NCBI GenBank assembly: GCA_937867335.1
Contig: CALMKX010000265.1
Coordinates: 1 to 50,839, forward strand
Direction of reading: 5' to 3'
From: an uncultured Acidobacteriota bacterium
Lineage (GTDB): Bacteria > Acidobacteriota > Thermoanaerobaculia > Multivoradales > SZUA-115
Length of the DNA: 50,839 bases
The position numbers and the translations under genes are program-made. Shown here in pieces: positions 1 to 50,839 of this stretch; within the stretch, counting starts at the first letter, position 1; the number at the start of each line of letters is the position of its first letter. Under the pieces are notes generated by a model. It saw nothing but the letters and a program-made list of their open reading frames with translations. It made no database searches and was not told where the DNA came from.

Positions 1-3000
1 AGCCAGGCGGTGACGGTGAATGTCCGTACCGCCACCGACTTCGCGCTCCAGGTGAGCCCGTCTCTCGCCACCGTCGACCCGGGAGGGAGCGCCACCTACA
101 GCTTGTCTGTCTCGGCGGATACCGCGGTGGCCGGGGGAGTCGGCCTCTCGATCACCGATTTGCCGGCCGGCGTGAGCGCGAGCTTCGGCTCGCCGACGAT
201 CCAGGTGGGCGAGAGCTCGACCCTGGTGCTCAGTACCACCCCGACCCTGGCTGCGGGCACCTACGACCTGACCATCACCGGAACCGGCGGGGGCTTGAGC
301 CGCTCGGTGGTGGTTCAGCTGGCGGTCAACTCGGGAGAGGAGCCGATCCTCACCACGATCAGCCCAGACTCCTTCATCAGCGGTGGCCACACCCGGGTGA
401 CGGTCACCGGCCAGCGTCTCACTGGCGCCAGCCTGTCGATCGCCACCGAGCAGACCGATCCGGACAACCCGGTGTCGCGCATCTTCCCGGGAGTGCAGCT
501 GATTTCGATCAACGCCGCGGGAACTTCGATGGAAGTGGATATCGACGCCTCGGACAGCCGCATTCTGGATTTCTACAACCTGGTCGTGGACAACGGCGTC
601 GGCAAGGCGGCGATCCAGTTCCGGGTGTTGCCGCCAGGTCCCCTGGTGGATGCCTGGACGCCGGCAGAGCCCGAAGTCAACCACATGTACGTGTTGGCGA
701 TCTCCGGTCGCAACCTGCGCGGAGTGACTCTCTCGGCCGTGCCAGCGGGGCGGGTCAGCCTGTTCGGGGTCGACGCCTCCCAGGCGGATCACGTCAACGC
801 GCTGCTCGAGGTTCCCGAGGGAACTCCCACCGGAGAGATCACCATCATCGTTTCGGACAGCTTCGGCCGACAAGCGCAGATACCGATCACCATCGTTCCG
901 GATCACAACTCCCGGTTGCTGGCGCAGAACCTCATGATGCACGAGGGCGAGCTCGCTTCGCGGAGCGGCTCCGCGATGATGCCGAAGGACGTCTACTTCC
1001 AGGAGTTCTCGGTGCGGGACCCGGACTTGAGTGAAGCCAACGAGCTCGGGCTGAGGGTGGTGCGCTTGAGCGAGGAGCGCATGCAGCTTGCACTGCGCGC
1101 CAACAAATCCTTCTCGTTCAGCCTCTATGTGCGCCTCACCTACACGCTGGTGGACTACAACTGGCAGCAGGCGTTCCTCTTCGATCCGCTGACCGGCGCC
1201 ATCGGAGACGCGGTGCTCCAGGGGTTGGGTCTGGGCGACCACAAGCTGATGGGCGCTTTCATCTTGTCCTTCCACGTCCGGATCGATCTGACTGTCTACT
1301 TCCGACTCACCAACACGGGCTTCTCCACGCCGCGCTTCTGTATCGAGATCACCTCCGGGATCGAAGTCACCGGTTTCGACGGCTTCGCCTTCAACCGCAG
1401 CTACTGTGTGTTCGGAGGCTGGCACGCGTTCGGTACGGGTTCGCTGGACTCGGGGAGCATCGATGGAGGCGACTGCGCTCACACCGCGCCGGTCGGGGGC
1501 CCGGAGCAAGGGTTCATCCTCGCCGATGTGCAGCAGTCGCAGTGCTGTGCGCAGCCGCTTTCCATCGCCATGCGGGGATCGACCTTCACCGGCCTGACGT
1601 TCGGCCGATCCTTCGATACCGTGACCCCCAACGCCGGCCGCACCACGCCGAATGCCGAGTGCTCGTGCGATGTTCGCATCACCGAGCGGCCCAGCTGCCT
1701 GGTCAAGGGTCGAGATCGTACCCTCCATGCAGTGGGTACTCCTTCCGGAGGCACCTACAGCTGGACCGTTCCGGAAGGATCGAGTCATGTTTCGATCGTC
1801 GGCGCTGCCAATAGCGATCAAGTCCAGGTGCGTACTACATCGCCCAGTGCGGAGGCCTTCGACGTTACTCTGCGCGTGGTTTACCAACCGCCGAACCAAC
1901 AAGAAGGCTGCGTCCTCAACTACCTGATCTCGGCGATCGATGCGCAGACGGCGTTCCGGGCTTCCGGTCAACTCGATTCTGACTTCAACTACAGCCAGGT
2001 CACCAATGCCGTGCAAACGGGCCTGCCCAACCTGGGTTTGACCAACTTCGGCTCACCTGCAGGCGCAACCGGCTTCTACAACAACACGCAGGTCAAGGGC
2101 ACGGTGAGCCCGTGCGATCCCAGGATGGAGTGCGCCTTCGACCTCAAGCGCGAACGCTCGGGCGTGGCCTTGATGTGGGACGAGGGAAACCAGCTCACCG
2201 AGCCGATTCTGCCCATTCACTGCCCGGGTGCCTGGTGCAACGATGACCAGGTCCAGACCGACGAGGACCTCCTTCAGGACGGGCCTCCAGGTTGCGGCAT
2301 CTACTCTCTCGACACTCCTGGCTTCGGCTTCGACCTGGGCAATGCCTGCGGCCTCGGGGAGAAAGGCTTTCACAAGCTGCTGTGCTTGAACTTCCGGGAG
2401 TGGGTGACGGTGGACGGAGAACAAGCCACCGATTACCTCCCCTGGTTCGCGAGCGTCCGGCTGCGTTGCGACGGTTCGGTGTGGAGTCGAGTGCCTGGAG
2501 GTACCGGCAACGTGGTGGGCCCCGGGGCGTTGAACTGCGATGAGGGCGCGGTGACGGGCAGCGCCAAAGCGTTCGTGTCCCCGGTGGAGCGAGCCCAATC
2601 GGCAGCGCCTGCCGTCCGCGGAGAGCGTTCGGTCGCCGATCTCCTGGCCGAGCTGCGCTCCAAGGCCCCCTCGGAACGGATCGAGGCCAGCCGGGCTCTC
2701 GCGCGGCTGGGAATCGTCGAACCGCTGGCAGCGGCAGAGCGGAGCCGCTTGGTCGAAGGGCTGATGGCAGCGGCGCGGATCACGCGGCCCCGCTATCCGG
2801 TCGACTCCACGCCGGCCCTGGCTCTCGAGCTCCTGGGCCGGTTGCAGGTGATCGAGGGCATCCCCTTGCTTCTCGAGCGGGTCCTGGACGACTTCCCTCG
2901 GGTGCAGCCGATCACCGAGCCTCGTCTCCCGGTGGCTGCCGAGGCTTTGACGGCGCTCGGTAGCGCGGCGGTCCGGCCGATTCTCGAACGTGTGAGCAGT

Positions 3001-3147
3001 GCCAGCGAGGAGGAGTGGCGAGTGTTGTCCGGCGTGCTCAAGAACATCGCCAACCGCACCGCAGTTCGCCAGGCGATCCAGGAACTTCTGCAGCAGGAGG
3101 GCGGATCCACGGTGGCGGCAAGGCGACTCGCCGGAGTCCTCCGCTAG
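1..3147 (+). CDS. Large secreted Ig-like/IPT protein with C-terminal HEAT-like repeats, 5' end missing
   Basis: The reading frame is open from base 1, so the true start lies upstream and this is a C-terminal part of at least 1,048 codons. The first ~105 visible residues form an Ig-like domain of the kind seen in bacterial surface proteins (ADFALQVSPS..., 'GTYDLTITG'). It is followed by an IPT/TIG-like segment ('LTTISPDSFISGGHTRVTVTG') and a second related segment. The middle (about residues 330-860) is Cys-rich and not assignable by eye; it includes an Ig-like stretch starting 'CLVKGRDRTLHAVGTPSGG'. The last ~180 residues are helical with HEAT-like repeats ('EALTALGSAAVRPILERV'). The gene is followed directly by a UUCG-loop terminator. 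The protein is probably exported and displayed. No enzymatic motif was seen. Confident that it codes; function unknown. Confidence 0.85.
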   Translation, partial: SQAVTVNVRTATDFALQVSPSLATVDPGGSATYSLSVSADTAVAGGVGLSITDLPAGVSASFGSPTIQVGESSTLVLSTTPTLAAGTYDLTITGTGGGLSRSVVVQLAVNSGEEPILTTISPDSFISGGHTRVTVTGQRLTGASLSIATEQTDPDNPVSRIFPGVQLISINAAGTSMEVDIDASDSRILDFYNLVVDNGVGKAAIQFRVLPPGPLVDAWTPAEPEVNHMYVLAISGRNLRGVTLSAVPAGRVSLFGVDASQADHVNALLEVPEGTPTGEITIIVSDSFGRQAQIPITIVPDHNSRLLAQNLMMHEGELASRSGSAMMPKDVYFQEFSVRDPDLSEANELGLRVVRLSEERMQLALRANKSFSFSLYVRLTYTLVDYNWQQAFLFDPLTGAIGDAVLQGLGLGDHKLMGAFILSFHVRIDLTVYFRLTNTGFSTPRFCIEITSGIEVTGFDGFAFNRSYCVFGGWHAFGTGSLDSGSIDGGDCAHTAPVGGPEQGFILADVQQSQCCAQPLSIAMRGSTFTGLTFGRSFDTVTPNAGRTTPNAECSCDVRITERPSCLVKGRDRTLHAVGTPSGGTYSWTVPEGSSHVSIVGAANSDQVQVRTTSPSAEAFDVTLRVVYQPPNQQEGCVLNYLISAIDAQTAFRASGQLDSDFNYSQVTNAVQTGLPNLGLTNFGSPAGATGFYNNTQVKGTVSPCDPRMECAFDLKRERSGVALMWDEGNQLTEPILPIHCPGAWCNDDQVQTDEDLLQDGPPGCGIYSLDTPGFGFDLGNACGLGEKGFHKLLCLNFREWVTVDGEQATDYLPWFASVRLRCDGSVWSRVPGGTGNVVGPGALNCDEGAVTGSAKAFVSPVERAQSAAPAVRGERSVADLLAELRSKAPSERIEASRALARLGIVEPLAAAERSRLVEGLMAAARITRPRYPVDSTPALALELLGRLQVIEGIPLLLERVLDDFPRVQPITEPRLPVAAEALTALGSAAVRPILERVSSASEEEWRVLSGVLKNIANRTAVRQAIQELLQQEGGSTVAARRLAGVLR

Positions 3148-3165
3148 GTTCTCCCGCCTCGTTCC

Positions 3166-3189
3166 GGGTGCCGGCTTCGGCCGGCACCC
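3166..3189 (+). terminator. Intrinsic terminator with UUCG tetraloop
   Basis: A perfect 10-bp stem, GGGTGCCGGC (3166-3175) pairing with GCCGGCACCC (3180-3189), closed by a TTCG loop and followed by a pyrimidine-rich tail (GTCTTCCTCT). It sits 18 bases after the stop of the upstream secreted protein gene. Confidence 0.8.
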
Positions 3190-3270
3190 GTCTTCCTCTC
3201 GCCTTCCATCGCATCTTGGCAAAAAGGCTTATCATGGGGTCCACAACTCGCCTCAAGGAGGACCCCGGTG

Positions 3271-4200
3271 ATGAGCCTCGAGCGACCCGTGTCTTCGTTC
3301 GGTGTCTTTCTCCGCGCCCTGCCTCTGCTCGCGTTCCTCTTGCCGGCGAGTGCCGGCGCCTGGGCGCAGACCGGTACGCTGATCTTCGCCGACGGCTTCG
3401 AAAGCGGCGACACCTCGGCCTGGGCGCAAACGGTGCAGCCACCGACCCTGCCGGTGTGCAACTGTTATTTCTCGCCCGATTGCCTGACCGGCAACTTCTG
3501 CGATTGGGGGGTGCTGACCTCGGAGGACAACTGCTTCTGGGCGATCCCCAAGCCCCAGGGTGGGCCCGGGTCGGGCTGTACCACAGACTTCGAGGGCCCC
3601 TGGGCTGCGGGCATCTGCGACGGCTACTGCGTGCCCTCCAGCCGCGGCTCGCGCTATGCCACCGAGAACCGGGAAATGCTGCTCGAAGCCATCTCGATGT
3701 GGGGCACGGCCATCCTTGAGCCCTCGGCCGAAGGCGGCGGGCCGGTGGACCCGGTGATGGCCACCCGCGCCCTGGCTCTGCCGTTCGTGGGCAGCCACAC
3801 CGCTCTCGAGCTCGGCCGCCACACCAACGAGGTGCTCACCCTGGCGGCCTCGGCGGACTTCTACCACCACTTCTGCGCCTACGAGATGAACCCGGTGGCC
3901 ACCCAGCACGAGATCGGCATCGACCTCTCCTCGGACCCCTGCCGGCTGGAGGCCGGCTGGATCGCCCTCGATGCCTTGAGCTCGGAGATCCGCCAGCCGG
4001 GCACGGCGGTGTTGGTTCTGGGGCAGATCCCGCAGTTCTGCCCCAGCTGGCAGGGAGTGGCCGGCACCCGCTGCGGCGTGGGCGATGCCGCGCTTTCCTG
4101 CCTGGCCCGCCGCATCGAGGACCTCGCCCGCTACCTCACCACTCCCAGCGAGGCGGCCTGGGCCGAGCTCTTCGCCAACGTGGGCGCGGGCGAACGGTAG
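3271..4200 (+). CDS. Secreted protein of unknown function with N-terminal DGFESG tag
   Basis: 309 aa. ATG 3271 is preferred over the adjacent GTG 3268 because AAGGAGG lies 9 nt upstream. A signal peptide (RALPLLAFLLPASAGAWA) is followed at once by 'IFADGFESGDTSAWAQ', a tag that is repeated near the C-terminus of the LVIVD protein encoded at 42376-44913. The next ~60 residues are Cys-rich (CNCYF, CLTGNFC, CTTDFEG, CDGYC). The rest is a mixed alpha/beta domain with Asn/Asp/His but no catalytic motif I recognise. It ends 10 nt before the FG-GAP/ASPIC gene, so the two are likely co-transcribed. Function unknown. Confidence 0.85.
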   Translation: MSLERPVSSFGVFLRALPLLAFLLPASAGAWAQTGTLIFADGFESGDTSAWAQTVQPPTLPVCNCYFSPDCLTGNFCDWGVLTSEDNCFWAIPKPQGGPGSGCTTDFEGPWAAGICDGYCVPSSRGSRYATENREMLLEAISMWGTAILEPSAEGGGPVDPVMATRALALPFVGSHTALELGRHTNEVLTLAASADFYHHFCAYEMNPVATQHEIGIDLSSDPCRLEAGWIALDALSSEIRQPGTAVLVLGQIPQFCPSWQGVAGTRCGVGDAALSCLARRIEDLARYLTTPSEAAWAELFANVGAGER

Positions 4201-4210
4201 CAGGCGGCGC

Positions 4211-5836
4211 GTGGTCGTTGCGGCCCTGCTCGGCGCCGTGCTCGCGGCACCGGCCGGCTCCTGGCACTTCACCGAGGTGGCGGCGAGCGCCGGCGTTCTG
4301 GTGGAGCACGACTTCGTGCAGGGCATCAACGGTGCGCCGCGGATCATGGCGGGCGGGGCGGCGGCGGGCGACCTCGACGGCGACGGCTGGCCGGACCTGC
4401 TCACCCTGCGCGGGGATCTCGACCCGCCGCTCGTCGCCTTCCGCAACCGCGGGGACGGCCGCTTCGACGACGTGACGGCCGCCTGGGGACTGAGGCTCCC
4501 GGGCGGGGTGATTCCCAACGGCGTGGTACTCGGGGATGTGGACGGCAACGGCTGGCTGGATGTGCTGCTGGGCGGCCAGGAAGGCTTCGGGCCGCGCCTC
4601 TTCCTCAACCAGGGCGGGCATTTCGTCGACGCCACGGCGGCTTCCGGTCTCGCCTCGATGCGGGACAGCTGGTCTCTGGCGCTCGGGGATATCGACGCCG
4701 ACGGCGACCTGGACCTCGCCCTCGGCCATTGGAGCGTGGGCCGGGGCGGCGCGGGGCATCTGTGGCAGAACGACGGCCAGGGCCATTTCCGCGACATCGG
4801 CGGGCCGGCGGGCATCGATGCCGCTTTCACGGGGATCGACTGGAGCTTCACGCCGAGCTTCGGGGACCTCGACGGCGACGGCCGGCCGGAGCTGCTGTTC
4901 GCGGCGGATTTCGGCACCAGCCGGGTGTTCCACAACCAAGGCGGCGGCCGTTTCGTGGCGACCACCGGCCCGGAGATCACCGACGAGAACGGCATGGGCT
5001 CGGCCCTGGGAGACTTCGACAACGACGGCGACCTGGACTGGTTCGTGGCCAGCATCTGGGACCCGAACGGTGTGGCCGAGAGCGACTGGGGCGTCACCGG
5101 CAACCGCCTCTACCGCAACCGCGGCGATGGCCGCTTCGAAGACGCCACCGAGACGGCCGGGGTTCGCCAGGGCTACTGGGGTTGGGGCAGCAGCTTCGGC
5201 GACTTCGACAACGACGGCTTCCTGGACATCTTCCACGTCAACGGCTTCTCGGCCTTCTTCGCCAGCGAGTTCCACGAGGACCCTGCCCGCCTCTTCGTGA
5301 ACCGCGGCGACGGCACCTTCACCGAGCGCTCGGCCGAGCTCGGCGTGGCGGATACCGGCCAGGGCCGGGGGATCGTCTGCTTCGACTACGACCGCGACGG
5401 CGACCTCGACCTCTTCGTGCAGAACAACCAGGGCCCCACTCGCCTGTTCCGCAACGACGGCGGCAACGCCGGGCATTTCCTGGCCGTGCGGCTCCTGGGG
5501 CGCTCGCCGAACACTTCGGCCGTGGGCGCTCGGCTGTATCTGCGCGCCGGGGGGCGCACCCAGATGCGAGAGCTCGCGGCCGGCAGCAACTACCTCTCGG
5601 CCAATCCCATCGAGGCCCACTTCGGCCTGGGCGGCGCCACCCGCATCGACGAGCTGCGGGTGCGCTGGCCGGACGGCAGCTGGAGCCTGGAGCGAGACCT
5701 GGCGGTGGATCAGCTGCTGGTGCTCGGCGAACCCGGAATCGGGGTGGCGGTGCCGCTGCTCGGCAGCTCGAGCCTGCTCCTGCTGAGCGTCGTGCTGGCG
5801 GCCTGCGGAGTGCTGGCCTTGCGCCTTAGGGCTTGA
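4211..5836 (+). CDS. Secreted FG-GAP/VCBS repeat protein with ASPIC/UnbV domain (CRTAC1-like)
   Basis: About 541 aa from GTG 4211, which gives a signal peptide (VVVAALLGAVLAAPAGS). The frame is open further upstream, overlapping the previous gene, so the start is uncertain. At least seven FG-GAP Ca-binding loops follow: GDLDGDGWPD, GDVDGNGWLD, GDIDADGDLD, GDLDGDGRPE, GDFDNDGDLD, GDFDNDGFLD and FDYDRDGDLD. They should build an extracellular beta-propeller. An ASPIC/UnbV domain comes next (HFLAVRLLGRSPNTSAVGARL... RVRWPDGSW). The C-terminus is a hydrophobic segment ending LALRLRA, preceded by 'VPLLG', which looks like a sorting or anchoring tail. Such proteins are common, mostly uncharacterised surface proteins of Acidobacteriota and Planctomycetota. 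Confidence 0.88.
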   Translation: MVVAALLGAVLAAPAGSWHFTEVAASAGVLVEHDFVQGINGAPRIMAGGAAAGDLDGDGWPDLLTLRGDLDPPLVAFRNRGDGRFDDVTAAWGLRLPGGVIPNGVVLGDVDGNGWLDVLLGGQEGFGPRLFLNQGGHFVDATAASGLASMRDSWSLALGDIDADGDLDLALGHWSVGRGGAGHLWQNDGQGHFRDIGGPAGIDAAFTGIDWSFTPSFGDLDGDGRPELLFAADFGTSRVFHNQGGGRFVATTGPEITDENGMGSALGDFDNDGDLDWFVASIWDPNGVAESDWGVTGNRLYRNRGDGRFEDATETAGVRQGYWGWGSSFGDFDNDGFLDIFHVNGFSAFFASEFHEDPARLFVNRGDGTFTERSAELGVADTGQGRGIVCFDYDRDGDLDLFVQNNQGPTRLFRNDGGNAGHFLAVRLLGRSPNTSAVGARLYLRAGGRTQMRELAAGSNYLSANPIEAHFGLGGATRIDELRVRWPDGSWSLERDLAVDQLLVLGEPGIGVAVPLLGSSSLLLLSVVLAACGVLALRLRA

Positions 5837-5837
5837 G

Positions 5838-5886
5838 AAAAAAAGATCCCCGAGCCGGCGCGTAGCCGGGCGACCGGCTCGGGGAT
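5838..5886 (-). terminator. Strong minus-strand intrinsic terminator
   Basis: A perfect 13-bp inverted repeat, ATCCCCGAGCCGG (5846-5858) and CCGGCTCGGGGAT (5874-5886), with a 15-nt loop. Seven A residues at 5838-5844 become a U-tract directly after the stem on the minus strand. On the + strand there is no T-run, so it reads as a terminator of minus-strand transcription, although no minus-strand gene is visible upstream of it. Confidence 0.65.
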
Positions 5887-6185
5887 GAGGGAGGGTTGCG
5901 TCGTCCGCCAGCCCATGAGGGGCGGGGCGTGCGAGCACGCTCGCGTCGGTGAGCATCGGGCCGAGCCGGCTGGTGGAAGCCGAGCGGGCTCTCGCCGGTC
6001 CGCGGCGCCCTCGACAAGGCGACCGAGGAGGGGCACGGAAGGATTGGGCAGCGCGGCTCGAGTTGAACCTGTCAGGCGACAACCCGCCGGATCGGCGCCG
6101 ATGCTCTCCTGTTCTGGAAGGCGCTTTTTCCCGCGAGAACCCTTCAGGAAAATTTCACCCGGGGCAGCGATCGGAGGCGGGAGAG

Positions 6186-6231
6186 AAAAAAAGTCCCGGA
6201 ACCCTCGCTTTCGGGGGCGAGGGCCCCGGGA
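6186..6231 (-). terminator. Second minus-strand intrinsic terminator
   Basis: Nested stem TCCCGG (6194-6199) with CCGGGA (6226-6231) and CCCTCGC (6202-6208) with GCGAGGG (6217-6223). On the minus strand it is followed by U7 (A7 at 6186-6192 on +). The flank GAGAAAAAAAG is identical to that of the terminator at 5838-5886. Confidence 0.6.
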
Positions 6232-6430
6232 GGGGAAGTGGGCTTCCAGGGCGGCTGCGCCGAGAGCGGCCTCGGCGGCACCCCAGTCGCCCGAGCCAGG
6301 CGTGGGGGGAGCTGCCGTCGGCTACCGGGGCTCCCCTTCCTCCTGTCTTGAGAAGCGAGAGAACTCGCCCGCAGCGATAAGAGACCCAAGAGTTTTCTCG
6401 GGCCTGGGGAGCGGGAGCCGCGGCGCCGGC

Positions 6431-6449
6431 TTGTTCAGCTTTTGTTCAG
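6431..6449 (+). promoter_or_regulatory. 11-bp-spaced direct repeat, PhoB/OmpR-type operator candidate
   Basis: TTGTTCAG occurs at 6431-6438 and again at 6442-6449, an 11-bp period, 56 nt before the PAP2-like gene. Two half-sites one helical turn apart are typical of PhoB/PhoP-family response regulators, and GTTCA is close to the half-site described for actinobacterial PhoP. The link to phosphate control is inference. Confidence 0.4.
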
Positions 6450-6504
6450 GGGCCGAGTGCAGAGTGGGCGGAGAGTCCAATAGCGGGCTCGAGAGAGGAA
6501 GCGC

Positions 6505-7431
6505 ATGAGAGCTGCCTTGGCGAGGCGAGGCCTGCTGTTGGCCTCTTTGTTGGTCGGGGGCGAAGTCCAAGCCGTAGCACCGCCGCCCACGAGCGGCTTC
6601 TCGCTCGGTCTCGATCGCCAGGCTCCGGCCAGAGCGTTCCACCTCCTGCCCGCGACGCCGGCTCAAGCCCCGCCCGCCGGGGCCGTCCAGCTGCCCCAGG
6701 GGCCCGTCCAACGGCAAGCCAATGTGTTTCGGATCTTCAGCCAGGACAGCCTCGCCCTGCTCGAGGCGCCGAGGTACTGGCGCCGTTCGCAGTGGGCCCG
6801 CTTCGGCCTCGGGTTGATGGCGGTGGCCGTGGTGCACCAGTTCGACGGGCAGATTCGCCATGCCCTGCGCGGCTCCATCGCCGATGGAGGCGACGGCAAC
6901 GCGAGCAAGATCCGCCCCCTGGGGCAGGAAGGAAGCCTGGCCGTGGTGGGCCTCGCCTATCTGGCCGGCAAGGCCTTCCACCGCCCGGAGTGGCAGGAGG
7001 CCGCGCGCGACGCGGCCGAGGCCAGCTTCCTCACCTCGGGGCTGGTGGTGCCGGCGCTCAAGGGGACCTTCGGCCGCAGCCGGCCGAACTCGGGCGCTTC
7101 CTCGAGCCGTTTCCGGCTCTTTTCGGGTGGGACGTCGTTCCCCTCGGGAGAGGCGGCTCAGGCCTTCACGGTCGCCGCCGTGTTCGCGGCGCACAGCGAG
7201 TCTCGCTGGGCGAAAGCCCTGTGGTGGGCCGCCGCGGGAGTGGTTTCCTACCAGCGGCTGGAGCTCGACGCTCATTGGGCGTCCGATGTCCTGGCCGGGG
7301 CCTTGATCGGCGCCTCGATCGGGCGCTGGACGGTGCGCAGGCACCGGCCGGGGCGGGAGGATCTCGATGTCTCGATCACTCCCGCCTGGAGCCGGCACGG
7401 GCAGGGAGTCGCGGTGAGCCTGCGATGGTAG
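6505..7431 (+). CDS. PAP2-superfamily membrane phosphatase-like protein with altered C2 motif
   Basis: 308 aa, ATG 6505 behind GAGAGGAA. An N-terminal signal or anchor segment is followed by a type-2 phosphatidic-acid phosphatase fold. Motif C1 is KX6RP (K186, R193, P194). Motif C2 reads P213-S-G-E216 instead of PSGH. Motif C3 is R251-X5-H257-X3-D261. In characterised PAP2 enzymes the C3 His is the nucleophile and the C2 His the general acid, so the Glu at 216 replaces a catalytic residue. Expected substrates would be lipid phosphates or undecaprenyl/lipid A phosphates, but activity is uncertain. The 11-bp direct repeat upstream hints at phosphate-type regulation. It converges on the VWA gene with only 15 nt between the stops. 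Confidence 0.82.
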   Translation: MRAALARRGLLLASLLVGGEVQAVAPPPTSGFSLGLDRQAPARAFHLLPATPAQAPPAGAVQLPQGPVQRQANVFRIFSQDSLALLEAPRYWRRSQWARFGLGLMAVAVVHQFDGQIRHALRGSIADGGDGNASKIRPLGQEGSLAVVGLAYLAGKAFHRPEWQEAARDAAEASFLTSGLVVPALKGTFGRSRPNSGASSSRFRLFSGGTSFPSGEAAQAFTVAAVFAAHSESRWAKALWWAAAGVVSYQRLELDAHWASDVLAGALIGASIGRWTVRRHRPGREDLDVSITPAWSRHGQGVAVSLRW

Positions 7432-7446
7432 GCCTGTCGCAGCCCC

Positions 7447-9465
7447 TCAGGGCTTGATCACCAGCCGGGCGTCGAGGCCCGAGCGGGAGACGTCGATGTC
7501 GACCGATCGGCGATCCTCGGGGGTGATCTCGCGCTCGGTGTAGAAGGTCAGCAGGTACTGGCTGCGCAGCTCATCGTTGACCTCGGCGTAGGCCTGGCGC
7601 AGGCCGCCGACGTCCTCGGGGTAATACACCTTGCCACCGGTCTCCTTGGCGATGGCGGTGACTTCCATCGAAGCCGAGCCGTTGAGCGCCCGGCGGCCGC
7701 CGAGCACGATCATGTACACCGGCACGCCCAGGCGCCGGGCGTACTGGATCACCCGGTTGGGGCCCAGGCGGCTCTGGGTATCGGAGCCGTCGGTCATCAG
7801 GACCAGGGCGCGGCGGCCGGGGCTGCCCACGAACTCCATGAGCGAGAAGAGGATGGTGTCGTAGAGGGCGGTCGAGCCTTCCGCGCGCATGCCCACGAAG
7901 CTGTCCACCAGCTCCATGACGTTGCCGGTGGCCCGGTGGCGCAGGGTGGGGCGGTCCGAGAAGGACACCAGGAAAGCGCGGTCGGTCGGAGAGAGCACGC
8001 TGTCGAGGAATTGGGCGGCTGCCTGTTTGGCGTCTTCGAGCAGCACGTCCATGGAGCCCGAGTTGTCTACCAGCAGGCCCAGGTAGAGTGGCACCTCGGT
8101 GGCGAAGGCCACTCTCTCGAGGTTCTGCTTCTTGCCGTCGAGCTTGACGGTGAAGTCCTTCTTGGCGAGGTCCTTGACCGGGTGGCCCTGGCGGTCGGTG
8201 ACCACGCTGTAGAGCTCGACCAGGTTGACCTCCACGTTCTCCACCAGGCCGCCGTCCTGGAGCAGGCGGACGTCTTCCACGGCCCGGCCGTCGGTCAAGG
8301 CGGCGGCAGCCCGCAGGAAGGCGGTACTTGCCAGCTGGGCCGCTTTGACGGTGGCTCTGAGGGGCGCCGCCGAACCCCGCCCGAGCAGCTGGTCGCCGGC
8401 CCAGAGCTCCACTTTGTCGAGGCGCTCGCCGGGAGCGAGAGTGACCTGGGCTTCCACAGCGAGGTCGCCGTTCGGGGCCTTGTTGCCCACTTCGACGAGC
8501 TTCACCTTGAAGCTCTTGGTCACCTGGTTGACCGCCAGGGAATCTCGCCCCAGCTCGAGGCCCCTGGCATCGTAGGCGATGGCGGTCACGGTCTGGGGGT
8601 GATCGCGCCCGGCGAGCACCAGCCGGGCGACGAAGGGCTCACGCTCCTTGGTGGCGACGGTCTTGCCGTCGATCTGGTAAGCCACCTTCTGCACCGAGAT
8701 GTCCCCCAGCAGCGGCTCGAACGGAACCTCTCCGGAGAGCCGCTTGCCCCGGGGCGGCAGCAGGCGGATCACCGAACTCGGGCCGGTGGTGGGAGCGATC
8801 GGAACCGGGGCCGCGACCGCAGGAGGCAAGCCGGAGCCGGCGCCCGGGGCCGGAGGTGGAGTCGAGCCGCTGTCGGCCGGTAGGGCAGGCGCGGAGGGGG
8901 CAGACGGAGCCGGCGCCCGCTGGGCCGCGATCGCGTCGCCGCGCACGGACCACACGCCGGGGCGGATCGAGAAAGCGGCACTCTGGTCGAGCTCCGCGGG
9001 TTCGTCGAGAATCTCGGCCGGGGCCCCGCCCCAGAGATTGCCTTCCTGGGCCTCGACCAGCACCACCAGGTCTCGCATCTCGGCGGGAAGCTCGAGGGTT
9101 GCGTTGAGGCTCCAGGTCTGGGCGCCGGCCTTGTTCGCCGGGCTGAAGGCCTCGCGGCGGATCAACGTTTCGCCCTCGCGGTCCTCGAGCACCAGGGTCA
9201 CCTGGAGCTTGGGCAAAACGGCGTGGCCCTCGAACGGAGCGAGGTCTACCGAAACGGAGAGCGTGCCAATCTGGCTGTCGCTCTCGATCTGGCTAGGGTA
9301 GAAGGAGGCCTCCACCACCAACTCTCCGGCATCCTGTTCGCCGGAGAGCACAGCGTCGGCACGAGAGAGGGTGGTGCGGTCGAGCGAAGAGAGGCGGCCC
9401 GTTGGCTGGGCGGTCGCAGGCATGGCGACGGCGAGCAGGAGCAAGGCGGGGGTGGCACGCAGCAT
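7447..9465 (-). CDS. Secreted von Willebrand factor A domain protein (acidobacterial VWA type)
   Basis: 672 aa. ATG 9465 gives a clear signal peptide (MLRATPALLLLAVAMPATA); the open frame continues upstream, but that part only mirrors the genes on the opposite strand. Residues ~30-170 are beta-rich. A Pro/Ala linker (~180-240) follows, then Ig-like segments, then 'VEVNLVELYSVVTDRQG', the usual lead-in of acidobacterial VWA proteins. The VWA domain has an intact MIDAS (D467-NSGSM, later 'GSTALYDT' and 'LMTDGSD'). The C-terminus is 'YLLTFYTER...', typical of this family. It probably binds protein partners outside the cytoplasm in a metal-dependent way. Starts are only 33 nt from the divergent second VWA gene. 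Confidence 0.9.
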   Translation of the reverse strand: MLRATPALLLLAVAMPATAQPTGRLSSLDRTTLSRADAVLSGEQDAGELVVEASFYPSQIESDSQIGTLSVSVDLAPFEGHAVLPKLQVTLVLEDREGETLIRREAFSPANKAGAQTWSLNATLELPAEMRDLVVLVEAQEGNLWGGAPAEILDEPAELDQSAAFSIRPGVWSVRGDAIAAQRAPAPSAPSAPALPADSGSTPPPAPGAGSGLPPAVAAPVPIAPTTGPSSVIRLLPPRGKRLSGEVPFEPLLGDISVQKVAYQIDGKTVATKEREPFVARLVLAGRDHPQTVTAIAYDARGLELGRDSLAVNQVTKSFKVKLVEVGNKAPNGDLAVEAQVTLAPGERLDKVELWAGDQLLGRGSAAPLRATVKAAQLASTAFLRAAAALTDGRAVEDVRLLQDGGLVENVEVNLVELYSVVTDRQGHPVKDLAKKDFTVKLDGKKQNLERVAFATEVPLYLGLLVDNSGSMDVLLEDAKQAAAQFLDSVLSPTDRAFLVSFSDRPTLRHRATGNVMELVDSFVGMRAEGSTALYDTILFSLMEFVGSPGRRALVLMTDGSDTQSRLGPNRVIQYARRLGVPVYMIVLGGRRALNGSASMEVTAIAKETGGKVYYPEDVGGLRQAYAEVNDELRSQYLLTFYTEREITPEDRRSVDIDVSRSGLDARLVIKP

Positions 9466-9498
9466 GCGTCCCGGCCATGCGAAACTGAGGCCACTTGA

Positions 9499-10494
9499 GT
9501 GGCGAGGGAGACGAGCTTGCGAGGCGAGAAGGCTCCGGGAGTGTGGATCGTCGGCGCGGCGCTGGCCGGGTCGCTGGCCCTTGCCGCCGCAGGTACCGGC
9601 GAGCCACCGCCCCCGAAGCCGGCGCCGCCGTCCTCCCAGGAGGCCGAAGGCGGCGGCAGATTCGGCGAAACCGTGGAGGTGCGGCTCGCCGAGCTCTACG
9701 TGGTGGTGACCGACGCCGCCGGCCGGCCGGTTCCCGGCCTCGCCAAGAGCGACTTCGTGGTGCGCGAAGGCGACGTCGCCCAGACCCTCGAGTCCGCCAC
9801 GGATAGCCGCGAGCTGCCGATCACGGTCGGTCTGGCGGTGGATACCTCGGCGAGCATGTTCGCCAAGCTGGGCGTGGTGGCCAACGCCGCGCGGGGCCTG
9901 CTCGAAGGCCTGAGCCGGGGTCGCGATCGCGCCTTCCTGGTGGGTTTCGGGCCGCGGCCGGAGCTGGTGGAGCCCACCACGGGGGACCTCTTCGAAGTCT
10001 CGGACGCCCTGGCCGGCCTCGAGGCCTCCGGCACCACACCGCTCTGGGCTTCGATCACCTACAGCCTCGGCGAGCTCGAGAAGGCCCGCGGCAAGCGTGC
10101 CCTGGTGCTGCTCTCGGACGGCGCCGACGACGACGGCTCCCGGGCCTTCGCGGATTGCTACCGCAAGGTCCGCTCCGTGGGGGCGCCGGTCTATCTGGTG
10201 ATCGTCAACAACGAAGCGGCCCGCTCGAGCGGACGCGACTTCCAGACGCGCCTGTTCATCTCGCGCCTGGAGCGAGTGGCGAAGGCGGGCGGCGGGCGGG
10301 TCTATTTCGTCAGTACCCGCGAGGACGTGGGCCCCGTCTACCGGCAGATCGAAGCCGAGTTGCGCAGCGCCTACTTGCTCACCTACTACCCCCAAGGCCG
10401 AGCGGCGAGCGGCGAGCCGGGCCCGGTCGCCGTGGCCCTTGCCCGGCGCGGCCTCAAGGCGAGAACCGTCAGCAGCGCACCTCCCGCCCGTTGA
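9499..10494 (+). CDS. VWA domain protein, shorter divergent paralogue
   Basis: 331 aa from GTG 9499, which has GAGG 8 nt upstream; TTG 9517 and GTG 9541 are possible alternatives. All give a hydrophobic export segment (VWIVGAALAGSLALAAAG). A Pro-rich linker leads to 'VEVRLAELYVVVTDAAG', then a VWA domain with MIDAS DTSASM, 'SGTTPLW' and 'LLSDGADDD', and the family ending 'YLLTYYPQGRA'. It lacks the long N-terminal beta region of the protein encoded at 7447-9465 but shares the same core. The 33-nt divergent gap must hold both start regions, so promoters may overlap the coding ends. Confidence 0.88.
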   Translation: MARETSLRGEKAPGVWIVGAALAGSLALAAAGTGEPPPPKPAPPSSQEAEGGGRFGETVEVRLAELYVVVTDAAGRPVPGLAKSDFVVREGDVAQTLESATDSRELPITVGLAVDTSASMFAKLGVVANAARGLLEGLSRGRDRAFLVGFGPRPELVEPTTGDLFEVSDALAGLEASGTTPLWASITYSLGELEKARGKRALVLLSDGADDDGSRAFADCYRKVRSVGAPVYLVIVNNEAARSSGRDFQTRLFISRLERVAKAGGGRVYFVSTREDVGPVYRQIEAELRSAYLLTYYPQGRAASGEPGPVAVALARRGLKARTVSSAPPAR

Positions 10495-10568
10495 AGCTTG
10501 TTCGTGCCGTTGCAAGGCACGCGATATACTTGCTCTACTGCGGATTCTGATCCACGAAGCTACCGTCG

Positions 10569-12848
10569 ATGAGCGAAAAGTCGCGCCTGGCAGCGCTGTT
10601 GACCCGGGACCACCAACAGCTGGCGGAGATCCATCTCCGCGAGGGCCGGAAGGACAAGGCCCTGGACCTTTTCGCCCGCGCCGGCAGCTGGAAGCAGGCC
10701 GGGCGGCTGGCTCTCGAGCTGCGCCAGGTGCCGCGGGCGGTGGAGCTGTTCTTGTCCGGCGCCTTGGGCAGCGCGGCCGAGGCCTATCGAGAGTCGGCCC
10801 CGACCCATGCGGCTCAGCTGCTGCTCTCCGCCGGCCATGCCGAGGAGGCCCTGTTGCTCTTCGAGGCCGCCGGGGCCTGGCCCCAGGCCGCGATGATCGC
10901 CGCCCGCCTGCGGGATCTGCCGCGAGCGGCGAGCCACTACGAGCGAGCGCGGGAGTACGAGCAGGCAGCGCTCTACTACGAGCGCATCGGCCGCTTCGAC
11001 GACGCTCTGCGGGTGCTCGAGGCACAGGCCCGGCAGCTAGTGCAGAGCGGAGCCCGGGCAGGGGCCAGCGCCGAGGCGGCGCGGCGGGATCTCGACCTGC
11101 GCCGGGCCGAGATCCTCGCCCGGCTCGGCCGGAGCCAGGAGGCGGTGGCCCTGCTGCGGGCCTGGAAGCTGATGGGCCGGGCGGCCCGCCTGCTCGAGAA
11201 GGCCGGCGAGGTGGAGCGCGCCATCGATGCCTACCTCGAGGCCGGCGAGGCGCGGGAAGCGCGTCGCCTGGTGGGCCGAGCGCGTGGGCTCGACCCTCGG
11301 ATCCTGGCGCGGGTCCACCTGGAAAGTGGCGACAGTGCCCAGGCGGCGCGGATTCTCGCCAGCCTGGGTGAGGCGAGGGAGGCTGCAGCCGCCTTCGAGA
11401 CGGCCGGAGATCTGCCGTCGGCGGCCCAGCAGTGGCAGGCCTGCCGCGAGTTCGATCGTGCGGCCCAGGCCTGGAAGCGAGCCGGCCGTTTCGCCGAGGC
11501 AGGGCGCTGCTTCGAGCTCGGTGGAAATGCGGCCCAGGCCGCGGAATGCCTGGCCCGCGCGGGCGAGGCGGGGGCTGCCGCCACGGCCTATGTCCAGGCC
11601 GGGCGCTATCTCGAGGCCTCACGGCATTTCCTCGCGGTGGGAGATCGCTCGCAGGCCGCCCGGGCGCTCCAGCAGGTGGCGGTGGGAGGCAGCGAGTTCG
11701 AGCCGGCCACGCTGCTGCTGGTGCCTTTGCTGCTCGAGGAAGGGCTGCCGGGTGCCGCCCTGCAACGCTTGCGAATGCTCTCGCCGGCCGCCGGGGGCGG
11801 GCTCGAGGCCAACCTGGAACGGCTGTACTGGGAAGGCCGAGCCAACGAGGCCCTGGGCAAGCGCGACGAAGCGGCGAGCGCCTATCAGAAGCTGATCGCC
11901 CTGAGGCGGGATCACCGGGACGCCCCGACTCGCCTCGTGGAGCTCGGTCGCCAGGCTGCGTCGGCCCCGCCTCCCCAACCGGGCGCGGAGCCGACCCGCC
12001 TGGAGCCCAGATCCCCGGTGTCCGGGATCCGCCCGGGCACTCTGCTCGCCGGGCGGTACGAGATCCGCGCCGAGCTCGGCCGCGGCGGCATGGGCTGCGT
12101 GTACCGGGCCTTCGATCGTGAGCTGGGGGACCAGGTGGCGATCAAGACGCTGCTCGAGGGCCCGGAGCGCGATGGCAAGGAGGAGGAGCGGCTGCTGCGC
12201 GAGGTGCAGATCTGCCGGCGCATCACCCATCCCAACGTGGTGCGGGTGTTCGACATCGGCCGCATGGACGGCGGCCTCTTCGTCACCATGGAGCTGCTGG
12301 AGGGCGTGGGGCTCGACACTTTGATCGGCCGCGGCAAGCAACTCTCGCTGGCACGGGTGCGGTCCGTGCTCACCGAGGTTCTGGCCGGGCTGGCCGAAGC
12401 CCACGCCCTCGAGGTGGTGCACCGGGACCTGAAGCCGAGCAACCTCTTCCTGACCAGCCGGCACCTGAAGATCCTGGATTTCGGAATCGCCCGCATGGCC
12501 GAGGGGGACCCTCGGCTCACCCGTACCGGTTTCGCCGTGGGCACACCGCTCTACATGTCCCCGGAGCAGATCCGCGGCGAGCTGCTGGACGGCCGTTCGG
12601 ATCTCTACTCGCTGGGGGTGCTCACTTTCACCCTGCTCGCCGGGAGGGAACCCTTCCTGGGCCCGGGCGCCGCGGCGATCGTGCTCGACCACCTGCAGGC
12701 GCCGCCTCCCAATTTGCTGGAATTGCGCCCGGAGCTGCCCTTGCCCTGGAAGGCGCTGGTCGAGAAGCTGATGGCCAAGAGCCCCGAGGAACGCTTCCCG
12801 GACGCCCGCACCGCCGCCTTCTTCCTGGCCAAGCTGCCGATTTCCTGA
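10569..12848 (+). CDS. Serine/threonine protein kinase with N-terminal helical-repeat solenoid
   Basis: 759 aa. Residues ~1-470 form an alpha-solenoid of ~20-residue repeats with A-G-x-W/F-x-x-A-A periodicity ('AGSWKQAGRLA', 'GRFAEAGRCFELGG'), resembling TPR or clathrin/IFT-type repeats. A Pro-rich linker follows. The Hanks-type kinase begins near residue 497: G-loop GRGGMG 504-509, VAIK with Lys526, HRDLKPSN 618-625 (Asp620), DFG 637-639, and the activation-segment end GTPLYMSPEQ. All key residues are present, so it should be active. There is no transmembrane segment and no C-terminal sensor domain, so it is probably cytosolic, with the solenoid as scaffold or sensor. The solenoid-first order is unusual, since most bacterial PknB-like kinases carry the kinase N-terminally. 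The ATG has only a weak ribosome site. Confidence 0.92.
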   Translation: MSEKSRLAALLTRDHQQLAEIHLREGRKDKALDLFARAGSWKQAGRLALELRQVPRAVELFLSGALGSAAEAYRESAPTHAAQLLLSAGHAEEALLLFEAAGAWPQAAMIAARLRDLPRAASHYERAREYEQAALYYERIGRFDDALRVLEAQARQLVQSGARAGASAEAARRDLDLRRAEILARLGRSQEAVALLRAWKLMGRAARLLEKAGEVERAIDAYLEAGEAREARRLVGRARGLDPRILARVHLESGDSAQAARILASLGEAREAAAAFETAGDLPSAAQQWQACREFDRAAQAWKRAGRFAEAGRCFELGGNAAQAAECLARAGEAGAAATAYVQAGRYLEASRHFLAVGDRSQAARALQQVAVGGSEFEPATLLLVPLLLEEGLPGAALQRLRMLSPAAGGGLEANLERLYWEGRANEALGKRDEAASAYQKLIALRRDHRDAPTRLVELGRQAASAPPPQPGAEPTRLEPRSPVSGIRPGTLLAGRYEIRAELGRGGMGCVYRAFDRELGDQVAIKTLLEGPERDGKEEERLLREVQICRRITHPNVVRVFDIGRMDGGLFVTMELLEGVGLDTLIGRGKQLSLARVRSVLTEVLAGLAEAHALEVVHRDLKPSNLFLTSRHLKILDFGIARMAEGDPRLTRTGFAVGTPLYMSPEQIRGELLDGRSDLYSLGVLTFTLLAGREPFLGPGAAAIVLDHLQAPPPNLLELRPELPLPWKALVEKLMAKSPEERFPDARTAAFFLAKLPIS

Positions 12849-12892
12849 GCGAGCGGGAATAGCCGCGACAGGCGGGTTGTTGAGAACCGCGA

Positions 12893-13006
12893 ATCGGTTG
12901 GGGAGTAGCCTCCCGCCAACGCGGGCAGAGGTCGGTCGTCAACACGGTCCTCCGGCTCAGTCCGGAAGCCCGGCCACCTCCTGGCAAGCCTAGAGGCGAG
13001 ACCACC
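12893..13006 (+). promoter_or_regulatory. yybP-ykoY manganese riboswitch
   Basis: The conserved blocks of the yybP-ykoY aptamer are present in order: TTGGGGAGTAGCC (12898-12910), a hairpin CCCGC-CAAC-GCGGG, GTCGTCAACA (12935-12944), and GGCGAGACC (12995-13003) closing P1 with GGTT. It lies upstream of a TerC/Alx gene, the classic target of this Mn2+-sensing class. Downstream, GGGCTC (13040-13045) can pair with GAGCCC (13051-13056), and the alternative pairing GAGCC/GGCTC abuts the Shine-Dalgarno GGGGAG (13064-13069). This suggests translational control. The class assignment rests on motif recall. Confidence 0.88.
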
Positions 13007-13077
13007 ACGAAGCCACAGGGCCGTGGGTTTCGCCATTCGGGGCTCCGCGCGAGCCCTCGGCTCGGGGAGCCTCCTCC

Positions 13078-14028
13078 ATGTACGAAGTTCCGCTCGTCGC
13101 CTGGGCCGGTTTTCTGGCCTTCATCCTCGCCATGCTGGCGATCGACCTCGGCGTCTTCCACCGCCGGGCCCATGTCGTCTCGGTCCGCGAGGCTGCCGTC
13201 TGGAGCGCCGTCTGGGTGGCGCTCGCCTTGATCTTCAACGGCCTCGTCTACCTCTGGCGAGGCCCCGAGGCCGGCCTCGAATTCGCCACCGGCTATTTGA
13301 TCGAGAAGTCCTTGTCGGTGGACAACCTCTTCGTTTTCGTGCTGCTTTTCACCGCCTTCAAGGTGCCCGAGAAGCTGCAGCATCGGGTGCTGTTCTGGGG
13401 CATCCTGGGGGCCCTCGTGATGCGCGGTGCTTTGATCGGCGTGGGCTCCTTGCTGATCGAGCGCTTCCACTGGGTGCTCTACGTGTTCGGAGCCTTCCTG
13501 GTGGTGACCGGGATCAAGATGCTGGTGCTGCGCCAGCGGGAGATGGACCCGGAGAAGAATCCGCTGTTGCGGCTCCTGGGGCGCGTTCTGCCGATCGCCA
13601 AGGACTACCAGGGCGAGGCCTTCTGGATTCGCCGCGAGGGCAAGCTGCTCTTCACTCCGCTGTTCCTGGTGCTGGTCCTGGTCGAGGCCACCGACCTGGT
13701 CTTCGCGGTGGATTCGATTCCGGCGATCTTCGCCATCACCGAGGACCCGTTCCTGGTCTTCACCTCGAACGTCTTCGCCATCCTGGGCCTGCGCTCGCTG
13801 TACTTCCTGCTCGCGGGAGCGGTGGCGAAGTTCACCTATCTGAAGCCGGCGCTCGCCCTGATCCTCACCTTCGTGGGGGTCAAGATGACGATGATCGACG
13901 TCTTCAAGGTGCCCGCCGGGATCTCCCTGGGCGTGATCGCGGGCTTGCTGGGGCTCGCCCTGCTCGCCTCCTGGTGGCGCAACCGCCAGCAGGCGAGCCG
14001 AGCGCCCCAGCTCGTGGATCAGCCGTAG
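13078..14028 (+). CDS. TerC/Alx-family integral membrane protein, probable Mn2+ exporter
   Basis: 316 aa with about nine hydrophobic segments covering nearly the whole length. The TerC signatures are 'EKSLSVDNLFVF' and 'VEATDLVFAVDSIPA', whose acidic residues are thought to bind metal. The ATG is set by GGGGAG 8 nt upstream. The family moves manganese out of the cytoplasm (E. coli Alx, MeeF/MeeY in Bacillus) and helps load exported Mn-enzymes. Its 5' leader carries a yybP-ykoY riboswitch, so high Mn2+ should switch it on. The 3' end overlaps the convergent oxidoreductase gene by 10 nt. The family assignment is secure; substrate is by homology plus riboswitch. Confidence 0.94.
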   Translation: MYEVPLVAWAGFLAFILAMLAIDLGVFHRRAHVVSVREAAVWSAVWVALALIFNGLVYLWRGPEAGLEFATGYLIEKSLSVDNLFVFVLLFTAFKVPEKLQHRVLFWGILGALVMRGALIGVGSLLIERFHWVLYVFGAFLVVTGIKMLVLRQREMDPEKNPLLRLLGRVLPIAKDYQGEAFWIRREGKLLFTPLFLVLVLVEATDLVFAVDSIPAIFAITEDPFLVFTSNVFAILGLRSLYFLLAGAVAKFTYLKPALALILTFVGVKMTMIDVFKVPAGISLGVIAGLLGLALLASWWRNRQQASRAPQLVDQP

Positions 14029-14930
14029 CTTTCCCGGTGCAGGCGATCCTTGGGCAGGCCAATCGCCTTGAGGGCGGCGAGTGTCGTCTCCAGGAAGCGG
14101 GGGGTGGGCTCGACGCCCTTGGCCTTCGCGGCCTTGCGGTCCCAGGGGGTGATCGCCGGTCCGCAGGTGAACACCGCCACGGCGTTCGGGTCCCGGATCA
14201 CCTCGGAGATCATCTCCTCGCCCACCCGGCCCACCCGGTAGTTGGCGCCGTAGCGCGAGACGTCCTTCTCGCGGGAGATCGTGTGCAGCACCCGCAGCTT
14301 GTCGGGGTGCTGCTTCTCGAGCTCCTCGAGCTCCTTGCGGTAGATGATGTCGCTCCAGGTCTTGTTGCCGTAGATCAACGTGTGGCGCACGTTCAAGTCG
14401 GTGGCGAGCGCCCACTTGATCATGCTCATGTTGGGCACGATCCCGGAGCCGGCGCAGATGTGCACCACGTGATCGGTCTGCTCTTCCACGCTGCGATCCA
14501 TGGCGTAGGGGCCGCCGATCCCGCGCACCGTCATCCGAGTGCCCGGCGTGAGCCGATAGGTGAGGAAGGGGGAGAGCAGAGGAGGATACTCGGTGAGGCC
14601 GGAAACGTACTCTTCGGCCTTGACGGTGAAGGAAAGATCGGCCTCGTGGGGCGAGGAGTAGAGCGAGTAGGCCCGCGGCGGCTCGGGCTTGCCCTTGACG
14701 TCGCGGAAGAAAGCGCAGAACCGCTCGAGGGCCGGGAACTGCTCCGGGCGGATGGTGATGAACTGGCCCGCCAGGTAGGGGATCTTCTGGCCGCCGGCGA
14801 ATAGCACGATCGTGGAGGTGTCGGCGGTCTCGCGGATCACCTCCGTGACCACCACGTCAAAGGTGCGGATCTTCTGGCGCCCGGTCCCTTCCATTCCCAG
14901 GTCGTCGCCGAGCTCTTCGGAATCGCTCAC
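14019..14930 (-). CDS. FAD/NAD(P)-dependent ferredoxin reductase-like oxidoreductase
   Basis: 303 aa, GTG 14930 chosen because GGGAGG lies 6 nt upstream. It has the two-domain ferredoxin-NADP reductase fold: FAD-binding R86-AYSLYSS, then the nucleotide-binding GSGIVPN (161-167) and the TCGPA motif (255-259). There is no C-terminal 2Fe-2S domain, unlike PaaE or phenol hydroxylase reductases, so it needs a separate ferredoxin or flavodoxin partner, or acts as an NADPH:acceptor reductase. No membrane segments. It is divergent from the cytochrome c gene, with 220 nt between the two starts. Electron acceptor unknown. Confidence 0.88.
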   Translation of the reverse strand: MSDSEELGDDLGMEGTGRQKIRTFDVVVTEVIRETADTSTIVLFAGGQKIPYLAGQFITIRPEQFPALERFCAFFRDVKGKPEPPRAYSLYSSPHEADLSFTVKAEEYVSGLTEYPPLLSPFLTYRLTPGTRMTVRGIGGPYAMDRSVEEQTDHVVHICAGSGIVPNMSMIKWALATDLNVRHTLIYGNKTWSDIIYRKELEELEKQHPDKLRVLHTISREKDVSRYGANYRVGRVGEEMISEVIRDPNAVAVFTCGPAITPWDRKAAKAKGVEPTPRFLETTLAALKAIGLPKDRLHRESYG

Positions 14931-15150
14931 TCAAGTCCTCCCTTCAGGGTGAATCGTCGCGAGAGTGGTACACCGGTTTGCCAGGGTGCGTCAAGGCGAA
15001 TCGGGGTAGGTCCGCCGGGCCGGATCGCCGGGGGCAGCGGGGCCCGCCCCCTGGGATAGTGGCCGGCCGCCCGGGTAGAAGTTGAAGCTAGGGCCCCTTC
15101 TGCGACAAGCTCTGCTTCATAGTGGGAAGAAATGCCAAGGGAGAACGTCC

Positions 15151-15537
15151 GTGAAAATCAAGTCGAGTCTCTGGTCCGTGATGCTGGGAGCCTTCGTGGT
15201 GTCGATGCTGGCCCTGGCTACCGCCTTCGTCCCCGTCTCTCAGAAGGCCTATGCCGCCGCCGCGCCGGACGGCAAGGCGGTGTTCCTGGCCCAGAAGTGC
15301 AACAACTGCCATGCGATCCAGACGGCCGGCATCGAGGCCAAGGCGCAGAACGAGAAGCTGCGTGGGCCGGATCTCGGCGGCGTGGTGGAGAAGCTCGATC
15401 CCGCCCTGGTGGGCAAATACGTCCGCAAGCAAGAGAAGATCGAAGGCAAGCTGCACAAGTTCGAGTTCAAGGGCACCGACGACGAGCTCAAGGTGCTGAT
15501 CGACTGGCTCAAGGTACAGAAGAAGGCCGCCGCGTAG
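15151..15537 (+). CDS. Small periplasmic c-type cytochrome, probable bis-His
   Basis: 128 aa from GTG 15151, which has AAGGGAGA at a good distance; the open frame extends upstream without support. A signal peptide (SVMLGAFVVSMLALATAFV) is followed by a single heme site CNNCH (50-54). No Met occurs after the heme site. Where a class I cytochrome has the distal Met ('KMPxF...LTDEE'), this protein has 'GKLHKFEFKGTDDE', making His102 the only candidate second ligand. It probably hands electrons to or from the six-heme protein encoded 13 nt downstream. Confidence 0.9.
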   Translation: MKIKSSLWSVMLGAFVVSMLALATAFVPVSQKAYAAAAPDGKAVFLAQKCNNCHAIQTAGIEAKAQNEKLRGPDLGGVVEKLDPALVGKYVRKQEKIEGKLHKFEFKGTDDELKVLIDWLKVQKKAAA

Positions 15538-15550
15538 GCGGAGGTGAGCC

Positions 15551-16969
15551 GTGGCCAGGTTCTTCTCTCCCGCCAAGTTCTTCGCCGGGCTGATCCGCGC
15601 CGTTTCCAGGCATCCCCTGAGCGCCTTCGGAGCGGCGATCGTCACCGCCTCCGGCACGCTCCTGGTTTCCCTCCTGGTGTTGGAGCTGGCCGGTTGGCCG
15701 GCCGGCCCCTACATGGGCCTGATCACCCTCCTGGTGCTGCCCGCCTTCTTCCTGGTGGGCCTGGCCCTGATCCCCGTAGGCATCCAGCTCGACCGCCGCC
15801 GCCGTGCCCGCGCGGCGGCCGAGGGCCAGGAGCCGCCGGCCCTGCCGGTGATCGACTTCAACCGGCCGCGCACCCGCAACCTGATGCTCGGCCTGGTGGC
15901 GCTGACGGCGACCAACGTGGTGATCCTCTCGGCGGTGACCTTCCGCGGGCTCAAGACCATGGAGTCCCGCGAGTTCTGCGCCAACGCCTGCCACACTGTG
16001 ATGGAGCCCGAAGGCACCGCCCACCTGCGCTTCGCCCACGCCCAGGTGCCCTGTGTGGGCTGCCATATCGGGCCGGGAGCTTCATCGTTCTTGAAAGCCA
16101 AGCTGAACGGCACACGGCAGCTCGCCCTGGTGACCTTCGGCGGCTACCACCGCCCGGTGCCGGTGCCGGTGGAAGGCTTCCGCAAGGCCTCGGAGATCTG
16201 CTCGGAATGCCATTCGGTGGACGCCACCTTCAAGGCCGACCGCCTGAAGGTGATCGAGAAATTCGCCGAGGATGAAGCGAACACCTCCACCAAGACGGTG
16301 CTGCTGTTGCGTCACACCATCCACTGGCATGCCCGGCCGGATGTGCAGATCCGCTTCGAGACCAATGCCTCTCGGGACAAGGTGGGCGCCATCGAGGTCA
16401 CCACCGCGGACGGCAAGGTGAAGCGCTTCAAGGCGCCGGAAGCGACGGCGGCCGAGCTCAAGGGCGCCGCCTGGCGCACCATGGACTGCCTCGACTGCCA
16501 CAACCGCCCGGCCCATACCTTCCGCACCGCCGAGAAGGAACTCGACCTCGCCTTCTCGCAGGGGAGACTGGACCGTTCCTTACCCTCACTGCGTCAGGAG
16601 GGCATGAAGCTGATCACCGCCGAGTACCCCTCCGCCGCCGCGGCGCACCAGACCATCGGTACCGAGCTTGCGACCTTCTACCGTGAGAAGTACCCGGACA
16701 AGGCGGCAGAGCAGGCCGCCAAGATCCAGGAAGCGGCCAAGGAGCTGGGGGATCTGTGGGCGGCGAACGTCTTCCCGGCCATGAAGGTGAGCTGGGGCAC
16801 TTACCCCACCCACCTCGGTCACGACAGCTCTCCCGGCTGTTTCCGCTGCCACGACGACGAGCACGCCACCGAGGACGGCACCACCCTCTCGCAGGATTGC
16901 TCCTTCTGCCACGGCGTGGGAGCGATGGACGAGGAGAAGCCGGAAGTTCTCGAGCAGCTCGGCCGCTGA
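15551..16969 (+). CDS. NapC/NirT-like membrane-anchored six-heme cytochrome c
   Basis: 472 aa, GTG 15551 behind GGAGGT (15540-15545). Three hydrophobic segments lie in the first ~135 residues (~25-48, 55-77, 110-130), then a large periplasmic part. Heme sites: C143-ANAC-H148 (a CX3CH spacing), CVGCH 168-172, CSECH 217-221, CLDCH 313-317, CFRCH 430-434, CSFCH 450-454. The first four resemble a NapC/NrfH tetraheme module interrupted by a ~90-residue insertion; the last two form a C-terminal diheme tail. Likely role: oxidising membrane quinol and passing electrons to periplasmic partners such as the adjacent small cytochrome. The terminal acceptor is unknown. Confidence 0.9.
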   Translation: MARFFSPAKFFAGLIRAVSRHPLSAFGAAIVTASGTLLVSLLVLELAGWPAGPYMGLITLLVLPAFFLVGLALIPVGIQLDRRRRARAAAEGQEPPALPVIDFNRPRTRNLMLGLVALTATNVVILSAVTFRGLKTMESREFCANACHTVMEPEGTAHLRFAHAQVPCVGCHIGPGASSFLKAKLNGTRQLALVTFGGYHRPVPVPVEGFRKASEICSECHSVDATFKADRLKVIEKFAEDEANTSTKTVLLLRHTIHWHARPDVQIRFETNASRDKVGAIEVTTADGKVKRFKAPEATAAELKGAAWRTMDCLDCHNRPAHTFRTAEKELDLAFSQGRLDRSLPSLRQEGMKLITAEYPSAAAAHQTIGTELATFYREKYPDKAAEQAAKIQEAAKELGDLWAANVFPAMKVSWGTYPTHLGHDSSPGCFRCHDDEHATEDGTTLSQDCSFCHGVGAMDEEKPEVLEQLGR

Positions 16970-16980
16970 AGCGAGACGCG

Positions 16981-17005
16981 GCGCCGGATCGCCCTGATCC
17001 GGCGC
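16981..17005 (+). terminator. Stem-loop terminator of the cytochrome operon
   Basis: A 10-bp perfect stem, GCGCCGGATC (16981-16990) and GATCCGGCGC (16996-17005), with a 5-nt loop, 11 nt after the cytochrome stop. The tail is C/T-rich but not a pure T-run. Confidence 0.6.
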
Positions 17006-17122
17006 TGCCCTTCCTCCGAGAAGGGTGAGAGTAAAATTCGTGAAAACTCGGAAGTGACTACGACTCAAGAAGGTGTCACGTTTCGAGCCGTCTCCGGACT
17101 CTTGCTTCTGGGAGGACTCAAC

Positions 17123-18412
17123 ATGAGAAAAATACCCCTGCTCAGTCTCGCTCTTCTCCTCACCCTCGGCCTGGCGGCCGGAGCTCAGAAGCCTCCGACG
17201 TTGGCCCCCGGCGTTGGCGCCGGGCTCGAACTCGCGCCACCGCGCATCTCGAGGGCGCCGCAAGCGCGGACCATGACCCCCGAAGCCCTCGCGGCCTGGA
17301 ATGCCCTCTCGCCCGAGAAAAGGAAGGCCATCCTCGCGGGCTTCCAGGCCCACCTCGCCCAGGCCCTGGCCGACGCCGAAGCTCAAGAGCGGAGCCGCGA
17401 GGCGGCTTCCGCCGGCCAGCCGGTGCCGCTGTCGCCGATCGCTCTGCGCGTAGATCCCAGAGCTGCGGTCGGCGCCCAGGGCGGGGCCGAGAAGCTCGCC
17501 CAGGGCAATGCCGTGGCCGGAACCGATTCCGACCTCGACGGCCTTTCCGATTCGTTGGAGGTGAGCCTGGCGCAGGCTTTCGCCCCCGGCTACTTCGTCT
17601 CCGGCGGTGAGGCGAGCGGCACCAGCTTCGCCCACTTCGCGGACTCGATCCCCCAGACGGTCAGCTATCTCGGCTCGCGGGTGCCGCCCTTCATCCACTA
17701 CCGGGTGACACCGGTGGGTGTCTCCTACGCCACCGGCGTTCCCACCCAGCTGGTGCAGATCGACTACCTCTCGCTGTGGAACCGCGACGACGGCCTCCAG
17801 CTCAGCACTTTCTGCAACGTCTCGCTGGCGACTCTGGGCTTGATCGGCCTGGGCGTGGACGGGGTGCTCTATCTGGTGAGAAACGCCCACGACCTCGACA
17901 ACGAGCGCACCGCCGTGCTGGTGGCGGCGCCGCTTGCTTCGGCGGACAACCCCAACGCCTACGCGGCCTACGACTACTATCTGGCCGCCCACGAGAACAC
18001 ACCGTTCTTCGACCACAGCACCTACGCCACGCCCAGCCAGCCGGTGCCGCCGGGAACCCATTTCGCCATGGCCCTCTCCAGGGCCAAGCACGCCACCTAC
18101 CTGGGCATCGACCCGAACGGCCTGCCGATCTTCCAGAGCTGGGTGATCGCCAGCACCTTCGCGGCGATCGACTCCTACTTCCTGTTCCAATATCCGCCGG
18201 ACTACTACTCCTGGTCCTACTTCACGGCGGTGGCGACCGACGTCTTCTACGGCTGCGTGGTGGAGCACTTCACGAACCAAGGCGGCAGCCTGCCCGGCGA
18301 GCTCTTGAACGTGGGCGAGCTCTCGCGGCCGATCAACGGCTCGAGCTTCATCAACGACACCAACTCCGGCATCCGAAGCAAGCTCAGCCCGTTGCTCTGG
18401 GTGCCTCGCTAG
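17123..18412 (+). CDS. Secreted protein, first of two tandem paralogues
   Basis: 429 aa. ATG 17123 gives a signal peptide (MRKIPLLSLALLLTLGLAAGA) and has GGGAGGA 6 nt upstream. After a variable stretch comes 'MTPEALAAWNALSPEK', then 'DSDLDGLSDSLE', a Ca-binding thrombospondin-3-like loop. A ~290-residue C-terminal domain ('PPFIHYRVTPVGVSY', 'QIDYLSLWNRDDG', 'DNERTAVLVAAPLAS', 'LPGELLNVGE', ending 'PLLWVPR') is nearly identical to that of the protein encoded at 18608-20470. No catalytic family recognised. The NRDDG/DNER acidic clusters and two conserved His (VEHF, AAHE) could bind metal. Function unknown. Confidence 0.88.
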   Translation: MRKIPLLSLALLLTLGLAAGAQKPPTLAPGVGAGLELAPPRISRAPQARTMTPEALAAWNALSPEKRKAILAGFQAHLAQALADAEAQERSREAASAGQPVPLSPIALRVDPRAAVGAQGGAEKLAQGNAVAGTDSDLDGLSDSLEVSLAQAFAPGYFVSGGEASGTSFAHFADSIPQTVSYLGSRVPPFIHYRVTPVGVSYATGVPTQLVQIDYLSLWNRDDGLQLSTFCNVSLATLGLIGLGVDGVLYLVRNAHDLDNERTAVLVAAPLASADNPNAYAAYDYYLAAHENTPFFDHSTYATPSQPVPPGTHFAMALSRAKHATYLGIDPNGLPIFQSWVIASTFAAIDSYFLFQYPPDYYSWSYFTAVATDVFYGCVVEHFTNQGGSLPGELLNVGELSRPINGSSFINDTNSGIRSKLSPLLWVPR

Positions 18413-18423
18413 TCCCCTTCCCT

Positions 18424-18452
18424 GCCGGCGGCGGGGATGCCTAGCCGCCGGC
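18424..18452 (+). terminator. Terminator stem-loop, copy 1
   Basis: GCCGGCGGC (18424-18432) pairs with GCCGCCGGC (18444-18452). The loop contains GGATGCCTA. A very similar stem-loop with GTGCCTA follows the paralogous gene, so the terminator was duplicated with it. Confidence 0.65.
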
Positions 18453-18607
18453 CCCTAGAGCTCGGCCAAGAGGCTCATGGGGTGGGGGGTTCTCGGTCCA
18501 GAACAGGCCGCGACAACCTACATAGCGAGCTACAATTGCTAATAAGCGCGCAGCAGTCATCCTGTTCTTGGACGTTTTCCTTACGCTAGCGGGTCGGGAG
18601 TGTTCAC

Positions 18608-20470
18608 ATGAGAAAAGTGCACCTGGTCTGTCTTACTCTGCTCGCCACCTCCGGCGTGCCTGCCCTGGGCCAGGAGACTGCCTCGGTGGTGGCCGGAGCT
18701 CCCGCCGAGCTTCAGCTCGCACCGCCGAGAACCGCCTTGCCGCCTCAGGCCCGGCGGATGACCCCCGAGGCTCTCGCGGCCTGGAACGCCCTTTCTCCCG
18801 AGAAGCAGAAGGAGATCCTGACCGGCTTTCACGCTTACCTCTCCTGGGTCCTGGCCCAGGCCGAGGCGAGAGAGCGCAGCCGCGCGGCGGCAGCGCCCCA
18901 GAGGCCACTGCCGCTTGCGCCGCTCGCCCGACGGGTCGACGGCGCAGCCGCAGAAACGACGGCTCCCAAACTGCCCGGCTCGAGCGCGAGCCGGCGGCCC
19001 TGTGAGCGGGAACGCGAATGCGGCTTCAACCAGCCACCCGAGGCCTATCCCAGTGCTACCCCGACTTCGGGCGCGGCCCCGCTCGGCGTGCAGTTCTATG
19101 ACAACGCCTACGACTGGGACGGCTACATCGCCAGCTGGTGGTGGGACTTCGGCGACGGTGGCTGGGCGAGCGACCCGTCCCCCTACCACACCTACACTTC
19201 TCCGGGCACCTACTACGCCTCCCTCTGGGTCTCGGACGATGCCGGCGACTCGGCCACGGGCTGGGTGGTGATCACGGTGTCCGGCGGCGGTGGCGACACC
19301 AACCACCCGCCGAGCGTGGCGGTGGGGGCTAGCCCGGCGGCGGGCACGGCGCCGCTCACGGTGTCGTTCAACGCCAGCGGCAGCGATCCGGACCCGGGCG
19401 ACACCATCGTCTCCTACGGCTGGAGCTTCGGCGACGGCGGCACGGGTGCCGGCGGCTCGGTGAACCATGTCTACTTCAACCCCGGCAGCTACTCGGTATC
19501 GGTCACCGCCACGGATAGCCACGGCGCCCAAGCCACGGCCGGGATGACGGTTCAGGTGAACGCGGTGGCCGGCCCGGACGCCGACCTCGACGGCCTGTCG
19601 GACTCCTTGGAGGAAAACCTGGCCTGGGCCTTCGCCCCGGCCTACTTCGTCTCGGCCGGGGAGAACGCGGGCACCAGCATGAGCCGCTTCGCCGACTCGC
19701 TGCCCCAGACACCTACGACTCTCGCCTCGCGAGTGCCGCCGTTCATCCACTATCGGGTGACGCCGGTGGGAGTCTCCTACGGCACCGGCACTCCCTTCCA
19801 GCTGGTGCAGATCGACTACCTCTCGCTGTGGAACCGCGACGATGGGCTGGAGATCAGCTTCTTCTGCGATGCTTCTCTCTATGCCCTCTCTTGGTACGGG
19901 GTGGGCCCGGGGGTGGACTTGGGAGTTCATCTGCTGGCTCACCCCCACGCGCTCGACAACGAGCGCTCGGCGGTGCTGGTGGCAGCCCCCCTCGCCTCGG
20001 CCAATAACCCGGGTGCCTACGCGGCCTACGACTACTACACGGCCGCCCATGAATTTACCTTCGGTTTCGATCACAGCGCGTACGCCACGCCCTATCAGCC
20101 GGTGCCGCCGGGAACCCACCTCCCGCTTGCGCTGTCGTACTCCAAGCACTCCACGTACCTTGGCTACAATCCAGAAGGCCAGCCGATTCTCCAGGACTGG
20201 GTGATCTACAGCACCTTCTCGGCGATCGACTTCTACTTCCTCTTCCAGGACCCGCCGAACTACTACCTCTGGGCCTACCTGACGGCGGTGGCTTCGGACG
20301 TCTTCTACGGCTGCGTGGTGGAGCACTTCTCCGACCAGGGGGGCACCCTGCCGGGTGAGCTGCTCAACGTGGGCGAGCGTTCTAGGCCGATCAACGGCTC
20401 GAGCTTCATCAACGACGGAGACTCCGGCCTTCAACGCAAGTTCGATCCCTTGCTCTGGGTGCCTCGCTAG
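18608..20470 (+). CDS. Secreted protein with two PKD domains, second tandem paralogue
   Basis: 620 aa, ATG 18608 with GGGAG 7 nt upstream. The signal peptide and the 'MTPEALAAWNALSPEK' region (51-66) match the previous gene. Residues ~144-224 and ~234-318 are two PKD beta-sandwich domains ('WWWDFGDGG', 'YGWSFGDGG', 'NPGSYSVSV') with no counterpart in the paralogue. From ~322 the shared domain resumes ('DADLDGLSDSLE' to 'PLLWVPR'). PKD domains usually mediate carbohydrate or protein binding outside the cell. The 3' end overlaps the convergent DRE-TIM gene by 62 nt. Confidence 0.88.
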   Translation: MRKVHLVCLTLLATSGVPALGQETASVVAGAPAELQLAPPRTALPPQARRMTPEALAAWNALSPEKQKEILTGFHAYLSWVLAQAEARERSRAAAAPQRPLPLAPLARRVDGAAAETTAPKLPGSSASRRPCERERECGFNQPPEAYPSATPTSGAAPLGVQFYDNAYDWDGYIASWWWDFGDGGWASDPSPYHTYTSPGTYYASLWVSDDAGDSATGWVVITVSGGGGDTNHPPSVAVGASPAAGTAPLTVSFNASGSDPDPGDTIVSYGWSFGDGGTGAGGSVNHVYFNPGSYSVSVTATDSHGAQATAGMTVQVNAVAGPDADLDGLSDSLEENLAWAFAPAYFVSAGENAGTSMSRFADSLPQTPTTLASRVPPFIHYRVTPVGVSYGTGTPFQLVQIDYLSLWNRDDGLEISFFCDASLYALSWYGVGPGVDLGVHLLAHPHALDNERSAVLVAAPLASANNPGAYAAYDYYTAAHEFTFGFDHSAYATPYQPVPPGTHLPLALSYSKHSTYLGYNPEGQPILQDWVIYSTFSAIDFYFLFQDPPNYYLWAYLTAVASDVFYGCVVEHFSDQGGTLPGELLNVGERSRPINGSSFINDGDSGLQRKFDPLLWVPR

Positions 20471-21797
20471 CCCCCCTCCCGCCGGCGGCTGAGGTGCCTA
20501 GCCGCCGGCCGAGAGCCTGGTCCACCTTCGGCGCCAGCTCTTCCCATTCCACGCTGGTCTGCCGGCCGGCCTCGAACTCCTGCGTGAGCCAGCCGTGGAG
20601 CTCGGCGACGAGCGGATGATCCTTCGCCAGCTCCAGCCCCAGGTGCTGCTTCAAAAGGAACACCACGCCGGCCGTGCCGGAGTCGGCGGTGAGCGAAACC
20701 TCGAGCGGCCGGCCCAGCAGCTCCGGCACGTTGAACGGCGCGTACATCCACCAGAACTTGTTGAGGCCGTCCGCGTGCACCCCGGCGCGGGTGCGGTGGG
20801 CGTCGCGGCCGTAGAGCGGATAGCGCGGCGGCACCGGCTCGCCCAACTTCGCATAGAGCTCCGCCAGGCGGCCGAGAGCCCGGAAATCCGGTGCGACGGT
20901 GTCGAAATAGCCCATGCCGCAGAGGTGGAGCAGCACCTGCTCGAGGGGAGCGTTGCCGGTGCGCTCGCCCTTGCCCAGACAGGTGCCGTTCACCACCGCA
21001 CAGCCGGCGCGCACAGCGGCCAGGCAGTTGGCCACCACCAAGCCGGTGTCGTTGTGGGGGTGGAACTCGAGCTCCTCGGCTTCGAGGCCCAGCTGGCGCA
21101 GGCGGCGCACCCAACGGGGCACGCTCCGCGGTAGCTCGACGTTCTCGTCCGGCAGGCCGAGGCCCAGGGTGTCGCAGAGGCGGAGCTTGGGCCGCTGCCC
21201 GGCCTGCTCGCAGACGGTGAGCACGGCCTCGACGAACGGCGCCACGAACTCGAGGGGCGCGCGGGTGACGTCCTCGAGGTGCAGGCGGGGGCGGATGCCG
21301 GCGTCGAGGGTGCGGCGCACGGCGTCGAGGTACACCTCGGCGGCGCGGGCGCGGCCGCCCGGGCTGAATTTGTGGAAGGTGTGGTAGTCCGAAGCGGAAG
21401 CCAGCATGCCGGTTTCGCGCACACCGAGCTCGCGAATCAGGGCCACGTCCTTGGCGGTGGCGCGGATCCAGGTGGTGGGCTCGATCGGGGCGCCGCTCTC
21501 GTAGCGTTCGAGGGCGGCCTCCAGGGCGGCGCGATCGCTCGGCCGGTAGACGAAGAACTCCGCCTGGCGGATCGCGCCCGAGCTGCCGGTGAAGGCGCAG
21601 AGCAGTTCGTACACCGCGAGGCTCGCCTCGAAGTCGAGAGGCAGCCCGCCCTGCTGGCCGTCCCGGTGGGTGGTTTCGGTGGTCCAGGCAGCGGCGGGAA
21701 GATCCGGTGGCCGCTCGGCCCAGCGGTAGAGAGGGAAGCCGTGGCGGGGAAAGGTGCTCTCGAAGTACTCGGGGTGGTCGGTGTCGAAGGGGCTCAT
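20409..21797 (-). CDS. DRE-TIM acyltransferase, Re-citrate synthase-like (homocitrate/isopropylmalate synthase family)
   Basis: 462 aa, ATG 21797 with AGAGGAA upstream. The barrel begins 'TETTHRDGQQ' with Arg45 and Asp46 of the DRE motif. The metal-binding H246-P-H248 occurs in 'FHPHND', then the 'GKGERTGN' signature. Segments 'AIRQAEFFVY', 'ETGMLASASDYHTFHKF' and 'AGVHADGLNKFW' match my recollection of Re-citrate synthases more than true LeuA; there is no LeuA regulatory domain. Expected reaction: acetyl-CoA plus oxaloacetate (or a related 2-oxoacid) to citrate. It is divergent from an Si-type citrate synthase-like gene. The last ~20 residues overlap the PKD paralogue gene on the other strand. 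Family certain; substrate inferred. Confidence 0.85.
   Translation of the reverse strand: MSPFDTDHPEYFESTFPRHGFPLYRWAERPPDLPAAAWTTETTHRDGQQGGLPLDFEASLAVYELLCAFTGSSGAIRQAEFFVYRPSDRAALEAALERYESGAPIEPTTWIRATAKDVALIRELGVRETGMLASASDYHTFHKFSPGGRARAAEVYLDAVRRTLDAGIRPRLHLEDVTRAPLEFVAPFVEAVLTVCEQAGQRPKLRLCDTLGLGLPDENVELPRSVPRWVRRLRQLGLEAEELEFHPHNDTGLVVANCLAAVRAGCAVVNGTCLGKGERTGNAPLEQVLLHLCGMGYFDTVAPDFRALGRLAELYAKLGEPVPPRYPLYGRDAHRTRAGVHADGLNKFWWMYAPFNVPELLGRPLEVSLTADSGTAGVVFLLKQHLGLELAKDHPLVAELHGWLTQEFEAGRQTSVEWEELAPKVDQALGRRLGTSAAGGRGASEAPRARDRTCVEGRSLRR
20481..20509 (+). terminator. Terminator stem-loop, copy 2
   Basis: A perfect 10-bp stem, GCCGGCGGCT (20481-20490) and AGCCGCCGGC (20500-20509), 10 nt after the PKD paralogue stop. 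It lies inside the 3' coding part of the convergent DRE-TIM gene. Confidence 0.6.
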
Positions 21798-21834
21798 GGT
21801 GGGTTCCTCTCGAGCTCACCCTAGGCCCGAGTGG

Positions 21835-21869
21835 ATAGATTGTCAATCTTGATCGTAGAATCAATCTAT
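21835..21869. promoter_or_regulatory. Palindromic operator between divergent citrate synthase-type genes
   Basis: AT-rich island in GC-rich DNA. ATAGATTG (21835-21842) and CAATCTAT (21862-21869) form an 8-bp inverted repeat with a 19-bp spacer. AGATTG-T-CAATCT (21837-21849) is a tighter palindrome sharing the left arm, so TCAATCT occurs twice, 18 bp apart. The right arm overlaps the ATG of the HTH-citrate synthase gene, where no Shine-Dalgarno is visible. This is a probable binding site for that HTH protein, controlling itself and the divergent gene. Confidence 0.55.
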
Positions 21870-23079
21870 GAAGCCAGCCCTGTTCACTGCCCGGGAGGCC
21901 GCCGCCCGGCTGGGAGTCTCCCTCGCCACGCTCTACGCCTATGTCAGTCGCGGGCAGATCCGCTCCCAGGCAGCACCCGGGGATCCTCGGTCCAGGCTCT
22001 ACGCCGGGGAGGATGTGGAGGCCTTGGCCCGGAAGAAGGCCCACCGGCAGGACCCGGCCCGAGCCGCCGCCGAGGCCCTGGACTGGGGAGCCCCGGTGCT
22101 CGACTCGGCGCTCACGCGGATCGGCCCCGAGGGCCCTTTCTACCGGGGCGAAAGCGCCCTCGAGCTGGCCGGGAAGGAGAGCTTCGAGAAAGTGGCGGCC
22201 CTCCTCTGGCTGGACGCCCCCCAGGCCGCCGAATCGCTCTTTTCACCCCTCGACTGGCCGCAGCCCGATGCCCGAGGGTGCAGCATCGCGGCGCTCTCCC
22301 GCTCCCTGCTCGATGCGGCCGAGGACGACCTGCGGGCCTACGACCTCTCGCCCGAGAGCGCTGCGGCTGCGGGTGCCCGCATTCTGCTCCTGCTCGCCGC
22401 CACCCTCGGGGCCGAAGCGCCGAAGCCCGGCCGCGGCAAGAGGCCCGGAGCTCTCCCCGGCCGGATCGCGGCCGGCCTCGGCGCGGCCTGGAAGGCGGAG
22501 CCCCGGCTCCTCGAGGCGGCGCTGGTGCTCTCGGCCGACCACGAGCTCAACGCTTCCTCCTTCACTGCCCGGGTGGTGGCAGGAGCGGGAGCCACGCCCT
22601 ATGCGGCGGTGTTGGCCGGCCTGGCCGCCCTTTCCGGCAACCGCCACGGCGGGCTCACTCCCCGCGCCGCCGCCCTGCTGCGCGAAGTGGGCTCCCCCGG
22701 CCGAGCCGCCCAGGTGGTGGCGGACCGCCTGCGCTCGGGGGAGATCCTCCCCGGCTTCGGCCACACCCTCTACACCGACGGAGATCCGCGAGCCCGGGCC
22801 CTCCTCGAGCGGCTCGCCGAGAAAGGCCACGCCGGCGCCGCCGACTCCGAGGCCCTCGAAACGGTGCGGGAGGTCGCCCGGGTGGTGGCAATCTCCACCG
22901 GCCGGCGGCCGAACATCGACCTCGCCCTGGCAGCCCTCGAGGTCGCCTGCAACCTCCCCCAGGGCGCCGGCCTCGCCCTCTTCGCCCTCGGCCGCAGCGT
23001 CGGTCTGGTGGCCCACGCCGTCGAGCAATACCAGAGCGGCCGCCTGATCCGCCCGCGAGCGCGCTACGTGGGGCGGTGA
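21868..23079 (+). CDS. Citrate synthase (Si-type fold) with N-terminal helix-turn-helix domain
   Basis: 403 aa. Residues ~5-50 form a MerR/excisionase-like HTH ('FTAREAAARLGVSLATLYAYVSR'). The rest is a citrate synthase domain with the catalytic set apparently intact: His225 in ADHELN, His260 in GNRHGG, His299 in GFGHTLY, Asp306 in DPRA, and the C-terminal 'RLIRPRARYVG'. The usual GP-x-HGGAN reads GNRHGGLT. The start is fixed by the HTH; no in-frame Met follows soon, and there is no clear ribosome site, so the transcript could be leaderless. It is either a DNA-binding enzyme or an enzyme turned acetyl-CoA/oxaloacetate sensor. The divergent neighbour encodes an unrelated citrate-forming fold. 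Confidence 0.88.
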   Translation: MKPALFTAREAAARLGVSLATLYAYVSRGQIRSQAAPGDPRSRLYAGEDVEALARKKAHRQDPARAAAEALDWGAPVLDSALTRIGPEGPFYRGESALELAGKESFEKVAALLWLDAPQAAESLFSPLDWPQPDARGCSIAALSRSLLDAAEDDLRAYDLSPESAAAAGARILLLLAATLGAEAPKPGRGKRPGALPGRIAAGLGAAWKAEPRLLEAALVLSADHELNASSFTARVVAGAGATPYAAVLAGLAALSGNRHGGLTPRAAALLREVGSPGRAAQVVADRLRSGEILPGFGHTLYTDGDPRARALLERLAEKGHAGAADSEALETVREVARVVAISTGRRPNIDLALAALEVACNLPQGAGLALFALGRSVGLVAHAVEQYQSGRLIRPRARYVGR

Positions 23080-23085
23080 GCTCTG

Positions 23086-23124
23086 CCCCCCCGGCCACCC
23101 ACCCTGCTCGGGTGGCCGGGGGGG
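23086..23124. terminator. Bidirectional terminator
   Basis: A perfect 15-bp stem (C7-GGCCACCC at 23086-23100 with GGGTGGCC-G7 at 23110-23124) and a 9-nt loop, between two convergent genes (stops at 23079 and 23142). Confidence 0.75.
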
Positions 23125-23141
23125 GTGCTAGCGGAGGCTCT

Positions 23142-25103
23142 TTACGGGCTGCACTTCTCGTTCGACATCGTGGGGGGCGTGGTCACGGTGCCGTTGGCGG
23201 CCACGGCCATGTCGATGTCCCAGGTGCAGGTACAGGTGCCGAGGGGGCCGGTGACCATGGCGAAGAAGTGGGCCTTGAAGCCCGCACCGGCCGCGCCGGA
23301 GCCGGCCAGAGCTCCCGGGGGCAGGTCGGGCAGGCCGGGAGCGTCGTTCCAGTGCACCTTCGGCGGCGTGCCGCTCACTCCGCCGTAAGGGTTGCCCGGG
23401 CCGTAGCCGTCGTCGCCGTAGCTCGAGCCACCCGAAGGGTAGGTATTGCCGTCGCCGTCCGTCTTGGGATAGGTGTTGCCTCCCACCCAGCCTTCGCCCT
23501 TCACCCATTGGTGCCAGTCGCACTTGGAGGGGTCGCCTTGCAGTTCGGCGGTGACCTCGAAGCCATAGCGGAAGGCATGGGGACCGGCGCCGGCGCCGAG
23601 GGTGTTGATCGGCCCGAGGTCGGTCTTGTGTCCCGGTGGCAGCGAGGGCAGGGGTGTGGTGCCCGGGCCCTCGCCGGCGCCCTTGATGTCCATCTTCACG
23701 CAGCCGCAGGAGACCTCGGCGCAGACGAACGTGACGTCGTCCAGGTTGGCCTCGCAGTACTCGGTGTTCTCGAGGCCGGTGGAGTCGGTGGTGGTGACGC
23801 TCACCGTGTAGGAACCGGTCGTGGTCGCGAAATCATGGCTCACCGAGGGGCCGGAGGCCGTGGTGCCGTCGCCGAAATTCCAGTCCCAGCGGGTGATCGG
23901 GCTGTCCGGGTCGGTGGAGGCGCTGGCATCCGCGAACAGGCTCGTGCCCAGAAGCACTCCGTCGGCGATCGCCTGAGGGGCCTTGCGCACCGGGATCACG
24001 CGCTGGTCGGTACCGGAGAGGCCGGCCCGGTTGGTCCAGGTGACCCGCACCAGGTAATCGCCCGAGGGCAGGTCGGTGGTATCCCACAGCGCTGCGGCGA
24101 GGCCGATTTCCTGATTGGCCGGCCTCGAGGCAGCGCCGCTGATGGCCACCCAGCCGTCCGAGCCGAGGTACTCGAATTTGGCGTTCGGCTCGGCCACCAC
24201 CTCGGTGGCGTTGCTGTCCCAGGCGACGAGCAGCGTGGTGCCGGAAACCGGACGCTCCCGCTCGGCCTCGGGGTAGAGCAGGTGAGGCGCTGGCTCGAAC
24301 TCCACCGGCACCGGATCGATCGCGTCCAGACCGCTGGCCTTCTCGGCGACCTCGACCCCTGCGGTGGCGGTCGTTGCCGGCACCACGTCGAGGTAGGCGG
24401 AAATCGTGGCATCCCCCACCCTGTCGCCGGTCACGGTGTCGTACGCGGCCACCACGAAGGTGGCCTGCTCGCCGAAGGGTGCCGAGGGCGGGGCCGTGAT
24501 GGAGTAGATCACGGTGGCCGGGAAGCTCGAAGCCGGGATACTGGTGCGCGACAGCCCCAGGCGCCAGCCCCGGGGCAGGGGCGGGTTCTCCTGCACCAGC
24601 ACCAGGTCGTGGTCCACCAGGCCGCTGCCGCCGATCACCATGTTGCCCTTCTTCACGCCACCGCGGATCGCCGCCACCTTGATGTTGTTCAGCCAGTCCG
24701 AGAAGCCGTCATCCGGCTGGGTCTGGTCGAAGTTCTGGATGCAGAACCGGAAGCAGTAAGTGCCGGCGGCAGCCGGCTTCTTGGCGCATACCTTGGTGGA
24801 GGAGTTGGCGTCGACGGCCACCGTGCCCATGCCCGCAGTGCCCACCGGCGTGGCCTGGACACCGAAGTTGTAGGTTTTCACCTTCCAGTTCACGGCGACG
24901 ACGTGGTCGCAGGTGTTCTTCACCTTGATGCAGACGTTGCCGCCCTCCTCGAAGGGCGCGCCGTCCTGCATCAGGCAGTTGGCCAGGGTGGCCTGATCGT
25001 CGACCGGGAACAGATCCTGCGCCGCGGCCCTGCCCGGCACGAGGCCGACGACGGCCAGGGCCAGCCAGCACCCGAGAGTGATCCATAGGGTTCTTCGGTT
25101 CAC
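23142..25103 (-). CDS. Secreted PKD-domain protein
   Basis: 653 aa from GTG 25103, fixed by AAGGAGG 6 nt upstream. Signal peptide LGCWLALAVVGLVPGRAAA. The N-terminal ~130 residues are Cys-containing beta structure ('GGNVCIKVKNTCDHVVAV', 'AGTYCFRFCIQNFD'). Ig-like stretches follow, and a PKD domain with 'WDWNFGDGTTASG' lies near residues 390-460. A Cys-rich segment ('VCAEVSCGCVKMD') then precedes a Gly/Tyr/Pro-rich repeat region ('GGNTYPKTDGDGNTYPSGG'). It ends in a small domain with CTCTW. No enzyme motif. Probably a surface binding or structural protein of unknown ligand. Confidence 0.87.
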   Translation of the reverse strand: MNRRTLWITLGCWLALAVVGLVPGRAAAQDLFPVDDQATLANCLMQDGAPFEEGGNVCIKVKNTCDHVVAVNWKVKTYNFGVQATPVGTAGMGTVAVDANSSTKVCAKKPAAAGTYCFRFCIQNFDQTQPDDGFSDWLNNIKVAAIRGGVKKGNMVIGGSGLVDHDLVLVQENPPLPRGWRLGLSRTSIPASSFPATVIYSITAPPSAPFGEQATFVVAAYDTVTGDRVGDATISAYLDVVPATTATAGVEVAEKASGLDAIDPVPVEFEPAPHLLYPEAERERPVSGTTLLVAWDSNATEVVAEPNAKFEYLGSDGWVAISGAASRPANQEIGLAAALWDTTDLPSGDYLVRVTWTNRAGLSGTDQRVIPVRKAPQAIADGVLLGTSLFADASASTDPDSPITRWDWNFGDGTTASGPSVSHDFATTTGSYTVSVTTTDSTGLENTEYCEANLDDVTFVCAEVSCGCVKMDIKGAGEGPGTTPLPSLPPGHKTDLGPINTLGAGAGPHAFRYGFEVTAELQGDPSKCDWHQWVKGEGWVGGNTYPKTDGDGNTYPSGGSSYGDDGYGPGNPYGGVSGTPPKVHWNDAPGLPDLPPGALAGSGAAGAGFKAHFFAMVTGPLGTCTCTWDIDMAVAANGTVTTPPTMSNEKCSP

Positions 25104-25260
25104 GAGTTTCCTCCTTCCAGGGTTCGCGCTCGCTTCCCGAGCGGGTACCGGCCGTCCGGGCATGGCGAGCCTCGAAAGGAGAAGCGGAGGAATAGAGGCT
25201 TGGAGATGATTGCAGCGGGGCGGGGGTGAGGTCGGAGCCGCAATCCGCCCCTGCGGAGCC

Positions 25261-29748
<4,488 letters not shown>

Positions 29749-29980
29749 GCTCCTATGTTATGCCCTTCTTGCGCCTCCTTCACGCCTTTCTACCAAGGAA
29801 TCGCGAGCCGTCGGGCCACCGCTCGTCGCTCGTCGCTGTCCCGTTTGGAAGATCTAGAGCAACTCTATTGTCAGACGTTTCTCAAACAGCCTGCGAAGAA
29901 GCTCTGTCGGAGCAGAATTACTGCATCGCCAATATATACAGTGATTTAGTTTTGGTGGGAATATTCCTAGGACGATGACC
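29749..29980. other. AT-richer divergent intergenic region
   Basis: 232 nt separating lhr from the S9 peptidase gene, noticeably poorer in GC than the rest. It contains TATACA (29935-29940), a possible -10 box for the peptidase gene, without a convincing -35. No coding signal or strong hairpin was seen. Confidence 0.4.
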
Positions 29981-32401
29981 ATGAGAAAACACCTCCTTTT
30001 TGCGGGGATCGCTGCGAGTCTGTTCCTGGTCGAGCCGTCGGCTGGAGCCGAGAGCCGGGCCTACCAGCAGCCCGTGCCGGAGCTGATCTCGTTGATCGAC
30101 GCGCCCGGTACGCCGGCGCTGCGAATGGACCGTCACCGGCAGTGGCTGTTGCTGCTCGACCTGCCCGGCCTGCCGCCGGTCTCGGAGCTGGTGGGCCAGG
30201 AGCTACGCCTGGGCGGGCTGCGCTTCCGGCCGGCGAGCTCTACGCCCAGCCGCCTGCGGGGCTACCAGGGGCTCAAGCTGCTACGCGTGGCCGACGGCTA
30301 CGAGCGCCCGATCGAAGGCCTGCCTGCCTCGCCCCGCATCCTCGAAGCCCAGTTCTCCCCGGACGGCAGCCACCTGGCCGCGGTGGTCGAGACTCCCGCC
30401 GAGGCCGAGCTCTGGGTGGTAGAGCTCGCGAGTGGCAAGGCCCGGCGGCTGGGGGACCGCCCCCTGAGCCTGGTCTTCCACCAGATGCCGGTGTGGGAGC
30501 CCGGCAGCGATGCCCTGCTCGCCACCGTGATCCCGGCAGGTAGGGGGCCGGCTCCTCGAGCGCCCGAGCTGCCCGAGGGCCCGGTCGTGCAGGGTGGGGA
30601 GGGGGAGGCGGCGCCCAGCCGTACCCATCCGGATCTGCTGGCCAGTCCCCAGGATGAAACTCTCTTCGAGTACTACACCCGCTCGCAGCTGGTGCGCATC
30701 CGCCTCGACGGCAAGCTCACTCCGCTCGGCGAGCCTGGGATGATCTATCGCTTCGATCCCGCGCCAGATGCCAAGCGGCTGTTGGTGGAGCAGCTGGCGC
30801 GGCCGTTCTCCTATCTGGTGCAGTACGACCGCTTCCCCAGCCGGGCCGAGATCTGGGATCGGCAGGGCAAGTTGGTTCGCCGCATGGCCGAGCTGCCGCT
30901 CGCCGAGCAGGTGGGTGTGAGCCTGGACAGCGTGGTGCCCGGGCCGCGTTTCTTCGACTGGCGGGCCGACCAGCCCGCGACCCTCACCTGGGTGGAGGCT
31001 CTGGACGGCGGCAACGCCGAAGCCGCGGTGAGCGATCGCGATGCCCTCTACCAGCTGGCACCACCCTACGACGGCAAGCCGCAGGAGCTCCTTCGGCTCG
31101 GCATGCGCTTCAAGGAGGCGCGCTGGGGCACGAGCGGGCTCGCCCTGGTGCGCGAGGAGTGGCGGAAGACCCGTCGCACCCGTACCTGGCGGCTCGCTCC
31201 CGGCCAACCCGGCGTGGCACCCCGGCTGGTGGTCGATCGCTCGGCCGAGGATCGCTACCACGACCCAGGCGTGCCGCAGCAGGATCTCAACGAGCAGGGC
31301 CGGCCGGTGCTGCTCACCTCGCCGGACGGCCAGGAGCTCTATCTCGCCGGAGACGGCGCTTCCCCGGAAGGCAGCCGCCCGTTTCTCGACGCCCTGAACC
31401 TCGAGACCGGCAAGGCGAGGCGCCTCTTCTGGTCCGAGCCGCCGCACTACGAGAAGGTCTGGGAGATCCTCGACCCGTCGGCCGAGAAGCTGCTGATCTC
31501 GCAGGAGACGCCGGAACAGCCGCCCAACTTCTTCGTCAAGGACATCCGCTCCGGGACGCTTGCGCCGCTCACCCATCTGCCCAACCCGGCCCCCGAGCTC
31601 GCCGGCCTCAAGAAGGAGCTGCTGCACTACCAGCGCGGCGACGGCGTGGCGCTCTCGGCCACCCTCTACACGCCCCCGGGCTGGAAGCCGGAGGATGGGC
31701 CGCTGCCGCTCTTGATGCTGGTCTATCCCCAGGAGTTCAAGACCCTGGCCGGGGCCAGCCAGGTGAACACCTCGCCTTACAAGTTCAGCCGGCTCAACTG
31801 GTCCTCCCCGGTGCTCTGGGTGGCCCGCGGCTACGCCGTGCTGGACGACCCCGCGCTGCCGATCGTCGGCGAGGGCGACGCCCGGCCCAACGATCGCTAC
31901 GTTTCCCAGCTGGTGGCGGGGGCCAAGGCTGCGGTCGACGAAGTGGTGCGGCTGGGCGTGGCGGATCCCAAGCGGATCGCCGTCGCCGGCCATTCCTACG
32001 GCGCATTCACCGTGGCGAACCTGCTGGTGCACACCGATCTGTTCGCCGCCGGCATCGCGGCGAGCGGGGCCTACAACCGCACCCTGACGCCGTTCGGCTT
32101 CCAATGGGAAGACCGCACCCTCTGGCAGGCTCCAGAGGTCTACCTCCAGATGTCGCCCTTCCTCTACGCCGACCGGATCAAGGAGCCCCTGCTCTTGATC
32201 CACGGCGAAGCCGACGACAACGCCGGCACCTTCCCCATCCAGAGCGAGCGCTTCTTCGACGCCCTGAAGGGCCTCGGAGCGCGGACTCGCCTGGTGATGC
32301 TGCCTTACGAGGGTCATGCCTACCGCTCCCGAGAGTCGATCCTGCACCTGCTCTGGGAAGTCGATCGCTGGCTGGAGACGAACTTGAAGAAGGCCTCCTG
32401 A
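29981..32401 (+). CDS. Exported S9-family prolyl oligopeptidase-like serine peptidase (glutamyl endopeptidase type)
   Basis: 806 aa from ATG 29981 (AGGA 8 nt upstream; ATG 29975 in frame is too close). Signal peptide RKHLLFAGIAASLFLVEPSAGA. A beta-propeller region (~30-560) contains 'FSPDGSHLA'-type blades. The C-terminal alpha/beta-hydrolase domain has Ser672 in GHSYGAF, an Asp in HGEADDN (745/746) and His779 in EGHAY, a complete catalytic triad. The GHSYGAFT..NLL context resembles the S9D glutamyl endopeptidase group. It should cleave peptides in the periplasm or outside. A small membrane protein and a sigma54 activator follow in the same direction. Confidence 0.9.
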   Translation: MRKHLLFAGIAASLFLVEPSAGAESRAYQQPVPELISLIDAPGTPALRMDRHRQWLLLLDLPGLPPVSELVGQELRLGGLRFRPASSTPSRLRGYQGLKLLRVADGYERPIEGLPASPRILEAQFSPDGSHLAAVVETPAEAELWVVELASGKARRLGDRPLSLVFHQMPVWEPGSDALLATVIPAGRGPAPRAPELPEGPVVQGGEGEAAPSRTHPDLLASPQDETLFEYYTRSQLVRIRLDGKLTPLGEPGMIYRFDPAPDAKRLLVEQLARPFSYLVQYDRFPSRAEIWDRQGKLVRRMAELPLAEQVGVSLDSVVPGPRFFDWRADQPATLTWVEALDGGNAEAAVSDRDALYQLAPPYDGKPQELLRLGMRFKEARWGTSGLALVREEWRKTRRTRTWRLAPGQPGVAPRLVVDRSAEDRYHDPGVPQQDLNEQGRPVLLTSPDGQELYLAGDGASPEGSRPFLDALNLETGKARRLFWSEPPHYEKVWEILDPSAEKLLISQETPEQPPNFFVKDIRSGTLAPLTHLPNPAPELAGLKKELLHYQRGDGVALSATLYTPPGWKPEDGPLPLLMLVYPQEFKTLAGASQVNTSPYKFSRLNWSSPVLWVARGYAVLDDPALPIVGEGDARPNDRYVSQLVAGAKAAVDEVVRLGVADPKRIAVAGHSYGAFTVANLLVHTDLFAAGIAASGAYNRTLTPFGFQWEDRTLWQAPEVYLQMSPFLYADRIKEPLLLIHGEADDNAGTFPIQSERFFDALKGLGARTRLVMLPYEGHAYRSRESILHLLWEVDRWLETNLKKAS

Positions 32402-32453
32402 AGCGCTGCAGCGGCCCTCGAGCGTCTCGGGGGCTGGAAGGAAGGAACACGCC

Positions 32454-32684
32454 ATGACGGGCAAAGGCAGGCGATGGATCACTCTCGGCGTGGTGGGTGT
32501 GGCGGCGGGATTTCTGGTCTGCTGCGGCGGGCCTCTGATCCTCGCCGCGTTGTCGATACTCGCCGCCACAGCGGCGGGTTGGGCGGGTGCGGGCGGCCCT
32601 TGGCTCCTGGCCCTGGCGGCACTGCTCCTGGCTGCGGCGGTGGGCCTGTGGCTCCTCCGGCGCAAAGGGGCGAGCCGTGAGTGA
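32454..32684 (+). CDS. Small two-helix membrane protein with vicinal Cys (MerF/MerT-like)
   Basis: 76 aa. Two transmembrane segments (~10-40 and ~48-67); the first begins 'GFLVCCGGPLILAAL', a Cys-Cys pair followed by Gly-Gly-Pro. This layout recalls the mercury transporters MerF/MerT, where Cys pairs at a helix start bind Hg2+; only one pair is present here. The C-terminus is basic (LLRRKGASRE). Its stop overlaps the start of the sigma54 activator by 8 nt, implying translational coupling. Transport function is speculative. Confidence 0.75.
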   Translation: MTGKGRRWITLGVVGVAAGFLVCCGGPLILAALSILAATAAGWAGAGGPWLLALAALLLAAAVGLWLLRRKGASRE

Positions 32685-33753
32685 AGGCGCGGCTTGGCTC
32701 GCGGCCCAGGGAGTGGCTCTCGATGCCCTGGACGACCGGCTCCAGCTGGGCGAAGACCTGGTGCTGGTGGGTCGATCGAAGGCTTTCCGTCGAACGGTCG
32801 AGGCCCTGCTGCAGATCGCCCGCCACGACGTCACGGTGCTGGTGGAAGGCGAAACCGGTACCGGCAAGGAGCTCGTCGCGCGGGCCCTCCACCAGTTGAG
32901 CGGCCGTTGCCGCGGCCCGTTCGTGGAGATCAACTGCGCGGCCCTGCCCGGCGAGCTCGCCGAGAGCGAGCTCTTCGGTCACTTGAAGGGCGCCTTCACC
33001 CACGCTTTCGACCGCCGGGTGGGCCTGGTCGCCGAGGCCCACAAGGGCACCCTCTTCCTCGACGAGGTGGCCAGCCTGCCGCTGCCCCTCCAGGCCAAGC
33101 TGCTGCGCTTTCTCCAGAGCGGCGAGTACCGCGAGGTGGGGAGCAACCGCTCGCAGAAGGCGGATGTGCGCGTGGTGGCTGCGGCCAACGTGCCCCTGCT
33201 CTCGGCGGCCAACGAGGGCCATTTCCGCTCGGACCTCTACTACCGCCTGGCGGTTTTCCGGATCGCCGTGCCGGCTCTCTCCGAGCGGCCGGAGGACATC
33301 GCCCCTCTCGCTCGCCACTTCCTCGACCGCCACGCCGCGAGGCTCCGGCTCCCGCCGAGCTGCCTCTCGATGGAGGCCCTCGCCCGCCTCGAGCGACACG
33401 CCTGGCCGGGCAATGTCCGGGAGCTCGAGAACCGCCTCCAGCGAGCCCTGGTGCAGAAGCCCGGCACGGAGCTCGGCGCCGAGGATCTCTTCGAGGACCT
33501 GGAAGCTCCCGCGGCGGCGGCCGCGCTCGCCGGGTCCGGCTGCTTTCGCGACCAGAAGGCTGCGGCACTGCGCTCCTTCGAGCTTCAGTACCTGCAGAAC
33601 GTGATGAGGAGGTCGCGGGGCAACGTCTCGAAGGCGGCCCGGGAGGCCGGTCTCCACCGCCGGGCGCTCACCGCTCTGCTCGCCAAGCACGGCCTCAAGC
33701 GCGAGGCCTTCCTCTCGCGCGAGGCAAGTGAGCTGAAATCCTCCCACTCCTGA
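32677..33753 (+). CDS. Sigma54-dependent transcriptional activator without receiver domain, GAFTHA variant
   Basis: 358 aa from GTG 32677, with AAAGGGG 6 nt upstream. A short N-terminus of ~30 residues precedes an AAA+ domain: Walker A GETGTGKE (58-65), Walker B 'LFLDEVAS', 'RSDLYYRLAVFRI', and the sensor II region 'WPGNVRELEN'. The sigma54-contacting loop is G105-AFTHA110 instead of GAFTGA. A Fis-type HTH lies at the C-terminus ('GNVSKAAREAGLHRRALTALL'). Without a sensory domain it may be constitutive or controlled by a partner, possibly the overlapping small membrane protein. A sigma54-type promoter with paired inverted repeats lies just downstream. Confidence 0.9.
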   Translation: MSEGAAWLAAQGVALDALDDRLQLGEDLVLVGRSKAFRRTVEALLQIARHDVTVLVEGETGTGKELVARALHQLSGRCRGPFVEINCAALPGELAESELFGHLKGAFTHAFDRRVGLVAEAHKGTLFLDEVASLPLPLQAKLLRFLQSGEYREVGSNRSQKADVRVVAAANVPLLSAANEGHFRSDLYYRLAVFRIAVPALSERPEDIAPLARHFLDRHAARLRLPPSCLSMEALARLERHAWPGNVRELENRLQRALVQKPGTELGAEDLFEDLEAPAAAAALAGSGCFRDQKAAALRSFELQYLQNVMRRSRGNVSKAAREAGLHRRALTALLAKHGLKREAFLSREASELKSSHS

Positions 33754-33816
33754 GCGGCTGGCAGCTCAGTTCAGGGGGCCGGAGGCCGCTCCTGAGAGCC
33801 GGCCGCGAGCTCAGGA
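33750..33816. promoter_or_regulatory. Paired inverted repeats, candidate sigma54 enhancer sites
   Basis: CTGAGC (33750-33755) with GCTCAG (33764-33769), and TCCTGAG (33790-33796) with CTCAGGA (33810-33816). Both share the CTGAG/CTCAG core. Centres are ~43 bp apart, about four helical turns, and lie ~65-110 bp upstream of the -24/-12 promoter, the usual place for activator binding sites. Confidence 0.5.
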
Positions 33817-33865
33817 CGCCCATCCAGAGGGCTTCGCGCGAGTTGGGGCCCGCACCCGAGCTGGC

Positions 33866-33881
33866 CGGCACCGACCTTGCT
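33866..33881 (+). promoter_or_regulatory. Sigma54 (-24/-12) promoter
   Basis: CGGCAC (33866-33871), five spacer bases, TTGCT (33877-33881). GG and GC are separated by exactly 10 nt, the invariant sigma54 spacing, and only one base deviates from TGGCAC-N5-TTGCW. Transcription would start near 33892, giving a ~160-nt leader for the gene at 34055. The region 33754-34054 has no other coding signal. Confidence 0.6.
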
Positions 33882-34054
33882 TTGACAACTGTGCTGTCGA
33901 AATCGGGATCGTGGCAGTCGTGGAGAGGGGGCGAAGCCCTGCTCGGCCGTGCTGACTCGAAGTCCCGTCGCGCGAAACCCCGGGGGTTCCGGCCCGATCC
34001 GGCCGATCGGAGGGCCTGGTGAGGCCGCAGCCCCTTCGTCCAAGGAGTGAGCGA

Positions 34055-34498
34055 ATGGCTGTTGAACCCATCAACCTGACCGGGGACGTGATCTCGGCGA
34101 GAAGGCGCGAGAGCCCGGCCTCGAGCCGGGTCACCTTCGGGGTGACCGCGCTCTACGGGTTGTCGCGCGCGAGCGTCCCGTTCCCGGTCAGCCGCACCGA
34201 GACCATCGAGACGGGTCAGGTCTGCATCACCATCGACCCGGAATCCGATGCCTCGAACAACCTCGGCATCATCGACTACGACCAGAACCTGATCCACGTG
34301 CGCTACGGCGTGCAGGCCGTCTTCCCCGGCCTGTTCAAGCTGATCAGCGAGGGCAAGCACGACCCCAGCTTGCTCAACCCGGTGCGCGCCACCGCCACCG
34401 ACCGTTGCACCATGAATGAGGATCTCCGCGGATTCCATGCCGAGGGCTGCCTGGACTTTCTTCCGGGCTCCCTGTGGTCTGGCGCGGAGGGTGGGTGA
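34055..34498 (+). CDS. Unknown protein ending at an in-frame TGA
   Basis: 147 aa from ATG 34055, with AAGGAG 7 nt upstream. It begins 'MAVEPINLTGDVISARR' and has no signal peptide; residues ~60-75 read 'QVCITIDPESDASNN'. No family recognised. The TGA at 34496-34498 is followed in the same frame by 59 further codons with the same GC3 bias, so this may be the first part of a longer protein. It probably depends on the sigma54 promoter at 33866, and a terminator at 34691 closes the unit before the FeoB-like gene. Confidence 0.7.
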   Translation: MAVEPINLTGDVISARRRESPASSRVTFGVTALYGLSRASVPFPVSRTETIETGQVCITIDPESDASNNLGIIDYDQNLIHVRYGVQAVFPGLFKLISEGKHDPSLLNPVRATATDRCTMNEDLRGFHAEGCLDFLPGSLWSGAEGG

Positions 34499-34675
34499 GA
34501 CGGCCGCATAACCTCCAGTTTGGGGGACACGCTCACAGCTCTTCGTGAAGGCCGGGCGGTGCAAGTCGCCTACGCGACCACTTTCTACGTTCAGTGGCCT
34601 CAGCACCTGGGCGGCGGGTCGGTGTACATCGATCTCGACGGCACCATGATTCTCGCCCCCCTTCTCGCTTCCTGA
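34496..34675 (+). other. In-frame coding continuation beyond TGA (readthrough, Sec or nonsense mutation)
   Basis: Reading on past TGA 34496-34498 in the same frame gives 'DGRITSSLGDTLTALREG' and further protein-like sequence to a second TGA at 34673-34675, with C/G in most third positions. A hairpin CCTCCA/TGGGGG with loop GTT (34512-34526) starts 14 nt after the TGA. Its apical loop lies 19 nt away, within the loose spacing of bacterial SECIS elements, and the loop starts with G. A CGA-to-TGA mutation is the simpler explanation. Confidence 0.5.
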
Positions 34676-34690
34676 CGGGGTTCGCCCGCT

Positions 34691-34719
34691 CCGAGGGCAC
34701 CCAGCTCGGGTGCCCTCGG
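34691..34719 (+). terminator. Intrinsic terminator
   Basis: A perfect 12-bp stem, CCGAGGGCACCC (34691-34702) and GGGTGCCCTCGG (34708-34719), with loop AGCTC, followed by GCGTTTCG. It separates the sigma54-controlled unit from the FeoB-like gene. Confidence 0.75.
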
Positions 34720-34738
34720 GCGTTTCGCTACGGGAGAG

Positions 34739-36409
34739 ATGGCCGAGATGGCTCTACTGGCAGAGAGCAAGCCGGAAATCGCACCGCCGGTGGTGGCGGT
34801 GGTGGGCAAGGAGAGCGCCGGGAAATCCCAGCTGATCTCCTCGCTCACCCGCCAGAGCGCCTACTCGGCCAACTTCCGCGGCTCCACGCTTTCCTGCGAG
34901 ATCTTCGAGGATCCGGACGGCCGGACCTTCGTCGATACGCCGGGCATTCTGCGCCAGTCCGATTCGATCACCACCCGCCTCGCCCTCAACCAGCTCTCGA
35001 CGAGCGATGTCGTGCTGCTGGTGCTGCCGGCCACCCACGCCAAGGACGACTTGACCGAGCTTCTGCCGCTGGTGGAGGGCAAGTTCGGAGCCGTGGTGCT
35101 GACCTTCTGGGATCGCCTGCCGGACCGCCACCAGGCTTCCTCCCGCGAGCGCGTCGAGTCCCTGGCCTGCGCTTGCGGGGTCCAGGTGATCCCGGTCGAT
35201 GCGCGTTCGGTGAGCGCCGAACAGAGGCAGCAGATCCTCGACGCCCTCGAGAACCCGGCCCGCTTCGAGACCGGCAAGATGGAGCTCTGCCTGAGCTGGC
35301 GCTGCCTGCCGCGGCCGACGCTGCTGGAGAACCGCTGGCTGGGCCCGGTGCTCGCCTCCTTGCTCCTGCTCGGCCCGGCGGTCGCCGCCGTGTGGCTGGC
35401 GAACCAGCTGGCCGGCCTGCTCGATCCGCGGATCCAGAAGCTGGTGGCCCCTCTGGTGGCCGCCCTGGCAGGCCTGCACTCACTCCCCCACGAGATTCTG
35501 GCGGGGCCCTACGGGCTGATCACCATGGGTCCCCTGCTGCTGGTCTGGGCGGCGCCCACGGTGGCCCTGTTTTCGCTCGGCCTTGGGATCTACAAGGCGA
35601 GCGGTCTCTTGGACCGCATCAGCACGGCGATCCATCCGCTGATCCTCCGCGTGGGCCTGACCGGCCGCGACGTGGTGCGAGTGGTGATGGGCTTCGGCTG
35701 CAATGTGCCGGCGGTGATCAACACCCGCGCTTGCTCGAGCTGCTCTCGCCCGCCCACGGTGGCGGCGATCGCCTTCGGCTCGGCCTGCTCCTACCAGCTC
35801 TCCGCCACGCTTGCGGTGTTCGCGGCGGCGGGACGGCCGGGCCTCGCCCTGCCCTATCTGCTCTACCTGGTGGCGACCACGCTGATCTACCTGCGCCTGA
35901 CCTCGCCGGCGGCGGCTCGCTCGCCCCTGAACGTGCTGGTGGCCGGCCAGAACACCTTCCTCACCTGGCCGCGCTGGTCCAGCATCTGGCATGAGGCGCG
36001 GTTGGTGCTCGCTCACTTCTTCAAGACCGCTGTGCCGGTTTTCCTGGTGATCAGCGGGGTGGCTTCGCTGTTGAGCTGGCTGGGCGTGGTGCCGGCTTTG
36101 GCACGGCTGCTGGGGCCGGTGATGAGAGTCTTCGGGCTGCCGGCCGAGGCCGCGCTGCCGGTGGTGATGGCCTCGATCCGCAAAGACGGGCTGCTGCTCT
36201 TCGCCCAGCAAGACTCGCTCACGGGCTTGAGCTCGGCGCAGATCCTCACCGGAGTGTACCTGGCCGGTGTGTTGCTTCCCTGCCTGGTGACGGCCTTGAC
36301 CATCGGTCGTGAGCAGTCCCCCCGCTTCACCCTCAAATTGATGGCGCGGCAGGCCCTGGCGGCCTCGGTGTTCGCTTTCGCGCTGAGCTGGCTGGCCCGA
36401 CTCTGGTAG
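34739..36409 (+). CDS. FeoB-like GTPase/permease, short form with degenerate G4
   Basis: 556 aa versus ~700-780 for FeoB. The N-terminal G domain (~15-170) has G1 GKESAGKS and G3 DTPG, but G4 reads VVLTFWD instead of NKxD, so guanine specificity may be lost. The membrane part has about eight helices and carries the FeoB gate signature G318-FGCNVPAV. This is followed by 'NTRACSSCSRPP', where FeoB has other residues; the two extra Cys pairs could bind metal. FeoB-family proteins import Fe2+. There is no feoA or feoC nearby. ATG 34739 is very close to GGGAG; ATG 34748 is a possible alternative. It heads an apparent operon with the AAR-like gene 19 nt downstream. Confidence 0.82.
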   Translation: MAEMALLAESKPEIAPPVVAVVGKESAGKSQLISSLTRQSAYSANFRGSTLSCEIFEDPDGRTFVDTPGILRQSDSITTRLALNQLSTSDVVLLVLPATHAKDDLTELLPLVEGKFGAVVLTFWDRLPDRHQASSRERVESLACACGVQVIPVDARSVSAEQRQQILDALENPARFETGKMELCLSWRCLPRPTLLENRWLGPVLASLLLLGPAVAAVWLANQLAGLLDPRIQKLVAPLVAALAGLHSLPHEILAGPYGLITMGPLLLVWAAPTVALFSLGLGIYKASGLLDRISTAIHPLILRVGLTGRDVVRVVMGFGCNVPAVINTRACSSCSRPPTVAAIAFGSACSYQLSATLAVFAAAGRPGLALPYLLYLVATTLIYLRLTSPAAARSPLNVLVAGQNTFLTWPRWSSIWHEARLVLAHFFKTAVPVFLVISGVASLLSWLGVVPALARLLGPVMRVFGLPAEAALPVVMASIRKDGLLLFAQQDSLTGLSSAQILTGVYLAGVLLPCLVTALTIGREQSPRFTLKLMARQALAASVFAFALSWLARLW

Positions 36410-36428
36410 GCCGCGAAAAAACTCCGCC

Positions 36429-37529
36429 ATGCCGCCCTATCTCACCAAGCGCTCCCCCTGGTTCTCCTTCCTGGTGCACCCCCGCGGGCTCGAGGATCTG
36501 GACCACTTCAGCGCTTCGAGCCTCCTGCGCCGCTACAGCGAGAGCGAACAGGAGTACCTCGAGAAGTCCTACTCGATGAAGCCCTTCGTCGCCGCCAACC
36601 TGCAGATCCGGTCCACCCCGGCCTGGGGGGAGCTGGTGGCGGTGATGCGCCCACCCGAGGTGCTGATGACCTCCGCCGGGCGGCAAGAAGTGCATGCGGC
36701 GGTGGACGTGGCGCTGTCGCGAGGCACCAAAGTGGTGGGCCTCGGCGCCCTCACCAGCCCGGCCACCGGCGGCGGCCAGACCCTCCTCGCGGGCCTGCCC
36801 CGCGGCGTGACGATCACCAACGGCAACGCCTACACGGCGGCGGTGGTGCGTGGCAACGTGGTGGAAGCGAGCCAGTTCCTGGGCCTGGGCAACGCCGCCA
36901 GGGTGGGAGTGGTGGGCTGCACCGGCTCGGTGGGAGCGGCGGCCTCACAGCTGCTGGCCGAGGCGGGCTTCCCGCTGCTCCTGATCGGCCGCACCTTGAA
37001 GCGCGCTCTCCACCTGCTTCCGGAGCTGCAATCCGTGGCCGAGTTCTCGGGGGATCTCGAGGCTCTTGCGCAGGTGGAGATCGTGGTGCTCCTGACCAGC
37101 GACCCGACGGCGCTTCTGGTCCCCGAGCATCTGCGGCCGGGCACGGTGGTGATCGACTGCGCCCAGCCGGCGAACGTCACTGCTCCCGCGCCCTTCGAGG
37201 CCCGCGGCATCCGCGTCCGAGAAGGTGGCGTGGTGCGCATCCCCGGTTTCCACTGCGACTACGACTTCCGCTTCGAGCATCCGGAAGAGACCTTCGCCTG
37301 CATGGCGGAGACCTACCTCTACGCCCGCGAAGGCATCGCCACGCACTCGGTGGGTCGCGCCTCGGCGGTGCTCGCCCGCGAGATGGAGGCGATCGCCGAC
37401 CGGCGCGGCGTGAGCCCGCGCCCGCTTCGCCTGGAAGGCACGGAGCCGGCCCTGAGACTGACTCTCGAACCCGCCGATGTCGTGGCTCTCACCAGCCCCG
37501 AGCCGGCAGTGGGCGGGAGGGCGATGTGA
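36429..37529 (+). CDS. Rossmann dehydrogenase related to long-chain acyl-ACP reductase (AAR-like)
   Basis: 366 aa. The N-terminal ~120 residues include 'GLGALTSPATGGG' and 'TITNGNAYTAAVV', close in pattern to 'GGFSSIIFE...TTGNTHTAY' of cyanobacterial acyl-ACP reductase. An NAD(P)-binding motif follows: G163-CTGSVG169 ('VGVVGCTGSVGAAASQLL'). Cys occurs in 'GFHCDYDF' (a possible thioester site, unproven). AAR reduces acyl-thioesters to aldehydes; what this relative reduces is unknown. It lies between the FeoB-like gene and the small CPFC gene, overlapping the latter by 4 nt (ATGTGA), so they are translationally coupled. The RiPP-like peptides follow 0.5 kb downstream. Confidence 0.78.
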   Translation: MPPYLTKRSPWFSFLVHPRGLEDLDHFSASSLLRRYSESEQEYLEKSYSMKPFVAANLQIRSTPAWGELVAVMRPPEVLMTSAGRQEVHAAVDVALSRGTKVVGLGALTSPATGGGQTLLAGLPRGVTITNGNAYTAAVVRGNVVEASQFLGLGNAARVGVVGCTGSVGAAASQLLAEAGFPLLLIGRTLKRALHLLPELQSVAEFSGDLEALAQVEIVVLLTSDPTALLVPEHLRPGTVVIDCAQPANVTAPAPFEARGIRVREGGVVRIPGFHCDYDFRFEHPEETFACMAETYLYAREGIATHSVGRASAVLAREMEAIADRRGVSPRPLRLEGTEPALRLTLEPADVVALTSPEPAVGGRAM

Positions 37530-38002
37530 ACAGCTGCCCCTTCTGCGTGATCCTCGCCGCGATGGTGGCGCTGGTGCACCCGCGCCGGGAGCGCCTCGAA
37601 GGCGCCCTGCGCCGGGCCAGCTGGAGCGGCCGCTGGGTGGCCCGGAAGCTTCGCCGGGGCCGGCTGGAGGCCGCACCCACGGCCTGTCTCAGCGGCCTCG
37701 GAGCGCCGCGCTCGGGCGCTCTTCGCGGCAGTGTCCGCCGGCCAGCCCTAAGCCAGGTCTCGGCCGAGCTCCGGCAAGAGCGATCGCTCCACCTGGTGGC
37801 GCCGCAGCGGCTCTGCGGCCGCCGTCCCTCGAGGCCGCGGCGAGAGAGTTCGGCCGCAGGCGAGAGCGCTGGCGACGACGACCCAGCCCCAGCGCTTCCT
37901 TCGCCTCTCAAACCCACCCCATCCACAAACGGGTTTCCTCCCCTTCTGGTCCGTGGGCCGCCCAGGCCCACGGTGGGCCGTCCGTTTGTCGCTCCCGAGT
38001 AG
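37526..38002 (+). CDS. Small CPFC protein, translationally coupled
   Basis: 158 aa if the whole frame is used. GTG 37526 overlaps the previous stop in ATGTGA. It begins 'MNSCPFCVILAAMVALVHP', a CxxC redox or metal-type motif at the edge of a short hydrophobic stretch, then an Arg-rich helical part. Codon bias is gene-like for the first ~90 codons but poor afterwards, where the frame runs through a stem-loop (37951-37973). The functional product may therefore be shorter, or the 3' part degenerate. No family recognised. Confidence 0.45.
   Translation: MNSCPFCVILAAMVALVHPRRERLEGALRRASWSGRWVARKLRRGRLEAAPTACLSGLGAPRSGALRGSVRRPALSQVSAELRQERSLHLVAPQRLCGRRPSRPRRESSAAGESAGDDDPAPALPSPLKPTPSTNGFPPLLVRGPPRPTVGRPFVAPE
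37951..37973 (+). terminator. Stem-loop upstream of the peptide genes
   Basis: A perfect 9-bp stem, CCGTGGGCC (37951-37959) and GGCCCACGG (37965-37973), with a 5-nt loop and no clean T-run, 69 nt before the first peptide gene. It may terminate or stabilise, separating peptide expression from the upstream enzymes. Confidence 0.5.
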
Positions 38003-38041
38003 CCAACAACCCAGAGCAGCACCTCAACCAAGGAGATGACC

Positions 38042-38182
38042 ATGAACGCCGAGCAGTTCCAGATCGAAACCCTCGAAACCCGCCTCGAAATGCAGGTTGT
38101 CGTGACCGAGGCCGACGCCGCCGCCGACGACTGCGAGTGCGCCCCCGGCGAGTGCCCGGCCGCGCAGCTGCTCAACGGCTAG
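38042..38182 (+). CDS. Putative RiPP precursor peptide 1 (46 aa)
   Basis: 46 aa, ATG 38042 with AAGGAG 6 nt upstream (ATG 38036 also in frame but too close). The leader-like half 'MNAEQFQIETLETRLEMQ' is identical to that of the second peptide at 38261-38392 and the identity runs on to residue 23. The C-terminal half is 'DDCECAPGECPAAQLLNG' with Cys31, Cys33 and Cys38. A conserved acidic or amphipathic leader with a short Cys-containing C-terminus, next to a PqqD-M50 gene, is the layout of a ribosomally made, modified peptide. The core cleavage site and modification are not visible. Confidence 0.8.
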   Translation: MNAEQFQIETLETRLEMQVVVTEADAAADDCECAPGECPAAQLLNG

Positions 38183-38198
38183 TTGATCCACCGTTTCC

Positions 38199-38223
38199 CA
38201 GGGCCGGCATGGGGCTGGCCCTG
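38199..38223 (+). other. Stem-loop between the two peptide genes
   Basis: CAGGGCC (38199-38205) and GGCCCTG (38217-38223) with an 11-nt loop, followed by ATTCTCC. It may act as an mRNA stabiliser or partial terminator between the tandem precursors. Confidence 0.45.
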
Positions 38224-38260
38224 ATTCTCCAAAGCACCACCCAACCAGAAGGAGAGGACC

Positions 38261-38392
38261 ATGAACGCTGAGCAGTTCCAGATCGAGACCCTCGAGACCC
38301 GCCTGGAGATGCAGGTTGTCGTCACCGAGAGCTCGGACGCCACTTGCGAGTGCGACGCCGAGTGCCCCGCCGCCCAGGCTCTGCGCGGCTAG
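38261..38392 (+). CDS. Putative RiPP precursor peptide 2 (43 aa)
   Basis: 43 aa, ATG 38261 with AAGGAG 6 nt upstream, the same spacing as peptide 1. The first 23 residues are identical to peptide 1; the variable linker is shorter. The C-terminus is 'TCECDAECPAAQALRG' with Cys29, Cys31 and Cys35. C-E-C, E-C-P-A-A-Q and the final Gly are shared, while the spacer between the second and third Cys shrinks from four to three residues. Synonymous differences between the copies show the leader is held by selection on protein rather than being a recent copy. Confidence 0.8.
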   Translation: MNAEQFQIETLETRLEMQVVVTESSDATCECDAECPAAQALRG

Positions 38393-38399
38393 CCCTCAC

Positions 38400-38439
38400 G
38401 CGGGCGCGGTCCAATGCGGATCGCGCCCGCTCTTTCCTT
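38400..38439 (+). terminator. Terminator/attenuator between peptide 2 and the peptidase gene
   Basis: A 9-bp stem, GCGGGCGCG (38400-38408) and CGCGCCCGC (38422-38430), followed by TCTTTCCTT. Partial readthrough would give much peptide mRNA and little peptidase mRNA. Confidence 0.65.
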
Positions 38440-38478
38440 GTCAACGAACTGCTGCCAGGCGATCGAGAGCGTTCCGAG

Positions 38479-39831
38479 ATGACCTCAACCGCAGCCACCC
38501 TCGCCGCGCCCTGGGCCGGCCTCCGGCTCAAGCCGGGCTTTACGATCTCTCGCTTCGAAGGTACTCCGGACGAGCGCTATCTGCTCGAAGTGGGCAACAC
38601 CTGCTACGTGCTCAACCCGCCGATGCGCGAGTTGGTGCTGGCGCTCGAGGAGGGGCCGAAGGACCTCGCAGAGCTGGCGGCGATCGTGCGGCGGCGTACC
38701 GGCGAAGCCGTTTCCGTCGAAGTGCTCGAGGACGTGCTCGCCAAGCGGCTGCCGGCCGGGATCTTCGCCGATCAGCCGGACGAAGTGCCCAGGAAGCCCT
38801 TCTTCGTGAGCTTCCAGCTGCTTTCCTCGAGAGTGCTCGAGCCGATCACCCGGCGGCTCCACTGGCTGTTCCATCCCGCGCTCGCCGTCGCTGCCGTGCT
38901 CGCCTTCCTGGCGGTGGAGGCGCTGGTGCTGCCGCAGGCCGTGCGTCGAGTCCAGGGCGGCCTGGATTTCGTCGAGCTCGCGGTTCTCTACCTGGCCATC
39001 ATCGCGAGCGGCCTCATCCACGAGCTCGGGCATGCGACGGCCTGCTCCCGCTTCGGAGCTCCGCACGGCGGTGTGGGCTTCGGGCTCTACTTGTTTTTCC
39101 CGGCCTTCTACGCCGACGTCACCAAGGCCTGGAGGCTGCCGCCCCGCGAGCGGGCGGTGGTGGATCTCGGCGGGCTGTATTTCCAGTGCTTCCTGATGAT
39201 CCCGGTGGGCCTGTTGGCCTGGAAGAGCGGCCATCCGTTCCTGCTCCATCTGGTCTGGTTGATCAACTTCATGATGCTGATGACGCTCAACCCGATTCTC
39301 AAGATGGACGGCTACTGGCTGCTGTCGGACTTGAGCGGCTTGCGCAACCTGCACCGGTTGTTCGCCCAGACCGTGGTGTACTGGTTCGGCAGGCTCCGCG
39401 GCAAGGGCCAGAAGATGGCTCGGCTGGCGGAGATCACCGGCGCCAAGCGCTGGGTGCTCTACGCCTACTCGGCGCTCGCACTGGCCTATATCGGCTATCT
39501 CCTGCCCCTCGGAGTTGCGGCGGTTTCCGGCGTCGTCCGCAACTACCCGCACAAAGCTCAGGAGGTCTTCTCGCTCCTGGCCGCGCACTTCGCCCAGGGC
39601 GAGATGGCGGCCACCCTGAGCTCTCTGGGCAAGCTCCTCAACATCAGCGTCTGGCCGGCCATCCTGGGGTTCATCGTCATGCGCTTGAGCTTCAAGCTCT
39701 TCCGTCTTCTCTTCGTGCGTCTCCGCAGCGCGGTCCAGTGCCTGATCAAGGGCCTCTGCCATTGCCATCCGGCCGAGCAGGTGAGCGGCACGGTGGCCGA
39801 GAAGGCTTCGAACCAGCAGCCGATCTCCTGA
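38479..39831 (+). CDS. PqqD-like domain fused to M50 (site-2 protease type) membrane metallopeptidase
   Basis: 450 aa from ATG 38479; the frame is open upstream, but that part covers the terminator. Residues ~12-95 resemble PqqD/RRE peptide-binding domains ('YLLEVGNTCYVLNPPMREL', 'LEEGPKDLAELAAIVRR'). The membrane part contains the zinc motif H181-ELGH185 and the later 'NPILKMDGYWLLSDL' with Asp277, the third M50 metal ligand. About six hydrophobic segments. The C-terminus has CLIKGLCHCHP. Related 'peptide zinc metalloproteases' occur in RiPP loci, where the PqqD part grips the leader and the peptidase cuts or exports. The two 46- and 43-aa peptides upstream are the obvious substrates. Confidence 0.9.
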   Translation: MTSTAATLAAPWAGLRLKPGFTISRFEGTPDERYLLEVGNTCYVLNPPMRELVLALEEGPKDLAELAAIVRRRTGEAVSVEVLEDVLAKRLPAGIFADQPDEVPRKPFFVSFQLLSSRVLEPITRRLHWLFHPALAVAAVLAFLAVEALVLPQAVRRVQGGLDFVELAVLYLAIIASGLIHELGHATACSRFGAPHGGVGFGLYLFFPAFYADVTKAWRLPPRERAVVDLGGLYFQCFLMIPVGLLAWKSGHPFLLHLVWLINFMMLMTLNPILKMDGYWLLSDLSGLRNLHRLFAQTVVYWFGRLRGKGQKMARLAEITGAKRWVLYAYSALALAYIGYLLPLGVAAVSGVVRNYPHKAQEVFSLLAAHFAQGEMAATLSSLGKLLNISVWPAILGFIVMRLSFKLFRLLFVRLRSAVQCLIKGLCHCHPAEQVSGTVAEKASNQQPIS

Positions 39832-39842
39832 GTGGGGCTGCC

Positions 39843-42257
39843 TCAGGCCGCCTTCAGCACCTGGGTGGGCTCGAGGCCGGTGGCTCGCCGGGCCGGCAAG
39901 TACAGGGCCGCGAAGCCCACCAGGGTGAGGAGCAAGGCCGCGCTCAGGAAGATGCCGCCGTCGGCCGCGCTCACGCCGTAGAGCAGGCTGGACATCAGGC
40001 GGGTCAGGCCCAGGGCCAGAGCGAGGCCCACGGCCACTCCGACTGCCAGGAGCTTGCCGCCCTCGAGGAAGAGCAAGCGCAGCACCGCCTTGCGATCCGC
40101 CCCGAGCGCCATGCGGATGCCGATCTCATGGGTGCGCTGGGCCACCAGGTTGGCGGCGACGCCGTAGATCCCCACCGCCGCCAGCACGGCGGCCACCAGG
40201 CCGAACGCTCCCAGCAGCCAGGCGGCGATCTTCAGGATGTAGATCGAGTCGTCCACCACCGCCGCCATCGAAGCCATCCGCGAGACGGGGAGGTCGGCGT
40301 CGGCGGCGCGTACTTCCCGCAGCACGGCGTCGGTGAGTTCGGTGGGCTTGCCCTCGGTGCGCAGCGCGAGGCTCAGGGCTCGCCGCGGGCGCTGGCTCAA
40401 GGGGAAGTACACCTCGAACCCTGGCTCTTCGTTCAGCTTGCGCAGCCGCGCCGGCCCTACCACGCCGACCACTCGCACCAGCCGCCGCTCCCCGCCGGCC
40501 TCCTGCACCGCGAGCTGCTTGCCGAGGGAATCCTTGCCCGGCCAGAAGGCTTCGGCCAGGCGCTGGGAGACCACCACCACCGGCTCGGTGCTGGCGGAGT
40601 CCGAGGTGGCGAAGCCGCGGCCCGCCAGAAGGGGCATGGAGAAGGCCTCGAAAAGCCTGGGGCTCACCGAGAGGCCGATCGCCGCCGAGAGCTCGTGGCG
40701 AGCGGTGGCGGCGCGATCCTCGGCAGCGAGCTCGATCTCGGCGCTCCGCATGCCGCTGGTCAACGGCAGGTTCTGGATCGCCGCGGCGGCCTTGATACCC
40801 GGCACCGCCTCCATTCGGTCAAGCAGATTGCGATAGAAGCGCTCGCTGCCCGGCAGGTCGTACCGTGCATCCGGCAGGTTGAGGCTGAAGGTGAGCAGGT
40901 GGTCCGTGGCGTAGCCGGGACGGGACTCCCGCAGGCGGGAGAAGGCCACCACCAGCAAGCTCGCCGAGATCAGGAGCACCAGGGCGAGCGCCACCTCGGA
41001 AACTACGAAAGCGTTGCGCAGCCGTTGCTGGCGCCGGGAGCCGCCGCTTCTGCCGCCCCCTTCGCGCAGCACCTGCTCCAGCCGTGATTTCGAGGCCTGC
41101 AGGCTGGGCAGGAGGCCGAACAGCACACCGCACAAGCTCGCCACCAGGAAGCAGAAGGCCACGCTGGCAGGATCCAGCCTGAGCCGGAAGTAGGAGGGCA
41201 TGCGGAAAGGTAGCGCCGCCTCCACGGCCGCCAGACCCGCCCAGGCGAGGGCGAGTCCGATCAGGCCACCGCCCAGGGCGCGCAGCACGCTCTCGAGCAG
41301 GAACTGGCGTACCACGGCCCCTCGCGAAGCCCCCAGCGCAAAGCGCAGGGCCACCTCCCGGTGGCGCAGGCCGAGACGGGCGAGCAGCAGGTTGGCGACG
41401 TTGACGCAGGCGATCGAAAGGACCAGTACCACCGCGCCGAGAAGGATCAAGACGGCATACCGGGCCTCGCCCAGGAACCAGTCCCTGAGTGGCTTGATGG
41501 ACACCCGGGCGCCGGTATCGGTGTCCGGGTAGGCCTGGGCCAATCGCTCGCTGATGCCCGCGAGCTCGGCCCTCGCCTTGGCCAGGCTCACTGTCGGCAG
41601 CAGGCGGCCCATCACCACCAGGCGGCGGTCGCCTCGGGGAGCGCTCGGGTCGAGGGCGAGGGGCATCCAGAGCTCGTAGTTCTCGTAGTCCGAGGCTTCG
41701 GGGAGCACCCCCACCAGGGTGTAGACGGCGCCGTTGATCTCGAGGCTCTTGCCCACCAGGCCCGGATCCCGGCCGAAACGGTCGCGCCAGAGGCGATGGC
41801 TCATCACCACCACCTTGGCCTGGCCTGGCCGGTCGTCTTCGGACGAGTAGAGGCGACCCTCGGCAGCGGCGAATCCCAGCACCTGGAAGAAGCTGGCCGA
41901 GGTACGTACCGACGACACCCGTTCCGTGCGGTCCCCGGCCTGCAGGTTGACCGACACCGGCTGGTAGGCGCCCAGGGCCTCGAAGCTACCGCTCGCCTGC
42001 TGCCAGTCGTGGAAAGTGGGGTAGGAGACCGTCTTGCCGCTCGCCCCGGCCTTGGCCGCGAAAGTCTGTTCCAGCACCACCACCCGGCCGTGCGGATCGA
42101 AGGAGATCGGTCTCAAGAGGAGGGAGCTCACGGCGCTGAAGATCACGGTGGTGGGACCGATGCCCAGGGCCAGAGTGGCAACTGCCACGAGGGTCACGAG
42201 CCGGTCTTGACCGATGAACCGGAGAGCGTGGCGAAGCTCACGGAGCCATTTTTCCAT
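39843..42257 (-). CDS. ADOP-type MacB/FtsX ABC transporter permease
   Basis: 804 aa from ATG 42257, set by AGGGAGA 5-6 nt upstream ('MEKWLRELRHALRFI'). Two FtsX-like halves: TM1 near residue 20-45, a MacB periplasmic domain, three TMs ('LGAVVLVLSIACVNVANLLLAR', then two more), and a second copy of the same plan in the C-terminal half ('GAFGLVAAVLAAVGIYGV', ending 'PARRATGLEPTQVLKAA'). This duplicated single-chain form is the acidobacterial duplicated orphan permease. It carries no ATPase and none is adjacent. The 'orphan' location is typical. Substrate unknown; it may export peptides and sits next to the RiPP-like genes, though on the other strand. Confidence 0.93.
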   Translation of the reverse strand: MEKWLRELRHALRFIGQDRLVTLVAVATLALGIGPTTVIFSAVSSLLLRPISFDPHGRVVVLEQTFAAKAGASGKTVSYPTFHDWQQASGSFEALGAYQPVSVNLQAGDRTERVSSVRTSASFFQVLGFAAAEGRLYSSEDDRPGQAKVVVMSHRLWRDRFGRDPGLVGKSLEINGAVYTLVGVLPEASDYENYELWMPLALDPSAPRGDRRLVVMGRLLPTVSLAKARAELAGISERLAQAYPDTDTGARVSIKPLRDWFLGEARYAVLILLGAVVLVLSIACVNVANLLLARLGLRHREVALRFALGASRGAVVRQFLLESVLRALGGGLIGLALAWAGLAAVEAALPFRMPSYFRLRLDPASVAFCFLVASLCGVLFGLLPSLQASKSRLEQVLREGGGRSGGSRRQQRLRNAFVVSEVALALVLLISASLLVVAFSRLRESRPGYATDHLLTFSLNLPDARYDLPGSERFYRNLLDRMEAVPGIKAAAAIQNLPLTSGMRSAEIELAAEDRAATARHELSAAIGLSVSPRLFEAFSMPLLAGRGFATSDSASTEPVVVVSQRLAEAFWPGKDSLGKQLAVQEAGGERRLVRVVGVVGPARLRKLNEEPGFEVYFPLSQRPRRALSLALRTEGKPTELTDAVLREVRAADADLPVSRMASMAAVVDDSIYILKIAAWLLGAFGLVAAVLAAVGIYGVAANLVAQRTHEIGIRMALGADRKAVLRLLFLEGGKLLAVGVAVGLALALGLTRLMSSLLYGVSAADGGIFLSAALLLTLVGFAALYLPARRATGLEPTQVLKAA

Positions 42258-42375
42258 CACAGTCTCCCTGCGAAAGCTTGGCGTAGATTTTAGCATCCGC
42301 GCGGGCCACCGGCGGGCCGATGCGCGTCCCGGCGGTGCACTACAATGTCTTGGCTATTCGTCTGGAGGTTCGACC

Positions 42376-44913
42376 ATGGCGCCGATTCGTCGCAGGCACT
42401 TGCTGGGTCCCCTTGCGGCCGTGCTCATGCTGGCTTCCGGCTGGCCCGGCGGCAACGCCTTCGCCCAGGGGCCGGTGGGCGGGCTAGGCCCTGTCGAGCG
42501 GCACCAGCTCGAGGATCGCCAGCCGCCTGAACCGAACGCCCCGCTCCACGGCACGCCGTGCGTCAACGGCAGCGCGGCGGGCTACCCCTGCGACAAGGTG
42601 GACCTGCTCTCGGTGACCCCGCTCGCCGCGATGGGCGCCGGCGGCGCCAACGACAACGCCGCCGAAGTCTGGGGCTGGACGGACCCGATGACCCACAAGG
42701 AGTACGCCCTGGTGGGCCTGTCGAACGGCACCGCCTTCGTCGACATCACCGACGGCGAGAACCCCGTCTACCTCGGCAAGTTGCCCACCCATTCGGTGGA
42801 TTCGCTCTGGCGCAGCCTCAAGGTCTACGGCAACTACGCGTTCATCGTCAGCGAAGCCACCGGCCATGGCATGCAGGTCTTCGACCTCACCCAGCTGCGC
42901 AGCGTGCCCAGCCCGCCGGTGACCTTCAGCGAGAGCGCGTACTACAACCAGTTCGGCCGGGCCCATACCCTGGCGATCGACGAGGAGACCGGCTTCGCTT
43001 ACGCGGTGGGCTCGCGGCAGGGCACCACCACCTGCTCCGGCGGGTTGCACATGATCGATATCCACAACCCGCTCGCCCCCACCTTCGCCGGCTGCTTCAG
43101 CGCCGACGGCTACACCCACGAGACGCAGTGCGCCGTTTACCACGGGCCGGACACGCGTTACCAAGGTCACGAAATCTGTTTCGCCTGCAACGAGGACACC
43201 CTCACGCTGGTGGATGTCACCAACAAGGCGGCGCCGGTGCAGATCTCCCGCACCGGCTACACCGGCGTGGGCTACACCCACCAGGGCTGGTTGACCGAAG
43301 ACCACTCCCGTTTCTTGCTCGACGACGAGCTCGACGAGAGCTCTCAGGGCCACGGCACCCGCACCTTCGTGTGGGATGTTTCCAACCTGGTGACTCCCAG
43401 CGTGATCAATGCCTTCAATGGCCCCACGGCCGCGATCGATCACAATCAGTACATCCGTGGCGACTTCGTCTATCAGGCGAATTACCGCCGTGGCCTGCAG
43501 GTTCTCAAGATCGACAATCTGGCGGCCGGAACGCTCACTGCGGTGGGTTACTTCGACATCTATCCGGCGGGAGATCAGGCCAACTTCAACGGCGCCTGGA
43601 TGGCCTTTCCTTACTATCCGAGCGGCAACGTGGCGGTCGCCGGCATCGAGCAGGGCTTGATCGTGCTCCATCCGGACCTCTGCACCGTGCCGGATGCCCC
43701 CGCGAGCCTCGCTGCCACGCCGGCGGGCGACAACCGCATCGATCTCTCCTGGGCTTCGTCCGGACCGGGCCTGACCTACAACCTGCTGCGCTCCTTCGGC
43801 AGCTGCCCCGGTGGCAGCTTCCAGACGGTGGCGAGCGGCCTGGCCGGCACATCGTTCTCGGACACCACGGTCTCAGGCGGCGTGCCCTACAGCTACAAGG
43901 TGGTAGCGGTGGATCCCACTGGCCAATGCACTTCGATCGAGAGTGGCTGCGCGAGCGCCACGGCACCCGGAGCCTGCACGGCCGGGCCGCTGTTCGCCGG
44001 CCTTGCCTCCGCCGCGAGCCTGGGCCAGGCGAGCTGCGGGGTGGCACTCTCTTGGCCCGCCGCGTCGCCGTTCTGCGGCGGCCCGGTGAGCTACTCGGTG
44101 TACCGCTCTGCCAATCCGGACTTCGTGCCGGCCCCGGGCAACCGCATCGCGAGCGGCCTTACCGCCACCCATTACGACGACCTCAAGGTGGGCTACGGCC
44201 GAGCCTTCCACTACATCGTGCGCGCGGTGGACGGCGCCAATGGTGTCGAGGACGGCAACCTCTCGGTGCACTCGGTGAGCCCGGACGGGCCGATCACCGA
44301 CGGCACCTTCGCGTCGGGGGCCGAAGTGGGGGACCCGGTGCTCGAGGTGGGCACGGTGGCTGCGCTGGAGCACGTGGGCTGGGAGTACTCGGGCGCCCGG
44401 GCTCACCTGGGTAGCCGCAGCTTCTTCTCCAGCTACACCAGCGGCCAGTGCTCGGCGCTGTCGACGCCCTTGATCTCGCTCAGCCCGGGCCAGAGCCCGC
44501 AGCTCAGCTTCTGGACGGTCTACGACCTCCAGGCCGGCTTCGACGGCGGCGTGGTGGAGCTCTCGAGCGACGGCGGGGCCACCTGGATCCGGCTCTCGCT
44601 CACCCCGGCCTATCCGAGTTCTTTCGGCGTGAGCTCGGACGCCTGCGGCTTCGTGAGCGGCACTCCGGCCTTCACCGGCACCAGCCTGGCCTGGACGATG
44701 TACACGGCGAACCTCGCCTCCTGGGCCGGGCAGACGGTGAAGGTGCGCTTCCGGATGTCCACGGACGGTTCGGTGGAGCAGGAGGGCTGGTACCTGGACG
44801 ACATCGCCCTTTCCCACGCCCAGGTGCCCGGCGCCTGCACCCCTTCCGCGGTGTTCGCGGACGGCTTCGAGACCGGCAACACGTCCGGCTGGGCGTCGAC
44901 CGTCGGCGGCTGA
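42376..44913 (+). CDS. Secreted choice-of-anchor B (LVIVD-repeat) protein with DGFETG tag
   Basis: 845 aa from ATG 42376 with GGAGG 7 nt upstream. Signal peptide GPLAAVLMLASGWPGGNAFA. Residues ~70-440 form an LVIVD-type beta-propeller ('FVDITDGENPVYLGKLP', 'MQVFDLTQL', 'LTLVDVTNKAAPVQIS'). Two fibronectin III-like stretches follow (~440-640), then a jelly-roll-like domain ('SLSPGQSPQLSFWTVYDLQAG' region). It ends in 'VFADGFETGNTSGWAS', the same tag that stands at the N-terminus of the protein encoded at 3271-4200. It belongs to a family of surface proteins with C-terminal anchors. The downstream lipoprotein gene starts 9 nt after the stop. Confidence 0.9.
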   Translation: MAPIRRRHLLGPLAAVLMLASGWPGGNAFAQGPVGGLGPVERHQLEDRQPPEPNAPLHGTPCVNGSAAGYPCDKVDLLSVTPLAAMGAGGANDNAAEVWGWTDPMTHKEYALVGLSNGTAFVDITDGENPVYLGKLPTHSVDSLWRSLKVYGNYAFIVSEATGHGMQVFDLTQLRSVPSPPVTFSESAYYNQFGRAHTLAIDEETGFAYAVGSRQGTTTCSGGLHMIDIHNPLAPTFAGCFSADGYTHETQCAVYHGPDTRYQGHEICFACNEDTLTLVDVTNKAAPVQISRTGYTGVGYTHQGWLTEDHSRFLLDDELDESSQGHGTRTFVWDVSNLVTPSVINAFNGPTAAIDHNQYIRGDFVYQANYRRGLQVLKIDNLAAGTLTAVGYFDIYPAGDQANFNGAWMAFPYYPSGNVAVAGIEQGLIVLHPDLCTVPDAPASLAATPAGDNRIDLSWASSGPGLTYNLLRSFGSCPGGSFQTVASGLAGTSFSDTTVSGGVPYSYKVVAVDPTGQCTSIESGCASATAPGACTAGPLFAGLASAASLGQASCGVALSWPAASPFCGGPVSYSVYRSANPDFVPAPGNRIASGLTATHYDDLKVGYGRAFHYIVRAVDGANGVEDGNLSVHSVSPDGPITDGTFASGAEVGDPVLEVGTVAALEHVGWEYSGARAHLGSRSFFSSYTSGQCSALSTPLISLSPGQSPQLSFWTVYDLQAGFDGGVVELSSDGGATWIRLSLTPAYPSSFGVSSDACGFVSGTPAFTGTSLAWTMYTANLASWAGQTVKVRFRMSTDGSVEQEGWYLDDIALSHAQVPGACTPSAVFADGFETGNTSGWASTVGG

Positions 44914-44922
44914 GGGAGGCGT

Positions 44923-45936
44923 TTGAAGCGGCTCTGCGCTGCGGCCCTGCTCTGCTCCGGCTGCATCCACGCGCTTCCCGAGCCCCAGGTCTCGCCGATT
45001 CCGCCGCCGGCGGAGCGCCCGGCCCAGGCCGAGCTCTTCGCCGTGCCGGCCGCGGCGCCGCAACCCACTCTCGAGCCCATCGGGATGCGCTCCGGCCACC
45101 GCCTGAGCGCCTTCTCGCTGCCGTCGCTGGGCGACAACGCCCAAGCCGGCCGGGAGATCTCCGGCACCTACTTCGAGAGCCTCGCTCCCGGCCGGAAGCG
45201 GTTCGTGCTGGTGCTGCCGATCTGGGGCAGCTCCACCTACCCGCCGGACAAGATCGCCCGCACCCTGCTCGCTTCCCCGGGCGGAGCCGGCACCAACCTC
45301 CTGGTGCTGCGTGGCAAGGGCTCGCTGTTCACCTGGCGAGCGATGGCGGTGGCGCCCACCCCCGCGGCTTACGAGGCCGCATTGGCCCTTTCCGCCGAGC
45401 ATCTGCGCACGGCGGTACGCGACGTCCGGCAGCTGCTGGACTGGGCCGAAAGCCGGCCGGAGGTGGACCCGCGGCGGCTGGGCATCGTCGGTTTCTCGAT
45501 CGGCGCCGTGGTGGCCGGCGTGGCTCTGGAGGTCGAGCCGCGCCTGGCGGCCGGGGTGCTGGTGATGGGGGGAGGCGAACTCTACCGCGCCCTGCCGTAC
45601 TGCTACGGCACCGCCGGTCGCACCACCCGCCAGGCCGGATTGCGCTTCGGCTGGAGCGAAGCCGAGCTCGAGAGCTACCTCGAGGAACGTCTGGCGGGGA
45701 TCGATCCGGTGAGCCAGGCCTCGCGAATCGACCCCTCCCGGGTGCTCCTCTTCGAGGCGGCTCGAGACAACTGCTTTCCGGCCCTCGGCCGTGAGGCCTT
45801 CTGGCAGGCGGCCCACCGGCCCCGGCGGGTGCTGCTGTCGGGCCGGCACAAGACGTCCTTCCTGGCCATGACCTTCCTCAACCACAGCTGGGCGGCCCGG
45901 AAAATGGCGGAATTTCTCCTCCAGCGACTGGGCTAG
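44923..45936 (+). CDS. Alpha/beta-hydrolase lipoprotein
   Basis: 337 aa, TTG 44923 behind GGGAGG and coupled to the previous gene. The N-terminus 'MKRLCAAALLCSGC' ends in a lipobox-like Cys (position 14), although -3 is Cys rather than Leu. A Pro-rich linker is followed by an alpha/beta-hydrolase fold: 'RFVLVLPIWGSSTYPP' (oxyanion strand), GFSIGA nucleophile elbow, Asp in 'EAARDNCFPA', His in 'LSGRHKTS'. It is a probable esterase or peptidase-like enzyme on the periplasmic face of a membrane. Substrate unknown. Confidence 0.85.
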   Translation: MKRLCAAALLCSGCIHALPEPQVSPIPPPAERPAQAELFAVPAAAPQPTLEPIGMRSGHRLSAFSLPSLGDNAQAGREISGTYFESLAPGRKRFVLVLPIWGSSTYPPDKIARTLLASPGGAGTNLLVLRGKGSLFTWRAMAVAPTPAAYEAALALSAEHLRTAVRDVRQLLDWAESRPEVDPRRLGIVGFSIGAVVAGVALEVEPRLAAGVLVMGGGELYRALPYCYGTAGRTTRQAGLRFGWSEAELESYLEERLAGIDPVSQASRIDPSRVLLFEAARDNCFPALGREAFWQAAHRPRRVLLSGRHKTSFLAMTFLNHSWAARKMAEFLLQRLG

Positions 45937-45942
45937 GCGGCC

Positions 45943-48357
45943 TCAGCGTGCCTGGCCGCCACCGGCGGCTTTCGGTTTGTCGTCGCCGCCGAAGATGCGT
46001 TGCAGCCAGCGGCGGAAGGGGCGGCGCGCATCATTGCCGAGCTCGGGGGAGGACGAGGGCGGCACGATCAGCCCTCCCGACGCCGAGCAGTCGGAGACCG
46101 AAGAGGGCACCTGGTCGGCCCGGAAGTACTCCTGGGTGGCCGAGGGGCAGTCGAAGGCGGCGAGGCCGCCGTTTTCCGAGTCGATCTGCGCGGTCACGAT
46201 GCCGGACGGGGTGGAGAAGTTGCCAAAGCCTTCGAGGGGCCGCACGGTGCGGGTGAACCGGGCCCAGATCGGCACCGCCGCCCGCGAGCCGGAAAGCCGG
46301 GTGCGAGCGTTGTCGTCGTAACCCAGCCAGACCACCGTGGTCCGGCTGGGCGAGTAGCCGGCGAACCAGCTGTCCCGCCGGCCGTTGGTGGTGCCGGTCT
46401 TGCCGGCGAGAGGGTCGTAGATGCCCTGGTCGCGGACACCGTGGCCGGTGCCGTGGTCGATCACCCCCTGGAGGATCGAGGTCACCAGAAACGCGCTCTC
46501 CGCCGAGAGCACTCGCTCCGGCGCTGGCACCGGCTCGGCCGGCAGGCTCTTGCCATTGCGGTCCAGGATCGCCTTGAGGCCGTACGGAGTGGGCCGCCGG
46601 CCGCCGGTGGCCAGCGTGCCGTAGACGGTGACCAACTCCAGGGGCGAGACCTCGAAGGCGCCGAGGGCGAGGGACGGGTAGGGCTCGAGCGGCGCCGTGA
46701 CGCCCATTCGCTTGGCCAGGGAGACGATCCGCGGCAGCCCGGTGAGCATCGCCACCCGGGCGGTGGGGATGTTGAGGCTCTTCTCCACCGCCCGCCGCAC
46801 GGTGATCCAGCCGGCATACTCCTTGTCGTCGTTCTGGGGCGTCCAGGTCTGGCCGCCTTCGGTCACCGTGAGGGGGGCATCCTCCACCAGCGTGGCCGGG
46901 GTCACCGCTCCGGCCTCGAAAGCCGCCGAGTAGACCACCGCCTTGAACGAGCTGCCGGCCTGGCGCCGGGCCTGGGAGACGCGGTCGAACTGCGAGGAGG
47001 TGTAGTCCCGGCCGCCCAGGTAGGCGAGGATCTCGCCGGTCGCGGGGTCGATCGACACCAGCGCCACCTGCAGCGGCCCCTCGGCCCGGGAGTTCTTCTC
47101 CCAGCCCTTCTCGGCCTGGGCGAGGCCCCAATTGGCAGCCTCTTCGGCGGCCTTCTGGTCCGGCCAGGAGAGGGTGGAAAACAGGGTGTAGCCGCCGTCG
47201 GCCAGGTTGCCCACGCCGAAGCGCCGGCTAGCTTCGGCGGCCATGGCGTCGGCGAAGTAAGGGGCCCGCCGGCGCACCGGCGGCACCGCGAGCACCGTCA
47301 GCGGCTCCTTCTTGGCGCGCTCGATCTCGGCGGCGTCCACTCCGCCCACCTCGCTCAGGCGCTCGAACACCAGGCTGCGGCGCTCGAGGGCGCGATCCGG
47401 GTGAGCGATCGGCGAATAGAGGCCGGGGGCGGGGATCATTCCTGCGATCACCGCGGCCTCGGCCAGGGAGAGCTCGGCAGGGTCCTTGCCGAAGTAGGCC
47501 CGGCTGGCGGCGCCCACGCCGATCAGGTTCACGCCGCCCACGCTGCCGAGGTAGATCTCGTTCAGGTAGGCCTGGAGAATCTGCTGCTTGCTGTAGCGGG
47601 CCTCGAGGAAGACCGCCAGGATCCCTTCCTGGACCTTGCGGCCGAGGGAGCGCTCCTGGGTGAGGTAGAGGTTCTTCACCAATTGCTGGGTCAAGGTGGA
47701 GCCGCCCTGGCGCAACTCGCCGCCCCGCAGATTCACCCAGATCGCTCGCACGATGCCCCGCGGCGAAACACCCGGGTGCTTGAAGAAGCTGGCGTCCTCC
47801 GAAGCGAGAATGCACTGGATCAGGTAGCGAGAGACTTCCGCCAGCGCCACCGGTCGCCGCTCCTCCACCTGGGGCCCGAAGTAGGTGGCCAAGAGCGGCG
47901 CCTCGAGGAGCGCGCTCGCGACGGCCTGGTCGCGGTAGCTGAGGCGGGAGATCCGACCCTCGGTGAGCTCGATGGCCAGGACTCCGCCCGGCATCTCGCC
48001 CTCGGCGGTGGGGAAGGAGCGCAGGAAGATCTCGAAGCCGCGGTCGGTACGACGGAAACGGCCCTGGGCCAGGCCGCCGCCGGGCGGCGTGAGCTGGTAG
48101 GCGAGGCGCTCGAGGTCCCGGAGGAAGGTGCGCTCCTCCAGCAGCTCGCCCAGCTTGAGCTCGGCCGAGCGGCCGTAGAGCCGGGAGGGTTGGTGGGAGG
48201 GGGCGTTGGTGAACTGGTCCGAAAGCTGCCAAAACGGCTCGAGCGCCCACACCGCGAAGAGGGCGAGAACCGCGGCGAGAACACCTCCGGCCAGCAAGGC
48301 GCGCTTGCCCCAGCGCCCGCGGCGAATCTTGAGTTTGATGCCTTCCGGTGCCACCAT
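45943..48357 (-). CDS. Class A penicillin-binding protein (PBP1b-like)
   Basis: 804 aa. Cytosolic basic N-terminus, one TM (~20-42), a small UB2H-like domain (~60-150), then the GT51 glycosyltransferase with Glu187 in 'SEDASFFKH' and 'GGSTLTQQLVKN'. The transpeptidase domain has S469-SFK472, S527-LN and K653-TGT. All catalytic motifs are intact. It polymerises lipid II and crosslinks peptidoglycan in the periplasm. The C-terminal tail is low-complexity and Ser/Pro-rich. It is divergent from the ABC-F gene with 63 nt between the starts and convergent with the lipoprotein gene. Confidence 0.95.
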   Translation of the reverse strand: MVAPEGIKLKIRRGRWGKRALLAGGVLAAVLALFAVWALEPFWQLSDQFTNAPSHQPSRLYGRSAELKLGELLEERTFLRDLERLAYQLTPPGGGLAQGRFRRTDRGFEIFLRSFPTAEGEMPGGVLAIELTEGRISRLSYRDQAVASALLEAPLLATYFGPQVEERRPVALAEVSRYLIQCILASEDASFFKHPGVSPRGIVRAIWVNLRGGELRQGGSTLTQQLVKNLYLTQERSLGRKVQEGILAVFLEARYSKQQILQAYLNEIYLGSVGGVNLIGVGAASRAYFGKDPAELSLAEAAVIAGMIPAPGLYSPIAHPDRALERRSLVFERLSEVGGVDAAEIERAKKEPLTVLAVPPVRRRAPYFADAMAAEASRRFGVGNLADGGYTLFSTLSWPDQKAAEEAANWGLAQAEKGWEKNSRAEGPLQVALVSIDPATGEILAYLGGRDYTSSQFDRVSQARRQAGSSFKAVVYSAAFEAGAVTPATLVEDAPLTVTEGGQTWTPQNDDKEYAGWITVRRAVEKSLNIPTARVAMLTGLPRIVSLAKRMGVTAPLEPYPSLALGAFEVSPLELVTVYGTLATGGRRPTPYGLKAILDRNGKSLPAEPVPAPERVLSAESAFLVTSILQGVIDHGTGHGVRDQGIYDPLAGKTGTTNGRRDSWFAGYSPSRTTVVWLGYDDNARTRLSGSRAAVPIWARFTRTVRPLEGFGNFSTPSGIVTAQIDSENGGLAAFDCPSATQEYFRADQVPSSVSDCSASGGLIVPPSSSPELGNDARRPFRRWLQRIFGGDDKPKAAGGGQAR

Positions 48358-48420
48358 GAGGGGCTTGAGTTAGCAAACGCCCCGCCAGATCCGGCGGAGA
48401 GCGTTGATATCCTACGCCCG

Positions 48421-50376
48421 ATGATCGCGGTTTCCGACCTCGGCAAATCCTACGGCCCCCAGAACCTCTTCTCCGGCGTTTCGCTGCAGTTCAATCCCGG
48501 CTGTCGCTACGGCCTGGTGGGGGCGAACGGCTCCGGCAAGTCCACCTTCCTGCGCGTGCTCACCGGCGAGGAGACCGCCAGCGCCGGCACGGTGGCGATC
48601 CCCAAGCGCCTGCGGCTGGGCGTGCTGCGGCAGGACCACTACCGCTTCGAGGCGAACGCCATCCTCGAGGTGGCGATGATGGGGCATCACGAGGTCTGGG
48701 AGGCGATCGAGGAGAAGGAGCGGCTGCTTGCCACCGAGCCCTTCGACGCCGAGCGCTACGCCGAGCTCGAGGACGTGATCCTCGCCCACGACGGCTATGC
48801 TCTCGAGGCGCGGGCCGGGGAGATCCTGGAGGGGCTGGGAATTCCCACCGAGGTGCATCGAAACGCCCTCTCCACCCTCTCGGGAGGCTTCAAGCTGCGG
48901 GTGCTCCTGGCCCAGGTGCTGGCTTCCAACCCCGACGCGTTGCTGCTCGACGAGCCCACCAACCACCTGGACATCCTCTCCATCCGCTGGCTGGAGAAGT
49001 TCCTCTCCGAGTTCTCCGGCCTGGTGGTGGTGATCTCCCACGACCACCGCTTCCTCGACAACGTCTGCACCCACATCGTCGACATCGACTACGAAACCGC
49101 CATCCTCTACCCGGGCAACTACGCCGCCTTCGTCCAGGCCAAGGTGGCCGAGCGGGACCGCCGCGAGTCCGAGCTCACTCGGCGCGAGAAGCAGATCGCC
49201 GACCACCAGGCGTTCGTGGACCGCTTCCGCTACAAGGCCACCAAAGCCCGCCAGGCACAGAGCCGGGTGCGGCTGATCGAGAAGATGGCCGACGAACTCG
49301 AGCCGCTGCCGCAATCCTCACGGCGCTACCCCAATTTCCGTTTCCTGCAGTGCCGCCCGAGCGGTCGCCAGGCCCTGGCGATCGAAGGGATCTCCAAAGC
49401 CTACGGCGACAAGCGTGTGCTCGAGAAGGTCTCGCTCACCATCGAACGAGGGGATCGCCTGGCCATCATCGGCCCCAACGGCATCGGCAAATCCACCCTG
49501 CTCAAGATCCTGGTGGGCGAGCTCGAGCCAGACGCTGGCAAGGTGGAGTGGGGCTACGAAACCTACGTGGGCTACTTCGCCCAGGACCACCGCGAGCTGT
49601 TGAAGGAAGGCCGTCAAAGCGTGGAGGCCTGGCTGTGGGACGCCTGCCCGGGCGAGCCGATCGGCTTCGTGCGCAGCCATCTGGGCGCGGTGCTGTTCTC
49701 GGGCGACGACGTGAAGAAGAACGTCCGCAGCCTCTCCGGAGGCGAAGCGGCAAGGCTGGTGTTCGCCCGCATGGCGGTGACCAAGCCCAACGTGATGGTG
49801 CTCGACGAGCCCACCAACCACCTCGACCTCGAGGCGATCGAAGCCCTGGGCGAGGGGCTCGAGAAGTACGACGGCACGCTGCTGTTCGTCTCGCACGACC
49901 GCTGGTTCGTCTCCCGCCTGGCCAATCGCATCCTCGAGATCACCCCGCGGGGCATGAACGATTTCCGCGGCACCTACGAGGAGTACCTGGACAAATGCGG
50001 CGACGACCACCTCGACGCCGAGGCGGCTCTCCTGCGCATCAAGCGGGAGAAGAAGCTCGCCAAGGAAGAGGTGCGGCGGGAGGCGGCCGGCCTGCCGCCG
50101 CGGCCGCCGGTAGACAAGAAGAAGCAGCGCCAGCTCGAGGCCCGGCGGGACCAGCTCACGGCCGAGATCGAGAAGGCCGAGAGCCGGGTGCACGAGATCA
50201 ACGAGCTGTTCTGCGACCCCAAGTTCTTCGAGCGCACCGCCCGAGCCGAGGTGGGCAAGCTCGAAACCGAGCAGAAGAACCTCAAGACCCGCCTGGATCA
50301 GCTGATGGAAGAGTGGGCCCAGGTGGAAGAGGAGCTCTCGGCCCTCAGCCAAGGCGAAAAAGCTGGCGCCCGCTGA
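48421..50376 (+). CDS. ABC-F family ATPase (ribosome-associated type)
   Basis: 651 aa. Two ABC cassettes with Walker A at 34-42 (GANGSGKST) and 351-359 (GPNGIGKST), signature LSGG in each, and 'LLLDEPTNHLD' / 'MVLDEPTNHLD'. The linker between them (~235-300) is the charged P-site tRNA interaction motif region. The C-terminal ~110 residues form a long Lys/Glu/Arg-rich coiled coil, as in Uup/YbiT-type proteins. No membrane segments. These proteins act on the ribosome E site in translation control or, in some cases, antibiotic protection; which applies here is open. Confidence 0.94.
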   Translation: MIAVSDLGKSYGPQNLFSGVSLQFNPGCRYGLVGANGSGKSTFLRVLTGEETASAGTVAIPKRLRLGVLRQDHYRFEANAILEVAMMGHHEVWEAIEEKERLLATEPFDAERYAELEDVILAHDGYALEARAGEILEGLGIPTEVHRNALSTLSGGFKLRVLLAQVLASNPDALLLDEPTNHLDILSIRWLEKFLSEFSGLVVVISHDHRFLDNVCTHIVDIDYETAILYPGNYAAFVQAKVAERDRRESELTRREKQIADHQAFVDRFRYKATKARQAQSRVRLIEKMADELEPLPQSSRRYPNFRFLQCRPSGRQALAIEGISKAYGDKRVLEKVSLTIERGDRLAIIGPNGIGKSTLLKILVGELEPDAGKVEWGYETYVGYFAQDHRELLKEGRQSVEAWLWDACPGEPIGFVRSHLGAVLFSGDDVKKNVRSLSGGEAARLVFARMAVTKPNVMVLDEPTNHLDLEAIEALGEGLEKYDGTLLFVSHDRWFVSRLANRILEITPRGMNDFRGTYEEYLDKCGDDHLDAEAALLRIKREKKLAKEEVRREAAGLPPRPPVDKKKQRQLEARRDQLTAEIEKAESRVHEINELFCDPKFFERTARAEVGKLETEQKNLKTRLDQLMEEWAQVEEELSALSQGEKAGAR

Positions 50377-50542
50377 GGAAGCCCCCCTCGAGCCCGCCCT
50401 CTTCTCGGGCTTGAGTCCGGCGGCCGTGCAGGCGGAACCTGCCCCTCGGTCTCGGCTGCTCACCCACCCTGAAGCCGCGTAGAATCTTCCGGAACAACCG
50501 TCTACTTCGAAGTGGGGCTTGCCGCCCTTCGAGGAGGTTCGC

Positions 50543-50839
50543 GTGAGCGACGCCACCGGCTGCATCTGGTTCGTGCTGGTCGTTCTGGGTGTCGCCGTCG
50601 GCTACCTGCTCGAGCGCCTGCGCACGGGGCAGCGCCAGCTGCGGGATCAGCTCGAACAGGTGGATCAGCGCCTCGGCCATCTCGAGACCTGGCTCGCCCG
50701 TGCCACCGAGCGGCCGAAGGAGCCGGCCGTCCAACCCCGCCCCGACTCGGCCGAAAAAGCGCCCCGGCCGATCCTCGCGGCCCAGCCGCGCCCGGCCGCG
50801 TTTGCTTCCGGCGAGGCGTCGCCAGATCTTAGCCGATTG
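50543..50839 (+). CDS. Membrane-anchored coiled-coil protein, 3' end outside window
   Basis: 99 codons visible from GTG 50543, set by GAGGAGG 5 nt upstream. One N-terminal TM (CIWFVLVVLGVAVGYLL) is followed by a coiled coil ('QRQLRDQLEQVDQRLGHLE') and a Pro/Ala-rich linker. The same layout opens DUF2339-type large membrane proteins, but the rest lies beyond the window, so this is only a possibility. Confidence 0.75.
   Translation, partial: MSDATGCIWFVLVVLGVAVGYLLERLRTGQRQLRDQLEQVDQRLGHLETWLARATERPKEPAVQPRPDSAEKAPRPILAAQPRPAAFASGEASPDLSRL

Follow-up and report, generated by a model that had tools for sequence, protein, structure and literature searches.

A probable RiPP locus with paralogous three-cysteine precursors and a predicted RRE-site-2 protease fusion in an uncultured Acidobacteriota bacterium

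Introduction

Two very short genes that stand in tandem before a presumed peptidase gene raise the question of whether they encode the precursors of a RiPP, and of which enzymes might modify and release its core. This arrangement occurs in a 50,839-nucleotide stretch (hereafter the window) of contig CALMKX010000265.1 (assembly GCA_937867335.1) from an uncultured Acidobacteriota bacterium. We consider it highly probable that the genes form a RiPP locus, which comprises two paralogous precursors and an RRE-site-2-protease (RRE-S2P) fusion as the predicted leader peptidase.

Results

Precursor genes

The part of the window that carries the precursors and the protease is arranged as follows.

38042..38182, + strand: pepA1, predicted RiPP precursor of 46 aa, MNAEQFQIETLETRLEMQVVVTEADAAADDCECAPGECPAAQLLNG; leader at about residues 1-17, end ETLETRLEM; three-Cys core CECAPGECPAAQLLNG
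38261..38392, + strand: pepA2, paralogous precursor of 43 aa, MNAEQFQIETLETRLEMQVVVTESSDATCECDAECPAAQALRG; residues 1-23 as in PepA1; diverged core CECDAECPAAQALRG
38400-38430, + strand: 13-bp hairpin followed by a T-rich tail, TCTTTCCTT, between pepA2 and the protease gene
38479..39831, + strand: RRE (PqqD-like, residues ~15-99) fused to a site-2/M50 intramembrane protease, presumed leader peptidase

An ORF check agreed with the original prediction of two tandem small genes of 46 and 43 codons, and comparison of their products confirmed that an identical 23-residue N-terminal half is joined to a diverged CEC...CPAAQ C-terminal half. An AAGGAG ribosome site lies 6 nt before both starts (AAGGAGATGACC-ATG in pepA1 and AAGGAGAGGACC-ATG in pepA2), and because of this spacing the pepA1 start at 38042 is preferred to the other ATG at 38036. 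Over residues 1-23, six codons differ between the genes, and all six differences are synonymous and located in the third position. This synonymous-only variation, otherwise hard to obtain, argues for selection on the peptide. GC3 equals 0.91 in both pepA1 and pepA2 and 0.88-0.90 in the neighbouring genes. Between the cores there are both substitutions and gaps, but the pattern C-E-C-x(3,4)-C-P-A-A-Q-x-L-x-G is common to both, and Gly is the C-terminal residue of both peptides. No further convincing pepA copy was found in the source genome, and a sigma-70 promoter was looked for close to pepA1 and not found.

The hairpin between pepA2 and the protease gene (-29.8 kcal/mol, z=-6.4) probably acts as a partial terminator that holds the protease below the precursor level. 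Its position would suit an operon which produces more precursor than enzyme.

RRE-site-2 protease fusion

The protease carries HELGH at residues 181-185 and NPILKMDGYW at 271-280, and its H181, E182, H185, P272, D277 and G278 are invariant in an alignment of 30 relatives. It scores 104.4 bits against NF041824 daptide_HExxH (cut-off 300) and 47 bits against NF058609, the epipeptide protease (cut-off 225); by sequence, the product of ORF 38479-39831 is distantly related to the daptide and epipeptide RiPP proteases. At E<=1e-40, no closely related protease was detected among 396 genomes of its own phylum.

In sequence, the N-terminal domain bears only a weak resemblance to PqqD (TIGR04353, E=0.0038, residues 43-91), and the Pfam PqqD profile does not fire on it. 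In an AlphaFold2 model built on 30 sequences (pLDDT 87.7), three strands and then three helices (beta3-alpha3) occupy residues 22-89, and the membrane protease follows; the same order is given for RREs (PMC12710340). Structural comparison by VIA-align found SpoIVFB (Z 9.3) and MjS2P (Z 8.9) as matches of the protease part (residues 110-395). For residues 5-99, the matches were the lasso B1-leader complexes 5v1u/6jx3 (Z 7.3) and PqqD 5sxy (Z 6.7); these RRE values would be modest if taken alone. Foldseek with the whole model gave no match at E<0.001.

By predicted fold, the N-terminal domain is an RRE, and together with the weak TIGR04353 match it represents the leader-recognition domain expected in a RiPP locus. 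The site-2/M50 features are likewise present: HExxH, the distal NPxxxxDG and, in the predicted model, the S2P fold. The PqqD-M50 fusion that had been proposed is therefore upheld, weakly by sequence and as RRE plus S2P by predicted fold.

Leader-protease pairing in other genomes

The protease alignment, used to scan GTDB genomes, yielded 80 loci, and a leader profile of 19 residues was searched against 24,162 small ORFs. When one start per ORF was counted at E<0.05, a leader-bearing small ORF was detected in 44 of the 75 RRE-S2P loci considered. All matches to the profile (59/59) lie upstream of the protease, on the same strand and within about 4 kb; the upstream, same-strand position also holds for each of the 40 matches from loci outside the profile seed set. 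The best composition-shuffled ORF reached E=8.6. At the threshold used, 31 of the 75 loci have no leader ORF, some of them being cut by contig ends or having divergent leaders.

The leader peptides occur in loci of Acidobacteriota, Bacteroidota, Chloroflexota, Cyanobacteriota, Myxococcota and others, including relatives from the same order as the source genome. The search for homologous small ORFs beside PqqD-M50 genes, suggested as a check of the original prediction, thus gave a positive answer. A PepA-like ORF is located just 5' of the protease gene in Massilia, Janthinobacterium, Duganella, another Burkholderiales MAG, Pseudoalteromonas and Lysobacteraceae, while in an Eisenbacteria MAG and an unclassified MAG it is farther upstream, with two enzyme genes intervening. 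In the nearest relatives (L020-L026, L030, L034), the precursor-like ORF has no Cys in the leader and one to three in the core. Homologues keep the leader motif and vary in their cores, which is the combination characteristic of RiPP precursors. All non-daptide precursors tested stay below the NCBIfam cut-offs. The neighbours in sampled RRE-S2P loci include squalene-hopene-cyclase-like proteins, radical SAM/SPASM enzymes or LpxL-like acyltransferases.

Several of these loci deserve separate mention. In L042, L062 and L043, the leader peptides and RRE-S2P adjoin proteins of 650-690 aa that are distantly squalene-hopene cyclase-like, far under the family cut-offs, and may possibly be a maturase or tailoring enzyme. 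In a Holophagales MAG (L082, 5544-6098), the RRE-S2P gene is preceded by three precursor genes in tandem, whose products are near-identical in their leaders and have CCVDGGG cores. In an Acidobacteriota genome of the same family as the source (L015), two daptide-like short ORFs (8052-8171 and 8262-8366, - strand) stand directly 5' of another PqqD-M50 gene, and one of them reaches NF041808 (25.1 bits, cut-off 25).

Sister clade with acyltransferase-like genes

In the maximum-likelihood tree, the window protease and 11 others form a clade with 100/98 support. The window protease groups there with those of Pseudomonadota and Eisenbacteria, apart from other Acidobacteriota proteases, a position that suggests horizontal transfer. 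The sister clade (Oxalobacteraceae, Pseudoalteromonas, Lysobacteraceae, Eisenbacteria and others) contains the closest protease relatives of the window (the top seven are 37-44% identical over the best segment) and shares with it the same leader and a small Cys core. It differs in having two acyltransferase-like genes by the precursor, both of which are missing from the window locus.

In all 11 other clade members, a gene for a PF03279 LpxL-like protein is accompanied by one for an unannotated partner protein. The model of this partner, of only moderate quality (pLDDT 65.6), matches PatA/LpxM acyltransferases with Z 12.3-10.9, well over unrelated comparisons. HX4(D/E) is the acyltransferase motif, and the LpxL-like proteins examined lack its acid: they have HYGNF or HYGPF and next A, P or I. 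They are therefore no more than putative acyltransferases. In the window, neither the LpxL-like gene nor the partner lies beside the peptides, and a search of the source genome (a draft of 391 contigs) did not detect the small partner gene.

The source genome possesses two LpxL-type genes elsewhere. Both are in unrelated settings and have no partner, and we rejected them as candidates for serving the locus.

Across phyla, a set composed of a small Cys-core precursor, RRE-S2P, a PatA/LpxM-like partner and an LpxL-like protein recurs in L020-L026, L030, L031, L034 and L036 (L031 starts at the protease, its precursor being out of view). This set has the appearance of a RiPP class not yet described and perhaps lipidating.

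Genes upstream of the precursors

Three ORFs precede pepA1 on the same strand.

34739..36409, + strand: FeoB-like GTPase-permease with GTPase and Gate domains; GFGCNVPAV kept; ends 19 nt before the AAR-like gene
36429..37529, + strand: AAR-like acyl-thioester reductase with GxxGxxG NADPH motif and Cys291; candidate maturase
37526..38002, + strand: "CPFC" ORF, doubtful gene

The original prediction had named a FeoB-like transporter, an AAR-like reductase and a CPFC protein in this place. The first two are retained and the third is doubtful: its ORF looks coding at most over the first ~60 codons, GC3 being 0.92 and then 0.73, and neither a family match nor a homologue was found.

In the AAR-like protein, Cys291 aligns with Cys294 of cyanobacterial AAR, which we take to be the catalytic Cys, and the NADPH motif is kept (phmmer match to 6jzq). 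It scores 59 bits against TIGR04058 (cut-off 449.7), so by sequence it is a distant AAR homologue and no AAR equivalog. A gap of ~510 nt, for the most part non-coding in appearance, separates it from pepA1. Relatives of this protein in a RiPP context were sought in GTDB contigs, plasmids, IMG/VR and 297 Acidobacteriota genomes, as well as in 18 RRE-S2P-bearing genomes and 189 Polyangium-phylum genomes, and none was found; AAR joined to PepA-type peptides was seen at no other locus examined.

The FeoB-like protein is probably involved in metal transport. Another locus of the source genome with two Gate domains (C209) is perhaps the true FeoB. In four other Acidobacteriota genomes, relatives of the FeoB-like gene adjoin a flavoprotein wherever that flank can be seen; in these four genomes no RRE-S2P gene stands beside them, and no other RRE-S2P locus has a FeoB-like gene.

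Pairing of the FeoB-like GTPase-permease with an FAD/NAD(P) oxidoreductase was observed in L112-L114 and L116. L112 has additional neighbours that are presumably CobW- and FolE-like, a gene set that points away from iron and perhaps to zinc as the metal. In the window itself, a strong 12-bp hairpin (34691-34719) is located ~20 nt 5' of the FeoB-like start codon. It is a possible terminator or attenuator and has no match in Rfam, a search of which returned nothing real.

Since neither the AAR-like nor the FeoB-like gene accompanies the RRE-S2P family elsewhere, their role in the system is unproven. They are candidates only, favoured by adjacency and strand while the comparative data speak against them. 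The absence of a classical maturase from the vicinity, as originally noted, was corroborated: among the window genes scanned, no maturase other than the AAR-like candidate was recognised. No dedicated transporter is adjacent to the precursors or the protease.

Discussion

Proposed mechanism

The RiPP reading draws directly on the gene anatomy, the selection on the peptide, the cross-phylum co-occurrence of leader and protease and the intact protease motifs; the RRE and S2P folds come from predicted models. The pattern first proposed for this locus (leader, variable core and leader-binding protease) is supported by the leader/protease co-occurrence and by the predicted RRE and S2P, leader binding being presumed. 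We suggest that the leader motif F-Q-I-E-x-L-E-x-R-L-E-M would dock in the RRE cleft and that the membrane S2P domain would cut just past this motif, by analogy to daptides, which are cut after ELExxxxx (PMC12670281). The core freed by the cut would be acidic, with three Cys and about 20-29 residues (CEC...ECPAAQxLxG), and its release is probably coupled with export. The AAR-like reductase is the only candidate modifying enzyme in the neighbourhood.

Possible nature of the product

The product may be an unmodified or disulfide-only secreted peptide or signal with RRE-S2P as the sole processing enzyme. This is a possibility to be taken seriously, although we would not favour it: in the Acidobacteriota loci L059 and L064 only a leader ORF directly adjoins the protease gene, an enzyme gene immediately 5' in the same orientation being absent, and TMcins offer a precedent of S2P-type leader removal combined with a disulfide (PMC13252029), while around the other RRE-S2P loci sampled there are genes for putative modifying enzymes (SHC-like, radical SAM, LpxL-like). 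A fatty-acyl RiPP is a tentative suggestion. The AAR-like enzyme would convert an acyl-thioester by reduction into an aldehyde for attachment to the peptide, e.g., through capture by Cys, and this lipidation before RRE-S2P release would be the counterpart of the acyltransferase-like pair of the sister clade. The constancy of this pair in the clade, the retention in the AAR-like protein of the Cys294 equivalent and GxxGxxG, and the use of acyl thioesters by known relatives of both enzyme types are consistent with it. Against it stand the occurrence of AAR-like proteins elsewhere outside any RiPP context with no second AAR-peptide locus, the ~510 nt before pepA1, the missing HX4(D/E) acid in the LpxL-like relatives examined and the pLDDT of the partner model. 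Extending this idea, one can imagine, with still more reserve, that the window and its sister clade represent a new RiPP class in which the Cys core gains a fatty-acyl-derived group before RRE-guided S2P release (by the acyltransferase pair in the sisters, from an aldehyde made by the acyl-thioester reductase in the window). The ELExRLE leader and RRE-S2P would then be an interchangeable chassis whose chemistry differs by phylum (squalene-cyclase-like, radical SAM, acyl transfer).

The CxC and acidic residues of the core, the upstream permease with GFGCNVPA and the metal-limitation setting of its L112 relative, if the genes there are indeed CobW- and FolE-like, would fit a small metallophore or metal buffer, in which the three-Cys core binds a transition metal moved by the FeoB-like permease. 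This role is doubtful, as the FeoB-like relatives have no adjoining RiPP protease, the RRE-S2P loci have no FeoB-like gene and some sister cores contain a single Cys. It is very improbable that the locus is a daptide cluster. The protease reaches 104 bits to NF041824 and the leader resembles ELExMEAP; yet this score is far under the 300-bit cut-off, the peptides end in Gly with no Thr, the core is not aliphatic-rich and no aminotransferase, alcohol dehydrogenase or methyltransferase is present among the neighbouring genes scanned. A spurious origin of the small ORFs is hardly credible either: they are short, and chance ORFs are common in G+C-rich DNA, but the synonymous-only leader differences, matching ribosome sites, GC3 and cross-phylum homologues contradict it.

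Whatever the product, the favoured reading as a RiPP locus with an RRE-S2P leader peptidase places the window in a wider cross-phylum RRE-S2P family, apparently undescribed; no published description of this family beyond daptides was found in the open-access literature. The RRE-S2P module, so far known from daptides mainly of Actinomycetota/Bacillota, is now tied to cross-phylum Cys-core leader peptides, which come with acyltransferase-like, squalene-cyclase-like and AAR-like enzymes. The leader profile opens the whole family to mining, and the window represents a small three-gene case suited to tests of leader removal by RRE-S2P.

Comparison with known systems

The closest parallel is provided by daptides (Mpa/Dap; PMC10036551, PMC12670281), which similarly have several small precursors per locus and a leader motif, ELExMEAP, comparable to xLExRLEM of the window. 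Their RRE-S2P fusion with this motif was found by genome mining (PMC10036551); since the window possesses the fusion and an ELE-type leader, the claim of a new RiPP system stands for the locus and not for a wholly new module. Daptide precursors are defined by an invariant C-terminal Thr (PMC10036551), whereas the window precursors have no such Thr and their core is Cys-containing rather than aliphatic. An oxidative decarboxylase pair, a PLP aminotransferase and a SAM methyltransferase are absent among the neighbouring genes scanned, and the lack of the C-terminal Thr and of daptide enzymes led us to rule out a daptide assignment.

Other M50 proteases act on RiPPs as well. YydH/LiaK/EpeP, the epipeptide protease, is an M50 intramembrane enzyme (PMC10885120); the window protease shares this type, but has no radical SAM epimerase alongside and remains at 47 bits against the cut-off of 225. 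In pearlins (3-thia-amino acids), the M50 proteases TglG/TmoG free the product from a scaffold peptide (PMC10885120). Pearlins yield a single C-terminal residue, while the window precursor is presumed to be cut between leader and core, and the window genes scanned include no pearlin biosynthetic genes. Lasso B1/B2 resembles the window in that an RRE hands the leader to a peptidase, and the fold match to the TbiB1-leader complex (Z 7.3) accords with this. No lasso cyclase was seen in the window, however, and lasso B2 is not known to be an S2P metalloprotease. In the type of its protease, the window can be likened to TMcins, which also rely on an S2P-type RiPP protease (PMC13252029).
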